Of a stretch of 64,000 nucleotides of DNA, positions 1 through 64,000 are shown one piece after another. The notes under the pieces were generated by a model. The model searched no databases. It had not been told where the DNA came from and saw only the letters and a list, made by a program, of their open reading frames with translations. This DNA comes from Bryum argenteum. Lineage: Eukaryota; Streptophyta; Bryopsida; Bryales; Bryaceae. Within the stretch, counting starts at the first letter, position 1. The number at the start of each line of letters is the position of its first letter. The position numbers and the translations under genes were made by a program. Where the stretch lies: the NCBI GenBank assembly GCA_037043015.1, contig CM073330.1, forward strand, positions 10,620,512-10,684,511. Reading direction: 5' to 3'.

Positions 1-1185
1 TTGCAGAGAGAGAATAGCGTTGGATGGGAAAAGCAATGTACCTGGTGTGGGCGAGGTGAGAAGACATTCCATTGCGGGAAATGCGAGAAAGTGTTTTGCG
101 AAGGATGCATAGTCCGGAATTACAGTTTGGCTCTCATGTGTGCAGACCGCAATTGGAGTTGTTTTTGTTGCAATCCTGCTCTCGTGTCGGTTCATATCGA
201 TTAGCTTCAGGAGTTTCGAAAATTGGAAGCAAATCGATCCTCCATACTTGCAGAGTAAGACTCGGTAACCAATTGTGGTGTTTGGAAACATTCTCCATTT
301 GATTAGCATAAATTAAGGCAGATGATGCTAAGATTATAAATGCTACAAAAATATAATTGTGGATCTGATTGACTAGCAGTGTAAAGGCGGAGGTTCCTCT
401 TAGAAATCCGACCATTGAAGAGATGTTCAAGGCTCGAAATCTAGAGGTAATGGAATGCTGAAAGTGACCCTGTTCTAAAATGATCTTTCAAGCTCAGTAG
501 TGAGTCTTCAAAGTGATCCAATGTTTTTTTATGACAAGTAATACGTAGTCAAGTAACGGAAGTGTCGAGAAATAATTTATCAGATAGTGAGCATTATTTG
601 CATCGAGTTTGTATTGATATACAATCAAACATAAAAAAGAACAAGATTATGTTACTCATATTACTCGTGTTTGAGAAGCTAATCCCTCTATTGATAATGG
701 CAGGAGCGGAAGAAACGCACAAGTAATGGCAGTCAAAGCTCCAAAGTGACATCAAGAGTTTCCAATCCTAAAAAGAATAGGAGAAGAGATTCAACTGAGG
801 AGCATGCACGAGAGAACAATCGACAAAAGGGCAGTGCAAATCAACCAATTCCAGAAGAGCCAGTTCCACCGCCTCTAACATACATCCGACCTCATCAGGT
901 TCTCCTCTTCAACCAACATAATATGGAGAAGATGATAAATGCAACATACAAGAGATTGACTTATGATGATTGCAGATGAGGGAGAAACGTCGACAGGCAG
1001 CGGAAGGCGAGAGGCAGCAATACAACATCTCAAACGCCTTGAATCTTCAACATCCGAAGAGAGTTCGATCAAAAGAAATCTCTCCAACAAATTCAAGAAG
1101 ATGTCCAGTGATGGCGAGGAGCTTTGAACACCCTCAAGACAACACCCATCCCTACTTGCTAAATCATGTCAGCTGTCCATTTTGA
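1..1185 (+). pseudogene. 3' part of an ADD zinc-finger gene (paralogue of the 34-37 kb gene), probably broken
   Basis: The gene enters from the left edge. Inferred exons are 7-254, 380-446, 704-898 and 976-1185, all with AG/GT borders and the same phases as the paralogue at 34.0-37.2 kb. The first exon encodes the PHD-like half of an ADD domain (QCTWCGRGE, FHCGKCEKVFC, GCIVRNY, NWSCFCCNP), close to the paralogue and to the QCRWC...FC..C...N.W.C..C pattern of ATRX. The second ends ARNLE, as the paralogue ends NQNLE. The third is basic and ends RPHQ (paralogue QPHQ). The last is basic and ends at 1183-1185. An in-frame TAG at 202-204 follows the last zinc-ligand cluster, while the downstream exons stay open. 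So this is either a recent pseudogene or a gene making a protein that stops right after the ADD module. ADD domains read unmodified histone H3 tails in ATRX and DNMT3; any such role here is inference. Confidence 0.6.
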
Positions 1186-1904
1186 CTTTGTTGAGCTAGT
1201 CGGATAGTGATAATATATACTTTTTTGAGGTAGTCGGATAGTGATAATATACTCATAAATCATTCTGAGACTCCAAACATGCTCAAAAAGCACATACATG
1301 GGCCATTTAAGTACTCTTACACTCGTGAGATTCGAGAAACATTTCATGGGAAGATCCCTCCAAGACGCGTACATTCTCAATTAAGCATGATTGGGAACTT
1401 TCAGGTATACGCTCATATTGAAATGAAAGCGATCACGATTGTTTGCCTGAAATCCAAAAGTTTGGCTGGTCCTTAAGAGAAAAAGATCAAAATACCATAG
1501 AATAGCAAAACGATTACTGAAAGAAGGAACCTGGTGATTACAGAAAGAAGGAACCTGTCGTGGAAGTCCACTAGTCTGAACTGTAACAGGGATCAACTTC
1601 GCAGACACAATAGTGATAATTCCATTTCAAGTCAAGCTTCAAAATATTGACCAATGCAAAAATAAATTGAGTCCACCCTAGCTGAATAGAAGAGCCGCTT
1701 CACGAAGAAGCAATTCACCGATTAAACACCCCCATGAAGCGGCAATTCGGTTATTAAACGCCCCCAAAAGGTAGCGAGCAACAATTGATGACCACTAGTT
1801 GACCTTCTAAAAAGGGCTCTAAAAAGGGAACTACTCATAAGATTCTAACTTTATGATCATGCAATTGAGAGTGGATCACAAGGATAATTTAAAATCTTGC
1901 TTCT
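1186..1904. other. Intergenic, with short direct repeats
   Basis: No gene seen. The stretch holds several small tandem duplications: a roughly 30-bp unit beginning tagtcggatagtgataata at about 1196 and 1231, a roughly 21-bp unit (gaaagaaggaacctg) at about 1518 and 1540, and a roughly 33-bp unit around 1695-1765 (aagcaattcaccgattaaac / ggcaattcggttattaaac). It separates the converging 3' ends of the ADD-like gene (+) and the glutaminyl cyclase (-). Confidence 0.5.
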
Positions 1905-4770
1905 TTAGCTTGCGCCAGGCCACATCATCTGCTCCCCTATGCACATTCGCCGGACGCTCCTCAAGTCTTTGTGATCGCTTGTTTGATCAACCAATGTGAT
2001 TTCATAAACCTTTGGCCACAGTTTCCCAGTAACTGCGAATACGCACATACCAATTTGCCGTCAAAGATACGAATGTCTCATTTGTGTACATTCACATTCA
2101 AAATAAGCGAACGAGCACAAATAGAAAAAGAGTACTAAAGGTTAAAGCCTCATGTCATCTGTACCATGATAACAGAGCCTTCCCGATGACATGAACCAAG
2201 TATACAGAAACAGGAGTGCTCACCGAAGAGTCTATCTCGCTCGCTATCCCAGGCAATTCCATTGAGCACATCCATTCCCTGGTGATGAAGTGAACAACGT
2301 GTAAGGATTTAACGAACACTATTTTAAGAATAAGTGTAGAACAGATAGTCCTGGACTTCGTGATCAAACGTCGGAATCCTGGTAACTAGAGAGTTCTCAT
2401 CTGTAGTAAGTAACCATAATGACGATTCGCATCTCTACAAGTGTCCGCGTTAGAACAACGTGGATGCACAGCACAAGGAAGATGGAAACCTCGGACGGAT
2501 AATCACTTACCATCACTCCCTGGGCTATCAGAGCACTCCTGCAATTTTAGAGGAGGTTATGAGTTGTCTTTCGAAATGCAGGAGGTGCACAAGAATTGGC
2601 ACAACACAAAATAGACTTGGTCTGAACATAGTGAGCAACACCAGAACTGACTAGCGAGAGAACAGACCCCTGCCAAAGTGATTAAAGAAAATTTCTCAAG
2701 GCCACATTACCTCAGGCCACGCATGAGAACCCAACCCGTGACTCTTCCATCCTGCGGTGCGATTCTTGCAATACACTCTGTCTGCAGAGCCAAAGAGATC
2801 AATAACCAAGACAGCATTCACCACAAGCAAACCACGTGTATGCTCCAAGAAGGCGACTTAAGCACGAACAAGAAATTGAGCACATTACCTGATAGACATT
2901 TGCCCAAATGTCACCGTGAATATACTCTAACTCGTTTAAGTTCGGAACTAGCTGACCGTTGTCTTTGACTACTACCTTCCTAATCTCTGGACATTCCAAC
3001 ACAAGGATATTCAGCATGGAGAATTGTCACACTAAATTTAAAAGACCTCACCTCAAAGATTGCCGGTTCCGAAGTGTTACCTTTGAAAGTCGAGGGATCC
3101 ATGAAGTAAATGTTAGCAGTGCCGTCACTCCCAATTATATGATCCTTCCCTGAAGTGAGACCCCACCCGTCTTGCATGGGATGCTTGAAGCTATCAACCT
3201 GACCGGTAGACAAACATGCGGTCAGGTTGAAAGCGAATCGCATTAGAGCATAATATTCATCTGAACAAAGTGGAATGTGTTACGTGAATTTCTTGTCAAG
3301 GACACCAATACTAACGTAGATCACATAAGTGTCAAGAAAACACACCACTTTTAGTGTGTCCTTGTCATAGATGTATCCCTTTCTTGATAACCAAGTCACT
3401 TGCAACAACCTGCGCGAGTTTACTTTTTAGTGTTAACAGAAATTTCAGATCATGTCAAGATTAGAAAATCTCGATCTTATACTGCAATACTGCACATAAA
3501 ACTGCTGTATGTTGCACAATAAAAGTTGGCACATAGTCAGTTCCACACCTGGATCCCCACAGGGTCAAACCCTCCCCAAAGAGCGACTGATCCATTCTTC
3601 GTTTTTGCAGCACCTGCTTTCACACAGATGACTAAGCAACTGTTGCTGATATTCACCATTCAAGGGACTTTCACTCAACACCGACAGCTCTACATTGCTA
3701 AGAGTACTCCACAAAGTAAAGCAAAGGGCTTGGTTACCTTGCCGGTCTTCACGTCAACTTTCCGAACAGAGGACTGCAAAAACAGAAACGTTTGTGTCAG
3801 ATAACTATAGTTTGAAAAAAGCTACGATAATCATTAACCTGCACAACTAAAAACAATCTAACTTCGAGACTTCGCTCCAACTTATAGCTAATTTTCTCAA
3901 AGCTTCAAAAAGCTAAAGCACATAGTTGAGGGGTCACGAAGTGAAACTTACCTTGCCATTGAGACCGGTTGATTCATAAAACGTGTCATTGCCTTCGTAT
4001 AATAATCCCTGCGACCCAACCAGTACAATCTTCGTAAGGCAAACATCACGGTACGTATCAAAATTTCCAATTGAGATCAGGTGTGCAGTATCTACCGTAT
4101 CAAGAATCCAATCGACATGCCATAAAGGTAATGAAACAGAGTCAATTTCATCTTCTTCGATGAAGTGCCAAAACGTTCAGCTGCTGCAGAGAAGTGAACT
4201 TTTCCAATTCTTTTTAGAGTAACTCCACTGACAGTGAAACGAAGCACTAAACTATCTTATACTATGGATAATTGCAATTGTAACAAATGGCCGGCATACA
4301 TTGCAAGAAAGATATAAATGCTGGCGAACCTGATTGAATGCATCCGGATCATGAGGATCACCCGGACATACTCGAAATGCTTCAGAAGAGTCCTCTTCTC
4401 TGACGAAGCACTAACCTATTTCATGCTAGAGAGAATTGCAATTTTGACAGGTGATCGGCAAAAATGTGTATGAAAGATAGAAATGCTCGCGAACCTGAGT
4501 GAATGCATCCGGATCATGAGGATACTCCGCAACGACTTTGTAACCAAAAACGCGAACCACATCTTCGTCAGACGTACTCCTCCGATTCCAGTAGAATCCA
4601 AGGAAAATAAGTGCCGCAATCAGCAGGATAAGCGAAATTGCGGCTGAGTAACGCCACACCGAAGCATTGCGAGCCTCGGTACGAAAAGGACGCTTCGGCT
4701 TGACCATCGCTTCTCGAGCTAAATTTTTAATCCTACTGCTCCGATGTTCCGCTCCCATAGAAATTCGCAT
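1905..4770 (-). CDS. Glutaminyl-peptide cyclotransferase, plant type (beta-propeller glutaminyl cyclase)
   Basis: Converts N-terminal glutamine of peptides to pyroglutamate in the secretory pathway (EC 2.3.2.5). Eleven exons, in coding order: 4495-4770, 3952-4008, 3738-3773, 3549-3613, 3349-3409, 3081-3198, 2889-2986, 2711-2781, 2511-2538, 2224-2278, 1905-2032. All have GT/AG borders, and together they make 993 nt (330 residues) with one unbroken frame, close to plant homologues. Residues about 1-40 are basic and cytosolic; a membrane anchor follows (ISLILLIAALIFLGFYW). The propeller motifs then appear in order: YPHDPDAFTQ, GLLYEGNDTFYESTG, FGEGLTLWG, QVTW, DGWGL, GSDGT, LNELEYI, IWANVYQ, DVLNGIAWD, VTGKLWP. 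These include the Phe/Gln, Glu, Trp, Asn and Lys positions remembered as the active site of papaya QC. Translation could also start at the second in-frame ATG (4758). It is the left partner of a co-oriented gamma-glutamylcyclotransferase. No defect seen. Confidence 0.93.
4255..4600 (-). repeat. Tandem duplication of the exon-1 end inside intron 1 of the glutaminyl cyclase
   Basis: The 3' end of exon 1 plus the start of intron 1 (about 4418-4600) is repeated at about 4255-4400. The second copy keeps the coding tail (CATGATCCGGATGCATTCA, encoding HDPDAF) and an intact GT donor, lying about 160 bp downstream of the real donor on the minus strand. The copies differ by scattered substitutions, so the duplication is not very recent. 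The extra donor could give an alternative 5' splice site. Confidence 0.75.
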
Positions 4771-6238
4771 AGGAGACCTTTCTGTTCAAGCTCGCGTATT
4801 CGCCATAGCTAACCTACAAATTCGTAGATCGCGGCAAAAGATCGGGAAACAGGAAATGACTCTCGCATCTCGAAAATCTAAACTGTGCACGCTCTCATAT
4901 CGATTGGAGCGATCTGATAGCTTTCCGCTCATACTGTTCATACTCTTCGTTTCTGGTTGCGAAACCCTGAACGACTACTGAGGTCGCCATCGCCACAGCC
5001 GGATTGCTGCAGTAGCAGCAAAGTCCACCATTCTCTTCTTCGTGAAAGGTATACGAACTATGTAGGTCCTAGTTTGTAGGACCCGGACAATCATACTAAT
5101 ATTAATAAATTAAATAGAAAACGAAAAAAGAGCAAGAAAGGTTGAATCTATATATATATAATTTTTATTTATTTATGTTGAATCAAAATAATCCAAATAC
5201 TTGGTATCCCAATTAACCCCTAATGTTGTAAGGTCTCAAAACTGCCAAAAAGCCTTGAAGCAACCCTCAGTTATTGCAAGGTGCAAATTTTTAAGTTTTG
5301 AGAAACTTTTGTAGATGTAACCATAGGATCTAGTATCTAACTTGTATATGTATGTGTGTATGAATTCAATTTTCCTCACCAATCGTGTGATCATAATGAT
5401 CAGAGTTGAAAAAGAAAGTTTTTTTCCTAGTTGTGAAATAGGTTTGAAGTGTTTTTCGAGCCTAAAAACCAATTTCAAGAGTGAAGTTGAATTAAGGCTT
5501 TTCAAATCCTTGTTCCCAAGGAAGTTACGATGACATATACATATTTTTCACCCTTGTTGGATCTATGCCACCTAATAGAAATGCTTGATTATTGACATGG
5601 AGGTATGCCAGAAATGCAAATACAAAGGCTAGTCTTTGACAATCTTGGGCAGATTCTGAGTAGCGTTTTCAAACTTTGACCTCGAATGTCTCTCAATGTA
5701 TGAGGAATTTTAAAGCTCAATAGGTATGGTAAAATTCTACTATGTGCAAATAGTGTCAAGTTCATACAAGAGCTTGACCATAGTCTTATAAATGCAAAGC
5801 CTCCTCGTTCTGCATAGTGCCTTATTCTTTGCACAGCCCGGAATCTAGAAGAAGTATAATGAATGTCTCTTGTGACCTCGAGAGACACTCATCATTTTTT
5901 TGGTTACAATTGATAAACATAGGTTTCTTAGCAACTTGAATCCTTGCAATATTTAGGCCTTATAAACTCCAATCTATGACATACTTTGTTGATTTGAAAA
6001 AAACTTGAGTTTAGACTCATGTATAATTTTATTACATTTTTTCTTTTTGAGTACGAGTATAATCTTGAAGTAAGAGCTCGAGAATTTTCACATACCGAAG
6101 GTGGGCATGCCTTTTTTGATCTCAATGTTGAACAGTCTCTAAATGAATTCACAATGACATAAGGGTCACTATAAAGAATGCAGCATCCCAATTGGGAGTG
6201 ACTAATGTAATCAGTGGTATCAATGGTGGCAGGAATTT
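4771..6238. other. Intergenic between two minus-strand genes
   Basis: Holds the presumed promoter and 5' flank of the glutaminyl cyclase (4771 to about 5050, moderately GC-rich) and the presumed 3' UTR of the next gene (just below 6239). Between them is AT-rich DNA with no gene I can support. A TTAACCCCTAA motif at 5213-5223 matches the terminus of the TTAA-flanked small elements seen elsewhere in the window, but no matching right end lies nearby. Confidence 0.45.
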
Positions 6239-7965
6239 TCAACATGCAAAATCAAAGGACGATGATGCTCCATTGCAGTTGTCATGTGATTGCTTTTCAA
6301 CAGCGCCTTTTGGTTCTAAATATCTAGCCATACCGTCCAGTCCGATACTTGCACTCAGTTGTTGTCGAACAGCCTCAGCAAGTTTGCTAATATCTTCATC
6401 AGGGCAATCTGCAGCAGAAGATCAAAATGTCAACATGAACAACTGTGCATGCATTAGTACAGAAAGAAAACATTCAGTTCAAACGAATATACTCTTCAGA
6501 ACAATGAACTAGAGAAGGACATACCGATTTCATGTAAACACTCTTCCAGCATAAATAAGTACTCATAATTTCGTCCAGATGGACCCACAGCAAGGGCAAT
6601 CCGTCTGCATAGACCGAATGTCAATGTGAACAAACCTTGTAAGCGAGTGCATGCATTACAGGATTGTAAAGGAAGCGAACTAAAAAACCGTAGGTGTTAT
6701 CTCAGAATTCGAGTAGCCAACATATACGTTACAATGCAGTTCGTAACTTCAAGCAGTTCAATGAGGATTATGTCAAATTCTAACCTTGCCATCACTTCCA
6801 GGGGTTCACGTCCTGTCCAGAATTTATTTTTCGACTTGTCTGAAGAACCGATATATCTGCACATGAGTATTTAATCCGTTATGTCATCCCAAGAGAAGGG
6901 CAGCATCCATAATTGAAGTGGTCTCTACAGATGAAAGTACACATCTCAGAGATGTACAACTGATGATATATGAAACTCGAATGTGTACTGAAACTCACAC
7001 AAGAACATTGTAGACGCTTGGCTTCTCTAAGTCATCATCCTGCAGTAAGCAACACACTTGGATGTGAGATGACAAGAAAATCTGAAGTCTTGCCATCGAA
7101 AAAAAATCTCTCAATCGAACACCCAACTCCCACGTCATTAAAATTATGAACTAAAGAAATCTAGCTCTTCATCTCATTCTAGTCATCAAGTGGCACGAAC
7201 GGGATGTAGAATAAGAATTGTTGAACACTCGGAATTGGAAATTGCACATACCGTATAGAGGTTGACATGTGTCTTTACATCGTATTCTTGTTCCCTGACA
7301 TCCAAATACTGAACATGAAACGAACACACATGAGCTGATCACGTCGTGGCATGAAGAACAAATTGTCACAGTTGAAGAGTCAAGTTCTTAAACTAGTGCA
7401 TCGTATTAAAAGGAGAGGTTGAAACATACAGCTTGAACTTGTTTCTCCTTTTCATCGCCTGAAACTCGGAATGCAGCACCCCACTGTAACATTAAAAGTC
7501 CTCGAGTTAGGACAAACGCAAATCAGAAGCTATTACGTCCATGTAATGAAAGCGTTTCATTTTTAACTGAGATCATTGATGAATATTCGAAGGATAATAC
7601 TTGTCAAGTGCAGAGGAGACTGATCTTCCTCAGAGCCACCACCACTGTGAGTAGAAATGAGTAACTCACGGTGACTGCACCCTCTTTTGCTTCCAGTGTG
7701 ACAACACGTCCAGGAAATTCAGGTGTACCTCGATGATCTGTGCTGGCTGTAGAACACAAGAGAGAAGAATTAGTAAAATCAACATCCTTCAAGATGAAGA
7801 GATTAAGTTTAATGTCTCAGCTCTTTTAAAAGAGTTTCTTGAATGAAGCGAACAACCTTGATAGAAAACTCTGTGATAGTCCTTAATGAAGCCGATCCGC
7901 TTTTCATCATATTCGAAGCCTGCTTTCCATAAAAGTGAACCGTAACCGAACACCCATAGTACCAT
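6239..7965 (-). CDS. Glutathione-specific gamma-glutamylcyclotransferase (ChaC/GGCT2 type)
   Basis: Cleaves glutathione to 5-oxoproline and Cys-Gly in the cytosol, the entry step of plant glutathione turnover. Eight exons in coding order: 7857-7965, 7670-7746, 7430-7483, 7252-7308, 6999-7039, 6785-6856, 6525-6604, 6239-6408. All have GT/AG borders and sum to 660 nt (219 residues) in one frame, the normal plant length. The start gives MVLWVFGYGSLLW, with the family's YGSL substrate-binding loop at the very N-terminus. Next come FEYDEKRIGFIKDYHRVF, STDHRGTPEFPGR (the family's DHRGTPE motif), WGAAFRVSG, then YLDVREQEYD, whose first Glu (about residue 86) is the catalytic acid by family knowledge. 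PSGRNYEYLF and a polar tail ending DFAC follow. No inactivating change seen. It lies upstream of, and in the same orientation as, the glutaminyl cyclase, with about 1.47 kb between the coding parts. Confidence 0.94.
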
Positions 7966-9212
7966 TATCTTCTATATATCTTCAAACCACCACCAGAAAT
8001 GCTTATCAGTATCACCAATCTCTTTACTCCACATGCTTAGCAATGATAAAAAATGCAACAACGTGATGACTGAATGCACTATGTCAATTGAGAAGTTCAA
8101 CGACGAAAGGTCCAAATAATTTACAGATACAAAATGGATATACGCTACATGGTCTACACGTATTGAGCAAATCTTTCTGCTTTTTAAAAACTTTCAAAAT
8201 CAGTGAAGACATCTCCTTCATTAAAATTTCTAAGATTTGCTTTTGTACTTCCAAGTGTGATCGCTTGAAACACAGAGGCCTTTTGTACTGTACCTCATAT
8301 ATATTGAAACATTAGAATGTGAATCTCAACACCTACTACGGATCTAGCTTCATGTGAGACCCGTCCCCTGCCTGCATTTCCATTCTAATGTCTGCATCAA
8401 CAAACGTAATACGTCCTAATTGCCTCAATAAGGACGAGGCTTACATATGAGAGACCTAAACATCCCGTTACGTAACTTCACCGCAATAGCAACATCCGCA
8501 TTGCTACCTCAAAAATACAGAGCTTCTTATATCGTAAGACGATCAATAAACGAAAGCTACAAACCGATCAGAAGTTAATTAAGAACCGCGCAAAATAAGA
8601 AAATCAAGCCTCGCTAGAGAATATTTCCAGTGCGCAACATCCCTATCACTCAGAGTAACTTATCGCATTGACGACTAGAACAGGAATTTCAAATGACAAC
8701 ATCCGCATTGCTACCTAAGATACAGAGCTTGTTCAATCAAAACATGAACAGATTCTAGAACACCGTTTCACAATTTAACAGACGATCAACTACAAACTGA
8801 TCAAAAAATTAATTAAAACCACGAAAAACAAGAAAATCAAGATTCGCTGTGGATGATTGCGCAACATCCCTGTCACTATCGCATCGAAAATTAAAACAGA
8901 AAATTAAGACAACTGAACCTAAATTATTCCTCAAACCCTCTGATTACATCTTAGAAGATCCAAATGAAGGTACAGAGACGTGTGATTTGAGATGCCTCAC
9001 CTACAAGCTAACGCCCGATAACGAAATGCAGAGTTGTCTAATCTGTGATATGCAAATTGGAGATTGTCAGCGATTCAGAATTCAGCAAACAAGACTCACT
9101 CTTAAGACAAATTGCTTAACCAAACAAGAGGAAAAGGTCAAAATGCAGAGGTTTAGGTGACCGAACGTACAAGCGCTTCGCTGAAGAAGTATGAAAACAG
9201 CTGATTGACTTA
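7966..9212. other. 5' flank of the ChaC/GGCT gene with a tandem duplication
   Basis: No coding region supported. A block of roughly 160-180 bp occurs twice, at about 8488-8650 and 8698-8876. Shared stretches include caacatccgcattgctacct, gttaattaagaaccgcg / aaattaattaaaaccacg, and gcgcaacatccct. Because it lies upstream of the minus-strand gene it may be duplicated promoter or 5'-UTR sequence; that is inference. Confidence 0.5.
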
Positions 9213-9341
9213 ATGGCTATGGCACCGGTCGAATTGCGGGAGCTGGAAATTGCGTTGCAAAACAACGGCAAAGCACGAATCACTTGTGCGGACTGCGGAG
9301 GAAGACGTCCTCACCCATTTCAATCGCCTGTGCACTTCTAA
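9213..9341 (+). CDS. Small hypothetical ORF with a CxxC pair (doubtful)
   Basis: A 42-codon frame in a GC-rich patch of otherwise AT-rich DNA. It starts MAMAPVELRELE and contains ITCADCGGRRPHP. The combination of a short helix, NNG and CADCG loosely recalls the start of ArfGAP zinc fingers, but no further zinc ligands, splice donor or continuation is visible, so it may be a decayed fragment or chance. Not recognised with any confidence. Confidence 0.15.
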   Translation: MAMAPVELRELEIALQNNGKARITCADCGGRRPHPFQSPVHF

Positions 9342-10598
9342 CTTTTACTTTTACGAATACTTTACTTTTTGTCACTAGAGTAAAACAATTCACTTGTTGT
9401 GTTGTGAAGAGGTACATGTGTGCATATTGTAATGTGACATTATATCATATTAAATCAAAGTATTTGAAAGACTGTCATTTCTTATAGGTTTATCCAAAGT
9501 TTTCAACCCCATTTTTCCTCTAAAAGTTTTAATTTTGACCTTTCAAACTCAAAATTGATATAAGATTGAGCTTTGCATGTATGAATGGGGACATATAGAA
9601 GGTGAAAGGTCAAATCAACAAACTTATATGAAGAGATAGATAGATAGAAGATAGATAGATAGAAACTCCGGTCCTTTCTAAGGGCAAAAATATGAATACC
9701 TTAATAACCCTTTTTATTCTAACCCTACAACAATCCACATAATGCATAATTTTTGTTTTTATACCTTTTTTTTCAAAACAATTTGCATAAAGTTGTAAGA
9801 AATTTAATGAGTGTTACATGGGAGTCAAGCCATTTTGGAGGCTTGAGGAGAGAAAAGATTCAATCATGTGATTGGTCTATTTGCTAAAATATCTTGAATA
9901 GACCAATGACATGACAACCAAATGTTGAAACCTATCTTCCTAGTAAAAGTTTCAACACTTGTTTCTTAAAGAATTCATTATGATTTCTAAAATTTAAAAA
10001 ACTCAAAAAATGTTGAAATTTTACAAAGACTTGCCTATTTTAGGCTTGAAAATTAAATTGTGCAATAAGATTTTCAAAATTAGAATTCAAGTTTGCAAAA
10101 AAAATATAGACACATTGTAGTATAGGGAACGCCCAATGAATATTAATCTTAATCCCTAAAATTTAAGAACAAAGAGTGAAATTGAAGTTGCATGAAATAG
10201 CAAAGAGTCTTTTGGCTTTCTAGGTTTGTTAGGGGTTAATTTAAGGATGTTCTACAATGGGAATCAAGCCGTACATGGGGCGGAAGGACTTGAAAAAATT
10301 CTCTCTTGTGATTGGTCTATTTGTCAAAACTCAAAATATCACATGAGAGGGATTTTTGCCCACTTTCATTCCCATGTGTGACTCCCCATGTAAAGTGTTC
10401 CCCAATCCAAGGTATTATGAAAACAAGGAACCAAATTACAGTTGATGGAGTATAGTTTTGGACAATTTATCTTTTGTAAAATTTTCACCAAGTATGACAA
10501 ATTAAAGGTTATTATTTGAGCCATAATTTCTTTTTTATGAATTCCTTGGTACAAACTTTTCATAATTGGTAGTCTTTCTCATTGCGGTGGGTTTGTTT
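9342..10598. other. AT-rich intergenic DNA with small repeats
   Basis: No gene seen. Contains a GATA microsatellite at about 9632-9664. A segment at about 9812-9910 (gggagtcaagccattttgg ... gtgattggtctatttg) resembles the termini and interior of the element at 10247-10403. A TTAGGGGTTAA motif ends at 10239. Confidence 0.4.
10247..10403. mobile_element. Small inverted-repeat element (TTTACATGGGGAGTCAAGCC-type termini)
   Basis: The left end (ttctacaatgggaatcaagcc) and right end (tgactccccatgtaaagtgtt) are imperfect inverted repeats around a core with ctctcttgtgattggtctat. The same terminus and core recur at 12259-12572 and partly near 9812. It has no coding capacity. Superfamily not assigned; a MITE is the likely explanation. 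Confidence 0.45.
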
Positions 10599-10761
10599 CA
10601 CTACTAGAAAATGGCAAAAAAGTGACGGCCGTAATGACTGGACTGGATTGACACAAAGTGTCATTTTTAATTGTGCTTCTAATAACGTCAAAATAAATTA
10701 TTATATTTTTCACTTTTCCTTAATTTTTTTGATGATTTATTAAAGTGTGGTATGCTTATTA

Positions 10762-10800
<39 letters not shown>

Positions 10801-10918
10801 AAAGTGACAAATATCATGATTTCTTTTGACGTTATTAGAAGCACAGTTAAAACTGCCACTTTGTGTCATTCCGGTCAAGTCATTACGGCCGTCACTTTTT
10901 TGCCATTTTCTACTAGTG
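10599..10918. mobile_element. Non-autonomous CACTA (En/Spm-type) element
   Basis: A 320-bp element. The left end reads CACTACTAGAAAATGGCA and the right end is its complement (TGCCATTTTCTACTAGTG). The inverted similarity runs for over 40 bp through aaaaaagtgacggccgtaat and extends into an inner pair around cacaaagtg and gcttctaataacgtcaaa. It is flanked by a 3-bp duplication TTT (10596-10598 and 10919-10921), as expected for CACTA. The core has a run of about 32 A. No transposase; it would depend on an autonomous copy elsewhere. Confidence 0.88.
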
Positions 10919-11962
10919 TTTGTAACAATTTTGCTTAACGTCAAGTTTGTTGAAATGGTGTCATTCCACTAAAATGTCAATTTTTGGGAATGTAAAAGAC
11001 AACAATAGACATGGATTCTCGACCATTTTCAACTTTCCAATCTTCTCTACACTCATTCTAAAACATCAAATGCCAACGTTTTAGGATGACCTATTCCATG
11101 TTTTTGAATGGACATTGAAAGACACTAAAAACGTCATAATTAGGCAAAATCGTATAATATTTGGAAATTTAGTGGTGATATTGAATAAATTTAGTGATTT
11201 AAAAAAATTAAAATGATACTCTTGGAAAATAATGAAGTTGATGTTATAAGAACATGTCATTTTATAGGCATGTATTGATATGCCTCTAAAGTGGTACATA
11301 AGCTACAATAGCACGTGTGTTGCACTAAAATGGCACATGGGACAACACCATTATAACAAAAGTGGAATTAGATCAAAGTAAAAATAAGCAAACTTTTTGT
11401 TTCACATGACCTTTAAGTAACATAGGATGGTAGTATGAATAGTACCTATAAGACTTTTGTTGCTTTAAAGTTTGGAGGTTCAATTTCTTCCTGTAAAATC
11501 TTCCACCACTTGATGATGCAAACCTAGGCCGTGCACTCTTCTACTCATGTGTGTCATTATTTTTTATTATTTTTATTTTTATTTTTAAATTAAAATACAA
11601 TCACAAAGTCTATTTTGAGTACTTACGCATTATAATGTTGTGATTTGTGAGGCCTTGTGACATTGAATCTACTCACATCACTAATAATAAGTCTCTTGAA
11701 GATTCAAAAAGCTTAGTACTTAGATTAAGTTCATAATTCTTTAAAAACGTTTATATATATATAATTTATTTATTTTATTTTGTTTTTTATTTTATTTTTA
11801 AAAAAATTTTATTTTAAAAAAAAAACAAAAAGGCTCTAATGTATGGGTTAAAAGTAGCCACTGTTTCACACACATGGTAATGTGTACCTTCTTAATTTGA
11901 AATTACTCTAAGTTTTTTGTACCTACAAACATAAAATATATAGTAGTCTTGTTCTACTCACA
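10919..11962. other. AT-rich intergenic DNA
   Basis: No gene or clear element seen. Contains homopolymer and AT-rich low-complexity stretches around 11560-11590 and 11745-11830. Confidence 0.4.
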
Positions 11963-11966
11963 TTAA

Positions 11967-12224
11967 CCCCTAAATGAGAAACTCTATTTACACCTGCAGG
12001 CGGCCATATCTGAAATTCTTGAACATATTTTTTTTCAAATTTGATTTTGAGAAATCCAACCGTAGGATCTTGTTGATAAATGTCTACTTAGTCTACCCTC
12101 TAACCTTTATTAAATTTCACACTACGGGTCTTGAGATATATTGAGTCAAAGTTTTAGTTTTTTCAAAAACAACGAGTCCTTCTAAACAAATCGACTATAG
12201 TGTGGTAGATTTTGACTTTAAGGG
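11967..12224. mobile_element. TTAA-flanked small element, piggyBac-like termini (copy 1)
   Basis: A 258-bp element starting CCCCTAAATG and ending CTTTAAGGG, with TTAA on both sides (11963-11966 and 12225-12228). The inner sequence tccaaccgtaggatcttg is shared, in inverted orientation, with the 260-bp copy at 50100-50359, so the two belong to one family despite strong divergence. No coding capacity. Confidence 0.65.
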
Positions 12225-12258
12225 TTAATTGCATAATATTGTACCATATCTTAGGTCG

Positions 12259-12572
12259 CGCTTTACACGAGGGGTCAAGCCATTGATGGTGCCAATTCAT
12301 GGCCAAATCCTCTCTTGTGATTAGTCTAATTCTTGAAATTGGCATGAAGGGCTTTACATGTGGAGTCAAGGCCAATTTTATGAAAGTATATTATAATGGG
12401 TGGGGAACAAGTTATGACACGGCCCGCACTTGAAAAGTTGGGAGAAACAAGAATGGAAGGCCAATTCATGTATTTATTAATTGTATAATGTGACCCATGG
12501 AGCCAATTGGGCTCAAAATGTGAGCGAAGTGACTTAAAGATTTTTTTAGCCTTGACTCCCCATGTAAAACGT
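12259..12572. mobile_element. Small inverted-repeat element related to 10247-10403
   Basis: The left end ctttacacgaggggtcaagcc and right end ccttgactccccatgtaaaa are imperfect inverted repeats. An inner copy of the terminus (ctttacatgtggagtcaagg) lies near 12352, so the unit may be composite. It shares tctcttgtgattagtctaat with the 10.25-kb copy. No coding capacity. Confidence 0.4.
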
Positions 12573-13718
12573 CCCTCGGTCATATAATCTTGACTCGCTT
12601 GCAATAAACTCCTTTCCCTTTCCCCACTTAAGGCCCCTTCCCACCTGGCCTTTGATAAGAGCATACATTAAAACTTAAGACCTCTACAATTTTGGGGAAA
12701 TTCCTTATTCTTAGGGAAGGCCTCATCAATGAGGCTTGGAAAAGTGTCTTGAAAAGTAGCCTCAATTACATAATGGCTCCTCAAAGGCCCCATTAACTAA
12801 GACCACTCTAAAGTCTTCAAAACTTGAGAATATTTCTAATTGTGGTGCTTCATTAACACTTGCCTACTAATGCTCAACTATGTTTTGTCCTCCCAAATAC
12901 TAGCTAATATTTTTTTTGTCCTCCAAGTTTTAGAGTGTGCCATGTGGGCATCCATGTAGGATTGGTAATTACTAAAGAATGTAGGTGTGGACACACACTC
13001 TTTTAAGAAGATAAGACCACCTTCTAACACCACCTCTAAGGCCAAGTGGGAACGTACCTTTACTTTCTACTCTAGAATCCACCGTTTTCGCTTCCTGAGG
13101 TGCTCCGATCGAATCCGACCACCGGCCACTCTGTTGTTATTGATCGATCAAACGAGGCTGAGCGCCGAGTGATCGCTCAAAGCTACCGATCGGAAGCTAG
13201 ACTAAAAGAGATAAGCACCAGTACAGTAGCAAGTGAATCCATCGTCAGTTGCCATGTTACGTCGGAAGCCATGTGAGATTCTAGCTTGGACCGAAAGGGG
13301 CCGGGATTCATCGAAGTCTAGTAAGAGGAGACTTATCGATCGACGTCGGCAGACGATTCGGAGGTCCGCCATTGCCTGCACCACCGGATCAGGCGAGGAC
13401 CAATGCTATCAATGCCAGATGGTAAATTATAATTTCTTCTGCTGTAAAAAGCTATTCTCAGATCCCACCAGGCGTCCTTTCCTCTCTTGCTATCTCCGAT
13501 CCCGCCGCACGGGCCAGTTGCCACCAGCACTTGCACAAGGTACGGAGCGGGAGCTATAAGCCCACACAAGTTTGAATACACTCTACCTCGACGCTTATCA
13601 CGCCCAGTGCCGCTTGCTTTCCCCCCTCCATCGCTCAAGATCTATTCCCCATGAGAGTGTCTCAGGTCCCGAGCTTCTGATCCAGCTTCGCCGACCCCCA
13701 CATCCACATTCGCTTTCT
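12573..13718 (+). promoter_or_regulatory. 5' flank and probable 5' UTR exon of the expansin gene
   Basis: Base composition shifts from AT-rich to GC-rich at about 13050 and stays so up to the expansin. A GT donor at 13719 (cgctttct|gtaagt) pairs well with the acceptor at 13878-13879 (gcttgtttgcag), giving a 161-bp 5'-UTR intron. An open frame at 13233-13559 (starting MLRRKPCEILAWTER) in this stretch matches nothing I know and may be chance in GC-rich leader DNA. I see no convincing TATA box. Confidence 0.4.
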
Positions 13719-13886
13719 GTAAGTCATCACGCCAAATTCTCCATCACGGATATGCAAATATGAGAAATAGACCTTAGGTTGCAATGCAACAGTATTGAGC
13801 TCTCGATGAGGGCTGAGAATTACTTGGGGTTGGAGTATTTGGATTGAGTGGAGTGATTTAGATCTGTGCTTGTTTGCAGGGACGAT

Positions 13887-14968
13887 ATGAGCATGGGTGC
13901 GAGCATGAAGGTGGCGGTGCTACTGTCGGTGCTGGGCTGTCTAGCATCGTTGGTGCACGGGCAGGGATGGCGCGATGATGGTCACATCACATTCTATGGC
14001 GCCCCGAACGGACAAGGGACGCAAGCCGGAGCGTGCGGATACCAGAACACGTACGCGTTGGGTTACGGCTCCATGACTGCGGCTCTGAGCTCTCCTCTGT
14101 TCCAGGGAGGCGCAGCTTGCGGCGCTTGCTATCAGATCAAATGCAAACCCGCCGACTTGCGTCGCGGCGGTGCTAAGAATTGGTGCTGGAGCTACGCCAA
14201 GACCATCACTATCACTGCTACCAACCTTTGCCCGCCTGGTTCCACTGGTGGCTGGTGCGACAACCGCCCCCACTTCGACCTTACCATGCCGGCTTTCCTT
14301 GCCCTCGCTAGAAAGGAAGGAGGTGTCGCCCCTGTCTACTACCGCAGGTATGCAAATTCTAAATCCCAGTATAAACCTGCAGATCCCTAATCATTCCTCT
14401 ACTACCGAAGCTCCTATCCTGACCTTGAAGACGAGCTTCTTAACAACTCTGTGATTCCTGAATTCAAATCTTAATGCAGAGTGTGAAATTTATCATTCTG
14501 ATCGATTCAAATGTAGGGCTGTTCGCGTTTGAATCTCAACCAGTAGGTTCATTCCGATTCCGATTCCGCAGTATGTATCTTCCGGTTCAGTAAATTTTCG
14601 ATGAGGTGGTTGCCATTGGGGTGGTTTCTGAATATTGGATTTGCTGCTCCGTGCATGGTGGCAGGGTGAGGTGTGCCAAGAGGGGAGGAGTGCGCTTCAC
14701 AGTGGGAGGCAACCCATGGTTCATGATGATTTTGATCCACAACGTAGGAGGAGCAGGTGACGTTCGGGCGGCGAAGGTGAAGGGTCAATACTCAGGGTGG
14801 GTGTCGATGACTCGCAACTGGGGAGCACTCTGGACTTGCACAACGAAGCTTTCCGGTCCTCTGTCGTTCATGCTCACCACCAGCGATGGCAGGACCCTCA
14901 CCACCTACAACGCCGTCGGCAACGGATGGCGCTTCGGCCAAACCTGGGAAGGCAAAAACTTCTACTGA
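13887..14968 (+). CDS. Alpha-expansin (cell-wall loosening protein)
   Basis: Secreted protein that loosens wall polysaccharide contacts without hydrolysis. Coding exons are 13887-14347 and 14665-14968 (765 nt, 254 residues, the usual size). The intron has gtatgc/gcag borders and falls in YYRR|VRC, at the junction of the two domains. The in-frame ATG at 13887 or 13905 is chosen because the sequence before it is an intron acceptor. A signal peptide follows (MKVAVLLSVLGCLASLVHG). Domain 1, a six-stranded barrel, shows ITFYG, GACGYQ, ACGACYQIKC, TITATNLCPPG, GGWCD and the HFD triad motif (PHFDLTMPAF). Domain 2, a CBM63-like fold, shows GGVRFTV, VGGAGDV, GWVSMTRNWG and the closing WRFGQTWEGKNFY. 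The GGWC..RPHFD pattern places it with EXPA rather than EXPB. All expected cysteines are present and no defect is seen. An AATAAA-like signal follows at 14993-15000. Confidence 0.95.
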
Positions 14969-16787
14969 TAGATCGATCCCCGCAGTTCATCAACAAATAA
15001 ATGCCATTATCATTCTTTCTCGATTCACATAAACCCATTTGATTGTAGTAGCACTGCACTGAACTAGTAGCTTAAGTAGTACCAGTGGCTGGATAGTCGA
15101 ATTGTGCAGAGCGTAATGCGCCGAAACAATGGCGAAGCCGCACTGTTGTCGGTGGTGTACTGATTCTTTGTATCCGTAACATGTTTTACGCAAGATCTGA
15201 CCACCCCAACATCTCTCCCTTGCATTCCATGGCCACAATGACATGCATATTATTCCAAACATCACAGTTTCTTCGCTCTCAAGCTAGAGTGTGTCCTCGA
15301 CAGATGTGTACATGTATGTGTTGCTCCAGTGATTGGTCCAAGAAAGTCAATATAATAACATTAATGATACCCCATATTTAGAAGAATGATTGATACTGGA
15401 AGTGACTGCGAAGGTGCTGCAGTCCTTGGAATGAGGACTGCGTTTTCAGGTGGTGTAGAGCCAGTGAGTTCGAACGGTGCAAGTCCCAGTTATGTGAGAT
15501 TTTTACCCCGGAAAGGCAGTTACATGAGATTGTTTTGGTGGTCTATAAATGGGGTGAGAGTTGAGCTGTGTTCCGGAGAGGAAGGGGGGCTCCGAGCTTT
15601 CCATATTTGCTTCTCTGCCAGGTAGTGACAACAACGTCGGATCGTGGCGGATAAAAAGTATAGACGTGATTACGTGAAAGCTCGGAGATGGAGAGGCTTT
15701 AGTTCCGTTTTGAGGCTATAGAAGCTTTTGAGGGAGTGCTTATTCTATTTTCTGGGGCTTGAACTAGCTTAAGTTAGCAGATGTCCTTGTGGCCAGGGGT
15801 GCCTGGGTGATCGAGGTGAATAGGGGATGGATTATGTGAATCATTCGTTTTGGTACTTGCATGCGGTAAAAGTATATCTTTAAAGGATAGAATTTGGTTC
15901 AAGAAAACTATGTGTAACCAATTTACAATATTTTATGTTCTATTTGATGGGATGGAGAGTAAATTTCCAATACCTCTTTGGAGACAAACTGAAAAAATTC
16001 TCTATATCATTTTTATATACTACTTCCACTGTCTCTGAAAAAAAAACATGATCTGCTAAAAATGGTTGGAGTTTCTAAGAATTATATGGTTTGGATGGTT
16101 AGGATTACTTTATATATCAAATCTTGGTTTTTGCAAGAGACAATGGGAGGATGTGTTTATAAGAACATGGATTTTGGAACACATTTTTTGTACCCTAATC
16201 CTTAACCTCTAAAAGCCCAATCAACCATTTTACAGTTGATACGATCGTGAATTCTGAGGAGTTGTACCCAGATAAAAAAAGGTTTTCTTTGAAATTCTTT
16301 TTAAAATTCCAGAGATTTGGTGAGTTGGGAACCACATCCTATTTACAGAACCTCGTTTGGATTCATAGATTGTTCACGATAAGCCTTCAAACACATACAC
16401 GGCAAGGCTTCCTTAGCGTAAGAGAATTTATTATTCTGGAAGAAAAATAAGGTTCCTCATAGGTTACTTGTGGTCTCTCTCCATTTTATCCTATAATATG
16501 TGATTTTAGCCAATCATATGTTTTTCCAATTATTAGTAACAGAAAGTACATTTTATATTGATTTTCAAAGTTTTACTCTTTTGGATTAATTACAAAACAC
16601 ATATTATCTATTTTAGGAATTTTGACTGTATAGATCCAATTTAGGGTTTAAGATCTATATATTATCTTTGGAGTGCTACATCATAAGAGTAATGCAATCC
16701 ATATTTTATAACAAATCTAAGTTTTTCTTCAAACCTCTCCGGCCTTTAGGAATTGAATAACTTAGGTCTAGTTCGGGTCTAAAAGTG
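14969..16787. other. 3' flank of the expansin and AT-rich intergenic DNA
   Basis: The first about 400 bp are probable 3' UTR and flank. A GC-moderate stretch at 15386-15625 is open for 79 codons (starting MIDTGSDCEGAAVLG), but nothing in it is recognised. The rest is AT-rich without features. Confidence 0.4.
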
Positions 16788-17264
16788 GGGTGATAGTCTG
16801 GTTGGGGTGTCCAAAAGGAGTGTCCTACTCATATTTTCCCCCACCCCCCTCTTCTTAGACCCCTATAAGATCACCTTCATGCAAATTTTTGGTAGCTCTA
16901 TTATGAAAATAAGGTATGTTCAAGGGACATATTTTTATCATTTGCAAGTGTGTAGTGCAAACAAGTGTATTACTAGGAATTTTTGAAAGTGCAATTTACA
17001 TGGTGAATTTCCACAATCCAAAATGCATGTTAAAATTCCATTTTAATTGATTTTTTTGATTACTAGTACCATACAAGCACTACTATATCTAGGTGCTCAT
17101 ATGCTTCAAATTTCCAAAAATACAATAATTTTTAGTGCACAGTTTTTAGTACTCCTTTCCATTCCTTTTTAGTACCCCTTTCCACTTTATTTTAGTACTC
17201 CTTTCCACTCCTTTCCGGGACTCTTTTTTGTCCTTTTGGGGATACTCCAACCTGAAATGCGCCC
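16788..17264. mobile_element. Terminal-inverted-repeat element (GGGTGATAGTCTGGTTGG termini), copy 1
   Basis: The left terminus GGGTGATAGTCTGGTTGGGG continues into tgtccaaaagga. The right terminus, read in complement, is GGGCGCATTTCAGGTTGGAG followed by tatccccaaaagga. The interior is AT-rich with repeated ccactccttt / tttagtactcc. A second element with the same left terminus lies at 47958. No coding capacity and no clear target duplication; superfamily unassigned, though the GGG...GGTTGG end recalls PIF/Harbinger-type MITEs. Confidence 0.45.
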
Positions 17265-17755
17265 AGTGCATCTTTTAAGGGTGTCATAAGTATACTTGAA
17301 AGTGAGATATTTAGGCTTACAATCTTGGAGTGGGTTTACATAAGATGATATGGATCAAATTTGAGTTTCTTGGCTCATATACTAGCTTTGCAATGAGGGT
17401 AACCTTGTAAATTCTAAAAGAAATATAGTTCAAACCTAACCTCTTTCACTAAACCCTTTAGTGAGATTTCAAAAAACCACCAAGTACCCATATCTAGATT
17501 TCTAATGGGTACCCATATCAAATTTTCTAACAAGTACTCATATATATGTTTCTAACAACAAGTACTTAACAAACTTAATAGTTTGATGAAAATCATCCAA
17601 AAAGACGGAAGAGAAGAGATATTCTATATTACAAAGTGTGAAAGGACGTGCTTGTGGTAGTGTCAACATACATGCATGATAGCTCATGAGGAAGACCTTG
17701 CCATCAACTTATAAACAAGCAATTGTGCTAGTGCAAAATTATGCATGAAAAACAT

Positions 17756-18995
17756 GTATTATCAATTGATAGTTAAAATTTGTAATCCCAATTCCGTTAA
17801 AATGACGTTATTTTGCTAAAATGAGACATTTCAACTTTTGAATGGCCATCGAGAAATCAACTTTTGAACGGTTGTCAAGAAATCAACTTTTGAACAGTTG
17901 TTGAGAAATCAACTTTTGAACGGCCGTCAAGATAAAAACGTCAAGAGAAGCAATTACAAGTTTTGGCTCATAGAGTATGAGTTTCCAGTACAAGCGATTG
18001 TGTGGTTGAGCTGAATGTTCGAATTTTTAAGCTTAAAACTAAACGTTTGTCAAAAATAATGTAGGTATCCAAAGAGCATGTACGTATGCTTAAAATTAAA
18101 TGTTTCCAAAAATAATATTTGTACTCAAAGTGCACGCACATATGCTTGATATTAAACGTTTGTCGAGAATAATATTCTACATACAAAATACAAAAACTTC
18201 TAATATATCAAAAGTAGGAAGAAATGTGTACATATTCTTCACACAAGTACGGAAAACTCCTTCTACTCATGCAGTCATGTCCATATTTATATTTATGATA
18301 ACTACTCATATCTATGAAGTACTCACATTTACATTTCTAACAACAAGTACTTTATAAACATAATAATGTGCGATAAAAATCATCTGCAAGGACGATGGAT
18401 GAGAAGAGAGATACCGCGTGTGTACAAAGTGTGAATGGACGTGCTCTTGGCAGCGTCAACTGACATGCATGATGGGCGATGAGGAAGACATAGCATCCGA
18501 GATGCACGAGCAACTTAGACTCGCATTCGTTCTCCTTCAACGTAAAAGCTTACTCGCACCTTGAATCGGTAGTAGAAAGTTTTGATTTTTGCAATTCCGC
18601 AATCACTCTTGGTTCTAAGGTACGCAAGTGTAATTGATGCGCTTGCCCTTCATTTCTTGCCTTGGCTATAGCCTAGCATTGGTTTTAGTGAGCAAATCTT
18701 TCTTAGGAGCATGGCATTTGGTACTTTTTCAGGTGAAGAGTAGGGCGTTTGAGAGAGCAACTAGCGGATAATTATTGGCATTAGCAAAGGTCGTACTAGC
18801 AAAAAAGGTCGTACTAGCAAAAAAGGTCAGAATTGTAGGGGTTTGTAGGGAGAGTATGATTTTGTAGTTCAAGAATTTAAAGGTAGAAATTTGCTTTCTT
18901 GTAGTTATGCTACTTATGGCTATGGCAGTTGTTGTGTGTTTCAGTGAGGTGTTTGAAATATGATATTTACCAATTCTTCCGAATTTTTTTGGTGC
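17756..18995 (+). repeat. Copy 1 of the ADD-gene 5' flank (start of tandem unit 1)
   Basis: Colinear with 23604-24880 and with 32745-34055, the last being the immediate 5' flank of the intact ADD/AT-hook gene. Shared landmarks include repeated short arms cttttgaacggcc, a tandem array of about 57 bp (near 18035-18180), gatggatgagaagagagatacc, gtgtgaatggacgtgct, cttctaaggta, and a splice-like tttttcaggtgaag. The copy stops being colinear with the gene just where the first coding exon would begin (gatatttaccaattctt, compare ggtgtttaccgatcctt). No open frame. Confidence 0.7.
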
Positions 18996-19095
18996 AAAGA
19001 TTCACCATTTTAATTTTAATCATTAGAACTTTTACAAGAATTCATGTGATGGTTTAAATAGTGCACCTTCTAAATCGATAGTTTACACTACTGAT

Positions 19096-19784
19096 AACCT
19101 CAAAATGACACTTTGTCAAGTGCCATTATTTCCTCTCAAAACTTGCATTTGTATACCTTCACGATGGTGTACTTTGTAATATCACACTTTGTCATATAAT
19201 CACTTAGATTTATATAATATCATTCATATTCTATAAGATCACATTCAGATTTTTTAATATCACGTGGTTACTCAATAACCGTTCAAATAGCTGAGGTGTA
19301 CCATTGAAGCGGAGGAACGTCAATCTAATGGAGTTGGGGTTTAATATGCGACAACTTCAAACTTTATTTTCATTAACAACAAGATATTTGGGTAAGTTCT
19401 TTCATCGGTTCAAATGAGGATTTTAGTTTCTATTTGAAAGGTTGCATACTAAAATAGATCAATTTATTTTCGTGAGAACTATGTTAGAGAAAATATTGAG
19501 CATCAAACCTGTTTATTTTAGAAACACCCGTGCTCGAGGGATTTGACAATCCTGTAAAATTATAATGCACAATGTTATAATAATATCACCATAAATACCA
19601 ATTCATTTTTATGATATCATGAAAAAATCTCTATTAGAACATGCTTTTGATGGTTTTCACTTTTGAAAACTAGTCAAAGGGTAACATCTTGTGGAAGGGC
19701 AACTATTTTTTTAGAAAAAACAATGTTTTTCAACGGCTTAGACGCCATTTTACATAATAAAGTCATTTTAATAGAATTGAGGTT
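19096..19784. mobile_element. AACCTC-terminal inverted-repeat element (copy in unit 1)
   Basis: Starts AACCTCAAAATGACAC and ends GTCATTTTAATAGAATTGAGGTT, which are imperfect inverted repeats. About 689 bp without coding capacity. The whole segment is duplicated at 26543-27249, and related termini bound 42485-42956 and 56060-56617. The interior carries phrases such as tatcacactttgtca, aatatcat and tggttttcac...agtcaaaggg, shared across the family. Confidence 0.55.
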
Positions 19785-20448
19785 CCAAATAGTACTACTT
19801 CCAAATCTATGTCCTCATTATATGTGTATCTCTCTTCATCATCTCTTAAACTTGGGTCTTCATGTGAACTACCAATGACTTGATCATAAAGTTGAGTAGA
19901 ATGACAAATTGATATCTTGGAGCTCTTCAAAACAAAGTGGTCGTTCTTCAAGAGAAACAAGATTGTGATTTCTTATTAAATTTGCAATGTGTCGAGTCTC
20001 ACCACGTTAATGCACGTCAAGGATTTGCTTAACTTTGTGAATTTGGTGCAAATGTTATATAAAAACTTCTAAAAGCTTTAATTTATATTACTTATGTTCT
20101 TTGATTATTTGCACTACTTTAATCTTTTTTATAACTATCCAGTTAGATTTAATTTCTCATAGTAATTCTCTAATCTTAATATTTGGTTACATAGTCATTT
20201 CGATTGAATTTTCCAGACTGATTTTCTATTCTACTAGATATTTAATAACCATGTCACCTTAATTGCCCATACCTAATTCCGTGCCGCAGTATTAAACTTC
20301 TACCGAATTATCTGCGAACTGCAGTATTTAGCTGATAGCCAGTTTTCATTGTTCCGCCCATAATAATTTTCGATTACACAGTTTAACGCCGCCCACACTA
20401 TATGCAGCAGAGGTTACACTAAATTACATAATTTCATCTTGACGTTAA

Positions 20449-20672
20449 CCCCTAAAGGTCTGAGCGTGCCGTGGCAATCAGTAGAATACGGTGTATTTTG
20501 GTTGTATTTGGAGTGAATGTACACCTTTAATGAGTTTGAGTTCAAAGAAGAAGTTAACATTTGAATTAATGCGGTTCTAGTGAGCTATTACAATTCCAGT
20601 TTAGAGTTCTTGTTGGTAGCAAATACTAATTATACGACAGCGTACATACTATCCCCAAGGGACTTTTAAGGG
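20449..20672. mobile_element. TTAA-flanked small element, piggyBac-like termini (copy 2), with an empty paralogous site
   Basis: A 224-bp element starting CCCCTAAAGGTC and ending GACTTTTAAGGG, flanked by TTAA at 20445-20448 and 20673-20676. The duplicated unit lacks it: there the sequence runs directly from attacataatatcatctga to gactcttcaatttgga (about 28901-28941), whereas here the element lies between attacataatttcatcttgacg and gactcttcaatttgga. So it moved into, or out of, this site after the units duplicated. No coding capacity. Confidence 0.75.
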
Positions 20673-20978
20673 TTAAGACTCTTCAATTTGGACAGCCGCC
20701 TCCCTTACTGATTGAGGCGACCGGTTCTTCAATTCTGAAGATAAAAGGAAGAGAAATTTTCCCATCTTAGCATCTTACTCTCAAGTTTTAGTTTTCACTT
20801 TAGAATATTCTCTCTCATCTTTGGTTTATGCTCTTGGCCAGGGTGGTCCAATTATGGTATCAAGAGTTGTTATCTTGTTCTGTTTATAAAGTTGTTGTAA
20901 GTGTTATGTTGCACTGTCAGTAATCATACTAAAGCTCATTGTTAGTAATATTATTTTCTTATCTAGATACTAGTATGA

Positions 20979-21118
20979 TTCCCGTCGTCCCGACGGGAAA
21001 GGTCTTTACACGGTACTTTTAAAAAAGTATCCCGTATCTACCATTTTCTCAAACGGTATTTTTTCTCCCTTTCTTTCCCTCTCTATTCATATTTTTTTAA
21101 TACATAAAAGAAGGTAGG
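20979..21118. other. GC hairpin and flank beside the minisatellite, possible Helitron 3' end in reverse
   Basis: A 17-bp palindrome (CCCGTCGTCCCGACGGG) follows CTAGTATGATT. Read in complement it gives a hairpin about 7 nt before CTAG followed by T, which is the usual layout of a Helitron 3' terminus. Unit 2 lacks this sequence at the equivalent place (about 29205). The opposite end is not identified, so the call is tentative. Confidence 0.3.
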
Positions 21119-21720
21119 TAGGTTGGTAAGTTCGTAGGTTGGTAGGTTGGTACATTGGTGGGTTGGTAGGTTGGTACATTGGTGGGTTGGTAGGTCGGTA
21201 CATTGGTGGGTTGGTAGGTCGGTACATTGGTGGGTTGGTAGGTCGGTACATTGGTGGGTTGGTAGGTTGGTACATTGGTGGGTTGGTAGGTTGGTACATT
21301 GGTGGGTTGGTAGGTTGGTACATTGGTGGGTTGGTAGGTTGGTACATTGGTGGGTTGGTAGGTTGGTACATTGGTGGGTTGGTAGGTTGGTACATTGGTG
21401 GGTTGGTAGGTTGGTACATTGGTGGGTTGGTAGGTTGGTACATTGGTGGGTTGGTAGGTTGGTACATTGGTGGGTTGGTAGGTTGGTACATTGGTGGGTT
21501 GGTAGGTTGGTACATTGGTGGGTTGGTAGGTTGGTACATTGGTGGGTTGGTAGGTTGGTACATTGGTGGGTTGGTAGGTTGGTACATTGGTGGGTTGGTA
21601 GGTTGGTACATTGGTGGGTTGGTAGGTTGGTACATTGGTGGGTTGGTAGGTTGGTACATTGGTGGGTTGGTAGGTTGGTACATTGGTGGGTTGGTAGGTT
21701 GGTACATTGGTGGGTTGGAA
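21119..21720. repeat. 24-bp minisatellite, about 25 copies
   Basis: Head-to-tail units of GGTTGGTACATTGGTGGGTT plus GGTA. Most copies are identical; the first few and last are variant (ggtcggtacatt in three early copies, ggttggaagg at the end). The 24-bp period is a multiple of three and has no stop in several frames on both strands, so long open frames here (NPPMYQPT-type repeats on one strand, YIGGLVGW-type on the other) are a by-product and not evidence of a gene. The G-rich strand has many GGTTGG blocks, a motif known to fold into two-layer G-quadruplexes. The array is absent from the duplicated unit at 29.2-29.4 kb. Confidence 0.95.
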
Positions 21721-21740
21721 GGATATTTCTTTCTTATAGT

Positions 21741-23603
21741 TTCTTTCTCTTTCTCCAGGGTCTTTCTTTCTGGCAACATCCTTCATCTATAGTTTTTTTT
21801 TTTAAAAAAAGATAGATAAATTATCTTCCCCTTTATGGCCATTTCTTATATTTTTTTCTTCTCTTATGTTATTTCTTCTCACTTGTTATGTTAAATCTAA
21901 TTCGTAACCGTTGCTTGGAAGATCGTCATTTGGGAAGTTGCAACTACAAGATGCTTAACTATTAAATTATGATAGGAGCAATCTCACAATTGATTTCTAC
22001 CACCTCTCAAACTTGTTATGTAGCTGATTTCCTCTTAAGAATTATGTTTTCCAAGGTAGCAGCATGCGCATGAAGGAGCGACTAGCTGCAAAGGATCAAC
22101 ATGAGCAACATAGATAAAAACATCAAGACAAGCAATTGCAAGTTTTTGTAAAGAGAGTACATGTTTTTACAACAAGCAATTTTGTGGTAAAGGATTCCAA
22201 GGTAGAGATTTATTTCCATGTACTACAAGGAAATGGGTGTAAAAACGACGAGAAGTTGACACTAAAATGTCCAAATTGACAAGAGCCACCCGAGACTCTT
22301 GTATGTTGTCACCAACCGTTTCGTGTACCAACTCCTAGTCAACAATTTATTTACCTTTAGAGCGTGATATCGGGAAGAATGCTTAAAATTGAGCACTTCC
22401 CTCACCTTTTTTAAACCCTTTACTTTGTTACCATATACTTTACTGCTTGTTTATATAGTAAATTCTTTGAAAAAAATAACATCCTATCAAATCCAAGCTT
22501 AACTCCTTGACTTTATTAATGCAAACAAGGATTTTGGACACTGTGTTGAACTTTTTCTCTAAGTGCATGTGGTTATAGGGGTTCAAGGTTGGAGGATCAT
22601 TTTAAGAATGTCTCGTGCACTAAGACCGCTAGCAGATTGTCTCTAAATCGTCCTCAAACAAATTCCTCTTCTCTTGAGGTAAATGCGATCGACGGAATGG
22701 CAGATCACACGAATTCTTCCTCTCCTGCGGTGGATGCAATCGGCGGATTGGCAATTCCAAGTTCTATCAATTGAATGTTTGTATCCTTAAAAGGTCCTGA
22801 CGTTTGGGCTCATTGAGAATGCAAAGTACGAGGAGTTAGCGATACTCCATGGACCAAGCTTGAGCAGCAGGATGAGTGGCCAAATACGTTTCTTAAGATT
22901 TTGCATGTTTTAAATCTCCAACGTTTATAACTTCTACTTGGTGGTGTTGCAGGTTTGGACCTTGCCGAGGGTTTGTGTTGGTGTGTTTGTGTTTGTTATA
23001 ACTTATTCGATCTCTGCCACGTCGAGTGCAGTAAAAATACTTAGTGACACATATACTTTACGTTTTTTTGAACCAAGTCAACTTCAAACTTTATAATATT
23101 TTCTGTCAATCAATGGGTGTTTGTGTAAATTCTTCCATTGATTGAATTAATGATTTAAGTCCAAGTTTCAAAGTTTGGGTACTCTAACAAAATACTCCAA
23201 ATTCATGCAAATGCCATCAAAGTAAGAAATCATCAATCATGTTATTTTTGTCGAAGTCATGCTTTGGTTTTAAAGGGTTAAGTGGTTTCCACTACAATAA
23301 TCTCATGAAGTATATGGTGGGTTAAAGAAATGAGTTGGAGAAACTTATTACTACCAAGCGTTACTAAAATCTAAAAAACCTCTTGAAATAAAAAATCTTG
23401 TTGAACAAATCAAATGTACGAACGATATAATGAAGCATTAATATTTATGTTGTTTAAATCAAATATAGAAATTAAATATTCATGTGAAATAAAAGAACTC
23501 AAGGTATTGATAGAAGGTCTGGCTAGGTAACTCAAACGTTCTTTGAAGTCCTAAGGGATAATTGAGTACTATGGTGTCGGGAGGCTTCATCTTCAACCAT
23601 GGA
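21741..23603 (+). repeat. Second half of tandem unit 1 (paired with 29440-31430)
   Basis: Colinear with 29440-31430 from agggtctttctttctggcaa to gaggcttcatcttcaaccat, with a few gaps. Landmarks: cttatgttatttcttctcac, gcgcatgaaggagcgactag (gcgcatgaagtagcgactag in the partner), ggtgtaaaaacgacgagaa, and the small open frame at about 22592-22774. Copies differ by many substitutions, so the duplication is old. Confidence 0.7.
22592..22774 (+). CDS. Small unrecognised coding-like segment, conserved between the two tandem units
   Basis: Reads HFKNVSCTKTASRLSLNRP, then QTNSSS, and ends with VDAIGGLAIPSSIN and a stop. The partner at 30441-30572 reads HFRNVASTKTASGLSLDRL and ends VDAIGGLADTSSIS and a stop. 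The frame is kept although the DNA has diverged, and the size difference is an in-frame insertion carrying a second TNSSS...VDAIGGLA-like block. This suggests past coding constraint. No family recognised; it may be an exon of a larger lost gene. Confidence 0.3.
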   Translation, partial: EDHFKNVSCTKTASRLSLNRPQTNSSSLEVNAIDGMADHTNSSSPAVDAIGGLAIPSSIN

Positions 23604-24880
23604 TGTATTATTAATTGATAGTTAAATTTTTTGTAATCTCAATTCAATTAAATTGGCATTATTTTGCTAAAATGGCACATTTCAACTTTAAACGAGCCGT
23701 CAAGAATCAACTTTTAAACGGTCGTCGAGAAATCAACTTCTGAACGACCCGTGAAGATTTCAACTTTTTAAACGGTTGTCGAGAAATCAACTTTTGAACG
23801 GTTGTCAAAAATTCAACTTTTGAACGACCGTCCGAGATAAAAACATCAAGAGAAGCAATTGCAAGTTTTTTTGAGAGAGTATGAGTTTCTACTTCAAGCG
23901 ATTGTGTGGTTAAGCTCAATGTTCGGATATATAAGTTTAAAAATAAATGTTTGTCAAAAATAATATTTGTACTCAAAGTGCACGTGCTTATGCTTAACAT
24001 TAAATGTTTCTTAAAAGTATAGATGTACGTACAAATACAAAATATTTTAAATATATTAGAAGTAGGAAGAAATATGTGTACATATTCTTGACACAAGTAC
24101 GAAACATTCCTTCCACTCATGCACCCATGCCCATATCTATATTTATAATAACTACGCATATCTAAGAAGTACTCACATTTACATTTCTAACAGCAAGTAC
24201 TTTGCAAACATAATGGTGTGCGTGCAATGAAAATCGTCCGCAAGAGTGATGGATAAGAAGAGAGACACCGTGTGTACAAAGTGTGAATGGACGTGCTTTT
24301 GACGAAAACGTAGCAGACGAAGGGCGATGACGAAGACGTAGCAGTCTAGGAGCACGACACACCAAGAGATCCGCACTAGCAAGTTACACTCGCATTTGCT
24401 TTTCTTCAACGTAAACACTTACTTGCATGTTGAATGGATAGTAGAAGTTCTTGATTTTTGCAATTCCGCATTCATTCACGGCTCTAACTTCTAAGGTACG
24501 CAAGTGTAATTCATGCGCTTTCGCTTAATTTCTTGCCTTTGCTATAGCCTAGCATTGCTTTTCGTGAGCAAATCTTTTTTAGGAGTATGGCATTTGGTGC
24601 TTTTTCAGGTGAATGGCGAGACGCATCGGAGGGAAATTAGCGGATAATTATCGGCTCTAGCAACAAAGGTCATAGTAGCAAGAAAAGTCGCAGAACTGCA
24701 GAGGTTTGTAGGGAGAGTACGAGCTGACGATTCTGTTGTTCAGAATTTGAAGGTAGAAATTTAATTTCCTCTACTTTATGCTAATTATGGCTATTGCGGT
24801 TGTTGTGAGTTTTGGTGAGTTGTTTCGGGTATGATGTTTACCGATTCTTGTGAAATATTTTTTGTGCAAGGATCGACCAT
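23604..24880 (+). repeat. Copy 2 of the ADD-gene 5' flank (start of tandem unit 2)
   Basis: Colinear with 17756-18995 and 32745-34055. It carries two copies of the 57-bp tandem unit (near 23935-24050), then gatggataagaagagagacacc, gtgtgaatggacgtgctttt, cttctaaggtacgcaagtg, ttttttcaggtgaatggcg and gggtatgatgtttaccgattct. It diverges from the gene copy at the first coding exon. No long open frame. Confidence 0.7.
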
Positions 24881-24962
24881 TTTAATTTTAATTATTAGAA
24901 CTCGTACAAGAATTCATTTGATGGTTTAAATAGTACACTTTTTAAAATCAATCGTATCTATA

Positions 24963-26536
24963 TCTATATATATAAAAGAACACGATTACCTGCTAGCGAT
25001 CCTTTGCAGGTTGCCCGACCTGATGCAGCCGGTTTTCTCTGTTTGCCCTTGGTGATCCTTCCCGATAGTAGCTTGGTTTGCCCATGAGAGTATACACGGT
25101 ATGAAGAGTTTTAAAGATTTTGAAGGATTTCCGTAGGTGGTACTTGATTGTTATTAAGAATTTATTAAATCTCATTAACATAACAAGAGTCGAAGGGACA
25201 AGGAATGTGGAACATGTGAAATGGAGCAAAGTAAGGAGTTAAGAGGAGATCAACGGAACATGGAACAAGAACTAGGAATTGGGCACGGAGAATGGGAACA
25301 AAAACAAATAATGAGAACCACATGTCAATGTATGATAGGAACTGGGAACAAATTATGGAAATCGGGAACAAATGATGAAACCAAGAAGGGAAATTGGGGG
25401 ATGGCCGGATGGGGGAGCCGGAATCGGGAACAAAGGATGGAAACCACGAATGGGAAATTAGAGGTTGGGAGTGATTAGTAAAGAAAAAGAGAATGGGGAT
25501 CCAGAATAGAACAGAGGACAGTTGGGAAGTAGGGATCCATGGAATGAAGGATATCCTAAAATTCTTATAAAGCAAGGAGATACAATCAACGAGAGAATCA
25601 AGGATAGGGGTCAGTTCTTGAGGAGCACCAAATAAAAAGCTCATCCATCGGGATGAGGGGGAGAAATTAATCAGACATGCATGGTCATGGCCATTATCAG
25701 TTGGTCATGTATACACGACATAAAGAGTAACTGTTCTAAACATTTTAAAGAGTTCTCTAAATGGTATGTGGTTGTTATTAAGAGTTTATTAGATCCCAAT
25801 AATAAAATACAAGGAGTTAAAGAGACAAGGAATATGGAACATAAAAATGGGAGCAAAGAAAGAGTCACTTGAGGGGAGATCAAGGGAACATCGGAGGGGA
25901 ACGAGGAATCGAGATTAAAGGATAAGAATTACGAAAGGAGGATGAGAACTACTAACAAATAATGAGAACCAAGAACGAATGATGGGAACTACATACAAAT
26001 GATGGAAACTAGGAACAAATGACAAAAACCAAAAAGGAAAGTTGTTGAAACACAAAAGAAATGATGAGAACGGGGAACAGGCCAAAGCATGGGTAACCCA
26101 GAAAAAGGGAACGCAGGACATGCTATAACTCTTAAAAAGTAGGAAGACCATTTACGAGGGAACCGAGGATAGGGTGTAGTTTTTGAAGAGCACCAAATAA
26201 AGTGCTTACCCATGGGACGAGGAGAACTTACTCACTAATTAATTGAATAATATTTTATTTTTTATTTTTTTGTCCAAAGGACATCGGTATATAGAAGTCC
26301 TAACCTATATCCTTCGGACTAGGACATCAAAAAGGGCCGATCAAATTTTTTTTTAAAACACGTAAAAAACTAAAAATTTAAACTCAGGTATAAAAAGAAA
26401 TACATAGTTGGAGGATTCTCAATAGGGTATAATTATTTTTTATACCCAGGTCTGAATTTTTTACATGTTTTCATAAATTTTGGTCTTACCTTTTTGATGT
26501 CCGTGTCCGGAGGACACGGGTTAGGACTTGTCCACT
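24963..26536. mobile_element. Insertion in unit 2 with a Helitron-like 5' end and two internal ~590-bp tandem repeats
   Basis: Interrupts the tandem unit relative to unit 1 (where tttacactactgataacctc is continuous). It begins A|TCTATATATATAAAAGAAC, the common 5' terminus of plant Helitrons next to a host A. It ends near a palindrome (CCGTGTCCGGAGGACACGG) followed about 10 nt later by ACTTG and a host T. Inside are two diverged tandem copies, about 25080-25665 and 25690-26220, both purine-rich on the + strand and both ending gagcaccaaataaa...ggga.gaggg. The last 240 bp (26296-26536) have their own inverted termini (agtcctaacc...aggacatcaaaaagg), so a small element may sit inside or at the end. 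No rolling-circle helicase is encoded. Confidence 0.4.
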
Positions 26537-26542
26537 ATTAAT

Positions 26543-27249
26543 AACCTCAAAATGGCACTTATCCAAGTGCCATTTGGCACACTAAAACTTGCATTTGTAT
26601 ACCTGCACGAATGCACGATGTACTTTAAATATCACACTTTTTCTATGAACTCTCTTAGATTTATATAATATCATTCATATTTTATAAAATCACATTCAAA
26701 TTTTATAATGTCACGTGGTTACTCGATTGCCGTTAAAATTGCTACGTGTGCCATTGTAGCGGAGAAACGAGAATTTAATAGAATTGGGGTTTACTATGCA
26801 ACATCTTCAAACTTTATGATTTTTTTCATAAACAACTAGATATTTGGGTTAGTTCTTTCATCGCTTGGAGTGATGATTTTAGTTTATATTTGAAAGGTTG
26901 GATACTAAAGTAGATTATTTGATTTTCATCGGAACCATGTAAGAGAAAAAATTAAGCTTCAAACCTGTTAATATAAGAAACACCCATGCTTAAAGATTTA
27001 ACAATCCTTGTAAAATTATAAATGCACAATGTTATAATAATATCACCATAAATATCAATTAATTTCTATAATATTCATCAAAACATCTCTAATATACACG
27101 TTTTTGATGGTTTTCACCTTTGAATACTAGTCAAAGGGCATTAATTTGTCAAAGGGCAACTATTATCCAACGGTTGTTAAAAAAAAATGTTTTTGAACGG
27201 CACATACGTCATTTAACGAGAATAACCACATTTTAACAGAATTGAGGTT
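26543..27249. mobile_element. AACCTC-terminal inverted-repeat element (copy in unit 2)
   Basis: About 707 bp, the duplicate of 19096-19784. Starts AACCTCAAAATGGCAC and ends CATTTTAACAGAATTGAGGTT. It came along with the segmental duplication rather than by separate insertion, because the flanking sequence is shared as well. Confidence 0.55.
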
Positions 27250-27479
27250 CTAAATAGTAATATTTGTAAATCTATGTTGTCATTATTTGTGTATCCCTCT
27301 TCATCATCTTTTAGACTTGGGTCTTCATGTGAACTACCAATAACTTGATCATGAAGTTGAGTAGAATGACAAATTTATATCTCGGAGCTCCTTGAAACAA
27401 AGTGATCTTTCTTCAAGAGAAACAAGATTGTGATTTATTATAGAATTTGCAATGTGCTGAGTCTCACCACGTCAATGCA

Positions 27480-28540
27480 CTTCCTCTTGTGTTCTCAAAG
27501 AAGCTAATAGAGCGTGCTTTAATCAACTGAAAGTAAAGATATATGGAAGATCTATGAACTATATATGAATTAGATGTTATATTTACCTGCAAAATCTAAA
27601 AATGGACCATAACCACATTATTTACTAATCACATGACATCAACTTGTTTGAGAAATGTACAACCTGCATACAAAGGTATATGTTGTTGTACTAGTGCAAT
27701 AAGACATGATCTCTCACATAAGAGAGATATTTGCTTTGAATTGGCCCCTTCTACGACTTAACTCTCCATTTGAAGTGTTCCTAAGATGTTATACCTGTAT
27801 TTTAGCATCCTAGTTAAACCATATGAATCAACTAGCTAGATAGTTATAATGAAACAACACTTCGAGTCTTTTCACATATAAAGCAATGGGATTTAATCAT
27901 TAAACCCTTTATAAGTCTCATTGAAAACACAAGCTTACAATTGGATGAACAATTTAAAGTAAAGGGTGGAGAAAGATCTTATATTTCCGCTGGAAGTTGT
28001 TGGGAGCATTCAAAGTTCATGGCTAAAAGTTGTTGGAATCATTTGAAGTCCATGGCTGTTGGGATAAATCAGTTTAAGACGCTTTACATATTTAGTAAAA
28101 ATTGGGAGTTTCAATTGACACTTCTAAACAATCTCGTTCTTCCAAATTATCTAGTTGCTTGGATGGAACCTAAAGTAAGAGTGGTATCCATGGGAAACCT
28201 TGAGTATGAAGTTGAGAAATTGCTTCTAAGCTACTAGTGATCACAATTAATTTGTCACTAATAGACTTTTTACAATTAGTCATGATGGTTCTTTACATGT
28301 GGCCACGGTCTAGTATACTTTCCAACTTGCTTGAAGAGTTTTTCCATGTATCTTATTTACTTATATCGTTTCAGAAATGGACGAGCAAAGAAAAATTAAG
28401 ATTGAGGAGATTCAGCCTAAGATTGAGCTTGAGATCAAGAAGTATGTCGACCTCTTGTACAAGCCGTCGTCATTACCGTTGCCCAATATATATATTGATT
28501 TGTTTAACTTTGCGGATCAGTTGCAAAATGTTAAATAAAA
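27480..28540 (+). pseudogene. Unrecognised small gene or gene remnant, present in unit 2 only
   Basis: This 1-kb stretch is missing from unit 1, which keeps only the tail (compare tgcttaactttgtgaatttg with tttgtttaactttgcggatc). Two open stretches stand out. One, 27941-28237, contains GSCWEHSKFMAKSCWNHLK and VVSMGNLEYEVEKLL. The other, 28379-28537, follows an acceptor-like cgtttcag, begins MDEQRKIKIEEIQPKIELEI and ends DLFNFADQLQNVK and a stop. The second is coil-rich and acidic/basic in alternation. Unit 1 probably lost the middle. Function unknown. Confidence 0.25.
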
Positions 28541-29205
28541 CTTCTAAAAGCTCTAATTTATGTTACTTATGTTCTTTAATTATTTGAAATGTTTTAATTT
28601 GTAGTTTTAGTATCCAATTCAATTTAATTTCTCATACTAATTCTCTAATTTTAACATTTGGTTACATAGCCATTTCAAATGAATTTTCCATACTAATTTT
28701 CTCTTCTACTAGATGGTTAATAACCATGTCAGCTTATGTTGCCCATACTAATTCCGTGCCGCAGTATTTAGCTTTTACCCTTACTAATTTGCGAACTGCA
28801 GTATTTAGCTAATAGTCATTTTTCATTGTTCCGCTCATATTAATTTGGGGTTACACTAATTAAACGCCGCCCACATTATATGCAGCAGAGGTTGCACTAA
28901 ATTACATAATATCATCTGATAGTAAGACTCTTCAATTTGGATGGCCGCTTCCCTTACTGATTGAGGCGATCAGGTCTTCAACGTTGAAGAGAAAAGGAAG
29001 AGAACTTTTCCCATCTTAGCATCTTACTCTCAAGTTTTAATTTTCACTTGAGAATATTCTCTCTCATCTTTGGTTTATGCTCTTGGCAAGGGTGGTCCAA
29101 TTGTGGCATCAGGAGTTGTTATTTCGTGATTTTTATAAAGCTTTTATAAGTATGTCGGTACCTAAAGCTCATTGTTAGTAGAACTATTTTCTTACTTAGA
29201 TATGT
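28541..29205 (+). repeat. Third block of tandem unit 2 (paired with 20085-20965 minus its TTAA element)
   Basis: Colinear with unit 1 through ttctcatactaattctctaa, gccgcccacattatatgcag, and cttggcaagggtggtccaat. The TTAA element at 20449-20672 is absent here. Ends just before a unit-2-specific stretch (29210-29440). Confidence 0.65.
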
Positions 29206-29439
29206 TTATTTTGTAAAAGGGGGGGATTAATAAGGTTAGGCGAAAATATTATCAAAATCAGAACTAAAATGAGGAAGTTATGAAGGTTTAAAGTTTGAAG
29301 AATTTCTACATTCTGCTCCCAGTTTGGATTTTCTCGAAACAGTCATTCAGTCTTCATCCAACTTCCCTGTTTTTCATCCAATATCACGTTTTCATCTGTT
29401 ACTGACAATTTTCATCTGGCAACGTCTTTTCTTTCTAGT

Positions 29440-31430
29440 AGGTTCTTTTTCTTTCTGCAGGGTCTTTCTTTCCGGCAACATCCTTCATCTATAGTTGTTT
29501 TTTAATTTTTGTTCTATCCCTTCCCCTTTTTGGCCATTTATTATTTTTCATTCTCCTCTTATGTTATTTCTTCTCACTTGGTATGTTAAATCTAATTTTT
29601 AACCATTACTTGGAAGGCCATCATTTGGGAAGTTGCAACTACAAAACGCTTAACTATTAAATTATGATAGGAGCAATCTCACAATTGATTTCTACTACCT
29701 CTCAAATTTGTTATGTAGCTAATTTCCTCTTCAGAATTAGGGAGGGGAGTTTAAGCTCACAAGCGGTTCTGAATTCTAAGGTATGTATGTATACCTACTG
29801 TATGTGCTTCCCTTTTGTTTCAAGTTGTTTGCTTTCCTTTGTTAGCCATGGCTATGACCTTACAATACTTTTATGAGTGATTTTTTATAGGGGCATGAAA
29901 TTTATGTTTCTTTTAAGGTAGCAAGCATGCGCATGAAGTAGCGACTAGCTGCAAAGAATCAACATCACCAACAGAGATAAAAACATGAAGACAAGCAATT
30001 GGAAGTTTTTGTTGAGAGAGTATAGGTTTTTACTACAAGCGATTGTTTCGTAAAGGATTTTAAGGTAGAGATTTATTTCCATGTACTACAAGAAAATGGG
30101 TGTAAAAACGACGAGAATTTGACACTAAAATGTCAAAATTGACAAGAGTCATTCAAGACTCTTGTATTTTGTCACCAACCATTTTGTGTGCCAACTCCTA
30201 GTCAACAATTTATTTACCTTAGAGCATGATATTGGGAGGAATGTTGAAGTTGAGCACTTCTTTCACTTTTCTTTTTATCTTTTACTTTGTTACCATATAC
30301 TTAACTGCTTGTTTATATAGTAAATTCTTTGAAAAAAAAAATTCCTATCAAATCCATGACTTTATTGATGCAAACAAGGACTTCGGACATTGTGTTGAGC
30401 TTCTTCTCCACAAGCATTTGTTTACATGGGTTCAAGGTTGCATAATCATTTCAGAAATGTCGCGAGCACAAAGACCGCTAGCGGATTGTCTCTAGATCGT
30501 CTTCACACAAATTCCTCTTCTCTTGTGGTGGATGCGATCGGCGGATTGGCGGATACAAGTTCGATCAGTTGAATGTTTGTATCCCTACAAGATCATGACA
30601 TTTGGGCTCATTGTGTTTTATTTTTTTTAGAATATGGTTTTAAGCGATGAGGATGCATGGTACGAGGAGTTAGCAATAGTCCATGGACTAAGCTTTGCCA
30701 ACATGATGAGTGGTCAAATACGTTTCTTAAGATTTTGCATGTTTCAAATCTCCAACATTTATAACCTCTCTACTTGATGGTGTTGCAGGTTCGGACCTTG
30801 CCGAGGGTTTGTTTTGGTGCGGTACTTATTCGATCTTTGTTTTAGGTCCAAGTGCACTAAAAATACTTAGTAACACATTTAGATTAAGTTTCTTAAATCA
30901 AGTCAACTTCAAACTTTATAATATTTTCGGTCAATTAATGTGTATTTGCATAAAATCTCCTATTGATTGAAGCCATGATTTAAGTCCAATTCTCAAAGTT
31001 TGGATACTCTAACATAATACTCCAATTTTATGAATGAAAATGAGGTTAAAGAAAGAAATCATTACTCAAGTTATTTTTGACAAAGTCATGCTTTGGTATT
31101 ATAGGGTTAAGCGGTTTCCACTACAATAGTCTCATGAAGTATACGGTGGATTAAAGAAATGAGTTGGAGAGACTTGTTACTACCAATATTGTTGAAATTT
31201 GAAAAACCTGTTGATATCAAAAATCTTGTTGAACAAATGAAATGTACAAAAAATATAATGAAGTATAAGTTTTTATGTTGTTAAACACTAATTTAGAAAA
31301 TATACAGGTGAAACAAAAAAACTCAAGGTATTTGTAAGAAGGTATGGCTAGGTAACTTGAACGTTCTTTGAGGCCCTAAGGGAATATAGATTACTATAGT
31401 GTGGGGAGGCTTCATCTCCAACCATGCATG
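29440..31430 (+). repeat. Second half of tandem unit 2 (paired with 21741-23603)
   Basis: Colinear with the unit-1 segment. It includes about 190 extra bp near 29740-29930 (with ttctaaggtatgtatgta, gccatggctatgacc) that unit 1 lacks. That extra part resembles the ttctaaggt...gccttggctatagcc segment of the ADD-gene flank, as if parts of that leader occur twice per unit. Contains the small coding-like segment at 30441-30572. Confidence 0.65.
30441..30572 (+). CDS. Small unrecognised coding-like segment (partner of 22592-22774)
   Basis: Reads HNHFRNVASTKTASGLSLDR then LHTNSSSLVVDAIGGLADTS, SIS and a stop. It is shorter than the unit-1 copy by an in-frame block. No start codon near the beginning, so it would be an exon or remnant. 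Unrecognised. Confidence 0.28.
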   Translation, partial: HNHFRNVASTKTASGLSLDRLHTNSSSLVVDAIGGLADTSSIS

Positions 31431-32226
31431 GAGTATGGAATTAGGCTCTTCCGGCTATAGGCAACATAAGGAACCTTTGCTAAGAGTGATCCTAAAATTT
31501 CAATCAACAATTTTCAAACAAATTTCCCAAAGTTTTAGCACACTTATTTTCTCATGGACTATCGCATGTATTGGTCGTATTGTTCGGCTTTGATGAGGTC
31601 CCGTTCAAATCCCATGTAAAAGGCTTGTTCGTTGCCATGTTCACAAAGTAAATGGATAAGAGCTCACTTTTCACAAAAGAATAGTAACTCATATTCTTTC
31701 ACATATGTCCTTTGGTTAAATAATGTAAACATAATACATGTATTTATATTCTTCCTTTCTTTTTAGCACAACCAATCATTCATATCTTTGTTAGACTCAA
31801 AAATACCATCACTCTTTTTCATGATAAGGAAACTTCATTTTAAAAAAATAAAAAAAACTTACAGGATACTCCATAAAGTACTCACACCCATATTTCTAAG
31901 AAGTACTTACACCTATACTTATAAAAAAGTACACGCATCAAGTGAGGCAAATGTAACAACCCAATATTGTAAATGACAAGCAACAACCTTGAAAAGACAT
32001 GACTTCTCGAATTTGAGTCATTTTGGAATAAAATGACTTGGATTAAGTCTAGTTTGTGTAAATAAAAACTGAAGATCTATACAATGAAGTATGAATTGAT
32101 GGCATGCATTATTGTGAGGAAGTTATAGCATTCATTTTGAGCAAGGGGCCAAATTTTGAACGTTTTTCCTTAAAAAGTTCTAGGGCAATCTTCATCATTG
32201 CAAGGCCATTTTATTATTATTCTTCT

Positions 32227-32299
<73 letters not shown>

Positions 32300-32744
32300 T
32301 TTATTTTTTTGAATTTGTTTCTTTCTTTTCTCATGGCTTTTTATTCTTCAAAGGGCGATACTGAGATGAAGGTAAACATCTATGTAGTAGTTGGTGATTT
32401 TCATATTACAATAAGTCGATTGGTAGAATTCTACTCGAAAATGAAAATGATGAGATTATGTAGTCTCTCTTGAGTACTAATACGTTACATTCTTGCAATC
32501 TATGAGGCCTCATGACTCAAAATTTGACCCAAGTGATGTACAACATGTCTACACAAAGATTGCATGGTTTAAATTTCAATAACTTACTTTTATTTCCGTT
32601 CATGATACTTTTTGAAAATGTGTTTCTTTCGCTAAAAATGAGTTTAACCAATTAGGGATAACAAAACCTCTATATCCATCGTAATTGAAGTACAATGATA
32701 TTCTTGTACGTTAACACTCTAAGGACACTCATAACTCAAAGGGC
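31431..32744. other. Intergenic between unit 2 and the ADD-gene flank
   Basis: No gene supported. Contains a perfect AT dinucleotide run at about 32232-32292 and otherwise unremarkable AT-rich sequence. Confidence 0.45.
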
Positions 32745-33035
32745 CCGTACATATGCTTAAAATGAAACGTTTTTTGAAAATAATATTTGTACTCAAAGCC
32801 CACGTACACATGCTTAGAATGAAACGTTTGTCAAAAATAACATTTGTACTTAAAGTGTACTTACATATGCTTAAATTGAAACATTTGTCGAATATAATAT
32901 TTCTACTCAAAGCGCACGTACGTATGCTTAAAATGAAAGGTTTGTCAAAAATAATATTTGTAGGCAAAGCGCACATACGTATACTTAAAATTAAACGTTT
33001 GCCGAAAATAATATTTGTACTTACAAATACAAAAT
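32745..33035 (+). repeat. ~57-bp tandem array upstream of the ADD gene, about five to six copies
   Basis: The unit is like gcttaaaatgaaacgtttgt followed by caaaaataatatttgtac and tcaaagcgcacgtacatat. Copy number varies between the three paralogous flanks: about three near 18035-18180, two near 23935-24050, and five or six here. Because the period is a multiple of three, an open frame of NIIFDKRFILSI-type repeats appears on the minus strand; it is a by-product. Confidence 0.75.
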
Positions 33036-34036
33036 ATTTCACATATATTAGAAGTAACAAGAAATGTGTACATATGCGCTTCGCAAAAGTACGAAGAATT
33101 CCTTCTACTCATGCACCCATGCCCATATCTATATTTAATATAACTACTCATTACTAAGAAGTACTCACATTTACATTTCTAACAAGTACTTATCAAATAT
33201 AATGGTGTGTGGGATGAAAATCATCCGCATCCGCAAAGAAGATGGATGAGAAGAGAGATACCGTCGGTGTGTACAAGTGTGAATGGACGTGCTCCGGCAG
33301 CCTCAACTGACATGCATGATGGCCGATGCGGAAGGCGTAGCAGCGAGGAGCACGAGACAGCGACCGGAGCGGTCCCGAGGGCGCGCGGGGAAGGAGGCAG
33401 AGAGAGAGGGATCCGCTCTGCAAGCTAGAATCGCATTTTCTTTTCATCGACGTGCAATAGCTTACTCGCACCTTCAATCGAAAGTGTAGAAGCCGAGGGA
33501 GAGCACGGAGCACGAGACAGGGACAGGAGCGGTCCCGAGCGCGCGCGGGGAAGGAAACAGAGAGGTGGGGATCCGCACCAGCGACTCTCATTTGCTTTTC
33601 TTCAACCCAGCTTACTCGCATCTTAATCGGTAGAGAAGTTCCTGATTTTATTAGCGATTCCGCATTTTCTCGTTTCTAACTTCTAAGGTACTCAAGGTGC
33701 GCTTCCGCTTCGTTTCTTGCCGTGGCTATGGCCTAGCATTGGTTTTCGTGAGGATAGCTTTCTTAGGAGCATGGCTGTTGATACTTTTTCAGGTCAAGAG
33801 CTGGGCGCGTGGGAGAGCAACTAGCCGGCAATTATCGGCAGTAGCAACACAGGTCGTTCTAGCAAGAGGTCGCAGCAATTGCAGGGGTTTTTAGGGAGAG
33901 TGGAGGGATTTGTAGGCAGAGTACGAGCTAACGATTCTCAGAGGTAGAAATTTTGTTTCGCTGTAGTTTATGCTAGTTATGGCTGTGGCATTAGTGTGAG
34001 TTTCGGTGTTGTGAGTTTCTGCGAGTTATTTGGGGT
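33036..34036 (+). promoter_or_regulatory. 5' flank and leader of the ADD/AT-hook gene
   Basis: GC-richer than its surroundings from about 33240. Contains an internal duplication of cggagcacgagacag...gaccggagcggtcccgag (about 33345-33400 and 33505-33560), not seen in the flanks at 18.4 and 24.2 kb. Splice-like signals are cttctaag|gtactc (33686) and tttttcag|gtcaag (33794), and the sequence between them has no long frame, so this is probably an untranslated leader with one or more introns. Confidence 0.4.
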
Positions 34037-37000
34037 ATGGTGTTTACCGATCCTTGTGTGAGGGGTTTTCAGGTTCGCAAGAGAATGAATTGTTGTTCCA
34101 GTCACGGTGATGGTGGCACTTGTAGCAAGTGCGATGACTCCCCTGCTAAAAGCTTCTATTGCACGGCTTGTGCAAAGCGATGTTTGTCTCTCGAAGCGGT
34201 TCGTGAGCATCCGTATCTGAAAGGAGTAGGCATTTGTACCGATTGCTATACTTTTCTCACCAGCAGCCCGTTCACCATCGTAAGCCTCTCCTCTCGCTGT
34301 ACTCCCTTCTAGGTCTAACGAAGAAATGTACATGCGAAGAAATGTACATGCTTTCCTCGGGCTCCTCTGTTACCCTAACTTGCACATTTTCAGGCTATGG
34401 CGATGAGAAAAAACCCTCATATGATATGAGAATGTGGGATATTGCATGAGGATAAGGAAGAAGCTTGTTTGATATGAGAATGGTAGATATAATAGGAGGA
34501 AAACGTTGTTTGAAATGAGGAGTTTGCTGTACAGGACAAGAATGATGGATGTGAAGAGCAATGTCGATGGTGTGGGCAAGGAGGGAAGATTGTGGTGTGC
34601 ACTTGCTGCAACAAGGTCTTCTGTGAGACCTGCATTGTTCGTAACTACGGTTGTCTTCACGGCTTGGCTCTCATTTTACACAACAACAACTGGAGTTGCT
34701 TTTGTTGCTCTCCTGTGCTTCTTGGAGTTCACGTCAAGGAGTTCAAAAACTTCCGCAAGTCCATAACCGGGTATGTCTGTCTCCACATTTTCCCTATCCA
34801 TTTCCCGTTCAAGAGTAGGAGTAACGTTTACTGTCTGTCTCCACATTTTCCTGTCCATTTCCCGTTTCAAGAATAGGAGTAACGTTTACTGTCTGTCTCC
34901 ACATTTTTCCTGTCCATTTCCAGTTTCAAGAACAGGAGTAACGTTTACTGTCTGTCTCCACATTTTTCCTGTCCATTTCCAGTTTCAAGAATAGGAGTAA
35001 CGTTTAGTACCATGCACAGTCTTACCAGCGGGGACATTTTGATATATTGTTTTCTTGTATTTTTGTGAAACGGTGCGGTATGTCGATATATATACGTATC
35101 TCTTACTTTCGTTCTTGAGGAATTTCGAGTCTTTGAGTGTGAACAAAGCATATGAATGTTCGTTGTTGCTTAGAGTATGCACAGCCTTACCAGTACCGGT
35201 GGACATTTCGATATGTTGTTTTATTGTTATTCTGTAAACGGTGCAGTATGTGGATATATATATCTCTTACTTTCATTCTTGCTGTTCAAGGTATTTCGAA
35301 TCTTCCGGTGTGAACAAAGCATATGAATGTTTGTTGTTGGTTAGAGTTCGAGTTGTGATAATCTTGGAGACGTATGGATGTTGCATGTATGAAGTGGTTT
35401 TTGATATTTCGAGCCCTGAACCCTGAGATTGTTTGAATGCAGGGATGTACATGGTGTAAACGAAGGTGTCGATGGTGTGAACAAAGTTATTGATAGTGAA
35501 GATGTTTCAACACTCTTCAGATTCTTCTTGAACCAGAATCTAGAGGTCAGTTACTTATAAAGTTCACACCACCAATGTACGAAGTGTTGAAGAATACGTA
35601 GATACAAGACTGAGGTTAATTTTAATCATTCCACTGTATGATCTGTTTGTACTCAACTTCAGTCATGTAATAGGTTAGTCCTACTTGATTCTTGACCATT
35701 TTCGATAATGCATGGAAATCCAGAAGCTCTTTTTACATGCTCATACTTAACTTGAGTGATGTATGTTGTGTTGAAGACTATGTTGAATATTTAAGACTAC
35801 GTATCTTCCTCAAGGTTCTTTGAGTATCCATTTCGGTGAGCATGATGAATGCAAGAAGCTTGATGATGGTGATTTTGTTTCTGATGTTGGGGAATAACAG
35901 GAAAAGCGAAGTATTGACAAGAAAAGCAGTCGCAGAGGTCGTCCCAAATTGAAGCTCATACAGCAAGTTATGAAGTCTACGAAGTCCACGGGGAATAAGA
36001 AAGAGACTGCTGTTGGAATTGAACGTGTAGGTTGTCGGAAGAGAGGCCGTCCATCAACAAAACTGAAAGGACAGAAGAGTGGTGGAAAACAGGAGGCTGT
36101 GTGCACAACTTCAGCTGATGCTCAATTCCAACCTCATCAGGTAAGCTCCTCTCATATAATTCCACTCTTTGTACTAGCATTCTTTACTAGAATCAATTTG
36201 CAGAATATGTAGTCATCTCTGAAGTCGAAAAAGAGCCATATTTGGGTCGTTTTAAATCAAAACAGGAATGTTGTTCACTACAGATTCTCTTCAAAATAGA
36301 AATTCTGATTGTGTAGAAGATGGTACTTTGGCTGAATATCTCAAGATCTGTATCGTCAACCTTATTAGACAAGATCATTCGGAGGTTGTTTTGGGTACTT
36401 ATTGGTTCGAAATGCGACTTGGGATCATGAATTTAAACATCTCACGTTACGTTGGGATACGAAACATCATATGTTTACAAATCTTCAATCGTACTTAATT
36501 CACAATTTTGTTTTTGTTTGCTGAAATGGCACTTACATTCAATGATTTCTCATTAGCATCTAAAAGTTATATGATTTTGAGTTATGATATCAAAATGAAT
36601 AATCTATCTCAATCTAACTAAGATGTCATCATAAAATGTCATCAAACGTTGTAGTATAAGTTAAACGTTTTTGTGTCTCTTCTGGTCACATCTTTTGTTG
36701 TAGTATAAGTTAAACGTTTTTGTGTCTCTTCTGGTCACATCTTTCCTAGTTTGAGGAAGAAGTTGACAATTTTAGGAAGACGTTGACAAGACCGTCCAGT
36801 TTCATTTGAGATGATTTCGAAACATTTATTGATTATCATTTTAAAGAGCTTTAGTCATGTTATAGTTATGTTCCTATAACGATTCAAACCGTACGTTTGT
36901 ATAGAATTATGGAACCGTTTTGAGATATCGTTTGAAAAAATTGCTTCTTCACTTTTTGTTGCATGCTTTGTAGGTGAAGCTGAAGCTAAGAGGAGGAGGA

Positions 37001-37219
37001 GAATGGAGAAGAAAGTCGTGCCTTACTAAGGTGCTTGTAGAAGAAAGTAAGGGTCTCAATAGCAACATCATTGTCAATGATCCTATTCTTCAACAAAAAG
37101 AAGAACCAAAGGATGTGCACACCGAACTTGCAAAGGTGAAGTTGGAGTACGAAGACTTTGGCTTGGTTCCTCACCCAACTCATTGTGTCAATTGCAATTG
37201 TATCATTCCTAAAGAGTAG
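34037..37219 (+). CDS. ADD-domain protein with two AT-hooks (candidate chromatin reader), apparently intact
   Basis: Five inferred coding exons: 34037 (or ATG 34085)-34279, 34535-34770, 35443-35545, 35901-36140, 36974-37219. Phases agree throughout; the product is 339 residues from the second ATG. Exon 1 holds a GATA-like finger (YCTACAKRC, EHPYLKGVGICTDCYTFL) matching the first half of the ATRX ADD domain. Exon 2 adds the PHD-like half and helix (DGCEEQCRWCGQGGKIVVC, CCNKVFCETCIVRNYG, NNNWSCFCCSPVLLG). Exon 4 carries two AT-hooks, RRGRPKL (about residue 189) and KRGRPST (about 225), in a lysine-rich stretch. The last exon is basic, then acidic, and ends HCVNCNCIIPKE. By family knowledge ADD reads histone H3 tails and AT-hooks hold the minor groove of AT-rich DNA; a nuclear, chromatin-targeting role is inferred. 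No helicase or methyltransferase domain follows, unlike ATRX or DNMT3. The true 5' end is uncertain because an acceptor (ggttttcag) lies at 34072. Confidence 0.75.
34771..35010 (+). repeat. ~58-bp tandem repeat in an intron of the ADD gene, about four copies
   Basis: The unit reads tgtctgtctccacattttcc, tgtccatttcccgtttcaag, aataggagtaacgtttac. It begins right after the splice donor at 34771 and includes its gtatgtctgtctcc, so it has grown from the exon border inwards. A second intronic duplication of about 165-170 bp follows at about 35013-35347 (gcacagtcttaccagc / gcacagccttaccagt). Confidence 0.75.
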
Positions 37220-38455
37220 AACTATCCTCAATTAGTTGGTTTCAAATGGATTGTTTCATTCTTGTACAAATTTGTAAAGTAGCAAGTATGAGTTTAAAGA
37301 TAAGGTTTTGTTCATTGATTTTTCAAAATAACAATTTCATCGCTTGGTTTGAGATTTGAAAGGTTACAAATTGTAGTGGAAGTAGGTCCAAAGTTGTTCT
37401 ATTATCAAAATGGGTTTTTTGTTGTCTCTTGAATAAGATGGAAATAGTGTTCAATAGTGTTCAATAATTTTCAATCAGAATATTATCACTCAGTGTAGTG
37501 AGTCATAATCTTAATATATACTCTTGCTTTTGTTATAAAATTATTGTACATTGTATATTTGTAATGAGAGAAAGCTGTACCCCAACTTCCTTTACAACTT
37601 CCTTTAAATTCCTTAGAGAATATGAAGGGAGATTGTGTTCAGTGCAAAAAATCCTAGAGCTGTGATGAGATGAGTAGTTCAAAGATGGTTATAAATGTGT
37701 AACTACATTTTTCAAGAACTTAGATAGCTGAAGTAGTCACCAACGAGCAAGGTGGCTAGTTTTCTATCCATAGGACAATTATGGATAGAAAACTAGCAAT
37801 TTTGTTTTTACAAGTTTTTTTGTGTGTAATTGAGTTCCACAAACAATTTTTTGTACTTCTTTCTTTTGTGTCTTGTGTTCTTTTGTGTTCTTTTGTGTTC
37901 TTTTGTGTTTCTTTGTATTTATTTGTATTTATTTGACTTTCTTCTGATTAAGGTTTTGATTAAATTTTAAGTTTAGGAGAGATAAGGGTGTACTCTTTTC
38001 TGTTCCTTTGGGAGGCTCTCTCACAAAAAAATAAAAAAAACTCAAAGTTTGATTTATGGTATTACAATAGACGCCCACAACCAAATCCGTGACAATCTTC
38101 ATTGATGTTTTACTTGTTCAAAGATGTTATCCTCGTCAATTTGATACCAATTCAGAACATTATTGTATTAATTTCTGAAAGAACCGTGCATGACACACTT
38201 GCCTCATACCACTTTCTTCTAGGATCTACAAGTCTCATTCCCTCTAATCAATGTTACGCTTAGCTATCGAATCATGGAGGCTTTGCTGAGTGTAGATGAT
38301 TAGCACAAACGGGGAAAAATGTATTTTTTGTCACATTTTTAGACCCAAGACCTTATATTTAATTTAAGAATGCTCTAGAAAATACTATCATTGTAAGTAT
38401 AACACATTTTAACTGCTTCTCAACGAGAAGCAGTCTAGAAATAAGACATTGGAAG
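37220..38455. other. Intergenic DNA with a perfect hairpin
   Basis: No gene seen. At 37755-37797 is an 18-bp perfect inverted repeat, GCTAGTTTTCTATCCATA, with a 7-nt loop. A short tandem run of ttcttttgtg lies at about 37862-37905. Confidence 0.5.
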
Positions 38456-40450
38456 CTCCCTATGCTCATGTGAACAAGATACAATGTGAACACGCCTGAT
38501 AGTAGAACTCGCCTTCTCTGCCTTCACACTTTCTACCTTTCGAATCAGCCTCCGTTCGAGAAAGATCCTTGTTGTGTACACATCTTTCACTTTTCATTTC
38601 TTGCACCAGCCTCTGTTAGAGTATAACTCTTTCTTGCATCTACCTCAGTTCCTTTTGCATTGGCCTCGGCTCGAGCAAATTTCTTGTTGCCTTCACACCT
38701 TGGTTCTTTACTTCTTGCACCGGCCTCGATCAAGGTAAAACTCTCCTTCACACAAATCCTCTTTATCCCAACTTAGAAATAGAGCTGAGGTTTGTTTTCT
38801 TTTCTTTTCTTTCCACCTTGCGCTCATAACGTACATACACATGTTTGTTTCTGGTAAGTACTTTTGTTTGTGCTTATGTTCCATCACTTCCAAGTACAAT
38901 TATACTTGGAAGTGAAGGGCCACTTTATACTTGGGGCCGGATTGAGGGCCGACCCGAATTCTTCAAATTTCAACCAATAGGATGGCTCGATTCTTTCAAA
39001 TCGGGCCCAAAGGCTTTATACTAAGATCCGATTAGGGCCCGACCAAAACTTCACTTTATCCTATGTGGCATCCTACGTAGCACTCTTTTGGCGCCAAAAT
39101 GTTCGGGCCCAAGTGATGCAATTGGGACAAGGTTTACCAAGTCCCGAACTCCCCAACTTGGGCCCAAGCCCTAATTGTCGAATCCGGCCAGCCTCCAGCC
39201 GGCCCTGGCCTCTGTATAAAGTGGCCCTTCCAAATACAATTCTTGTTTTTTTGTTGGTGTAATCTCAAGTGTGTGTCTTGTGTTTATTTCACTTTCTACT
39301 ATACAATCAAACCTGCTCTGCTATGGCTTGGATCACTCTATGTGTATGTGTATCTCTTAAGAGTCCAATGGAGAAGGAACTCACCATTTCATTTGATAAT
39401 TTGCCATTCCATTGTGTAGGCGTGATGCGCACTACCAAATCTTTGGAGCACTTCATCTTCATCGAGAGGCCTATGTTTTTTACCTTCAACTTGTACGTAG
39501 GTTGAGTTTGCATATAAACTTGCTAGATATTATGTCGGGTACTCTAGGGAGCCTCAAGATTGTGCAGTCCCTCTACTCCTCAACCTAAAAAGGATCCTTC
39601 TTATACTACTTCAATTTGAGAATTCTCCAACAATATCTTTTCAAACGTTGCTCAAGTTTAGCAAACTTGAGCAACGTTTTGGAACTTGCTTTCAGAGCAA
39701 CCTTCTTAATAATATAAGCAATGTCATCGAATCAATATGATTTATAATCTAGTTGAAAACAATGTTTTTTTCTTCGACCGTTGCTCAAATAAGTTCTAAA
39801 ACGTTGCTTATTTTCTTCAAAACGTTGCTCACGTTGCTAGACTTTAGCAACATTTACACTAAAGCAAAATTTGTAACGTTATAACCCCCCTTTTTCCTAG
39901 TAGTGTTAGGTTCCCTGTTATCAAAGTGAAAAATCACCCGTGAGATTTCTTGCTAAGAAAGGCCCTAACCAATAAGGCACTCCTAGAGTCCTCCTCCTAA
40001 CATGAGAGCCCCATTCCCCAACACCTCCACCTATACTTATAATCCCTTCTTTTGTAGAGATATCTATTGAGATCAATACGTATCTATAGAAATTCCTTTG
40101 TTACTTTTAGTCACATAGAAATTATACTTTTTTTTTACTTTTGAGGCATTTCTCTCTACTTGTTTCTAAATGGAGTGAAAACACATCCATAGATAAATAT
40201 CACATTTATTAGAGTTGTTTCCTACAAACTACTATAGTTTGCTCATAATTTTTGATGACTATCAATATGTAGGGTTGTAGAGTGACACTCCTCGGGCTAG
40301 CATTATCACCCAATATGGGAGTATACTCATGTTGAGGATGGTAAATACACCCCATGTGTCCTTTTGTGACCAACTCGTTTGTCTCTTCACCAACTTTTTG
40401 AACTATCATTGCGTTTCTTCAACCTCAATCAATCTTTACTTATTTCTTTG
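38456..40450. repeat. Unclassified dispersed repeat, copy 1 (with a coding-like remnant at 39323-39505)
   Basis: Similar in order to 56640-58160. Shared landmarks: cctccgttcgag / cctccgttcacg, ttgcattggcc, gcaccggcctcgatcaagg / gcaccgaccttgattagg, cttttgtttgtgcttatg, tctcaagtgtgt, and tgagagtatactcatgttgaggatggt near the right end. The central open frame starts MAWITLCVCVSLKS, passes KELTISFDNLPFH and ends with SLEHFIFIERP. Its partner at 57472-57613 has SLCVSIEGPLKKEFSIRFDN and FVEHFICGDLE. No transposase, reverse transcriptase or long terminal repeat is identified. A GTTGCTC-rich foldback (39640-39905) sits inside it. Confidence 0.45.
39640..39905. mobile_element. Foldback element rich in GTTGCTC, CACTA-like right end
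   Basis: The right end in complement reads CACTACTAGGAAAAAGGGGG, a CACTA-like terminus. The body is full of aacgttgctcaa and its complement. The left end is eroded or missing. The related element at 43275-43511 has the same GTTGC-rich body. Confidence 0.45.
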
Positions 40451-40604
40451 TGTGCAAGACTGCGAGGGTGAGGGTAGAGCTGATGAATCGGTATAGACCA
40501 ATAATTTTTATAACCAATAATGATATATTATATAGTTCAAAGGTAACTTTTGCCACCCAACCATAAAAGGAGATATTGAATGGAACAGTTCAATCAATTG
40601 TATC

Positions 40605-40690
40605 TCCTTCACCCTTTAAGCTACTTCACCCTCCAAGCTACTTCACCCTCCAATCTACGTCACCCTCCAATCTACTTCACCCTCCAAGCT
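40605..40690. repeat. ~17-bp tandem repeat, about five copies
   Basis: The unit is cttcaccctccaagcta with variants (aatctacg, tttaagcta). Lies in a short open frame that is a by-product of the repeat. Confidence 0.75.
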
Positions 40691-42484
40691 ACGTTATATA
40701 CCATTAAGACAAAAGTCTTATGGTGTTCCCACTACACACTTGTATGGTACTTAAGCTATCATAAACTCAAGAGTTTTTAGAAACCCAAATCCAACGATCG
40801 ATACCTCTAGCTTACCTCAGATGGCTTCTAATGGCTTCTAACGAAAGAGACCCTGAACCCTAAACCAACACAATGAGGTTTAGAGCTCACTTTCTTCATC
40901 CACTCAGTAGAGGACTGCCACTCGATAGATTGATTCTCAGTACGACCTATAGCAGATGAAGAAAGACTTATTGCTGTAACAAAACCACGAAACATAGTCT
41001 TACAGAGCTGCTTAAAAGCTACGAGAGAGCTCTTGAGGCCGCATAGTGCAAAATGAACAAAAGGACGAGCGGACTTGAATAAATTCACCAGGCGGTTGAG
41101 ATTGACGTATTTTGTAACAAAACCACGAGATAAAGTCTTACAGAACTGCTCAAATGCTACAGGAGAGATCATGAGGCCGCCATAGAAAGTAATACGGATA
41201 GTGGATATGAAGAAAATGACGAACAGACTTAAACAAATTCAACCGGGCGATTCCAGAAAGATATACTCGTTTATAAGTCGTTCTCCGCAAACAGAGTCCG
41301 TACTTATACAACGGAGACGTCAACAACACATTCTTATCATCAACCAGCTGTTACATTACTTCACTTCTCAAATCTCATATCCGCAATGTCTCTGTTCGCA
41401 TCCATTTCTTGCGCAATTTCAAACCTAGCACAATCTCACAATCACCTCGACTGAAACGCCATCTGCACCTCGTACAACTGCGGTTACTAAAGTCACTTGT
41501 CCGAGATCGTAAGCCAACTTGAAACTGCTGAATGGAGCGAGCTTGGTAGCACATTCACAATAGGACGTGGCGATGGCTGTCGAGGTTAAGTCAGGTTAAC
41601 ATCTTGATGGAACGGCACTGGGCGGATCCTCGTTATCGATGCGGGTATCAGCCAGAGATGAATCCTGAAATGGGCGGATATCAGCAGGGTGTTATATTCT
41701 GCTAGATTCTCTAAAAACTCTGACGATGTCCTGCTTTTACTGGTATCAACATCCGAGCTCAACATCAAATATAAGTCGGGTATTAGCAAACTTCTACAAG
41801 AGTATAATCAGTGAGCAATTTGGGTGGAGGCAAGTTCAGTTAAGGCCTCATGAATCGTGATTATGATTTCTTAACCCTTAATTGCACATGGGGTCTGAAA
41901 CAGGCAGCCCAAAATTGGATCACAGCATTTTTGGACTTGGGCATCGTGAATGAACCAATCAATGATCACCTTGCAACCTTCTACAAGGTTATGTACAACC
42001 CCAATCTACCAAAGCACAAAATTACTTATTTGGGAAAGGTTAGCGCAACATCATGGCAAGCAAGCGTACATGAGGAAGCAAGCAATGCACACCTGGATTA
42101 AGGCCAGCGCCTGTCGACGGTGGTGCACATGATCGAACAGTTCTCACTTCTAGATACTGCAGATATCCAAGTACAGATATTGATTCAATGTGTCGAGCTA
42201 TGCTTGCCCTTCATCATGGTAGATGAGATCCTACAACATGTTTGTTCCAATTTCGCATTGAATGTGTGGTTTACCTGCTACAGGATCTGTTTTGAATCAG
42301 AGGTCACACCCGGTACAGATCCCCTGACTGCATTGGGATGCAAATGCAAGGGTGCTTTGAGTACGGTCATAGATTTTGTATACGGACGTGGTTCAAGACG
42401 AAACTTTCGAGTTCACTGGAGTGCGAAGTCTGCAAGTAAGAAGTGTCACTGATTTAGTCTTATACCGTACATCACATTGCAAAT
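40691..42484. other. Region with small open frames, no recognised gene
   Basis: A duplicated segment of about 70 bp lies at about 40976-41049 and 41110-41178 (tgtaacaaaaccacga...gtcttacagagctgct...gaggccgc). On the minus strand it gives a frame with FKQLCKTMFRGFVT and FEQFCKTLSRGFVT repeated. A further frame at 42120-42452 on the plus strand starts MVHMIEQFSLLDTADIQ; it looks composition-balanced but matches nothing I know. Decayed host genes or element fragments are both possible. Confidence 0.3.
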
Positions 42485-42956
42485 AACCTCGATTCCGTTA
42501 AAATGGCGTTATTCGGGTAGAATGGTGCTTTTGGGTGCTTCAAATGATAAAAAAATAACGTTGGTTATTGGCAAAACTTGAAAAAACAACAATGTCTTTG
42601 GACGGCCGTTTAAGAATATATACCTTTCAATGAAATATGTTTGAATGGCAGCTCTAAAACAATGATATTTTTGAACAGCCGTTGAGAAATATTGCCCTTT
42701 GACTATGTCTAAAGGTCAAAAACCATAAAAATGGGAGATATTATGGAAATTTTGGTGATATTACAGAAATCATTTGATATTACGGAGTACATTTGTGATA
42801 TTAATAAACATGCCATTTTGCAAGCATAAATATTTCTAAACTTCAGTTCAAAAACATACTTGTAAAATGGCACGTTTTAGAACGCGAGCAAAATGGCTCA
42901 TAGAGGATTTGGCAAAATGGTAAAAAGAATACCGCCATTTTAACCAAATTGAGGTT
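42485..42956. mobile_element. AACCTC-terminal inverted-repeat element
   Basis: The left end AACCTCGATTCCGTTAAAAT continues into ggcgttattcggg. The right end in complement is AACCTCAATTTGGTTAAAAT followed by ggcggtattc. AAAT flanks both sides (42481-42484 and 42957-42960). 472 bp, no coding capacity. The interior (tgccctttgactatgtctaaaggtcaaaa, aaaatggcacgttttagaac) is shared with 56060-56617. Confidence 0.65.
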
Positions 42957-43274
42957 AAATTACTTTGTTGATACAAGTGTGGAACTAATTTCTCTGACAC
43001 AGGGTCCTTGAGAGCATCTTTGGTGGCACCGCTTTTGGCGAATCATGTTCTTGGTCTCCGTGATGAGAGGCAATCTGTTACGCCGTCAAAATCATCCTCG
43101 TTTAAGTTCGAGTTGAGGAGCTAGATCAATATGTGTCAGAGCTCTGTGCTCTCAAGAACGAGCTAATTTAGAGGGCACTTTCTCAGATTCAAGGCGGTGT
43201 TCAACCATCGACCAACGGAGTTAAGTTAGTAGCAGTGGATAGGGGAGACGTGGAGCAGTAGGAGAAGTGGATCT

Positions 43275-43511
43275 TACTACTAGAAAAGACGAGGTTTGCA
43301 ACGGTTTTGTGTAAACCTTGCTCAAGTCTAAGAACGCTTTGGAACTTACTTGAGCAACGTTCTCAAGAAAATAAGCAACATCCTCAATTATATCATAAAT
43401 AACATGGCTTGTTTTCTTGAGAACGTTTGCTCAAGCAAGTTTCAAAACGTTGTTGAACTTGAGCAACATTTGAGAAGAAAACGTTGCAAACCCCCTCAAA
43501 TTTTAGTAGTG
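43275..43511. mobile_element. Foldback element, CACTA-like ends, GTTGCTC-rich
   Basis: Left end tactactagaaaagacgagg then tttgcaacg; right end cgttgcaaaccccc then ctcaaattttagtagtg. The arms are complementary through gagcaacgtt repeats, so most of the 237 bp can fold on itself. No 3-bp duplication is evident. Related to 39640-39905. Confidence 0.5.
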
Positions 43512-43543
43512 ATGATTTATTGTGGATAATCGCGCTTCATACA

Positions 43544-43816
43544 TATTGGAAACAATAGCACTTCAGTATAGTCATACAGTAATATACTAGTACTTAAGTG
43601 AATATTAGTTAGTGCAGATTAGTTCATTCATCTAGTCAGTGAACATTCATCCATTGGTACTTGTAGATAATCCAGTGAGTAGTGCTCATGTCTGTATCTT
43701 CTTGTTTTCACTTTCTTCTCTCCTGCTAATCGAATTCAGTTCAAGCATACACTCGTGTGTCGTACGTTGTTGTTGTAGTGTGTTGTTGTTGTAGTAGCTT
43801 ATCGATAAGATCAACA
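43544..43816 (+). repeat. 5' LTR of the copia element
   Basis: 273 bp, beginning TATTGGAAACAATAG and ending GATCAACA, with a TTGTTG-rich stretch near the end. About 99% identical over aligned bases to the inverted LTR at 54185-54453, apart from one 4-bp length difference. Confidence 0.92.
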
Positions 43817-43830
43817 GGTTATGGGCCCTG
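43817..43830 (+). other. Copia-type primer-binding site, initiator tRNA-Met anticodon region
   Basis: GGTTATGGGCCC directly follows the 5' LTR. It is complementary to the anticodon stem-loop of the initiator methionine tRNA (GGGCCCAUAACC). This is the half-tRNA priming site known from Drosophila copia, not the usual plant TGGTATCAGAGC complementary to the tRNA 3' end. Confidence 0.75.
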
Positions 43831-46800
43831 TGCGCCATTAGCTCTGCATACGAATTGATCATTTGAAGTGCTCAGTAAATCATAACTTCTGTTTTCTTGA
43901 ACCCTCGTTCTTGAAAAGTTCACCAAATCGTCGTGATACTTCGTTCTTTTCTTCACAACCAGATTCATTGTTGTTAGACTTGTTATAGCCGTTGTTGTCA
44001 AGTAGTTTACGTTGCAAGTTGTAGTTGGAAGGTTTTCTTGTTTTTGAGTCGCCATGGCTGATAGCAAAGATTTGCTACATGTTCAACGTTTTTCTGGAGA
44101 GCATTTTCACGTATGGAAGTTTCAGATGCAGATTATTCTGAAAGGACGAGAGCTCATGTCTGTTGTTGACGGTACAGACACACTTGCGAATGCATTAGAT
44201 CATGTTGCTTGGCACCGCAAGGATAGTCAAGCTGCAAGTCTTTTAGTTCAGACTCTTGATTATGATATCATGAAGTCACTAGTTACTTGTACCACCGCAC
44301 ATGCAATGTGGAACCAGCTTCTCACCATGCAGGAGCGCAAAGCCAACAATAATTTTGATAGCTTACAGAAAGAGTTCTTCGAACTTAAGTACATCCCAGA
44401 GCAAGGCATCTCTGGTCTCATTGATCGCATATCTGAGATTATCAGTCGCCTTAAAGATCTTAGTGACACCACATTTACTTCTCGGGCTATCATTGTTCGC
44501 TTGCTTTCTAGTCTTCCGCGATCTTACAATCAGCTTAAATGCGCATGGGACAGTGTCGCCAAGAACGAGCAGACACTAGAGGCTCTTACTTTACGTTTGC
44601 TGAATGAAGAAGTGAAGTTACGTGATGAAGCTACCGAAGACGCTACAACTGCATTTGCTGCTTATAGACCGTACTCTAATAATCCTCGCATCAGTGGGAG
44701 CAAGATGAATGTGAATCCTAAACCATGAGAGAATCAGTTCAACAGTGGGAGCAAGCCGTCCTCGAGCACAGGCGATCGGCCGTTTCTTAACTATGAACAG
44801 CGTCAAGCTCGACAAGCCTATTACGACAATCTGAAGAAGACTTCTCGTTGTTACGAATGTGGAGACGAAGGGCATTGGGGACGTGAATGCCCCAAACGTT
44901 TGAAGCGCTTACACGAAGAATCAAAACGTTCTGACTTTACCAAGCCCTCGGTACAAGGTTTTGTAGCTCTCGAATCAGCATCATCAAGCGTCAATGAGCC
45001 ATCAATGGAGCAAGCATTTACAGCTATCTCTCTTTCTTTTGACACCAGTTTCGAAGCCATTTCTTCAATTCCTGAAGACTGTTGGTATGCTGATAGCGGA
45101 GCCACTCGTCACATGTGCTCTCGCTTGGACTGGTTTGCATCAATTGATAGCATATCCGATGGTCAATGGCCGATTCGTGGCATTTCGCCTGAGCCATTGC
45201 ATGCTCGTGGAATTGGCATAATTCGAATTATGTGTTTGGTCGATGGTGTCTCGAAACCTGGTGAGCTTCAAGAAGTTTTATACGTTCCCGGTTTATCAAG
45301 CAATCTTTTCTCCGTCTCGCGTGCTGCATCTCGAGGCATTGATACCATCTGCAGCAAGTCAACGTGCTCCCTTATTTCCAAGAATGAGAAGATCATGGAA
45401 GGAGTTATGATCGGCATGCTGTACAAACTTTCGATTCAAGTTGTTATACCGAGCGAGCGATGTTTAATTGCAGCAAGTATTGGAACCAGTCACCTATGTG
45501 ATGAACGACAACCGCTTCAAATCTGGCATGATAGACTTAGCCACATCAACCATGAGTATATTCGGAAGATGGCTCGATCCGAACTCGTTCATGGCTTACA
45601 GATCACGAACTCTGGTGACGATCTTTTCTGCGAAGGTTGTGTTCATGGGAAACACCATCGTGCACCGTTCCCGTTACATGTAGATCCTCGTGATCGTAAA
45701 GCCAACCCCGGTATGCTTATTCACAGCGACATTTGTTACATGCCTGAAATTTCTCTCAGTATTTTGCTGTTTTTAAGGACGATGCCACGAGCTATCGCAT
45801 GATATATTGTTTAAGAAACAAATCAGACATCTATATCAGCCTTCGCCAAGTTGTTCAGCGTATCCAACGCGAAACGAAACATCCGGTCGAGATTCTTAGG
45901 AGCGATCAAGGCTCTGAATATACGAGCATCAAGACAAAGCAATTCCTGTCCGACAACAACATTCGACAAGAGTTTACATGTGTTTACACCCCGGAACAGA
46001 ACGCCGTTGCTGAGCGAGAATGTCGCATTATTGTCGAAGCGGTTCGTAGCATGCTTTTTGCTCGCAACATTCCTTCAAAATTTTGGGCAGAAGCTGCTCA
46101 CACAGCGACTTACATCCTCAACCGGTCCTATACTCGAACTCAACCAGACAAGACTCCATATGAAGCATGGTTCGGCATCAAACCCTCTGTTGCTCATGTT
46201 CGAGTTTTTGGATGCGATGCTTTTATACACGTTCCGGCTGCCTTGCGGAAGAAATTGTCGAGTAAAACACACAAAGCTATGTTCCTCGGTTACTCTGATG
46301 AGAGCAAAGCTTACCGTCTTTGGGACCATGTTTTACAACGCATTGTTGTTTCCCGTGATGTTATCTTTCACGAGAACACTACAACGGATTCGTCATCACC
46401 AGAAATCCGTCCATCGACCCGTTTTATATCTCCTCTTCAAGTTGACTTCGTTCAACCAGTTGGTGAAATGGCTCATCCTGTTCAGCCTCCCATCGACCCT
46501 TTCCCTCTTGGAGTTCCGCCGCCACCGCCTGATCCCCCAGCACCTCCTGTCGAGATTGACCACCCTGCTATAATCCTGCCGACTCGACTTCGTCCTCGAG
46601 AGAATATCAAAGGACCGAATCTTTATGGAGACTGGGCTTGCATAGCTCAAGGCGAGGATGACAAATTTTCACAATCACATGAACCAAAGTCTTATCAAGA
46701 AGCTTTACGTTCTCCTGACTCTGCTTCGTGGCAAACTGCCATGACTGCTAAGTACGATTCCTTGATACAGAATAAAACTTGGACTCTTGTGCCTCTACCA

Positions 46801-47957
46801 TCCTCTCGCACTGCCATCAAGTGCAAATGGTGTTTCAAGCTTAAGTACAACTCTGATGGCACTATCAATCGCTTTAAGGCGAGACTCGTTGCCAAAGGGT
46901 CCCGGCATTGACTTCACCGAGACCTATTCTCCAATGGTGCGATTTGAAAGCATACGTGCTGTCCTTGCGATTGCTGCGGCCGAAGACCTTGAGATTCGTC
47001 AATTCGACATTCGGACTGCTTTTCTTCATGGTACGATTGACGAAGAACTATATATGGAGCAACCTTCCGGCTTTCTAGATCCTGAACATCCTGATTGGGT
47101 ATGTCGTCTCCACAAATCTCTTCACGGCCTTCGACAAGCATCACGTGCTTGGAACACCCGCTTCGACGACTTTGCTCGGAAGGACAACCTTATTCCAGCA
47201 TCGGACCCTTGTGTGTACGTTTCGACTAATCACCCTGTGCTCATCCTCACCATTTTCGTTGACGATGGATTGATCATCTGCAAATCCACCACTCGCATCG
47301 ACTCTATCATGCACCAAATGAATGGTGTATTTGATAATACAAATGGTACTCCTGACGTTTACGTAGGCTTACGCATTCGAAGAAATCGAGATCTCAAGGA
47401 AATCTTCCTTGATCAACAACTCTACATTGAGCGCATGCTTACTCAATATGGCTTCACCGATTCAGCTCCTGTCAACCTTCCTGCTGATCCTCATCTGGTA
47501 CTCACTTATGGGATGGATCCGGAGATTGATACGGAACCTACCTACCCCTACAGTGAAGCTCTTGGCAGCTTACAATGGGCTCAAGTAGGGACTCGCCCCG
47601 ACATATCTTTTGCCGTGAACAACGCTGCTGCATTCGCGTCTGCACAGACACGATCTCATTGTAGTGCTGTCAAGAAAATCTTTAAGTATCTTCACGGTAC
47701 TAAAACTCTTGGCATTCATTACTCAGCGACTAAACATCTTCAGAATATACTTGTTGCTTATAGTGATTCTGATTATGCCAATGATCCTGCCGACCGCAAG
47801 TCTCGAACTGGCCTTCTTCTCTACGTGAACGGTGGACCTATCGTCTGGGCTAGTTGCAAACAAAATTGCGTTGCCACTTCAACGACGGAAGCAGAATACA
47901 TTGCTGCTTGGATGGCAACGAAAGAAGTTATCTGCATGCGACGCTTGCTTACCGACA

Positions 47958-48580
47958 GGGTGATAGTCTGGTTGGGTTACCCAAAAAGGTTGTCCCATAA
48001 ACAATTGCACTCTATGCTGGTGTGACAAACATATTCATTTTTAAACTGTAATACAATTAGACTTCATTAGATGTGGTTTTAGTTGTCTATACTTATAATG
48101 TATCAAGAAAAAAAATTAAAAATTAAAAAAAATATTTTGAAGTAATTTTATTTGATTTTTTAGTTGAAAAAGTAAGTCATGTCCCAATAATCTAAAATCC
48201 ATTGAATCAAGCAAATGGAATATCAACCATTTTTATTTTAATATAATTTTTGAATATGACCTACATCTTCTTGTATAGAATACAAAATAATTTATTTAAT
48301 AATAAACAAATTAATTCATTGTGCACTATACTGCCTGCAAATCCCCAAATTCAGCACTTTTTCCCTCATCTATGAATGGATCCAAAAAAAATAAAAAATC
48401 TAAAAGAAAATCTATAGGCATATATACTTTGATTTCAGTGAGGTGCATGATATTTTATTTTCTATTTTAGGGTCTTTTTACTTGATTAAAATGACTAAAT
48501 TAGACAAACTTTGGAGGCTTTCAATAAAAATAACCTAATTAGTGTGTCCAAAAAGTGATACCCCAAGCTTACCATTGCCC
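47958..48580. mobile_element. Terminal-inverted-repeat element (GGGTGATAGTCTGGTTGG termini), copy 2
   Basis: The left end GGGTGATAGTCTGGTTGGGT continues tacccaaaaaggttgtcc. The right end in complement reads GGGCAATGGTAAGCTTGGGG then tatcactttttggacac, an imperfect match. 623 bp, AT-rich interior, no coding capacity. It abuts the end of the copia 5' piece. Same left terminus as the element at 16788. Confidence 0.45.
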
Positions 48581-50095
48581 TGTAATTTGGCCCTAAGTAC
48601 GAATTTCAACAAAGTGTCTCAAGGTACAATGAAAGTGCATTAGCTTGGTTAAAGACTTAAAGTGACACAACAAAATGCCCAAACTCCAAGAAGAATGTGA
48701 TGCATGAACATGCAAACACTTAATTCCAAACACCTTAGACATATCAACAAAAGTATCAAATAAGTTAAAATATTCATACTTTTGCTAGGGCTTGAACAAT
48801 AAATTATACTAATTACAGACTTTGTTTGAATTATTAAACAATACAAAAAAGTTAAACTATGTAAAGTATTAACTTTGCATGATATCACAATGCCCAAAAG
48901 CCAATATAGAGCAAAAAATGAAAAACAAAAAAGGTGCATAATCTATATTTAGAATCTAACCAACAAATTCTATGAGAAACCAATAGAGAATGTAAGCATA
49001 CCTATATGTAATTCTTAAGGCCTAAAAAAAATACTTAATTCCTATACGTCCCTTCTCATTTTTAGCCTAAATAACGCATTTTCAAAAAATTGTCAAAGAT
49101 GGAAATGGAAGAAACTCATAAATATCTCAATTGTACCAACTTGTAAGACACTTATTGTGAATTATGTTGACCAAGATTTGAGTAAGAAAACTTCATTTAT
49201 AACAAGATGATGACGTATTAGTCCTCAAATGATATTGCAAATCTCATATTTTACTTTAAAGTGGCAAACCTACCAACAAAGCTACTACTATGAAAAAATG
49301 TCCAACTTAAAAGTTATATGCCTTTATCTAAATAACACTTAAAACCAAAAAAATTCATCAAATATATTTTAACCTTAAGTAACACGCAATCATGGTGAAA
49401 CCTCCCAAAAATTCACAAAGAGATAATAGTCCAAAACTAGACCCTTTGCACTTAAATTTATACCATATCTAATAAACATCATTAATTGAGTTGAGAGTTC
49501 TATTTCTAAAAATAGACTTTAATTTGAATTCATCCCAAAAAATAAATTCAAAATCTAGCAGTGGATAAAGGAGATAAAGCTCCTTTTAAATCATCCACTT
49601 TTGTATTTTTTTTCATCATAGAAACATCACAATATATCCAATATCTTAGTTATTTGGATCAAAAAACTTACAACTAGGAAGTTGTAGAGATTCATCTCAA
49701 GATCATACTTATGTAAAAAACCTCCATAAAGATATATATTTGATTTCACATGTTTGGCTTGCATTGGTAAAGAATGCCTTAGATATGTTTCAAAACCCAT
49801 TATCAAAAGCTTCCTTCACTACTATTCATGCCATTAACTCATTAACTCATGCTTTCATTGCTGAGATATGTGTTGGTTTGAGATATGTTTTGGTATGCCT
49901 TTGTGTGTCTATTCAAATTTACTTGTTATTCCCAAGTTTGTCAACACACTTTGTTCAATTATTGGTAATTTTCACTCGTAGGTTGATTGTATTTACACAC
50001 TAACCGACTAACGTTTCAAAATGAACCAAATTTTCCAAAATGTTATGAAATGTCACAAAATGTTACTAAACGATACTAAATGTTACTAAATCATA
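48581..50095. other. AT-rich intergenic DNA
   Basis: No gene supported. A segment at about 49823-49926 (ttcatgccattaactcatta ... tgtgtctattcaaattta) occurs again in inverted orientation at about 55952-56058 with only a handful of differences, so it is a dispersed repeat. Confidence 0.45.
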
Positions 50096-50099
50096 TTAA

Positions 50100-50359
50100 C
50101 CCCTAAAGGTCCAAGAAAGCGGAAATCGCTTTTTGGAATTTCCGCAGGGGGAAAATTCAGCTAACTTTGACCATTATAATCTCAAAATTGGAGAAAAATT
50201 AACGGTTCAAATTTGACATTCAAGAAAAGGGTCAAGTTAACTTCAAGATCCTACGGTTGGATCTTCTAATCAATGCTTAAATTGAGTTTCTTTGCACTTA
50301 AAGTAGAAGAAGGTCCTTTTTGATAATCTAAACAATTTTGTATCAAGGACCTTTAGGGG
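50100..50359. mobile_element. TTAA-flanked small element, piggyBac-like termini (copy 3, cleanest)
   Basis: 260 bp with perfect 13-bp inverted ends, CCCCTAAAGGTCC and GGACCTTTAGGGG, flanked by TTAA at 50096-50099 and 50360-50363. The interior shares tccaaccgtaggatcttg (inverted) with 11967-12224. TTAA duplication plus CCC-starting ends is the hallmark of the piggyBac superfamily. No transposase. Confidence 0.8.
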
Positions 50360-50363
50360 TTAA

Positions 50364-50848
50364 GTATAAAAAAAATGTACGAAATAAGATGAATTTTTAT
50401 AGATTTTGTTTTTCTCAAATCAAAAAAATAAAAATGACATAGAACAAAATTGAATAAGATACAATTCTTTTCCATCAGTAAGTAACTTCCTTACAAAGTA
50501 TCATTATGACCTTAAGTCTAGATTTTTCCCAAACTATAAATTTTCTGCTCACTTGTAATTATTTACACATAGCCATGTAATCAAAAGGTATTATCAAAAT
50601 GGTTCGAAATTCCATATAAACAGAACTTGTAAATCGTTATCAGGAACTTGGTTGTAGTGCTTAGAAATGATATGCTGAAAATGCTTCAAAATTATCTCTA
50701 ACCACTTTGTTTCTACCGTAACGTAGAAATGTGATTGGAAGAGATAGAATAATTATATTGTAACGTTTCATTAAATAAAATTATACTAGTATATATCTGT
50801 TCTAAGAAAAAATAAAAAATAAAAAAATAAAAAGAAAAAGAAAAAGAA

Positions 50849-50880
<32 letters not shown>

Positions 50881-51720
50881 AGAGTATTTGATTAATTTTG
50901 AGCAAGGTGCCACACTTTTGAACAACCCAATGTATCCCCCGATCCAAAAAATAACCTTTAACATCCAAAAAAAGAGCTCAATAGTGACAAATAATTAAGA
51001 CAAGATATATCATACCTTTTCAAGAGGTTTATGCCTGTAAAATGCTTACAAAGCATTGAAGTATAAATCTCTCTACAAATATCATAAAGGTGCAACCCGT
51101 CTAATACTTAGAACAATCCTTATTCTCACTTTAACTTTATCTATTTGAAATGATACAAATATGTATAAGTGACTAATGCAAATAGTCTAGTCTTGACCAC
51201 ATATTCATATTCAAATATATCATTACCAAGGAGTATCCTTGATAATCAAACACCAACTTGAAATAATATTGCTATAATCCGCAAGAAAATTAATGTAAAA
51301 ATATTAAAAGGTAGAATTTCCACCACCAAGAGGATAATTTCCTTTGACAACGAAATAGAAAATAGTGATGCAATTGTTATCTCAAGCATGAATGTTCAAT
51401 GTAGAGCTATACTTAGATAACTTAGATATTCCTTCTCCTTTTGTTGATTCCTAAACATCTTTTTGGATTATAATGTACACACCTGATGGAGTCCTCACTT
51501 CATATTAATGTCATAAACTACAAACTATATGCCTTAATATATCTAGGGAGATGTCAAATAGTGTGTGTTTGTAGCGAGAGAATTTCTCAGTTGGAACATT
51601 TTGGTGATAAAGAGCTCGTGACTAAAAGACACTTAAGTCCCCCGAGAGTCTTGTTATTATGCATGACCGCTTTTCCTGAAACGTCCTGAAATGGTCAATC
51701 CCACTCCCACGGCCCTTCTT
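50364..51720. other. AT-rich intergenic DNA
   Basis: No gene seen. Contains purine microsatellites at about 50826-50882 (gaaa and aagaaa runs). Confidence 0.45.
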
Positions 51721-53040
51721 TGAAGTTCTGATAGCATACGAGGGTTTACACGAGGGTTTACACGAGGAGGAGTTCGATTTGAAGAATTGTGGTTGAGTGC
51801 GTAGAGCTATTTAGGAGTGCTTCTTGGGCGGCGGCGACAAGGATTCTGGTGCGAAGAAGCTGTGTGTGCGTGCGTGGCCGTGGTGAGAGATTGTCGCGAG
51901 GTGCTCCTCTAGGAGGCCGAAGCAATCTACTGCTTCTGCCTCTACACAATTGCTGGTATCGTGTTTGTGTTGGTGGAAGTGAAGAGGGCTGAAGAGGGGT
52001 ACGTATTTGTGATCCGCTGGAATCGAGGATGATAGTGTAAGATCTTTGAGGACGGGTACTGCGATTGACAAGGAGATCGATGTAGTCGAACGGCCTGAAT
52101 TAGGTTCCGGACAACATTCAAGGATCATACTTGTATCGAATTGGATCCGAATCCGTGTGTGGGTGTGTGACAGCCTGTTTGGTGATTCAAATAAGTTGCA
52201 ATGAATGAGAGGGGTGATACGTCTCAAGAAATTGGTAGGCTAGACTCTCCTCATCCATGCATGCCTTGGGAGCTTGAGGGAATGGGGCGACAATAGCAGC
52301 ATATTGTGAGGCCGGCGAAAGCGACAACAACAGAACACCCTGTAGAGTATAAAACCGGGAGGAAGGGAGTAAGAGAAGGCCAGCAGACACAACGAGCCCG
52401 GTGGGAAAGGGAGGGAGGGAGGGATTGAGGTTGCAGCCCCAGCTGTAGAACTGTCACCAGCGAACGAGCACCAGCAAACGAGCACCAGCGAACGCGTCGC
52501 ATTGAGCACGCAAGAGTAGACCACGCACGGAGGGAGGGCGAAGCTCCAACCCTCCGTATGCCCTTTCTCGCTTTCACATGCCCAATTTACACGGGCTCAT
52601 GGGTCTCTTTCTAGGCCGGTCTCGCCTCACACACGGAACCGTGTAGAATCGTGAGCTATCATCCTCAACCCCAGCTCCAATGAGCAATTTCTGTTCGAGT
52701 AGGTGTCGTACGATTGCCCCTTGTGTGTTCTGATTTAGTCTGCTCTTGTGTGTTCTGATTTAGTCTGCTCTTGTGTGTTCTGATTTTGTCTGCTCTTGTG
52801 TGTTCTGCTTGCACCCATTGTTTGTTGGGTTTGTTGTAGGACCCCCTTCTGACTCACCCATTGTTTGTTCGGTTTGTTGTAGGACCCCGTTCTGACTTTG
52901 TTTGCCCCACGTGGTCTCATACGAACGCGTCCTGATTCAATCGGCTGAATCATCAGTGCAGCAGATGTGTTGTGCGTGAGCGCCAGGGCAGGAATCCCAT
53001 TTTGTGTTATGTGTTAGAGTCGGAGTGATTCAGGGCGAGA
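51721..53040. other. GC-richer region with tandem repeats, upstream of the BURP-like remnant
   Basis: No gene recognised. Repeats include ttacacgaggg (two copies, about 51745), gcgaacgagcaccag (three near 52455-52495), a 25-bp unit ttgtgtgttctgatttagtctgctc in about four copies (52718-52806), and a unit of about 50 bp beginning cacccattgtttgttggg in two copies (about 52812-52912). It could hold a promoter and leader of the degraded gene that follows. Confidence 0.4.
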
Positions 53041-53073
53041 AGGAGAGCGTCTAGGGGTGTTGTGTAGTCGGCA

Positions 53074-53768
53074 ATGATCACGGTGCCTGAGGGTTTGCTC
53101 CGGCCCAAGCAGTTGCTGCTACGGAGTGCTTTTTTTGTAAATGTGGGTTCGCACTGGAGCATGGGTGAGCATGGCGTGCGCGTGGCGAACAACGAAGTAG
53201 TGCCTTGGGATTGGAGATGCGAGGAGTATTGCCCTGCTGCAGCTGCCAGTGCCGGCTTGGAGGGTTCACCAGGGACGAGCCCAAGATCGCCGCGAACATA
53301 GAATCTCCCAAACCATCAACGCTTTCCAGCGAGATTTGTGGCTGGAGTCCCCTCTTGAGGAGGAAAACACCGTGACTCCGGATAGGAACCTCATAGGCTT
53401 GGAGTCCGAGAGAGATTTCCTGAGATCGCCACGGCCATCACCACGGCCGCCTACCTCGGCCATCACCACGGCCGCCTACCTGTGCGGCTACGGAGCCCTG
53501 CCCGCCTCCATGTCCAACAAGCTGTCATGTCGAATGGGAAGGTGCTGTCTACCAGAAACACACCGGCATCCGCTGTCAAAGAGTGCGTGAGCATCGCCGA
53601 GTTGAGGAAAGGAAGTGAGGCAGAGGGAAAAAGCATTCTGGTGTGTCATGTGGGGACTTCCCGTCGGCCTTTTACTACTGTCACCAAGTGACGGGCACCA
53701 AGGTGATCAGAGCCACCCTCAAGCCTGCGGAGTCTCACGCGTTCCCTTCAACAGTGAAAGAGAGTTAG
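53074..53768 (+). pseudogene. Decayed gene with a BURP-like C-terminus
   Basis: GC-rich with coding-like but broken frames. Near the 3' end, GKSILVCHVG lies in one frame and, one frame over, DFPSAFYYCHQVTGTKVIRA then TLKPAESHAFPST ends at a stop at 53766-53768. The pattern ...VCH...P.A.YYCH...TKV... is typical of the last third of BURP domains (repeated Cys-His pairs). The two frames meet near 53655, so at least one frameshift separates them. Upstream, SAFFVNVGSHWSMGEHGVRV and AAYLCGYGALPASM might be further remnants. A tandem ccacggccatcaccacggcc repeat lies near 53428-53478. BURP proteins are secreted plant wall proteins; identification rests on a short motif. Confidence 0.4.
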
Positions 53769-54184
53769 CCTGCTCTGTGTAACTGCGCTTTCCTGGCGAG
53801 GGGATCAGTCTAATCGCTTCATTATGTACACTATACCTGACAGACAATTTTGGGGTGAATAAAGTTGCCGTATGTGGATTTAGAGCACAGTAGACTTGAT
53901 TTGCTCGCTAGAACCTTCTGTGTAGGCTGCGATGGATTCATGGGATGGAATTCGTCAAGCCGCGTGAATAAATGTTGGCTGATGACAGTTGAGGCGTTCC
54001 TGGACAGTGAGAATGTTTGTTCTAGGAGATAGCTGGTCTTGAGTGAGTCCACTGTAAGGGAGTGTTGTGGTTCGTCCTGTCTGTGTATAATCAACAACCT
54101 TGTGCGTATAGTGAATGGTGTCACTTCCCTATGATAGAGGTCATGGTTGGATCTCAGTTGGGATGAAAGTCCTGCAATATGTAT

Positions 54185-54453
54185 TGTTGATCTTATCGAT
54201 AAGCTACTACAACAACAACACACTACAACAACAACGTACGACACACGAGTGTATGCTTGAACTGAATTCGATTAGTAGGAGAGAAGAAAGTGAAAACAAG
54301 AAGATACAGACATGAGCACTACTCGCTCGATTATCTACAAGTACCAATGGATGAATGTTCACTGACTAGATGAATGAACTAATCTGCACTAACTAATATT
54401 CACTTACTAGTATATTACTGTATGACTATACTGAAGTGCTATTGTTTCCAATA
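54185..54453 (-). repeat. 3' LTR of the copia element, inverted
   Basis: 269 bp. Reads TATTGGAAACAATAG...GATCAACA on the minus strand. Differs from the LTR at 43544-43816 by about three substitutions and one 4-bp gap. Confidence 0.92.
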
Positions 54454-54766
54454 CTCCCACTCACTGAAGTCCGTGTCATACTGGAATATACACAATCTCC
54501 CACTCAGGGTGGCATGGACAGCAGGGAGTTCCGTAAGATAGAAAACTGAGGAAAGGGTAAGGATGTCAGCTTTTTGTCGATCCGTAGGAATGTAAGTGGT
54601 GAGAATTTCACCCAAAGATTGTTTCTCGGTCACAGCTCGATATATGATGTCGATATGCTTGGTTCGTCTCCCAAAATCGCCATGATGAATTAACCGGATT
54701 GCAGCTTGATTATCTGAGAATAACGGAGTGGGATTTGCTTGAGTGAGTAAACCGATGGTACATTCT
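54185..54766 (-). mobile_element. Ty1/copia LTR retrotransposon, 3' piece in inverted orientation (fossil, broken)
   Basis: Read on the minus strand: the last part of RNase H with LFSDNQAAIRL, RRTKHIDI and ILTTYIPTDRQKADIL (about 54766-54500), then a short purine tract (gtgggag) and the 3' LTR (54453-54185). ATACA follows the LTR on that strand (tgtat at 54180-54184), the same five bases that precede the 5' LTR at 43544. Together with the near-identical LTRs this makes it the other end of the same insertion, separated by an inversion. Not a separate functional element. Confidence 0.88.
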
Positions 54767-56059
54767 TAGAGGCTTTTTCTATCTTGTGTCGGACTCTCGG
54801 ATTTCCAGTAGCTAAAATGGAGAGGTTAAAAGTAATATCTAGCCCTAAGAATTTGTTCTAGGTGCTCCACATACTGCAAGGTACATGTATAAAATTATAA
54901 TAGTTACTAACAAAGCCAAATTCTAAAACCTTCATTTAGAAATTCTAGTCTTCAAGTTCAAAGAGGTAGTTTAAATTTATTTTATTTTTAGTTGATTTTT
55001 AAAAATACTTTTAACCTTATAACCAAATTAGTACTCCAAAATGACCCAAGTCAAAAAATTACCAAATTCACATAGGCATCCTCCAAAAATTTCAAAAACA
55101 ATCTCCACAATTTCTAGAAATTTTACTATTTTCTCTTTGAAGATTTGTCAAAATTTGGGATCATGGAATTTTTTCAAAGTCTATTTCCGAAAGTCAAGAT
55201 TCATAAAAGGCACCTAGTCACCATTCAGCTTTTCTCAAACAAAACATATGTAACGTAGTGCATGTTTTGCTATATTGTTGTTTTTAGACCTCCTTTTAGA
55301 GAATAATTTTGTATGAAGGTGAAATGAGTCTCTAAAACTCTGCAGGAACGTATCCAATTTGATTATCTACATGGAAAAAAGTATGGCCAAATTTTTTGGG
55401 ATAACAATGTTTAAACCCTCCTTTACACCATAGAGACTATGTTTCCCAAACTATGCCCGAAAGAACTTTCGCACAAACTTTGGATATTACGATCTTGCAA
55501 ATGGAAGTTATATAACAGTCAGTTTTTGAAAAGTATCTAAAGATAGTCTTGGGTACAAGATCTTACAGAGTTACAGTTACAGAGTTACAGCTGGAAGATT
55601 CATGAAGACAACAAGAACTATAAGAGGTAATGGTATGGAGATGCACGAGGTAAGGAAGACGGATAGGAAAAGGGTGAGGGAAATGGATATCCACGAGGGT
55701 GTAGTTATCTAGGACACACTTGAAGAAAAACCAAGGAGGAGGTCGAGGATATGCCTTGTGCAGCGGTCGAATTCTGGATTGCTTTAACGAGTTAAATAAA
55801 ACCCGAGTGGTGAAGTTTCTATCTAAGTCTCTAGGGTGGAACGTGGCCTCGTAACTTGTAGGTAATGCACGGGTGCGAGAGGGGTTAGTTCGCCATACTT
55901 AGCCTCGTAATTCTTGGGTTTACTCTCTTTTTAAACCTCACCATGTGAAGGTCTTCATATAGTTAAATTTGAATAGACACACAAAGGCATTCCAAAACAT
56001 ATCTCAAATCGACACATATCTCAGTAATGAAAGCATGAGTTAATGAGTTCATGGCATGA
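54767..56059. other. AT-rich intergenic DNA
   Basis: No gene seen. Holds a short ttacagagttacag duplication (about 55567-55590) and, at about 55952-56058, the inverted partner of the dispersed segment at 49823-49926. Confidence 0.45.
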
Positions 56060-56617
56060 AACCTCAATTACGTTAACATGGCGTTGTTTGGGTAAAATGG
56101 CGCTTTTTGGGGTGCTTAAAATTAAAAGAAAAACTTTGGTTTTTGTTCAGTTTTGACATGATAGGATAAATATTTCTAATCGCATTTTAAAAACAATAAT
56201 GTTATTGAACAACGGTTAAATATATTTACCTTTTAATGAAATATTTTGAACTGCAGTTCAAAAACAATAATATATTTTGAACTGCAGTTCAAAAACAATG
56301 ATATATTTGAAGAACTGTTCAAAACTATTGCCCTTTGACTACCTTCAAAGGTCAAAAACCATATAAATGTGTGATATTATGGAAATTTTGGTGATATTCC
56401 ATAAATCACTTGTTAATACAGAGTACATGTGTCATATAAATTAACATGCCATTTTGCAAACATAAATACTTTTGAACTTTTGTTCAAAAATATGCTTGTA
56501 AAATGGCACGTTTTAGAACACAACCAAAATGGCTCATTTGTTTCCCATCTCTTGTGGTTTATTTCAATCCATGATGATTGTCTCCCATTTCCTAAATATC
56601 CATTTTAACCATAATTG
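56060..56617. mobile_element. AACCTC-terminal inverted-repeat element, decayed copy
   Basis: The left end AACCTCAATTACGTTAACAT continues into ggcgttgtttgggtaaaatggcg, and the interior is shared with 42485-42956 (tgccctttgactaccttcaaaggtcaaaa, aaaatggcacgttttagaac). The right end is eroded (ccattttaaccataattga). An inner stretch atattttgaactgcagttca is tandemly repeated (about 56240-56300). Confidence 0.55.
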
Positions 56618-56639
56618 ATGATGTTAATATGTGGTGTGT

Positions 56640-58160
56640 TACAAAGTGACCTTCGTCTAGTTTGCATTATCATCCAAGATGAGGGTATACTTACGTTGAG
56701 AATAATCGAAGATGATTGTAGCTACCCTAGTGATGTAGACTTCTAAGGCATGCTTGGAGACATACTCTACTTTGCTCCAATTTTTGCCTTCGTACTTAGT
56801 AAGTTTGAATTTAATTTTCTATTGGCCTCAATTTAGGCAACCTTGTAGATGCTGACGCACCTTCTATTATTCCCTTTGGCACGGACCTTGTTTTTGCTCG
56901 GGCTTTCACACTTTCCACCTACTCCATCCGCCTCCGTTCACGCAAACTTTCGTTTCTGGGCGGACTTCAATTAGGGCTACATATGTCCTTCTGCCCCTTC
57001 ACACTTTCCACCTTTTGCATTGGCCATTGTTTGAAAAAACCTCCTTGTTGCGTAGATACCTTGCATGTTTCTTTTTTAGCACCGACCTTGATTAGGTTAT
57101 AACACCTTGTCTTTTCTTTTAAAATTAGCACATTTTGCAATAGCCACAATTTGAGCAAACATCCTCTTGCCTTCAAACCTTAGCTTTTCACTTTTTGCAT
57201 CGGTCTCGATCCTCCAAAATCCTCTTTTACTCATGTTACAAAATGATTTGAGATTCGTTTTCTGTTCTATGCAAATTCCCCACATGGTGTGCTCATAGTG
57301 TACATACGCATGTCCCTTTCTAGTAAAACTTTTGTTTGTGCTTATGGCCTTCACTTCTATGTACAATTTTTGTTTGCTTTCTTGTTTCTGCAATCTCAAG
57401 TGTGTATTTTGCGTTCATTTATTTCAATCATCTTATGTTTACAATGTGTTTCTCACTCTAAGGTACGTGCGATGGCTTTCATGTCTTTATGTGTTTCTAT
57501 CGAGGGGCCTCTCAAGAAGGAATTTTCTATTCGATTTGATAACTCGCCATTATGTTGGAGAGGCGTGCAGCTCACAACCGAATTTGTGGAGCACTTCATC
57601 TGTGGAGATCTAGAGGTACGTATTCTACCTTAAACTTGTAAGTAGGTTGAGGCGTGTAAAAACTTCCAACATTTACATAACAATATCTAGGGACCTTCAC
57701 ATTTATGCAATCCCTCTACTCCGTAACCTCATAAGGATTTGTCTTAGGATCTCAGATACAAAAGCAAAGCGTCTAAGCCCTCCTGAGAGAGTAATCCTAT
57801 CACAACAACCCCACTCGCCAAGAAGTCCTCCTAACCTATAATTCAATGCTTCTTTTTATAGAAGAATTAATAAACATCTATATAGATTGCATTGTTACTC
57901 TTGGTGCGGCATTTCTCTCCCTTTGTTTCAAATTGAAAAGAAAACGCATCCACCAATAACTATTACTTTAGAGTTATTTCCTAAAAACTACTAGAGTTTG
58001 CTCATATGATTATGGTCAATATGTGTATGGTTGCACTATGACACTCCGCAAATGGGCATTATCACACAATATGAGAGTATACTCATGTTAAGGATGGTGA
58101 AAAATGATGGGAGCAACCTTGACGATGTAGACTTCCACATTACACTCGGAGACATTCTTC
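56640..58160. repeat. Unclassified dispersed repeat, copy 2 (with a coding-like remnant at 57472-57613)
   Basis: Colinear with 38456-40450. The ends resemble each other: cattatcatccaagatgagg then gtatacttacgttgagaata near 56665, and cattatcacacaatatgaga then gtatactcatgttaaggatg near 58050, each followed by gatgtagacttc. So the unit is bounded by short direct repeats, as a small LTR-like or tandem unit would be. The central frame starts MAFMSLCVSIEG, then PLKKEFSIRFDN and FVEHFICGDLE. Confidence 0.45.
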
Positions 58161-58755
58161 ACTACAAAGGGGATTGGTGGCAGTGGTAGAGCTTTCCAAC
58201 AACACCCATGGCAAGGTCAGCAACTAGCCGAGTAATACCACTCCGCACCCTATAGCCTGCTGCTTCCAGTGCTTTAGGAGGTAAAAATAAATTAAGAACA
58301 AAGTTTAAACCGCTAAAGTCGAAATGGACGAGATTGTGGTAGATATGCATTTAAATTTTTTTTTTTTTTTTTTTTGCAGAAACTGAAACTTTGACTTGAT
58401 ATATCTCAAAATCCTTTTAATGAAATTCGATAAAAATTGGTGGGAAGACTAATTAGACAAATATAAACAAGATCCACATTTGGATTTGTCAAATTCAAAT
58501 TCAATGTTTTTTTTGGTCAGGTTTTTCCATTTCAAATATGGCTCTATGGAGGTCACCGTTGAGCTTATGCTTTAAGGTCTAATGTCGATCAGTACTACAT
58601 TATTGGAAAACTATACAATATTTGAAATGGAAGTTTTGTTTATCATCTGCTAAAATAGCAGTACATATCTTAAGCCTTATTATTGAGAATGATCCAGGAA
58701 CAAGTGAACTTACTAGGTACCATACTCAATGTCAATGCTTTCTAATTAGCACTAC

Positions 58756-58803
<48 letters not shown>

Positions 58804-59260
58804 ATTTACTCAATCTTCATGCATTATTTCAATACTTATTGTTGAAGATGTAGGAATCATACATTTGTTGTAACCAATTTGTCTCAACCTTACCCTAGGA
58901 ATTTCTATCCATTTTTAGAATGAATCGTAGAAACTCATACTTCATGCAAGTCTTACCGTCCAACTTCACAAGTGCAACTAAAACTCATAAAAAGCGCATA
59001 CTTGATCTTGGTTTGTAATTGTTTAAATTGAGAAGTACAAGGTTTTAACAAACAAGAAATCACATCAAAAGAGTAAGTTTTTCTGAAGTAAAATAGGTAC
59101 AAGATTTGGTTAATTTATACATATTGAGAAATTGAATTACAATTGAGTGTGAAAAATCATGGATAAATCATGATAACCATAGCTTATTTGATAGGATAGG
59201 ATTTGATGTCTCTTTACTTTTATTTTATTCATCCTTGAGTTCTGAAGATTTTACAAGGGA
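58161..59260. other. AT-rich intergenic DNA
   Basis: No gene seen. Contains a T run at about 58357-58375 and a TA dinucleotide run at about 58762-58794. Confidence 0.45.
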
Positions 59261-59264
59261 TTTT

Positions 59265-59520
59265 ACCAGTTATTGCCGGCGGCAGCAATCTCGAGTTTCC
59301 TGACCACCGCTGATCAGTGCCGCTCTCGAGTAGGGATGACCGGCGACCACCGGTTATCATCTCGCACCACACTGGAGGGGTGTAGGAGAGATTCAACCTG
59401 TGATTGCAGGTTACAGCAATCCAAGTCTTTACAGAGAACCGGTGATCACTGGTTACGAGGGAGGGGGGGTGACAGGTGACCAATGGTTACCATCTCGCAC
59501 CTCGCGTTGGAGGTTTAGCG
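59265..59520. repeat. GC-rich patch with a ~130-bp imperfect tandem duplication
   Basis: gaccaccggttatcatctcgcacc (about 59345-59368) recurs as gaccaatggttaccatctcgcacc (about 59478-59501), with similar sequence around each and an intermediate ccggtgatcactggttac at about 59440. The patch stands out from AT-rich surroundings. No gene recognised. Confidence 0.5.
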
Positions 59521-60884
59521 TGGGACAACATGCATCTTACTTTTTGAAAATTTTGCAGCCGTACTGAGCGTGAGCTTTTGCGCGGTAGTTCTAAGGGTTT
59601 AGCGTTGTAGGTTTGCTTCAATTCTGCATTGGTTTAAGGGGTTTGAGTGTCTTCACTTGTGATTTAGGGTGTACAATTGTAAGCGGCTGTAAAGAGTGTT
59701 GAGAGTGTGAAGTGAGTTTTGGCGCGGTCCATGGAATGTAATTGAGTTTAAATATTTATTCTCTCCTTTAAATTATTTTTCATATATTATATAAAGCTCA
59801 AGTTACTTTAACCAACCATTAGCTTTGTGGAAAAATAATTTCCATTTTTCTATAATCTCTTTGATGATTCCATCATTTCTCTATAGTTCTTATTAGCTCA
59901 TTCCAACGTTAAAATAACCTTCCCTACTACTTGTTTTTATATGCATCTACACACAATTCCAACCTTTAGAATCTTCTAAAGTAAGGTTTTGTAATTTTGG
60001 GAAGAATACTTTCCTCCATCACAAGGCCGTATGATTTTTACGATATTTTGTATACTCTATAAATAACCTAGGAAAATTATCAAAACCCCATTCACTCTCT
60101 TTTCCCTTATATATTTCCATTTTACCCCTTAGTTACTCAAAACCTTGCAATTAAAATATTCACATGTATTCCGAAGGACATAGTTCTTATTCTCCTTATG
60201 ATGGTTTTAAAACTTCCATCACAATCATAATGCATAGGGGTGAAAGCATGCTAGGGTGTGTACATATGTACGTTACGGCCTGTAATTCCTGTAAATTTGG
60301 TTGTTCAAAGGCGCTTCTTTTACTCCATATATCCTCAAGTACCAAAGTTATGATGGATTTAGGTGAAGGGAGTGATGGAGTTTGCAAATTTGTGGTCCAT
60401 TTATTCCAATAACATGTGGAACATATAGCAAACACCACTTTTTTTCAAGGATAAATCTGGGTTGCAGTCAGAAAAAAACACACAAAGTACTCATTTTAAG
60501 TTGAAATTAAGGTGCAAAGTACTAAAATAATTATATGGTTGGAAAGAGCACCTTCTAATGTTCAACATTTTGCATTGCTACTTCCCAAAAACTTTGTTTT
60601 TAATTACAATAATTAACGGTCAAAGTGCCATAACTTTGACATGGTATAATGTTGTCAAAAATTTATTTTTTTTGGTAATTCTTGATGGAATCCTAGAGAG
60701 GATGGGGATGCCTTGCTGGGGAGGGGTAGCGGGATCAATTTTTTCGGCGCCAAAGCCCGCTGCGGGAAGTGCGGGATTTTCAAAGATATGTACAGTGAGG
60801 TACCAAGAGTACTCTCCGCCGGCTCGTTTTAGAAAGATACGAGGGAGTGGACGCGAAATTCAGTTCTTTAGCACCTGACTCCTC
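59521..60884. other. Intergenic, then probable 5' flank of the next gene
   Basis: No gene supported before about 60700. From there composition becomes GC-richer (ggggaggggtagcgggatc), which may be the promoter or leader of the gene that follows. Confidence 0.4.
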
Positions 60885-61207
60885 TTGGATTGCATGGCTC
60901 CTTCATTGCGTTGCAAGCTTTTGCAGAGATTAGCCGATTTTAGAATGGATCCGATGGCCTGGCATCGTCTTCCTCCGAGTGTTACGGTCGTGATCTCCAA
61001 GGACGACAGCGACAATGTTCAGATTCCATGGCTTGCTTACCTTGCTTGGCTTGAAGAAAAATTCTGTTGTGGGATTAGGGTTTCGGAAGTGGGCTTCGAT
61101 CACTGTCTTCGCGTACAGCATTCTTGCATCCAGCTTAGGGTTGAACTTCATTGCTGTCGCCGTGTTGTTGTCCTCTTACGTTTAGGTTCTTTGAGGAGTA
61201 GGGTAGG

Positions 61208-62714
61208 ATGGGTAACACGTGCAATGAGCGGACTCGACTTGGAATCAAACGTCCTGGCCCCGAAGGTCGAGCAGCCGCTGCAGCAGCTGCTGAACTTAAA
61301 CGAGCGGCTGCAAGAGAAGGTTCAAGATTGCGGATGCGGGCATATCGGGAGAGACTAGCAGCCCGAAATCTCAACCTCCAAACCGCTCGGCAGTCTGCGC
61401 AAGGTTCGGTAGAAACCACTGGAATGGGGGAGCGAGTAACTAGTCGGAAGTCCAGCAAGTTGGCGGCATGTATCTTGGAAGAGCTTGAAGATTGTGAGAC
61501 AGCGGCCTGTAAGAGCACCGTCGTGGAAATGGTGTTGAACCACAGCGGGATCTGGCCACTGCTTCCAGAGTACTACCCGCGGCCGTCTGAGGCAAGGTCG
61601 ATCTCTGCTTTTTTGAAGAGTTACCGGAACGAGTTACAAGCTGTGAAGGGCGCTCATTCTAGAGAATTCTTGGCGAGAAAGGGAGTTCTTTTAGACGCGG
61701 CTGTGAGTGAAGGTATTCGTCGAACGAGGGTTGCAAGCCTATCAAGAGTGTTACAGGTACACTTAAAGCAACCCTCTTTCCAGTTGTGTATTTGCATTTG
61801 TGATTTACAGTATCTCAGATCTAGTCCAGTAGTGGATGATGGCGTTTAGGGACGAAGAAGAGCAGGAAGATGTCTCTGCTTCGTTGATGGATGGTAGTTA
61901 GTGGTTGAGGGAATCATGTCTTGTGCGCAGTCTAGGCACAACCTGAGATCTTAAGGTTTTAGGGGGTAACTTCATCGTTTTATGTGTTGGGCTGGAGGTC
62001 GCTCAGATCTTGAATGTCGATCTCTGATCTTCCTAGCCAGTTCGAAGCAGCTTCTTGTCATTTCTTCGTCGTGATCTCTGTAGGGCTGGAGGTTGGTCAG
62101 ATCTTGATAGTTGATCTCTCACCATTCCGGCCAGTTCGATACAACTCCTTGTCATTTCTTCATCGTGGTCTCTATAAGGCTGGAAGTCGCTCAGTCTTGA
62201 TAGTCGGACTCTGATAGGTGCAATTTGAGGCAGCTCCTCATCCTTTCCTCTCCATTGTCCCCAAATTACACAACTTGTTACTCTATTGTATGGGTTGCTG
62301 AATACATGAGATGGGTTTTAGCAACTCGAAGTCTGCTTCACTACTTGCGTGCTGTGCATAGGTGGATGCATTTGGAACAGTAGATGGCTGATGGAGTGAT
62401 GGGGGGTCTATACTCATGATCGAGGTTGCATACTCTGTTCACAAAGTTGTTTGTGCTCATTGCAGGTCCACCCGAGGAACATTCTGAATGCAATGGAAAG
62501 AAAAAGGGTTTGTGCTGATGTCCAAGAGAATTACAAACTGTTGGAACGAGCCAAGCGTGTGGGTTTGTCAGATTATGTGAAGGAGACTGTGCGAGCATGG
62601 TGGCATGGGAGATCACGTGTTAGTCCAAATAAGAAGGATGTTACACGGCGACGTTTAGGGAGGAATGAATACATTGTGCACGCAACTCATTACCTGACAG
62701 ATACTCAGGTTTGA
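61208..62714 (+). CDS. Unrecognised two-exon gene, SPNKKD-motif protein
   Basis: Exons 61208-61756 and 62466-62714 (cag|gtacac donor, attgcag acceptor) join in frame to 265 residues. Residues about 15-60 form a charged, alanine-rich helix (EGRAAAAAAAELKRAAAREG). A middle part has LEDCETAACKSTVVEMVLNH and a helix with SAFLKSYRNELQAVKGAHSR. Exon 2 encodes ILNAMERKRVCADVQENYKL, then VKETVRAWWHGRSRVSPNKK, DVTRRRL and HATHYLTDTQV. The RVSPNKKD block loosely recalls a MPGKKD motif I remember from uncharacterised, multicopy animal proteins; that link is weak. The frame stops directly after the exon-2 donor-like cag|gtttga, so further exons may be missing or the 3' end is truncated. An upstream open frame (60885-61358) overlaps in another frame and may be leader. 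Confidence 0.5.
61990..62255 (+). repeat. ~94-bp tandem repeat inside the intron, nearly three copies
   Basis: Units start gctggaggtcgctcagatct (61990), gctggaggttggtcagatct (about 62087) and gctggaagtcgctcagtctt (about 62180), each containing ccagttcgaa/tcc...cttgtcatttcttcrtcgtg. It lies wholly within the 709-bp intron. Confidence 0.75.
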
Positions 62715-63414
62715 ATTTTTTCCATGTGACTCAATACTGAATGGGTACTGAGAGTTCGTTGTATTCTAATTTCTGCATATCATTGTACACATGCGGTGTG
62801 ATGTGTACTGTCATTGTTGTAACTGAGTGATTTAGGTGGTTGTAGTACTGCATTATGGTAATCGCTATACTCCCTTGGTGATATGCAAGTACTGATAAAA
62901 AGTAATGTAGCATTTATGGGTACAGTGAGTACTGTGTGTACCTGGTAATTTGTTATTGATGTAGTATAACCCCATATTCGTTATATTTGGAACATTTTTA
63001 TCTCCCAAATTAAAACAAGACATTGGATGAAGCGAAAATCAACATTTAGAGGGGTTTCACCGTAGGCATATGTACTTTGAATTTACTAATTTCCATTATA
63101 TTTGGAGATGATATGGGACCCTTCGAATTTTAGAAAGTACGTTTATCTCATAAAAGTTTCAACCATACGTAAATTTGATACGATATATGTAAAAATAAAC
63201 ATACCAACAAAGGATAATTTTCTTTCAATTGATAATAATGATTGAGTCAACTTAATCAATCTTCTTAAACAAAATAAATATATTCAATATGGATAATAAA
63301 TAGTACAAAAATATAATACTCTATATACTAAATATTGAAGTAATATATATATATCAATACCAAATTTAAGTACTAACAAAACTACACCAATGATAAATAC
63401 TATATACTAGAAGA
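62715..63414. other. AT-rich DNA between two convergent genes
   Basis: No gene seen. Presumed 3' flanks of the plus-strand gene ending at 62714 and the minus-strand gene ending at 63415. Confidence 0.45.
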
Positions 63415-64000
63415 CTACTCCAGCGAAGATGAAGCAAGCTCCCGCAAAGATGCCTTGATGATTTCGATCTGCTTCTTGGGTATAGTAATAATAGCATCTA
63501 TACCTTCACTGCTTTCTTCGTCAGAATGCGTAATTCTTGATTTCCAAGCAGTGAAAATAGCATCTGTAGGTTGCGAAGATACATCTACACCTTTCTCAAC
63601 AGTCCAACGAAGCTTTCTATTTGTATCCCAATCTGTGTAATACTTCAGAATTTCTTTGGAGCGTGACATTGGACGGAAGAACTGGATGTCGACTGTATTG
63701 GGTAAGTCTGGGTTGGAATTTGGATCAGACATTGCTCGCCCGAGCCAGAAAGGCCGGCCATCGGTGCCGCATGGACGTAGTGCAACAAAATAACCCTTAT
63801 AAAGGTCACGCCCAACTCGAAATGAAGGAGCAGGACGATCACGTCTCTGGCCAACAAAATGATCATCGTCATCGTACTCTTCGCGCACATTCCCTTCTAA
63901 AGTGAACTCTTCTTCCATAGCATGTGGAAGTCGAGTTGTCGGCCAAAAACCATGTTGTAACGGTAATGGTTCCTCCAAACTTGACGAAATCCCATTTTGC
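63415..64000 (-). CDS. C-terminal part of an unrecognised acidic protein, running off the window
   Basis: One open frame of at least 194 residues continues past the right edge, with its stop at 63415-63417. An acidic patch (REEYDDDDHF) is followed by a compact, tryptophan-rich block: LYKGYFVALRPCGTDGRPFW, LGRAM, NTVDIQFFRP, YYTDWD and LRWTVEKGVD. The tail is IPKKQIEIIKASLRELASSS. The GYFVALRP...RPFWLGRA...V.IQFFRP pattern suggests a small beta-barrel such as a BAH- or Tudor-like fold (inference). It faces the gene at 61208-62714 tail to tail. No family recognised. Confidence 0.55.
   Translation of the reverse strand, partial: QNGISSSLEEPLPLQHGFWPTTRLPHAMEEEFTLEGNVREEYDDDDHFVGQRRDRPAPSFRVGRDLYKGYFVALRPCGTDGRPFWLGRAMSDPNSNPDLPNTVDIQFFRPMSRSKEILKYYTDWDTNRKLRWTVEKGVDVSSQPTDAIFTAWKSRITHSDEESSEGIDAIITIPKKQIEIIKASLRELASSSLE

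Follow-up and report, generated by a model that had tools for sequence, protein, structure and literature searches.

The 64-kb stretch of the Bryum argenteum genome analysed here (the window, C10:10620512-10684511; assembly of 258.8 Mb in 25 contigs) contains a five-exon gene whose 355-aa product combines a complete ATRX-type ADD domain with two AT-hook cores. The most probable reading (rough probability 0.6) is that duplication of the N-terminal reader module of ATRX gave rise to this separate gene, which would act as a histone- and DNA-binding adaptor. This reading rests on the complete ATRX-type ADD, the ATRX intron position, the two AT-hook cores and the absence of SNF2 from the window.

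Gene structure

The five exons join in frame and all introns are canonical (GT-AG), in agreement with the initial annotation, which had proposed a five-exon chain with consistent phases. The slash in the sequences below marks the splice site.

34037..34279, plus strand: exon 1, GATA-like half of the ADD (CTAC...CTDC), Cys 42, 45, 67 and 70 of 355
34535..34770, plus strand: exon 2, PHD half of the ADD, Cys 91, 94, 103, 106, 111, 114, 136 and 139 of 355, and the helix closing the domain
35443..35545, plus strand: exon 3, linker; its end AATCTAGAG/GT occurs only here and in the paralogue winB
35901..36140, plus strand: exon 4, basic, with both AT-hook cores; its end CCTCATCAG/GT occurs only here and in winB
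35931..35951, plus strand: first AT-hook core, RRGRPKL; no match by Pfam AT_hook
36039..36059, plus strand: second AT-hook core, KRGRPST; Pfam AT_hook 8.3 bits (cut-off 17.4)
36974..37219, plus strand: exon 5, tail, basic and then acidic, ending HCVNCNCIIPKE, stop TAG

The exon chain is independently backed by winB, which has the same phases and two of the same splice junctions, and by the true ATRX of this genome (L021), which has an intron at the same place in the ADD. The donor position of exon 1 is common to the window gene, ATRX and two further ADD genes (L018 and L022), and in all four the halves of the ADD are split by an intron at the same residue. Since an acceptor-like TTTTCAG/GT (read by eye) ends at 34072, upstream of an ATG at 34088, translation may start at that ATG (339 aa) instead of at 34037. 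The closing HCVNCNC reported for the protein is present as quoted. The second intron carries a 59-nt unit in four tandem copies (34788-35022).

ADD domain

The ADD part (residues 39-143) matched the ADD of human ATRX (2lbm) with an E-value of 8.2e-20. The PDB matches of the protein at E ≤ 0.1 comprised three distinct sequences, all of ATRX and none of DNMT3, and the window ADD is not closer to DNMT3 than to ATRX. All 12 zinc-ligand cysteines (GATA-like C4 finger plus PHD) were kept in the alignment with human ATRX, and the structure predicted by AlphaFold2 is the ATRX ADD fold, which the program may have learnt from the PDB; modelled without an alignment, the protein reached a pLDDT of only 30. 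The alignment, the cysteines and the fold uphold the earlier statement that both halves of an ATRX-like ADD are encoded. A search with the ADD-family profile gave a divided result: the ADD part alone scored 27.2 bits with Pfam ADD_ATRX, above the cut-off of 25.7, but the full 355-aa protein matched no Pfam family. NCBIfam yielded a single chance match.

A residue assigned to the K9me3 pocket in human ATRX, Tyr203 (PMC3799622), aligns with Phe in the window gene as well as in the host ATRX (numbering worked out in this analysis), so the ligand preference of the window ADD may differ from that of human ATRX. For the ADD of animal ATRX, a preference for H3K9me3 with unmodified K4 is described (PMC7181051).

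Absence of a motor domain

Five SNF2/helicase peptides taken from the ATRX of the same genome found themselves in the ATRX locus, which served as control, and had no match at E ≤ 0.1 in the 64-kb window. The same peptides had no match at this threshold in L018, L019, L022 and L038, and one weak match (E 0.006) in L020. A Pfam scan of fifteen chosen plus-strand frames of at least 63 aa downstream of the gene gave no match at 0.01; since it passed over at least one further frame of this length and took in no shorter ones, a short methyltransferase exon could have escaped it. Within their scope, both searches agree with the initial annotation of an ADD without helicase or methyltransferase. The combination of SNF2 ATPase and helicase C in the same gene, which marks the ATRX family, was not found in the window gene.

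AT-hook cores

An AT-hook consists of an RGRP core with basic flanks. The two motifs quoted in the initial annotation, RRGRPKL and KRGRPST, are both present in exon 4 and both have this form, whereas at the level of the profile the assignment did not hold, the second core remaining below the Pfam AT_hook cut-off and the first not being listed. Across all six frames of the 64 kb there are exactly two RGRP motifs, both of them in exon 4 and spaced 36 residues apart within a single open frame; first-order Markov simulations (60 sequences) gave a mean of 0.6 occurrences, and 0 of 60 had two of them in the same open frame at a distance of 60 residues or less. The AT-hook region was predicted with very low confidence and is therefore probably disordered. 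A further helix was predicted at the junction of exons 3 and 4 with low confidence, and the tail encoded by exon 5 was mostly of very low confidence.

No RGRP was found in winB or in the sense-strand frames of L018, L020, L021, L022, L029, L031 and L009, and L022 has a single KGRP far downstream of its ADD. Among the relatives scanned, the AT-hooks thus look specific to the window gene. The exon of L018 that matches exon 4 contains VKPKLEVATTQRAQ repeats, and repeats of this type are a possible source of the AT-hook motif.

The absence of RGRP from these relatives and the single Pfam match below its cut-off count against an adaptor. They bear on an alternative, judged unlikely, in which the ADD reads H3 tails and the RGRP motifs are part of a basic disordered linker with no specificity for AT-rich DNA. 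Such a linker would agree with the score of 8.3 bits for one core only, with the very low model confidence of the region and with the character of the matching exon, which is basic in winB and repeat-rich in L018, in neither case with RGRP; the presence of two cores in one open frame, found nowhere else in the six frames and in no simulation as a pair, together with basic flanks that fit the AT-hook motif, argues against it.

Under the preferred reading of a duplicated ATRX reader module turned separate gene, the ADD would dock on H3 tails with unmethylated lysine 4 and would probably prefer methylated lysine 9, by analogy with animal ATRX, and the AT-hooks would contact AT-rich DNA next to the nucleosome in the minor groove. 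Acting together, these weak contacts would keep the protein on silent AT-rich chromatin; there its basic tail could recruit partners or the protein could compete with ATRX for the same marks. Binding of AT-rich repeats like those surrounding the gene is a candidate role.

The paralogue winB

A tblastn search of the window with the protein returned a second PHD exon at 22-222 (55% identity over 71 residues, E 3e-18). It belongs to a paralogue, winB, whose GATA-like exon falls outside the window, a short way upstream in L019.

1..254, plus strand: winB PHD exon, truncated where the window begins; the PHD is followed by an in-frame TAG at 202-204
380..446, plus strand: winB exon 3, borderline resemblance to its counterpart in the main gene (score reached by 45 of 1000 shuffles)
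704..898, plus strand: winB exon 4, basic, no RGRP, ends PHQ as in the main gene; similarity outside the junction not above shuffles
976..1185, plus strand: winB exon 5, no more like its counterpart in the main gene than shuffled sequence is

The exon phases equal those of the main gene, and CCTCATCAG/GT and AATCTAGAG/GT each occur exactly twice in the 64 kb, closing the corresponding exon in each of the two genes (expected from shuffles, 0.03 and 0.06). The homology of winB exons 3-5 rests on the phases and on these two splice-junction 11-mers; the lack of similarity above shuffles in exons 4 and 5 and the borderline value of exon 3 are counted against the adaptor model. This subfamily is decaying in part, since winB, next to the window gene, has an in-frame stop; this too counts against the adaptor.

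The stop in winB and the broken appearance of the related copies L029 and L031 would suit a window gene that is itself a decaying, functionless partial duplicate of an ATRX-type gene. This is quite improbable: all five exons are open and canonical, the 12 zinc cysteines are all kept, and synonymous change relative to L018 far exceeds amino-acid change (dN 0.29, dS 1.52).

ADD genes in the genome

The 79-aa PHD exon had at least 150 matches in the genome at E ≤ 0.001, a lower bound because only 150 of 213 candidates were scored, all of which matched. Among them is the genome's own ATRX, a separate gene that keeps ADD and SNF2. Two further ADD genes, L018 and L022, are without SNF2 in the stretches fetched. 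With these, winB and the other PHD-exon matches, a view of the window gene as a lone oddity is not supported. The gene of L022, followed into L038 (C8:14712001-14727000), has no SNF2 in about 10 kb downstream, and a stretch RRRRRPKPYRP lies in a downstream frame.

Contig C1 (44.1 Mb, 17% of the assembly) holds 76 of the 150 matches (binomial 4e-21, a value that is only descriptive because ADD copies are not independent); it is possibly, as a speculation, repeat-rich or a sex chromosome. Neighbouring matches 3-40 kb apart are arranged head-on in 22 of 27 pairs. Twenty other regions, picked by the analyst from the 150 matches and including the sequence upstream of the window, were for the most part checked for ADD frames and element ends only.

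ADD-bearing transposons

All three head-on PHD pairs fetched belong to copies of a single element, with lengths of 23,352, 24,396 and 23,124 bp.

L009-L011 (C3): element copy
L012-L014 (C2): element copy
L015-L017 (C5): element copy
L009:1991-2572, L009:3821-4470 (two frames) and L011:1882-2136: ADD frames of the C3 copy

Each of the three elements contains three ADD-PHD frames. A transposase-like frame is interrupted by a stop in the C3 copy and is open over 1000 aa in the C5 copy, where it had no Pfam match up to E 10 and no PDB match up to E 1. Motifs D..CxxH and SWIM-like CxC..CxH were seen in it by eye only, and its assignment as a MULE transposase is tentative. The element ends CAATGTGATTACGG and CAGCTGCAATCCTG are inverted over about 63 bp (84%), and the target duplications of 10 bp are exact in two elements (AGTAACTCAA and GGAACAAGAC) and agree at 9 of 10 bases in the third. 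The elements have terminal inverted repeats, and their target-site duplications fall in the range of 8-11 bp tabulated for the MULE superfamily (PMC6446971). In L023 and L024, first ADD, second ADD and transposase-like pieces occur together, with broken frames in L024.

The first transposon ADD protein matched human ATRX at 3e-14 and stayed under the Pfam ADD_ATRX cut-off (18.6 versus 25.7 bits). Pooled pN/pS was 0.12 for the first ADD (domain only, four copies), 0.32 for the second (PHD only, five copies) and 0.18 for the third (PHD only, four copies), the copies being open ones chosen by the analyst and the pooled pairs sharing branches. The transposon ADDs suggest that elements and host may contest the same chromatin marks. 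A wider reading is offered tentatively, as possible though less than probable: the ATRX reader would be a currency common to host and transposons, with large MULE-like elements carrying three ADD genes each, under purifying selection, that read or mask silent chromatin, and with host ADD-only genes, one of them bearing AT-hooks, acting on the same marks.

In a 20-row tree the window gene grouped with L036 (85/75), which has a long branch and an in-frame stop, and then with winB and L020 (81/73); L018 is nearest by path, yet outside this group. A clade of the window gene with winB, L018 and L020 was not rejected (p 0.22). These relationships weigh on a very unlikely origin of the window gene as cargo of, or a domesticate from, the giant transposons. 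That ADD genes lie inside 23-24 kb transposons of the same genome speaks for such an origin, as do the 22 head-on pairs, an arrangement shared with the elements, and a tblastx match (54 aa, 41%, E 4e-6) between window 12305-12466 and a part of the C3 element that is not ADD and is close to its left end. It is disfavoured by the tree, in which a clade of the window gene with the first-ADD transposon rows was rejected (p 0.0036) and the free topology places the gene elsewhere, by the absence of the 14-base element ends from the window, and by blastn of the three elements, which found only three stretches of 51-60 bp in the window, none at the gene.

Comparison with known systems

The window gene, read as a copied ATRX reader module, resembles ATRX (ADD plus SNF2 remodeller) in the sequence and fold of the ADD and in the intron position within it in the same genome; it differs in having AT-hook cores and no SNF2/helicase, and in being separate from that genome's ATRX. 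Drosophila dADD1 (CG8290) is a published ADD protein without SNF2, two isoforms of which have added MADF domains of DNA-binding type; the fly ATRX gene itself is described as having no ADD, read as gene fission (PMC4249797). The window gene likewise has an ADD without SNF2, but here ATRX keeps its ADD beside the extra ADD genes, and AT-hook cores stand in place of MADF. SPBP (TCF20) and RAI1 have an ePHD/ADD domain, in SPBP also with an AT-hook, as in the window gene. These human proteins differ from the 355-aa window protein in their size, about 1900 residues, and in a long loop within the finger, and their source reports none found in plants (PMC3799622). For the ADD transposons, though not for the window gene, the nearest known idea is the VANDAL elements of Arabidopsis, DNA transposons whose accessory protein VANC acts on their own silencing (PMC5735166). 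The abstract of that source does not present VANC as an ADD protein, and the elements here are 23-24 kb long with three ADD genes. By analogy with VANC, an anti-silencing role is a candidate for the ADD proteins of the giant transposons.

Among the matches listed in the open-licence literature there were no transposon-borne ADD genes and no plant ADD-only genes, which is weak evidence of absence. ADD proteins without SNF2 were already known from flies, where ATRX lacks the ADD; in the present genome ATRX is whole, and copies of its reader occur in separate genes, one of them with AT-hooks, and in transposons. If these readers bind H3, they would provide a natural test of the role of the ADD without a motor, and mobile elements would be carrying the histone reader of a host silencing factor.

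Other features of the window

Searches with Rfam (gathering cut-off) and ARAGORN returned nothing in the window. An expansin gene with two exons (Pfam DPBB_1 and Expansin_C) lies at 13857-14965, and a glutaminyl cyclase-like exon at 4429-4785 on the minus strand (18.1 bits with Pfam Glu_cyclase_2, whose cut-off is 22.3), with further exons, by eye, towards 2200. Frames resembling a Ty1/copia retrotransposon (by eye) occupy 44048-48022, and a tandem array at 21090-21789 has several open frames, with PTNVPTYQ-like repeated units in translation.
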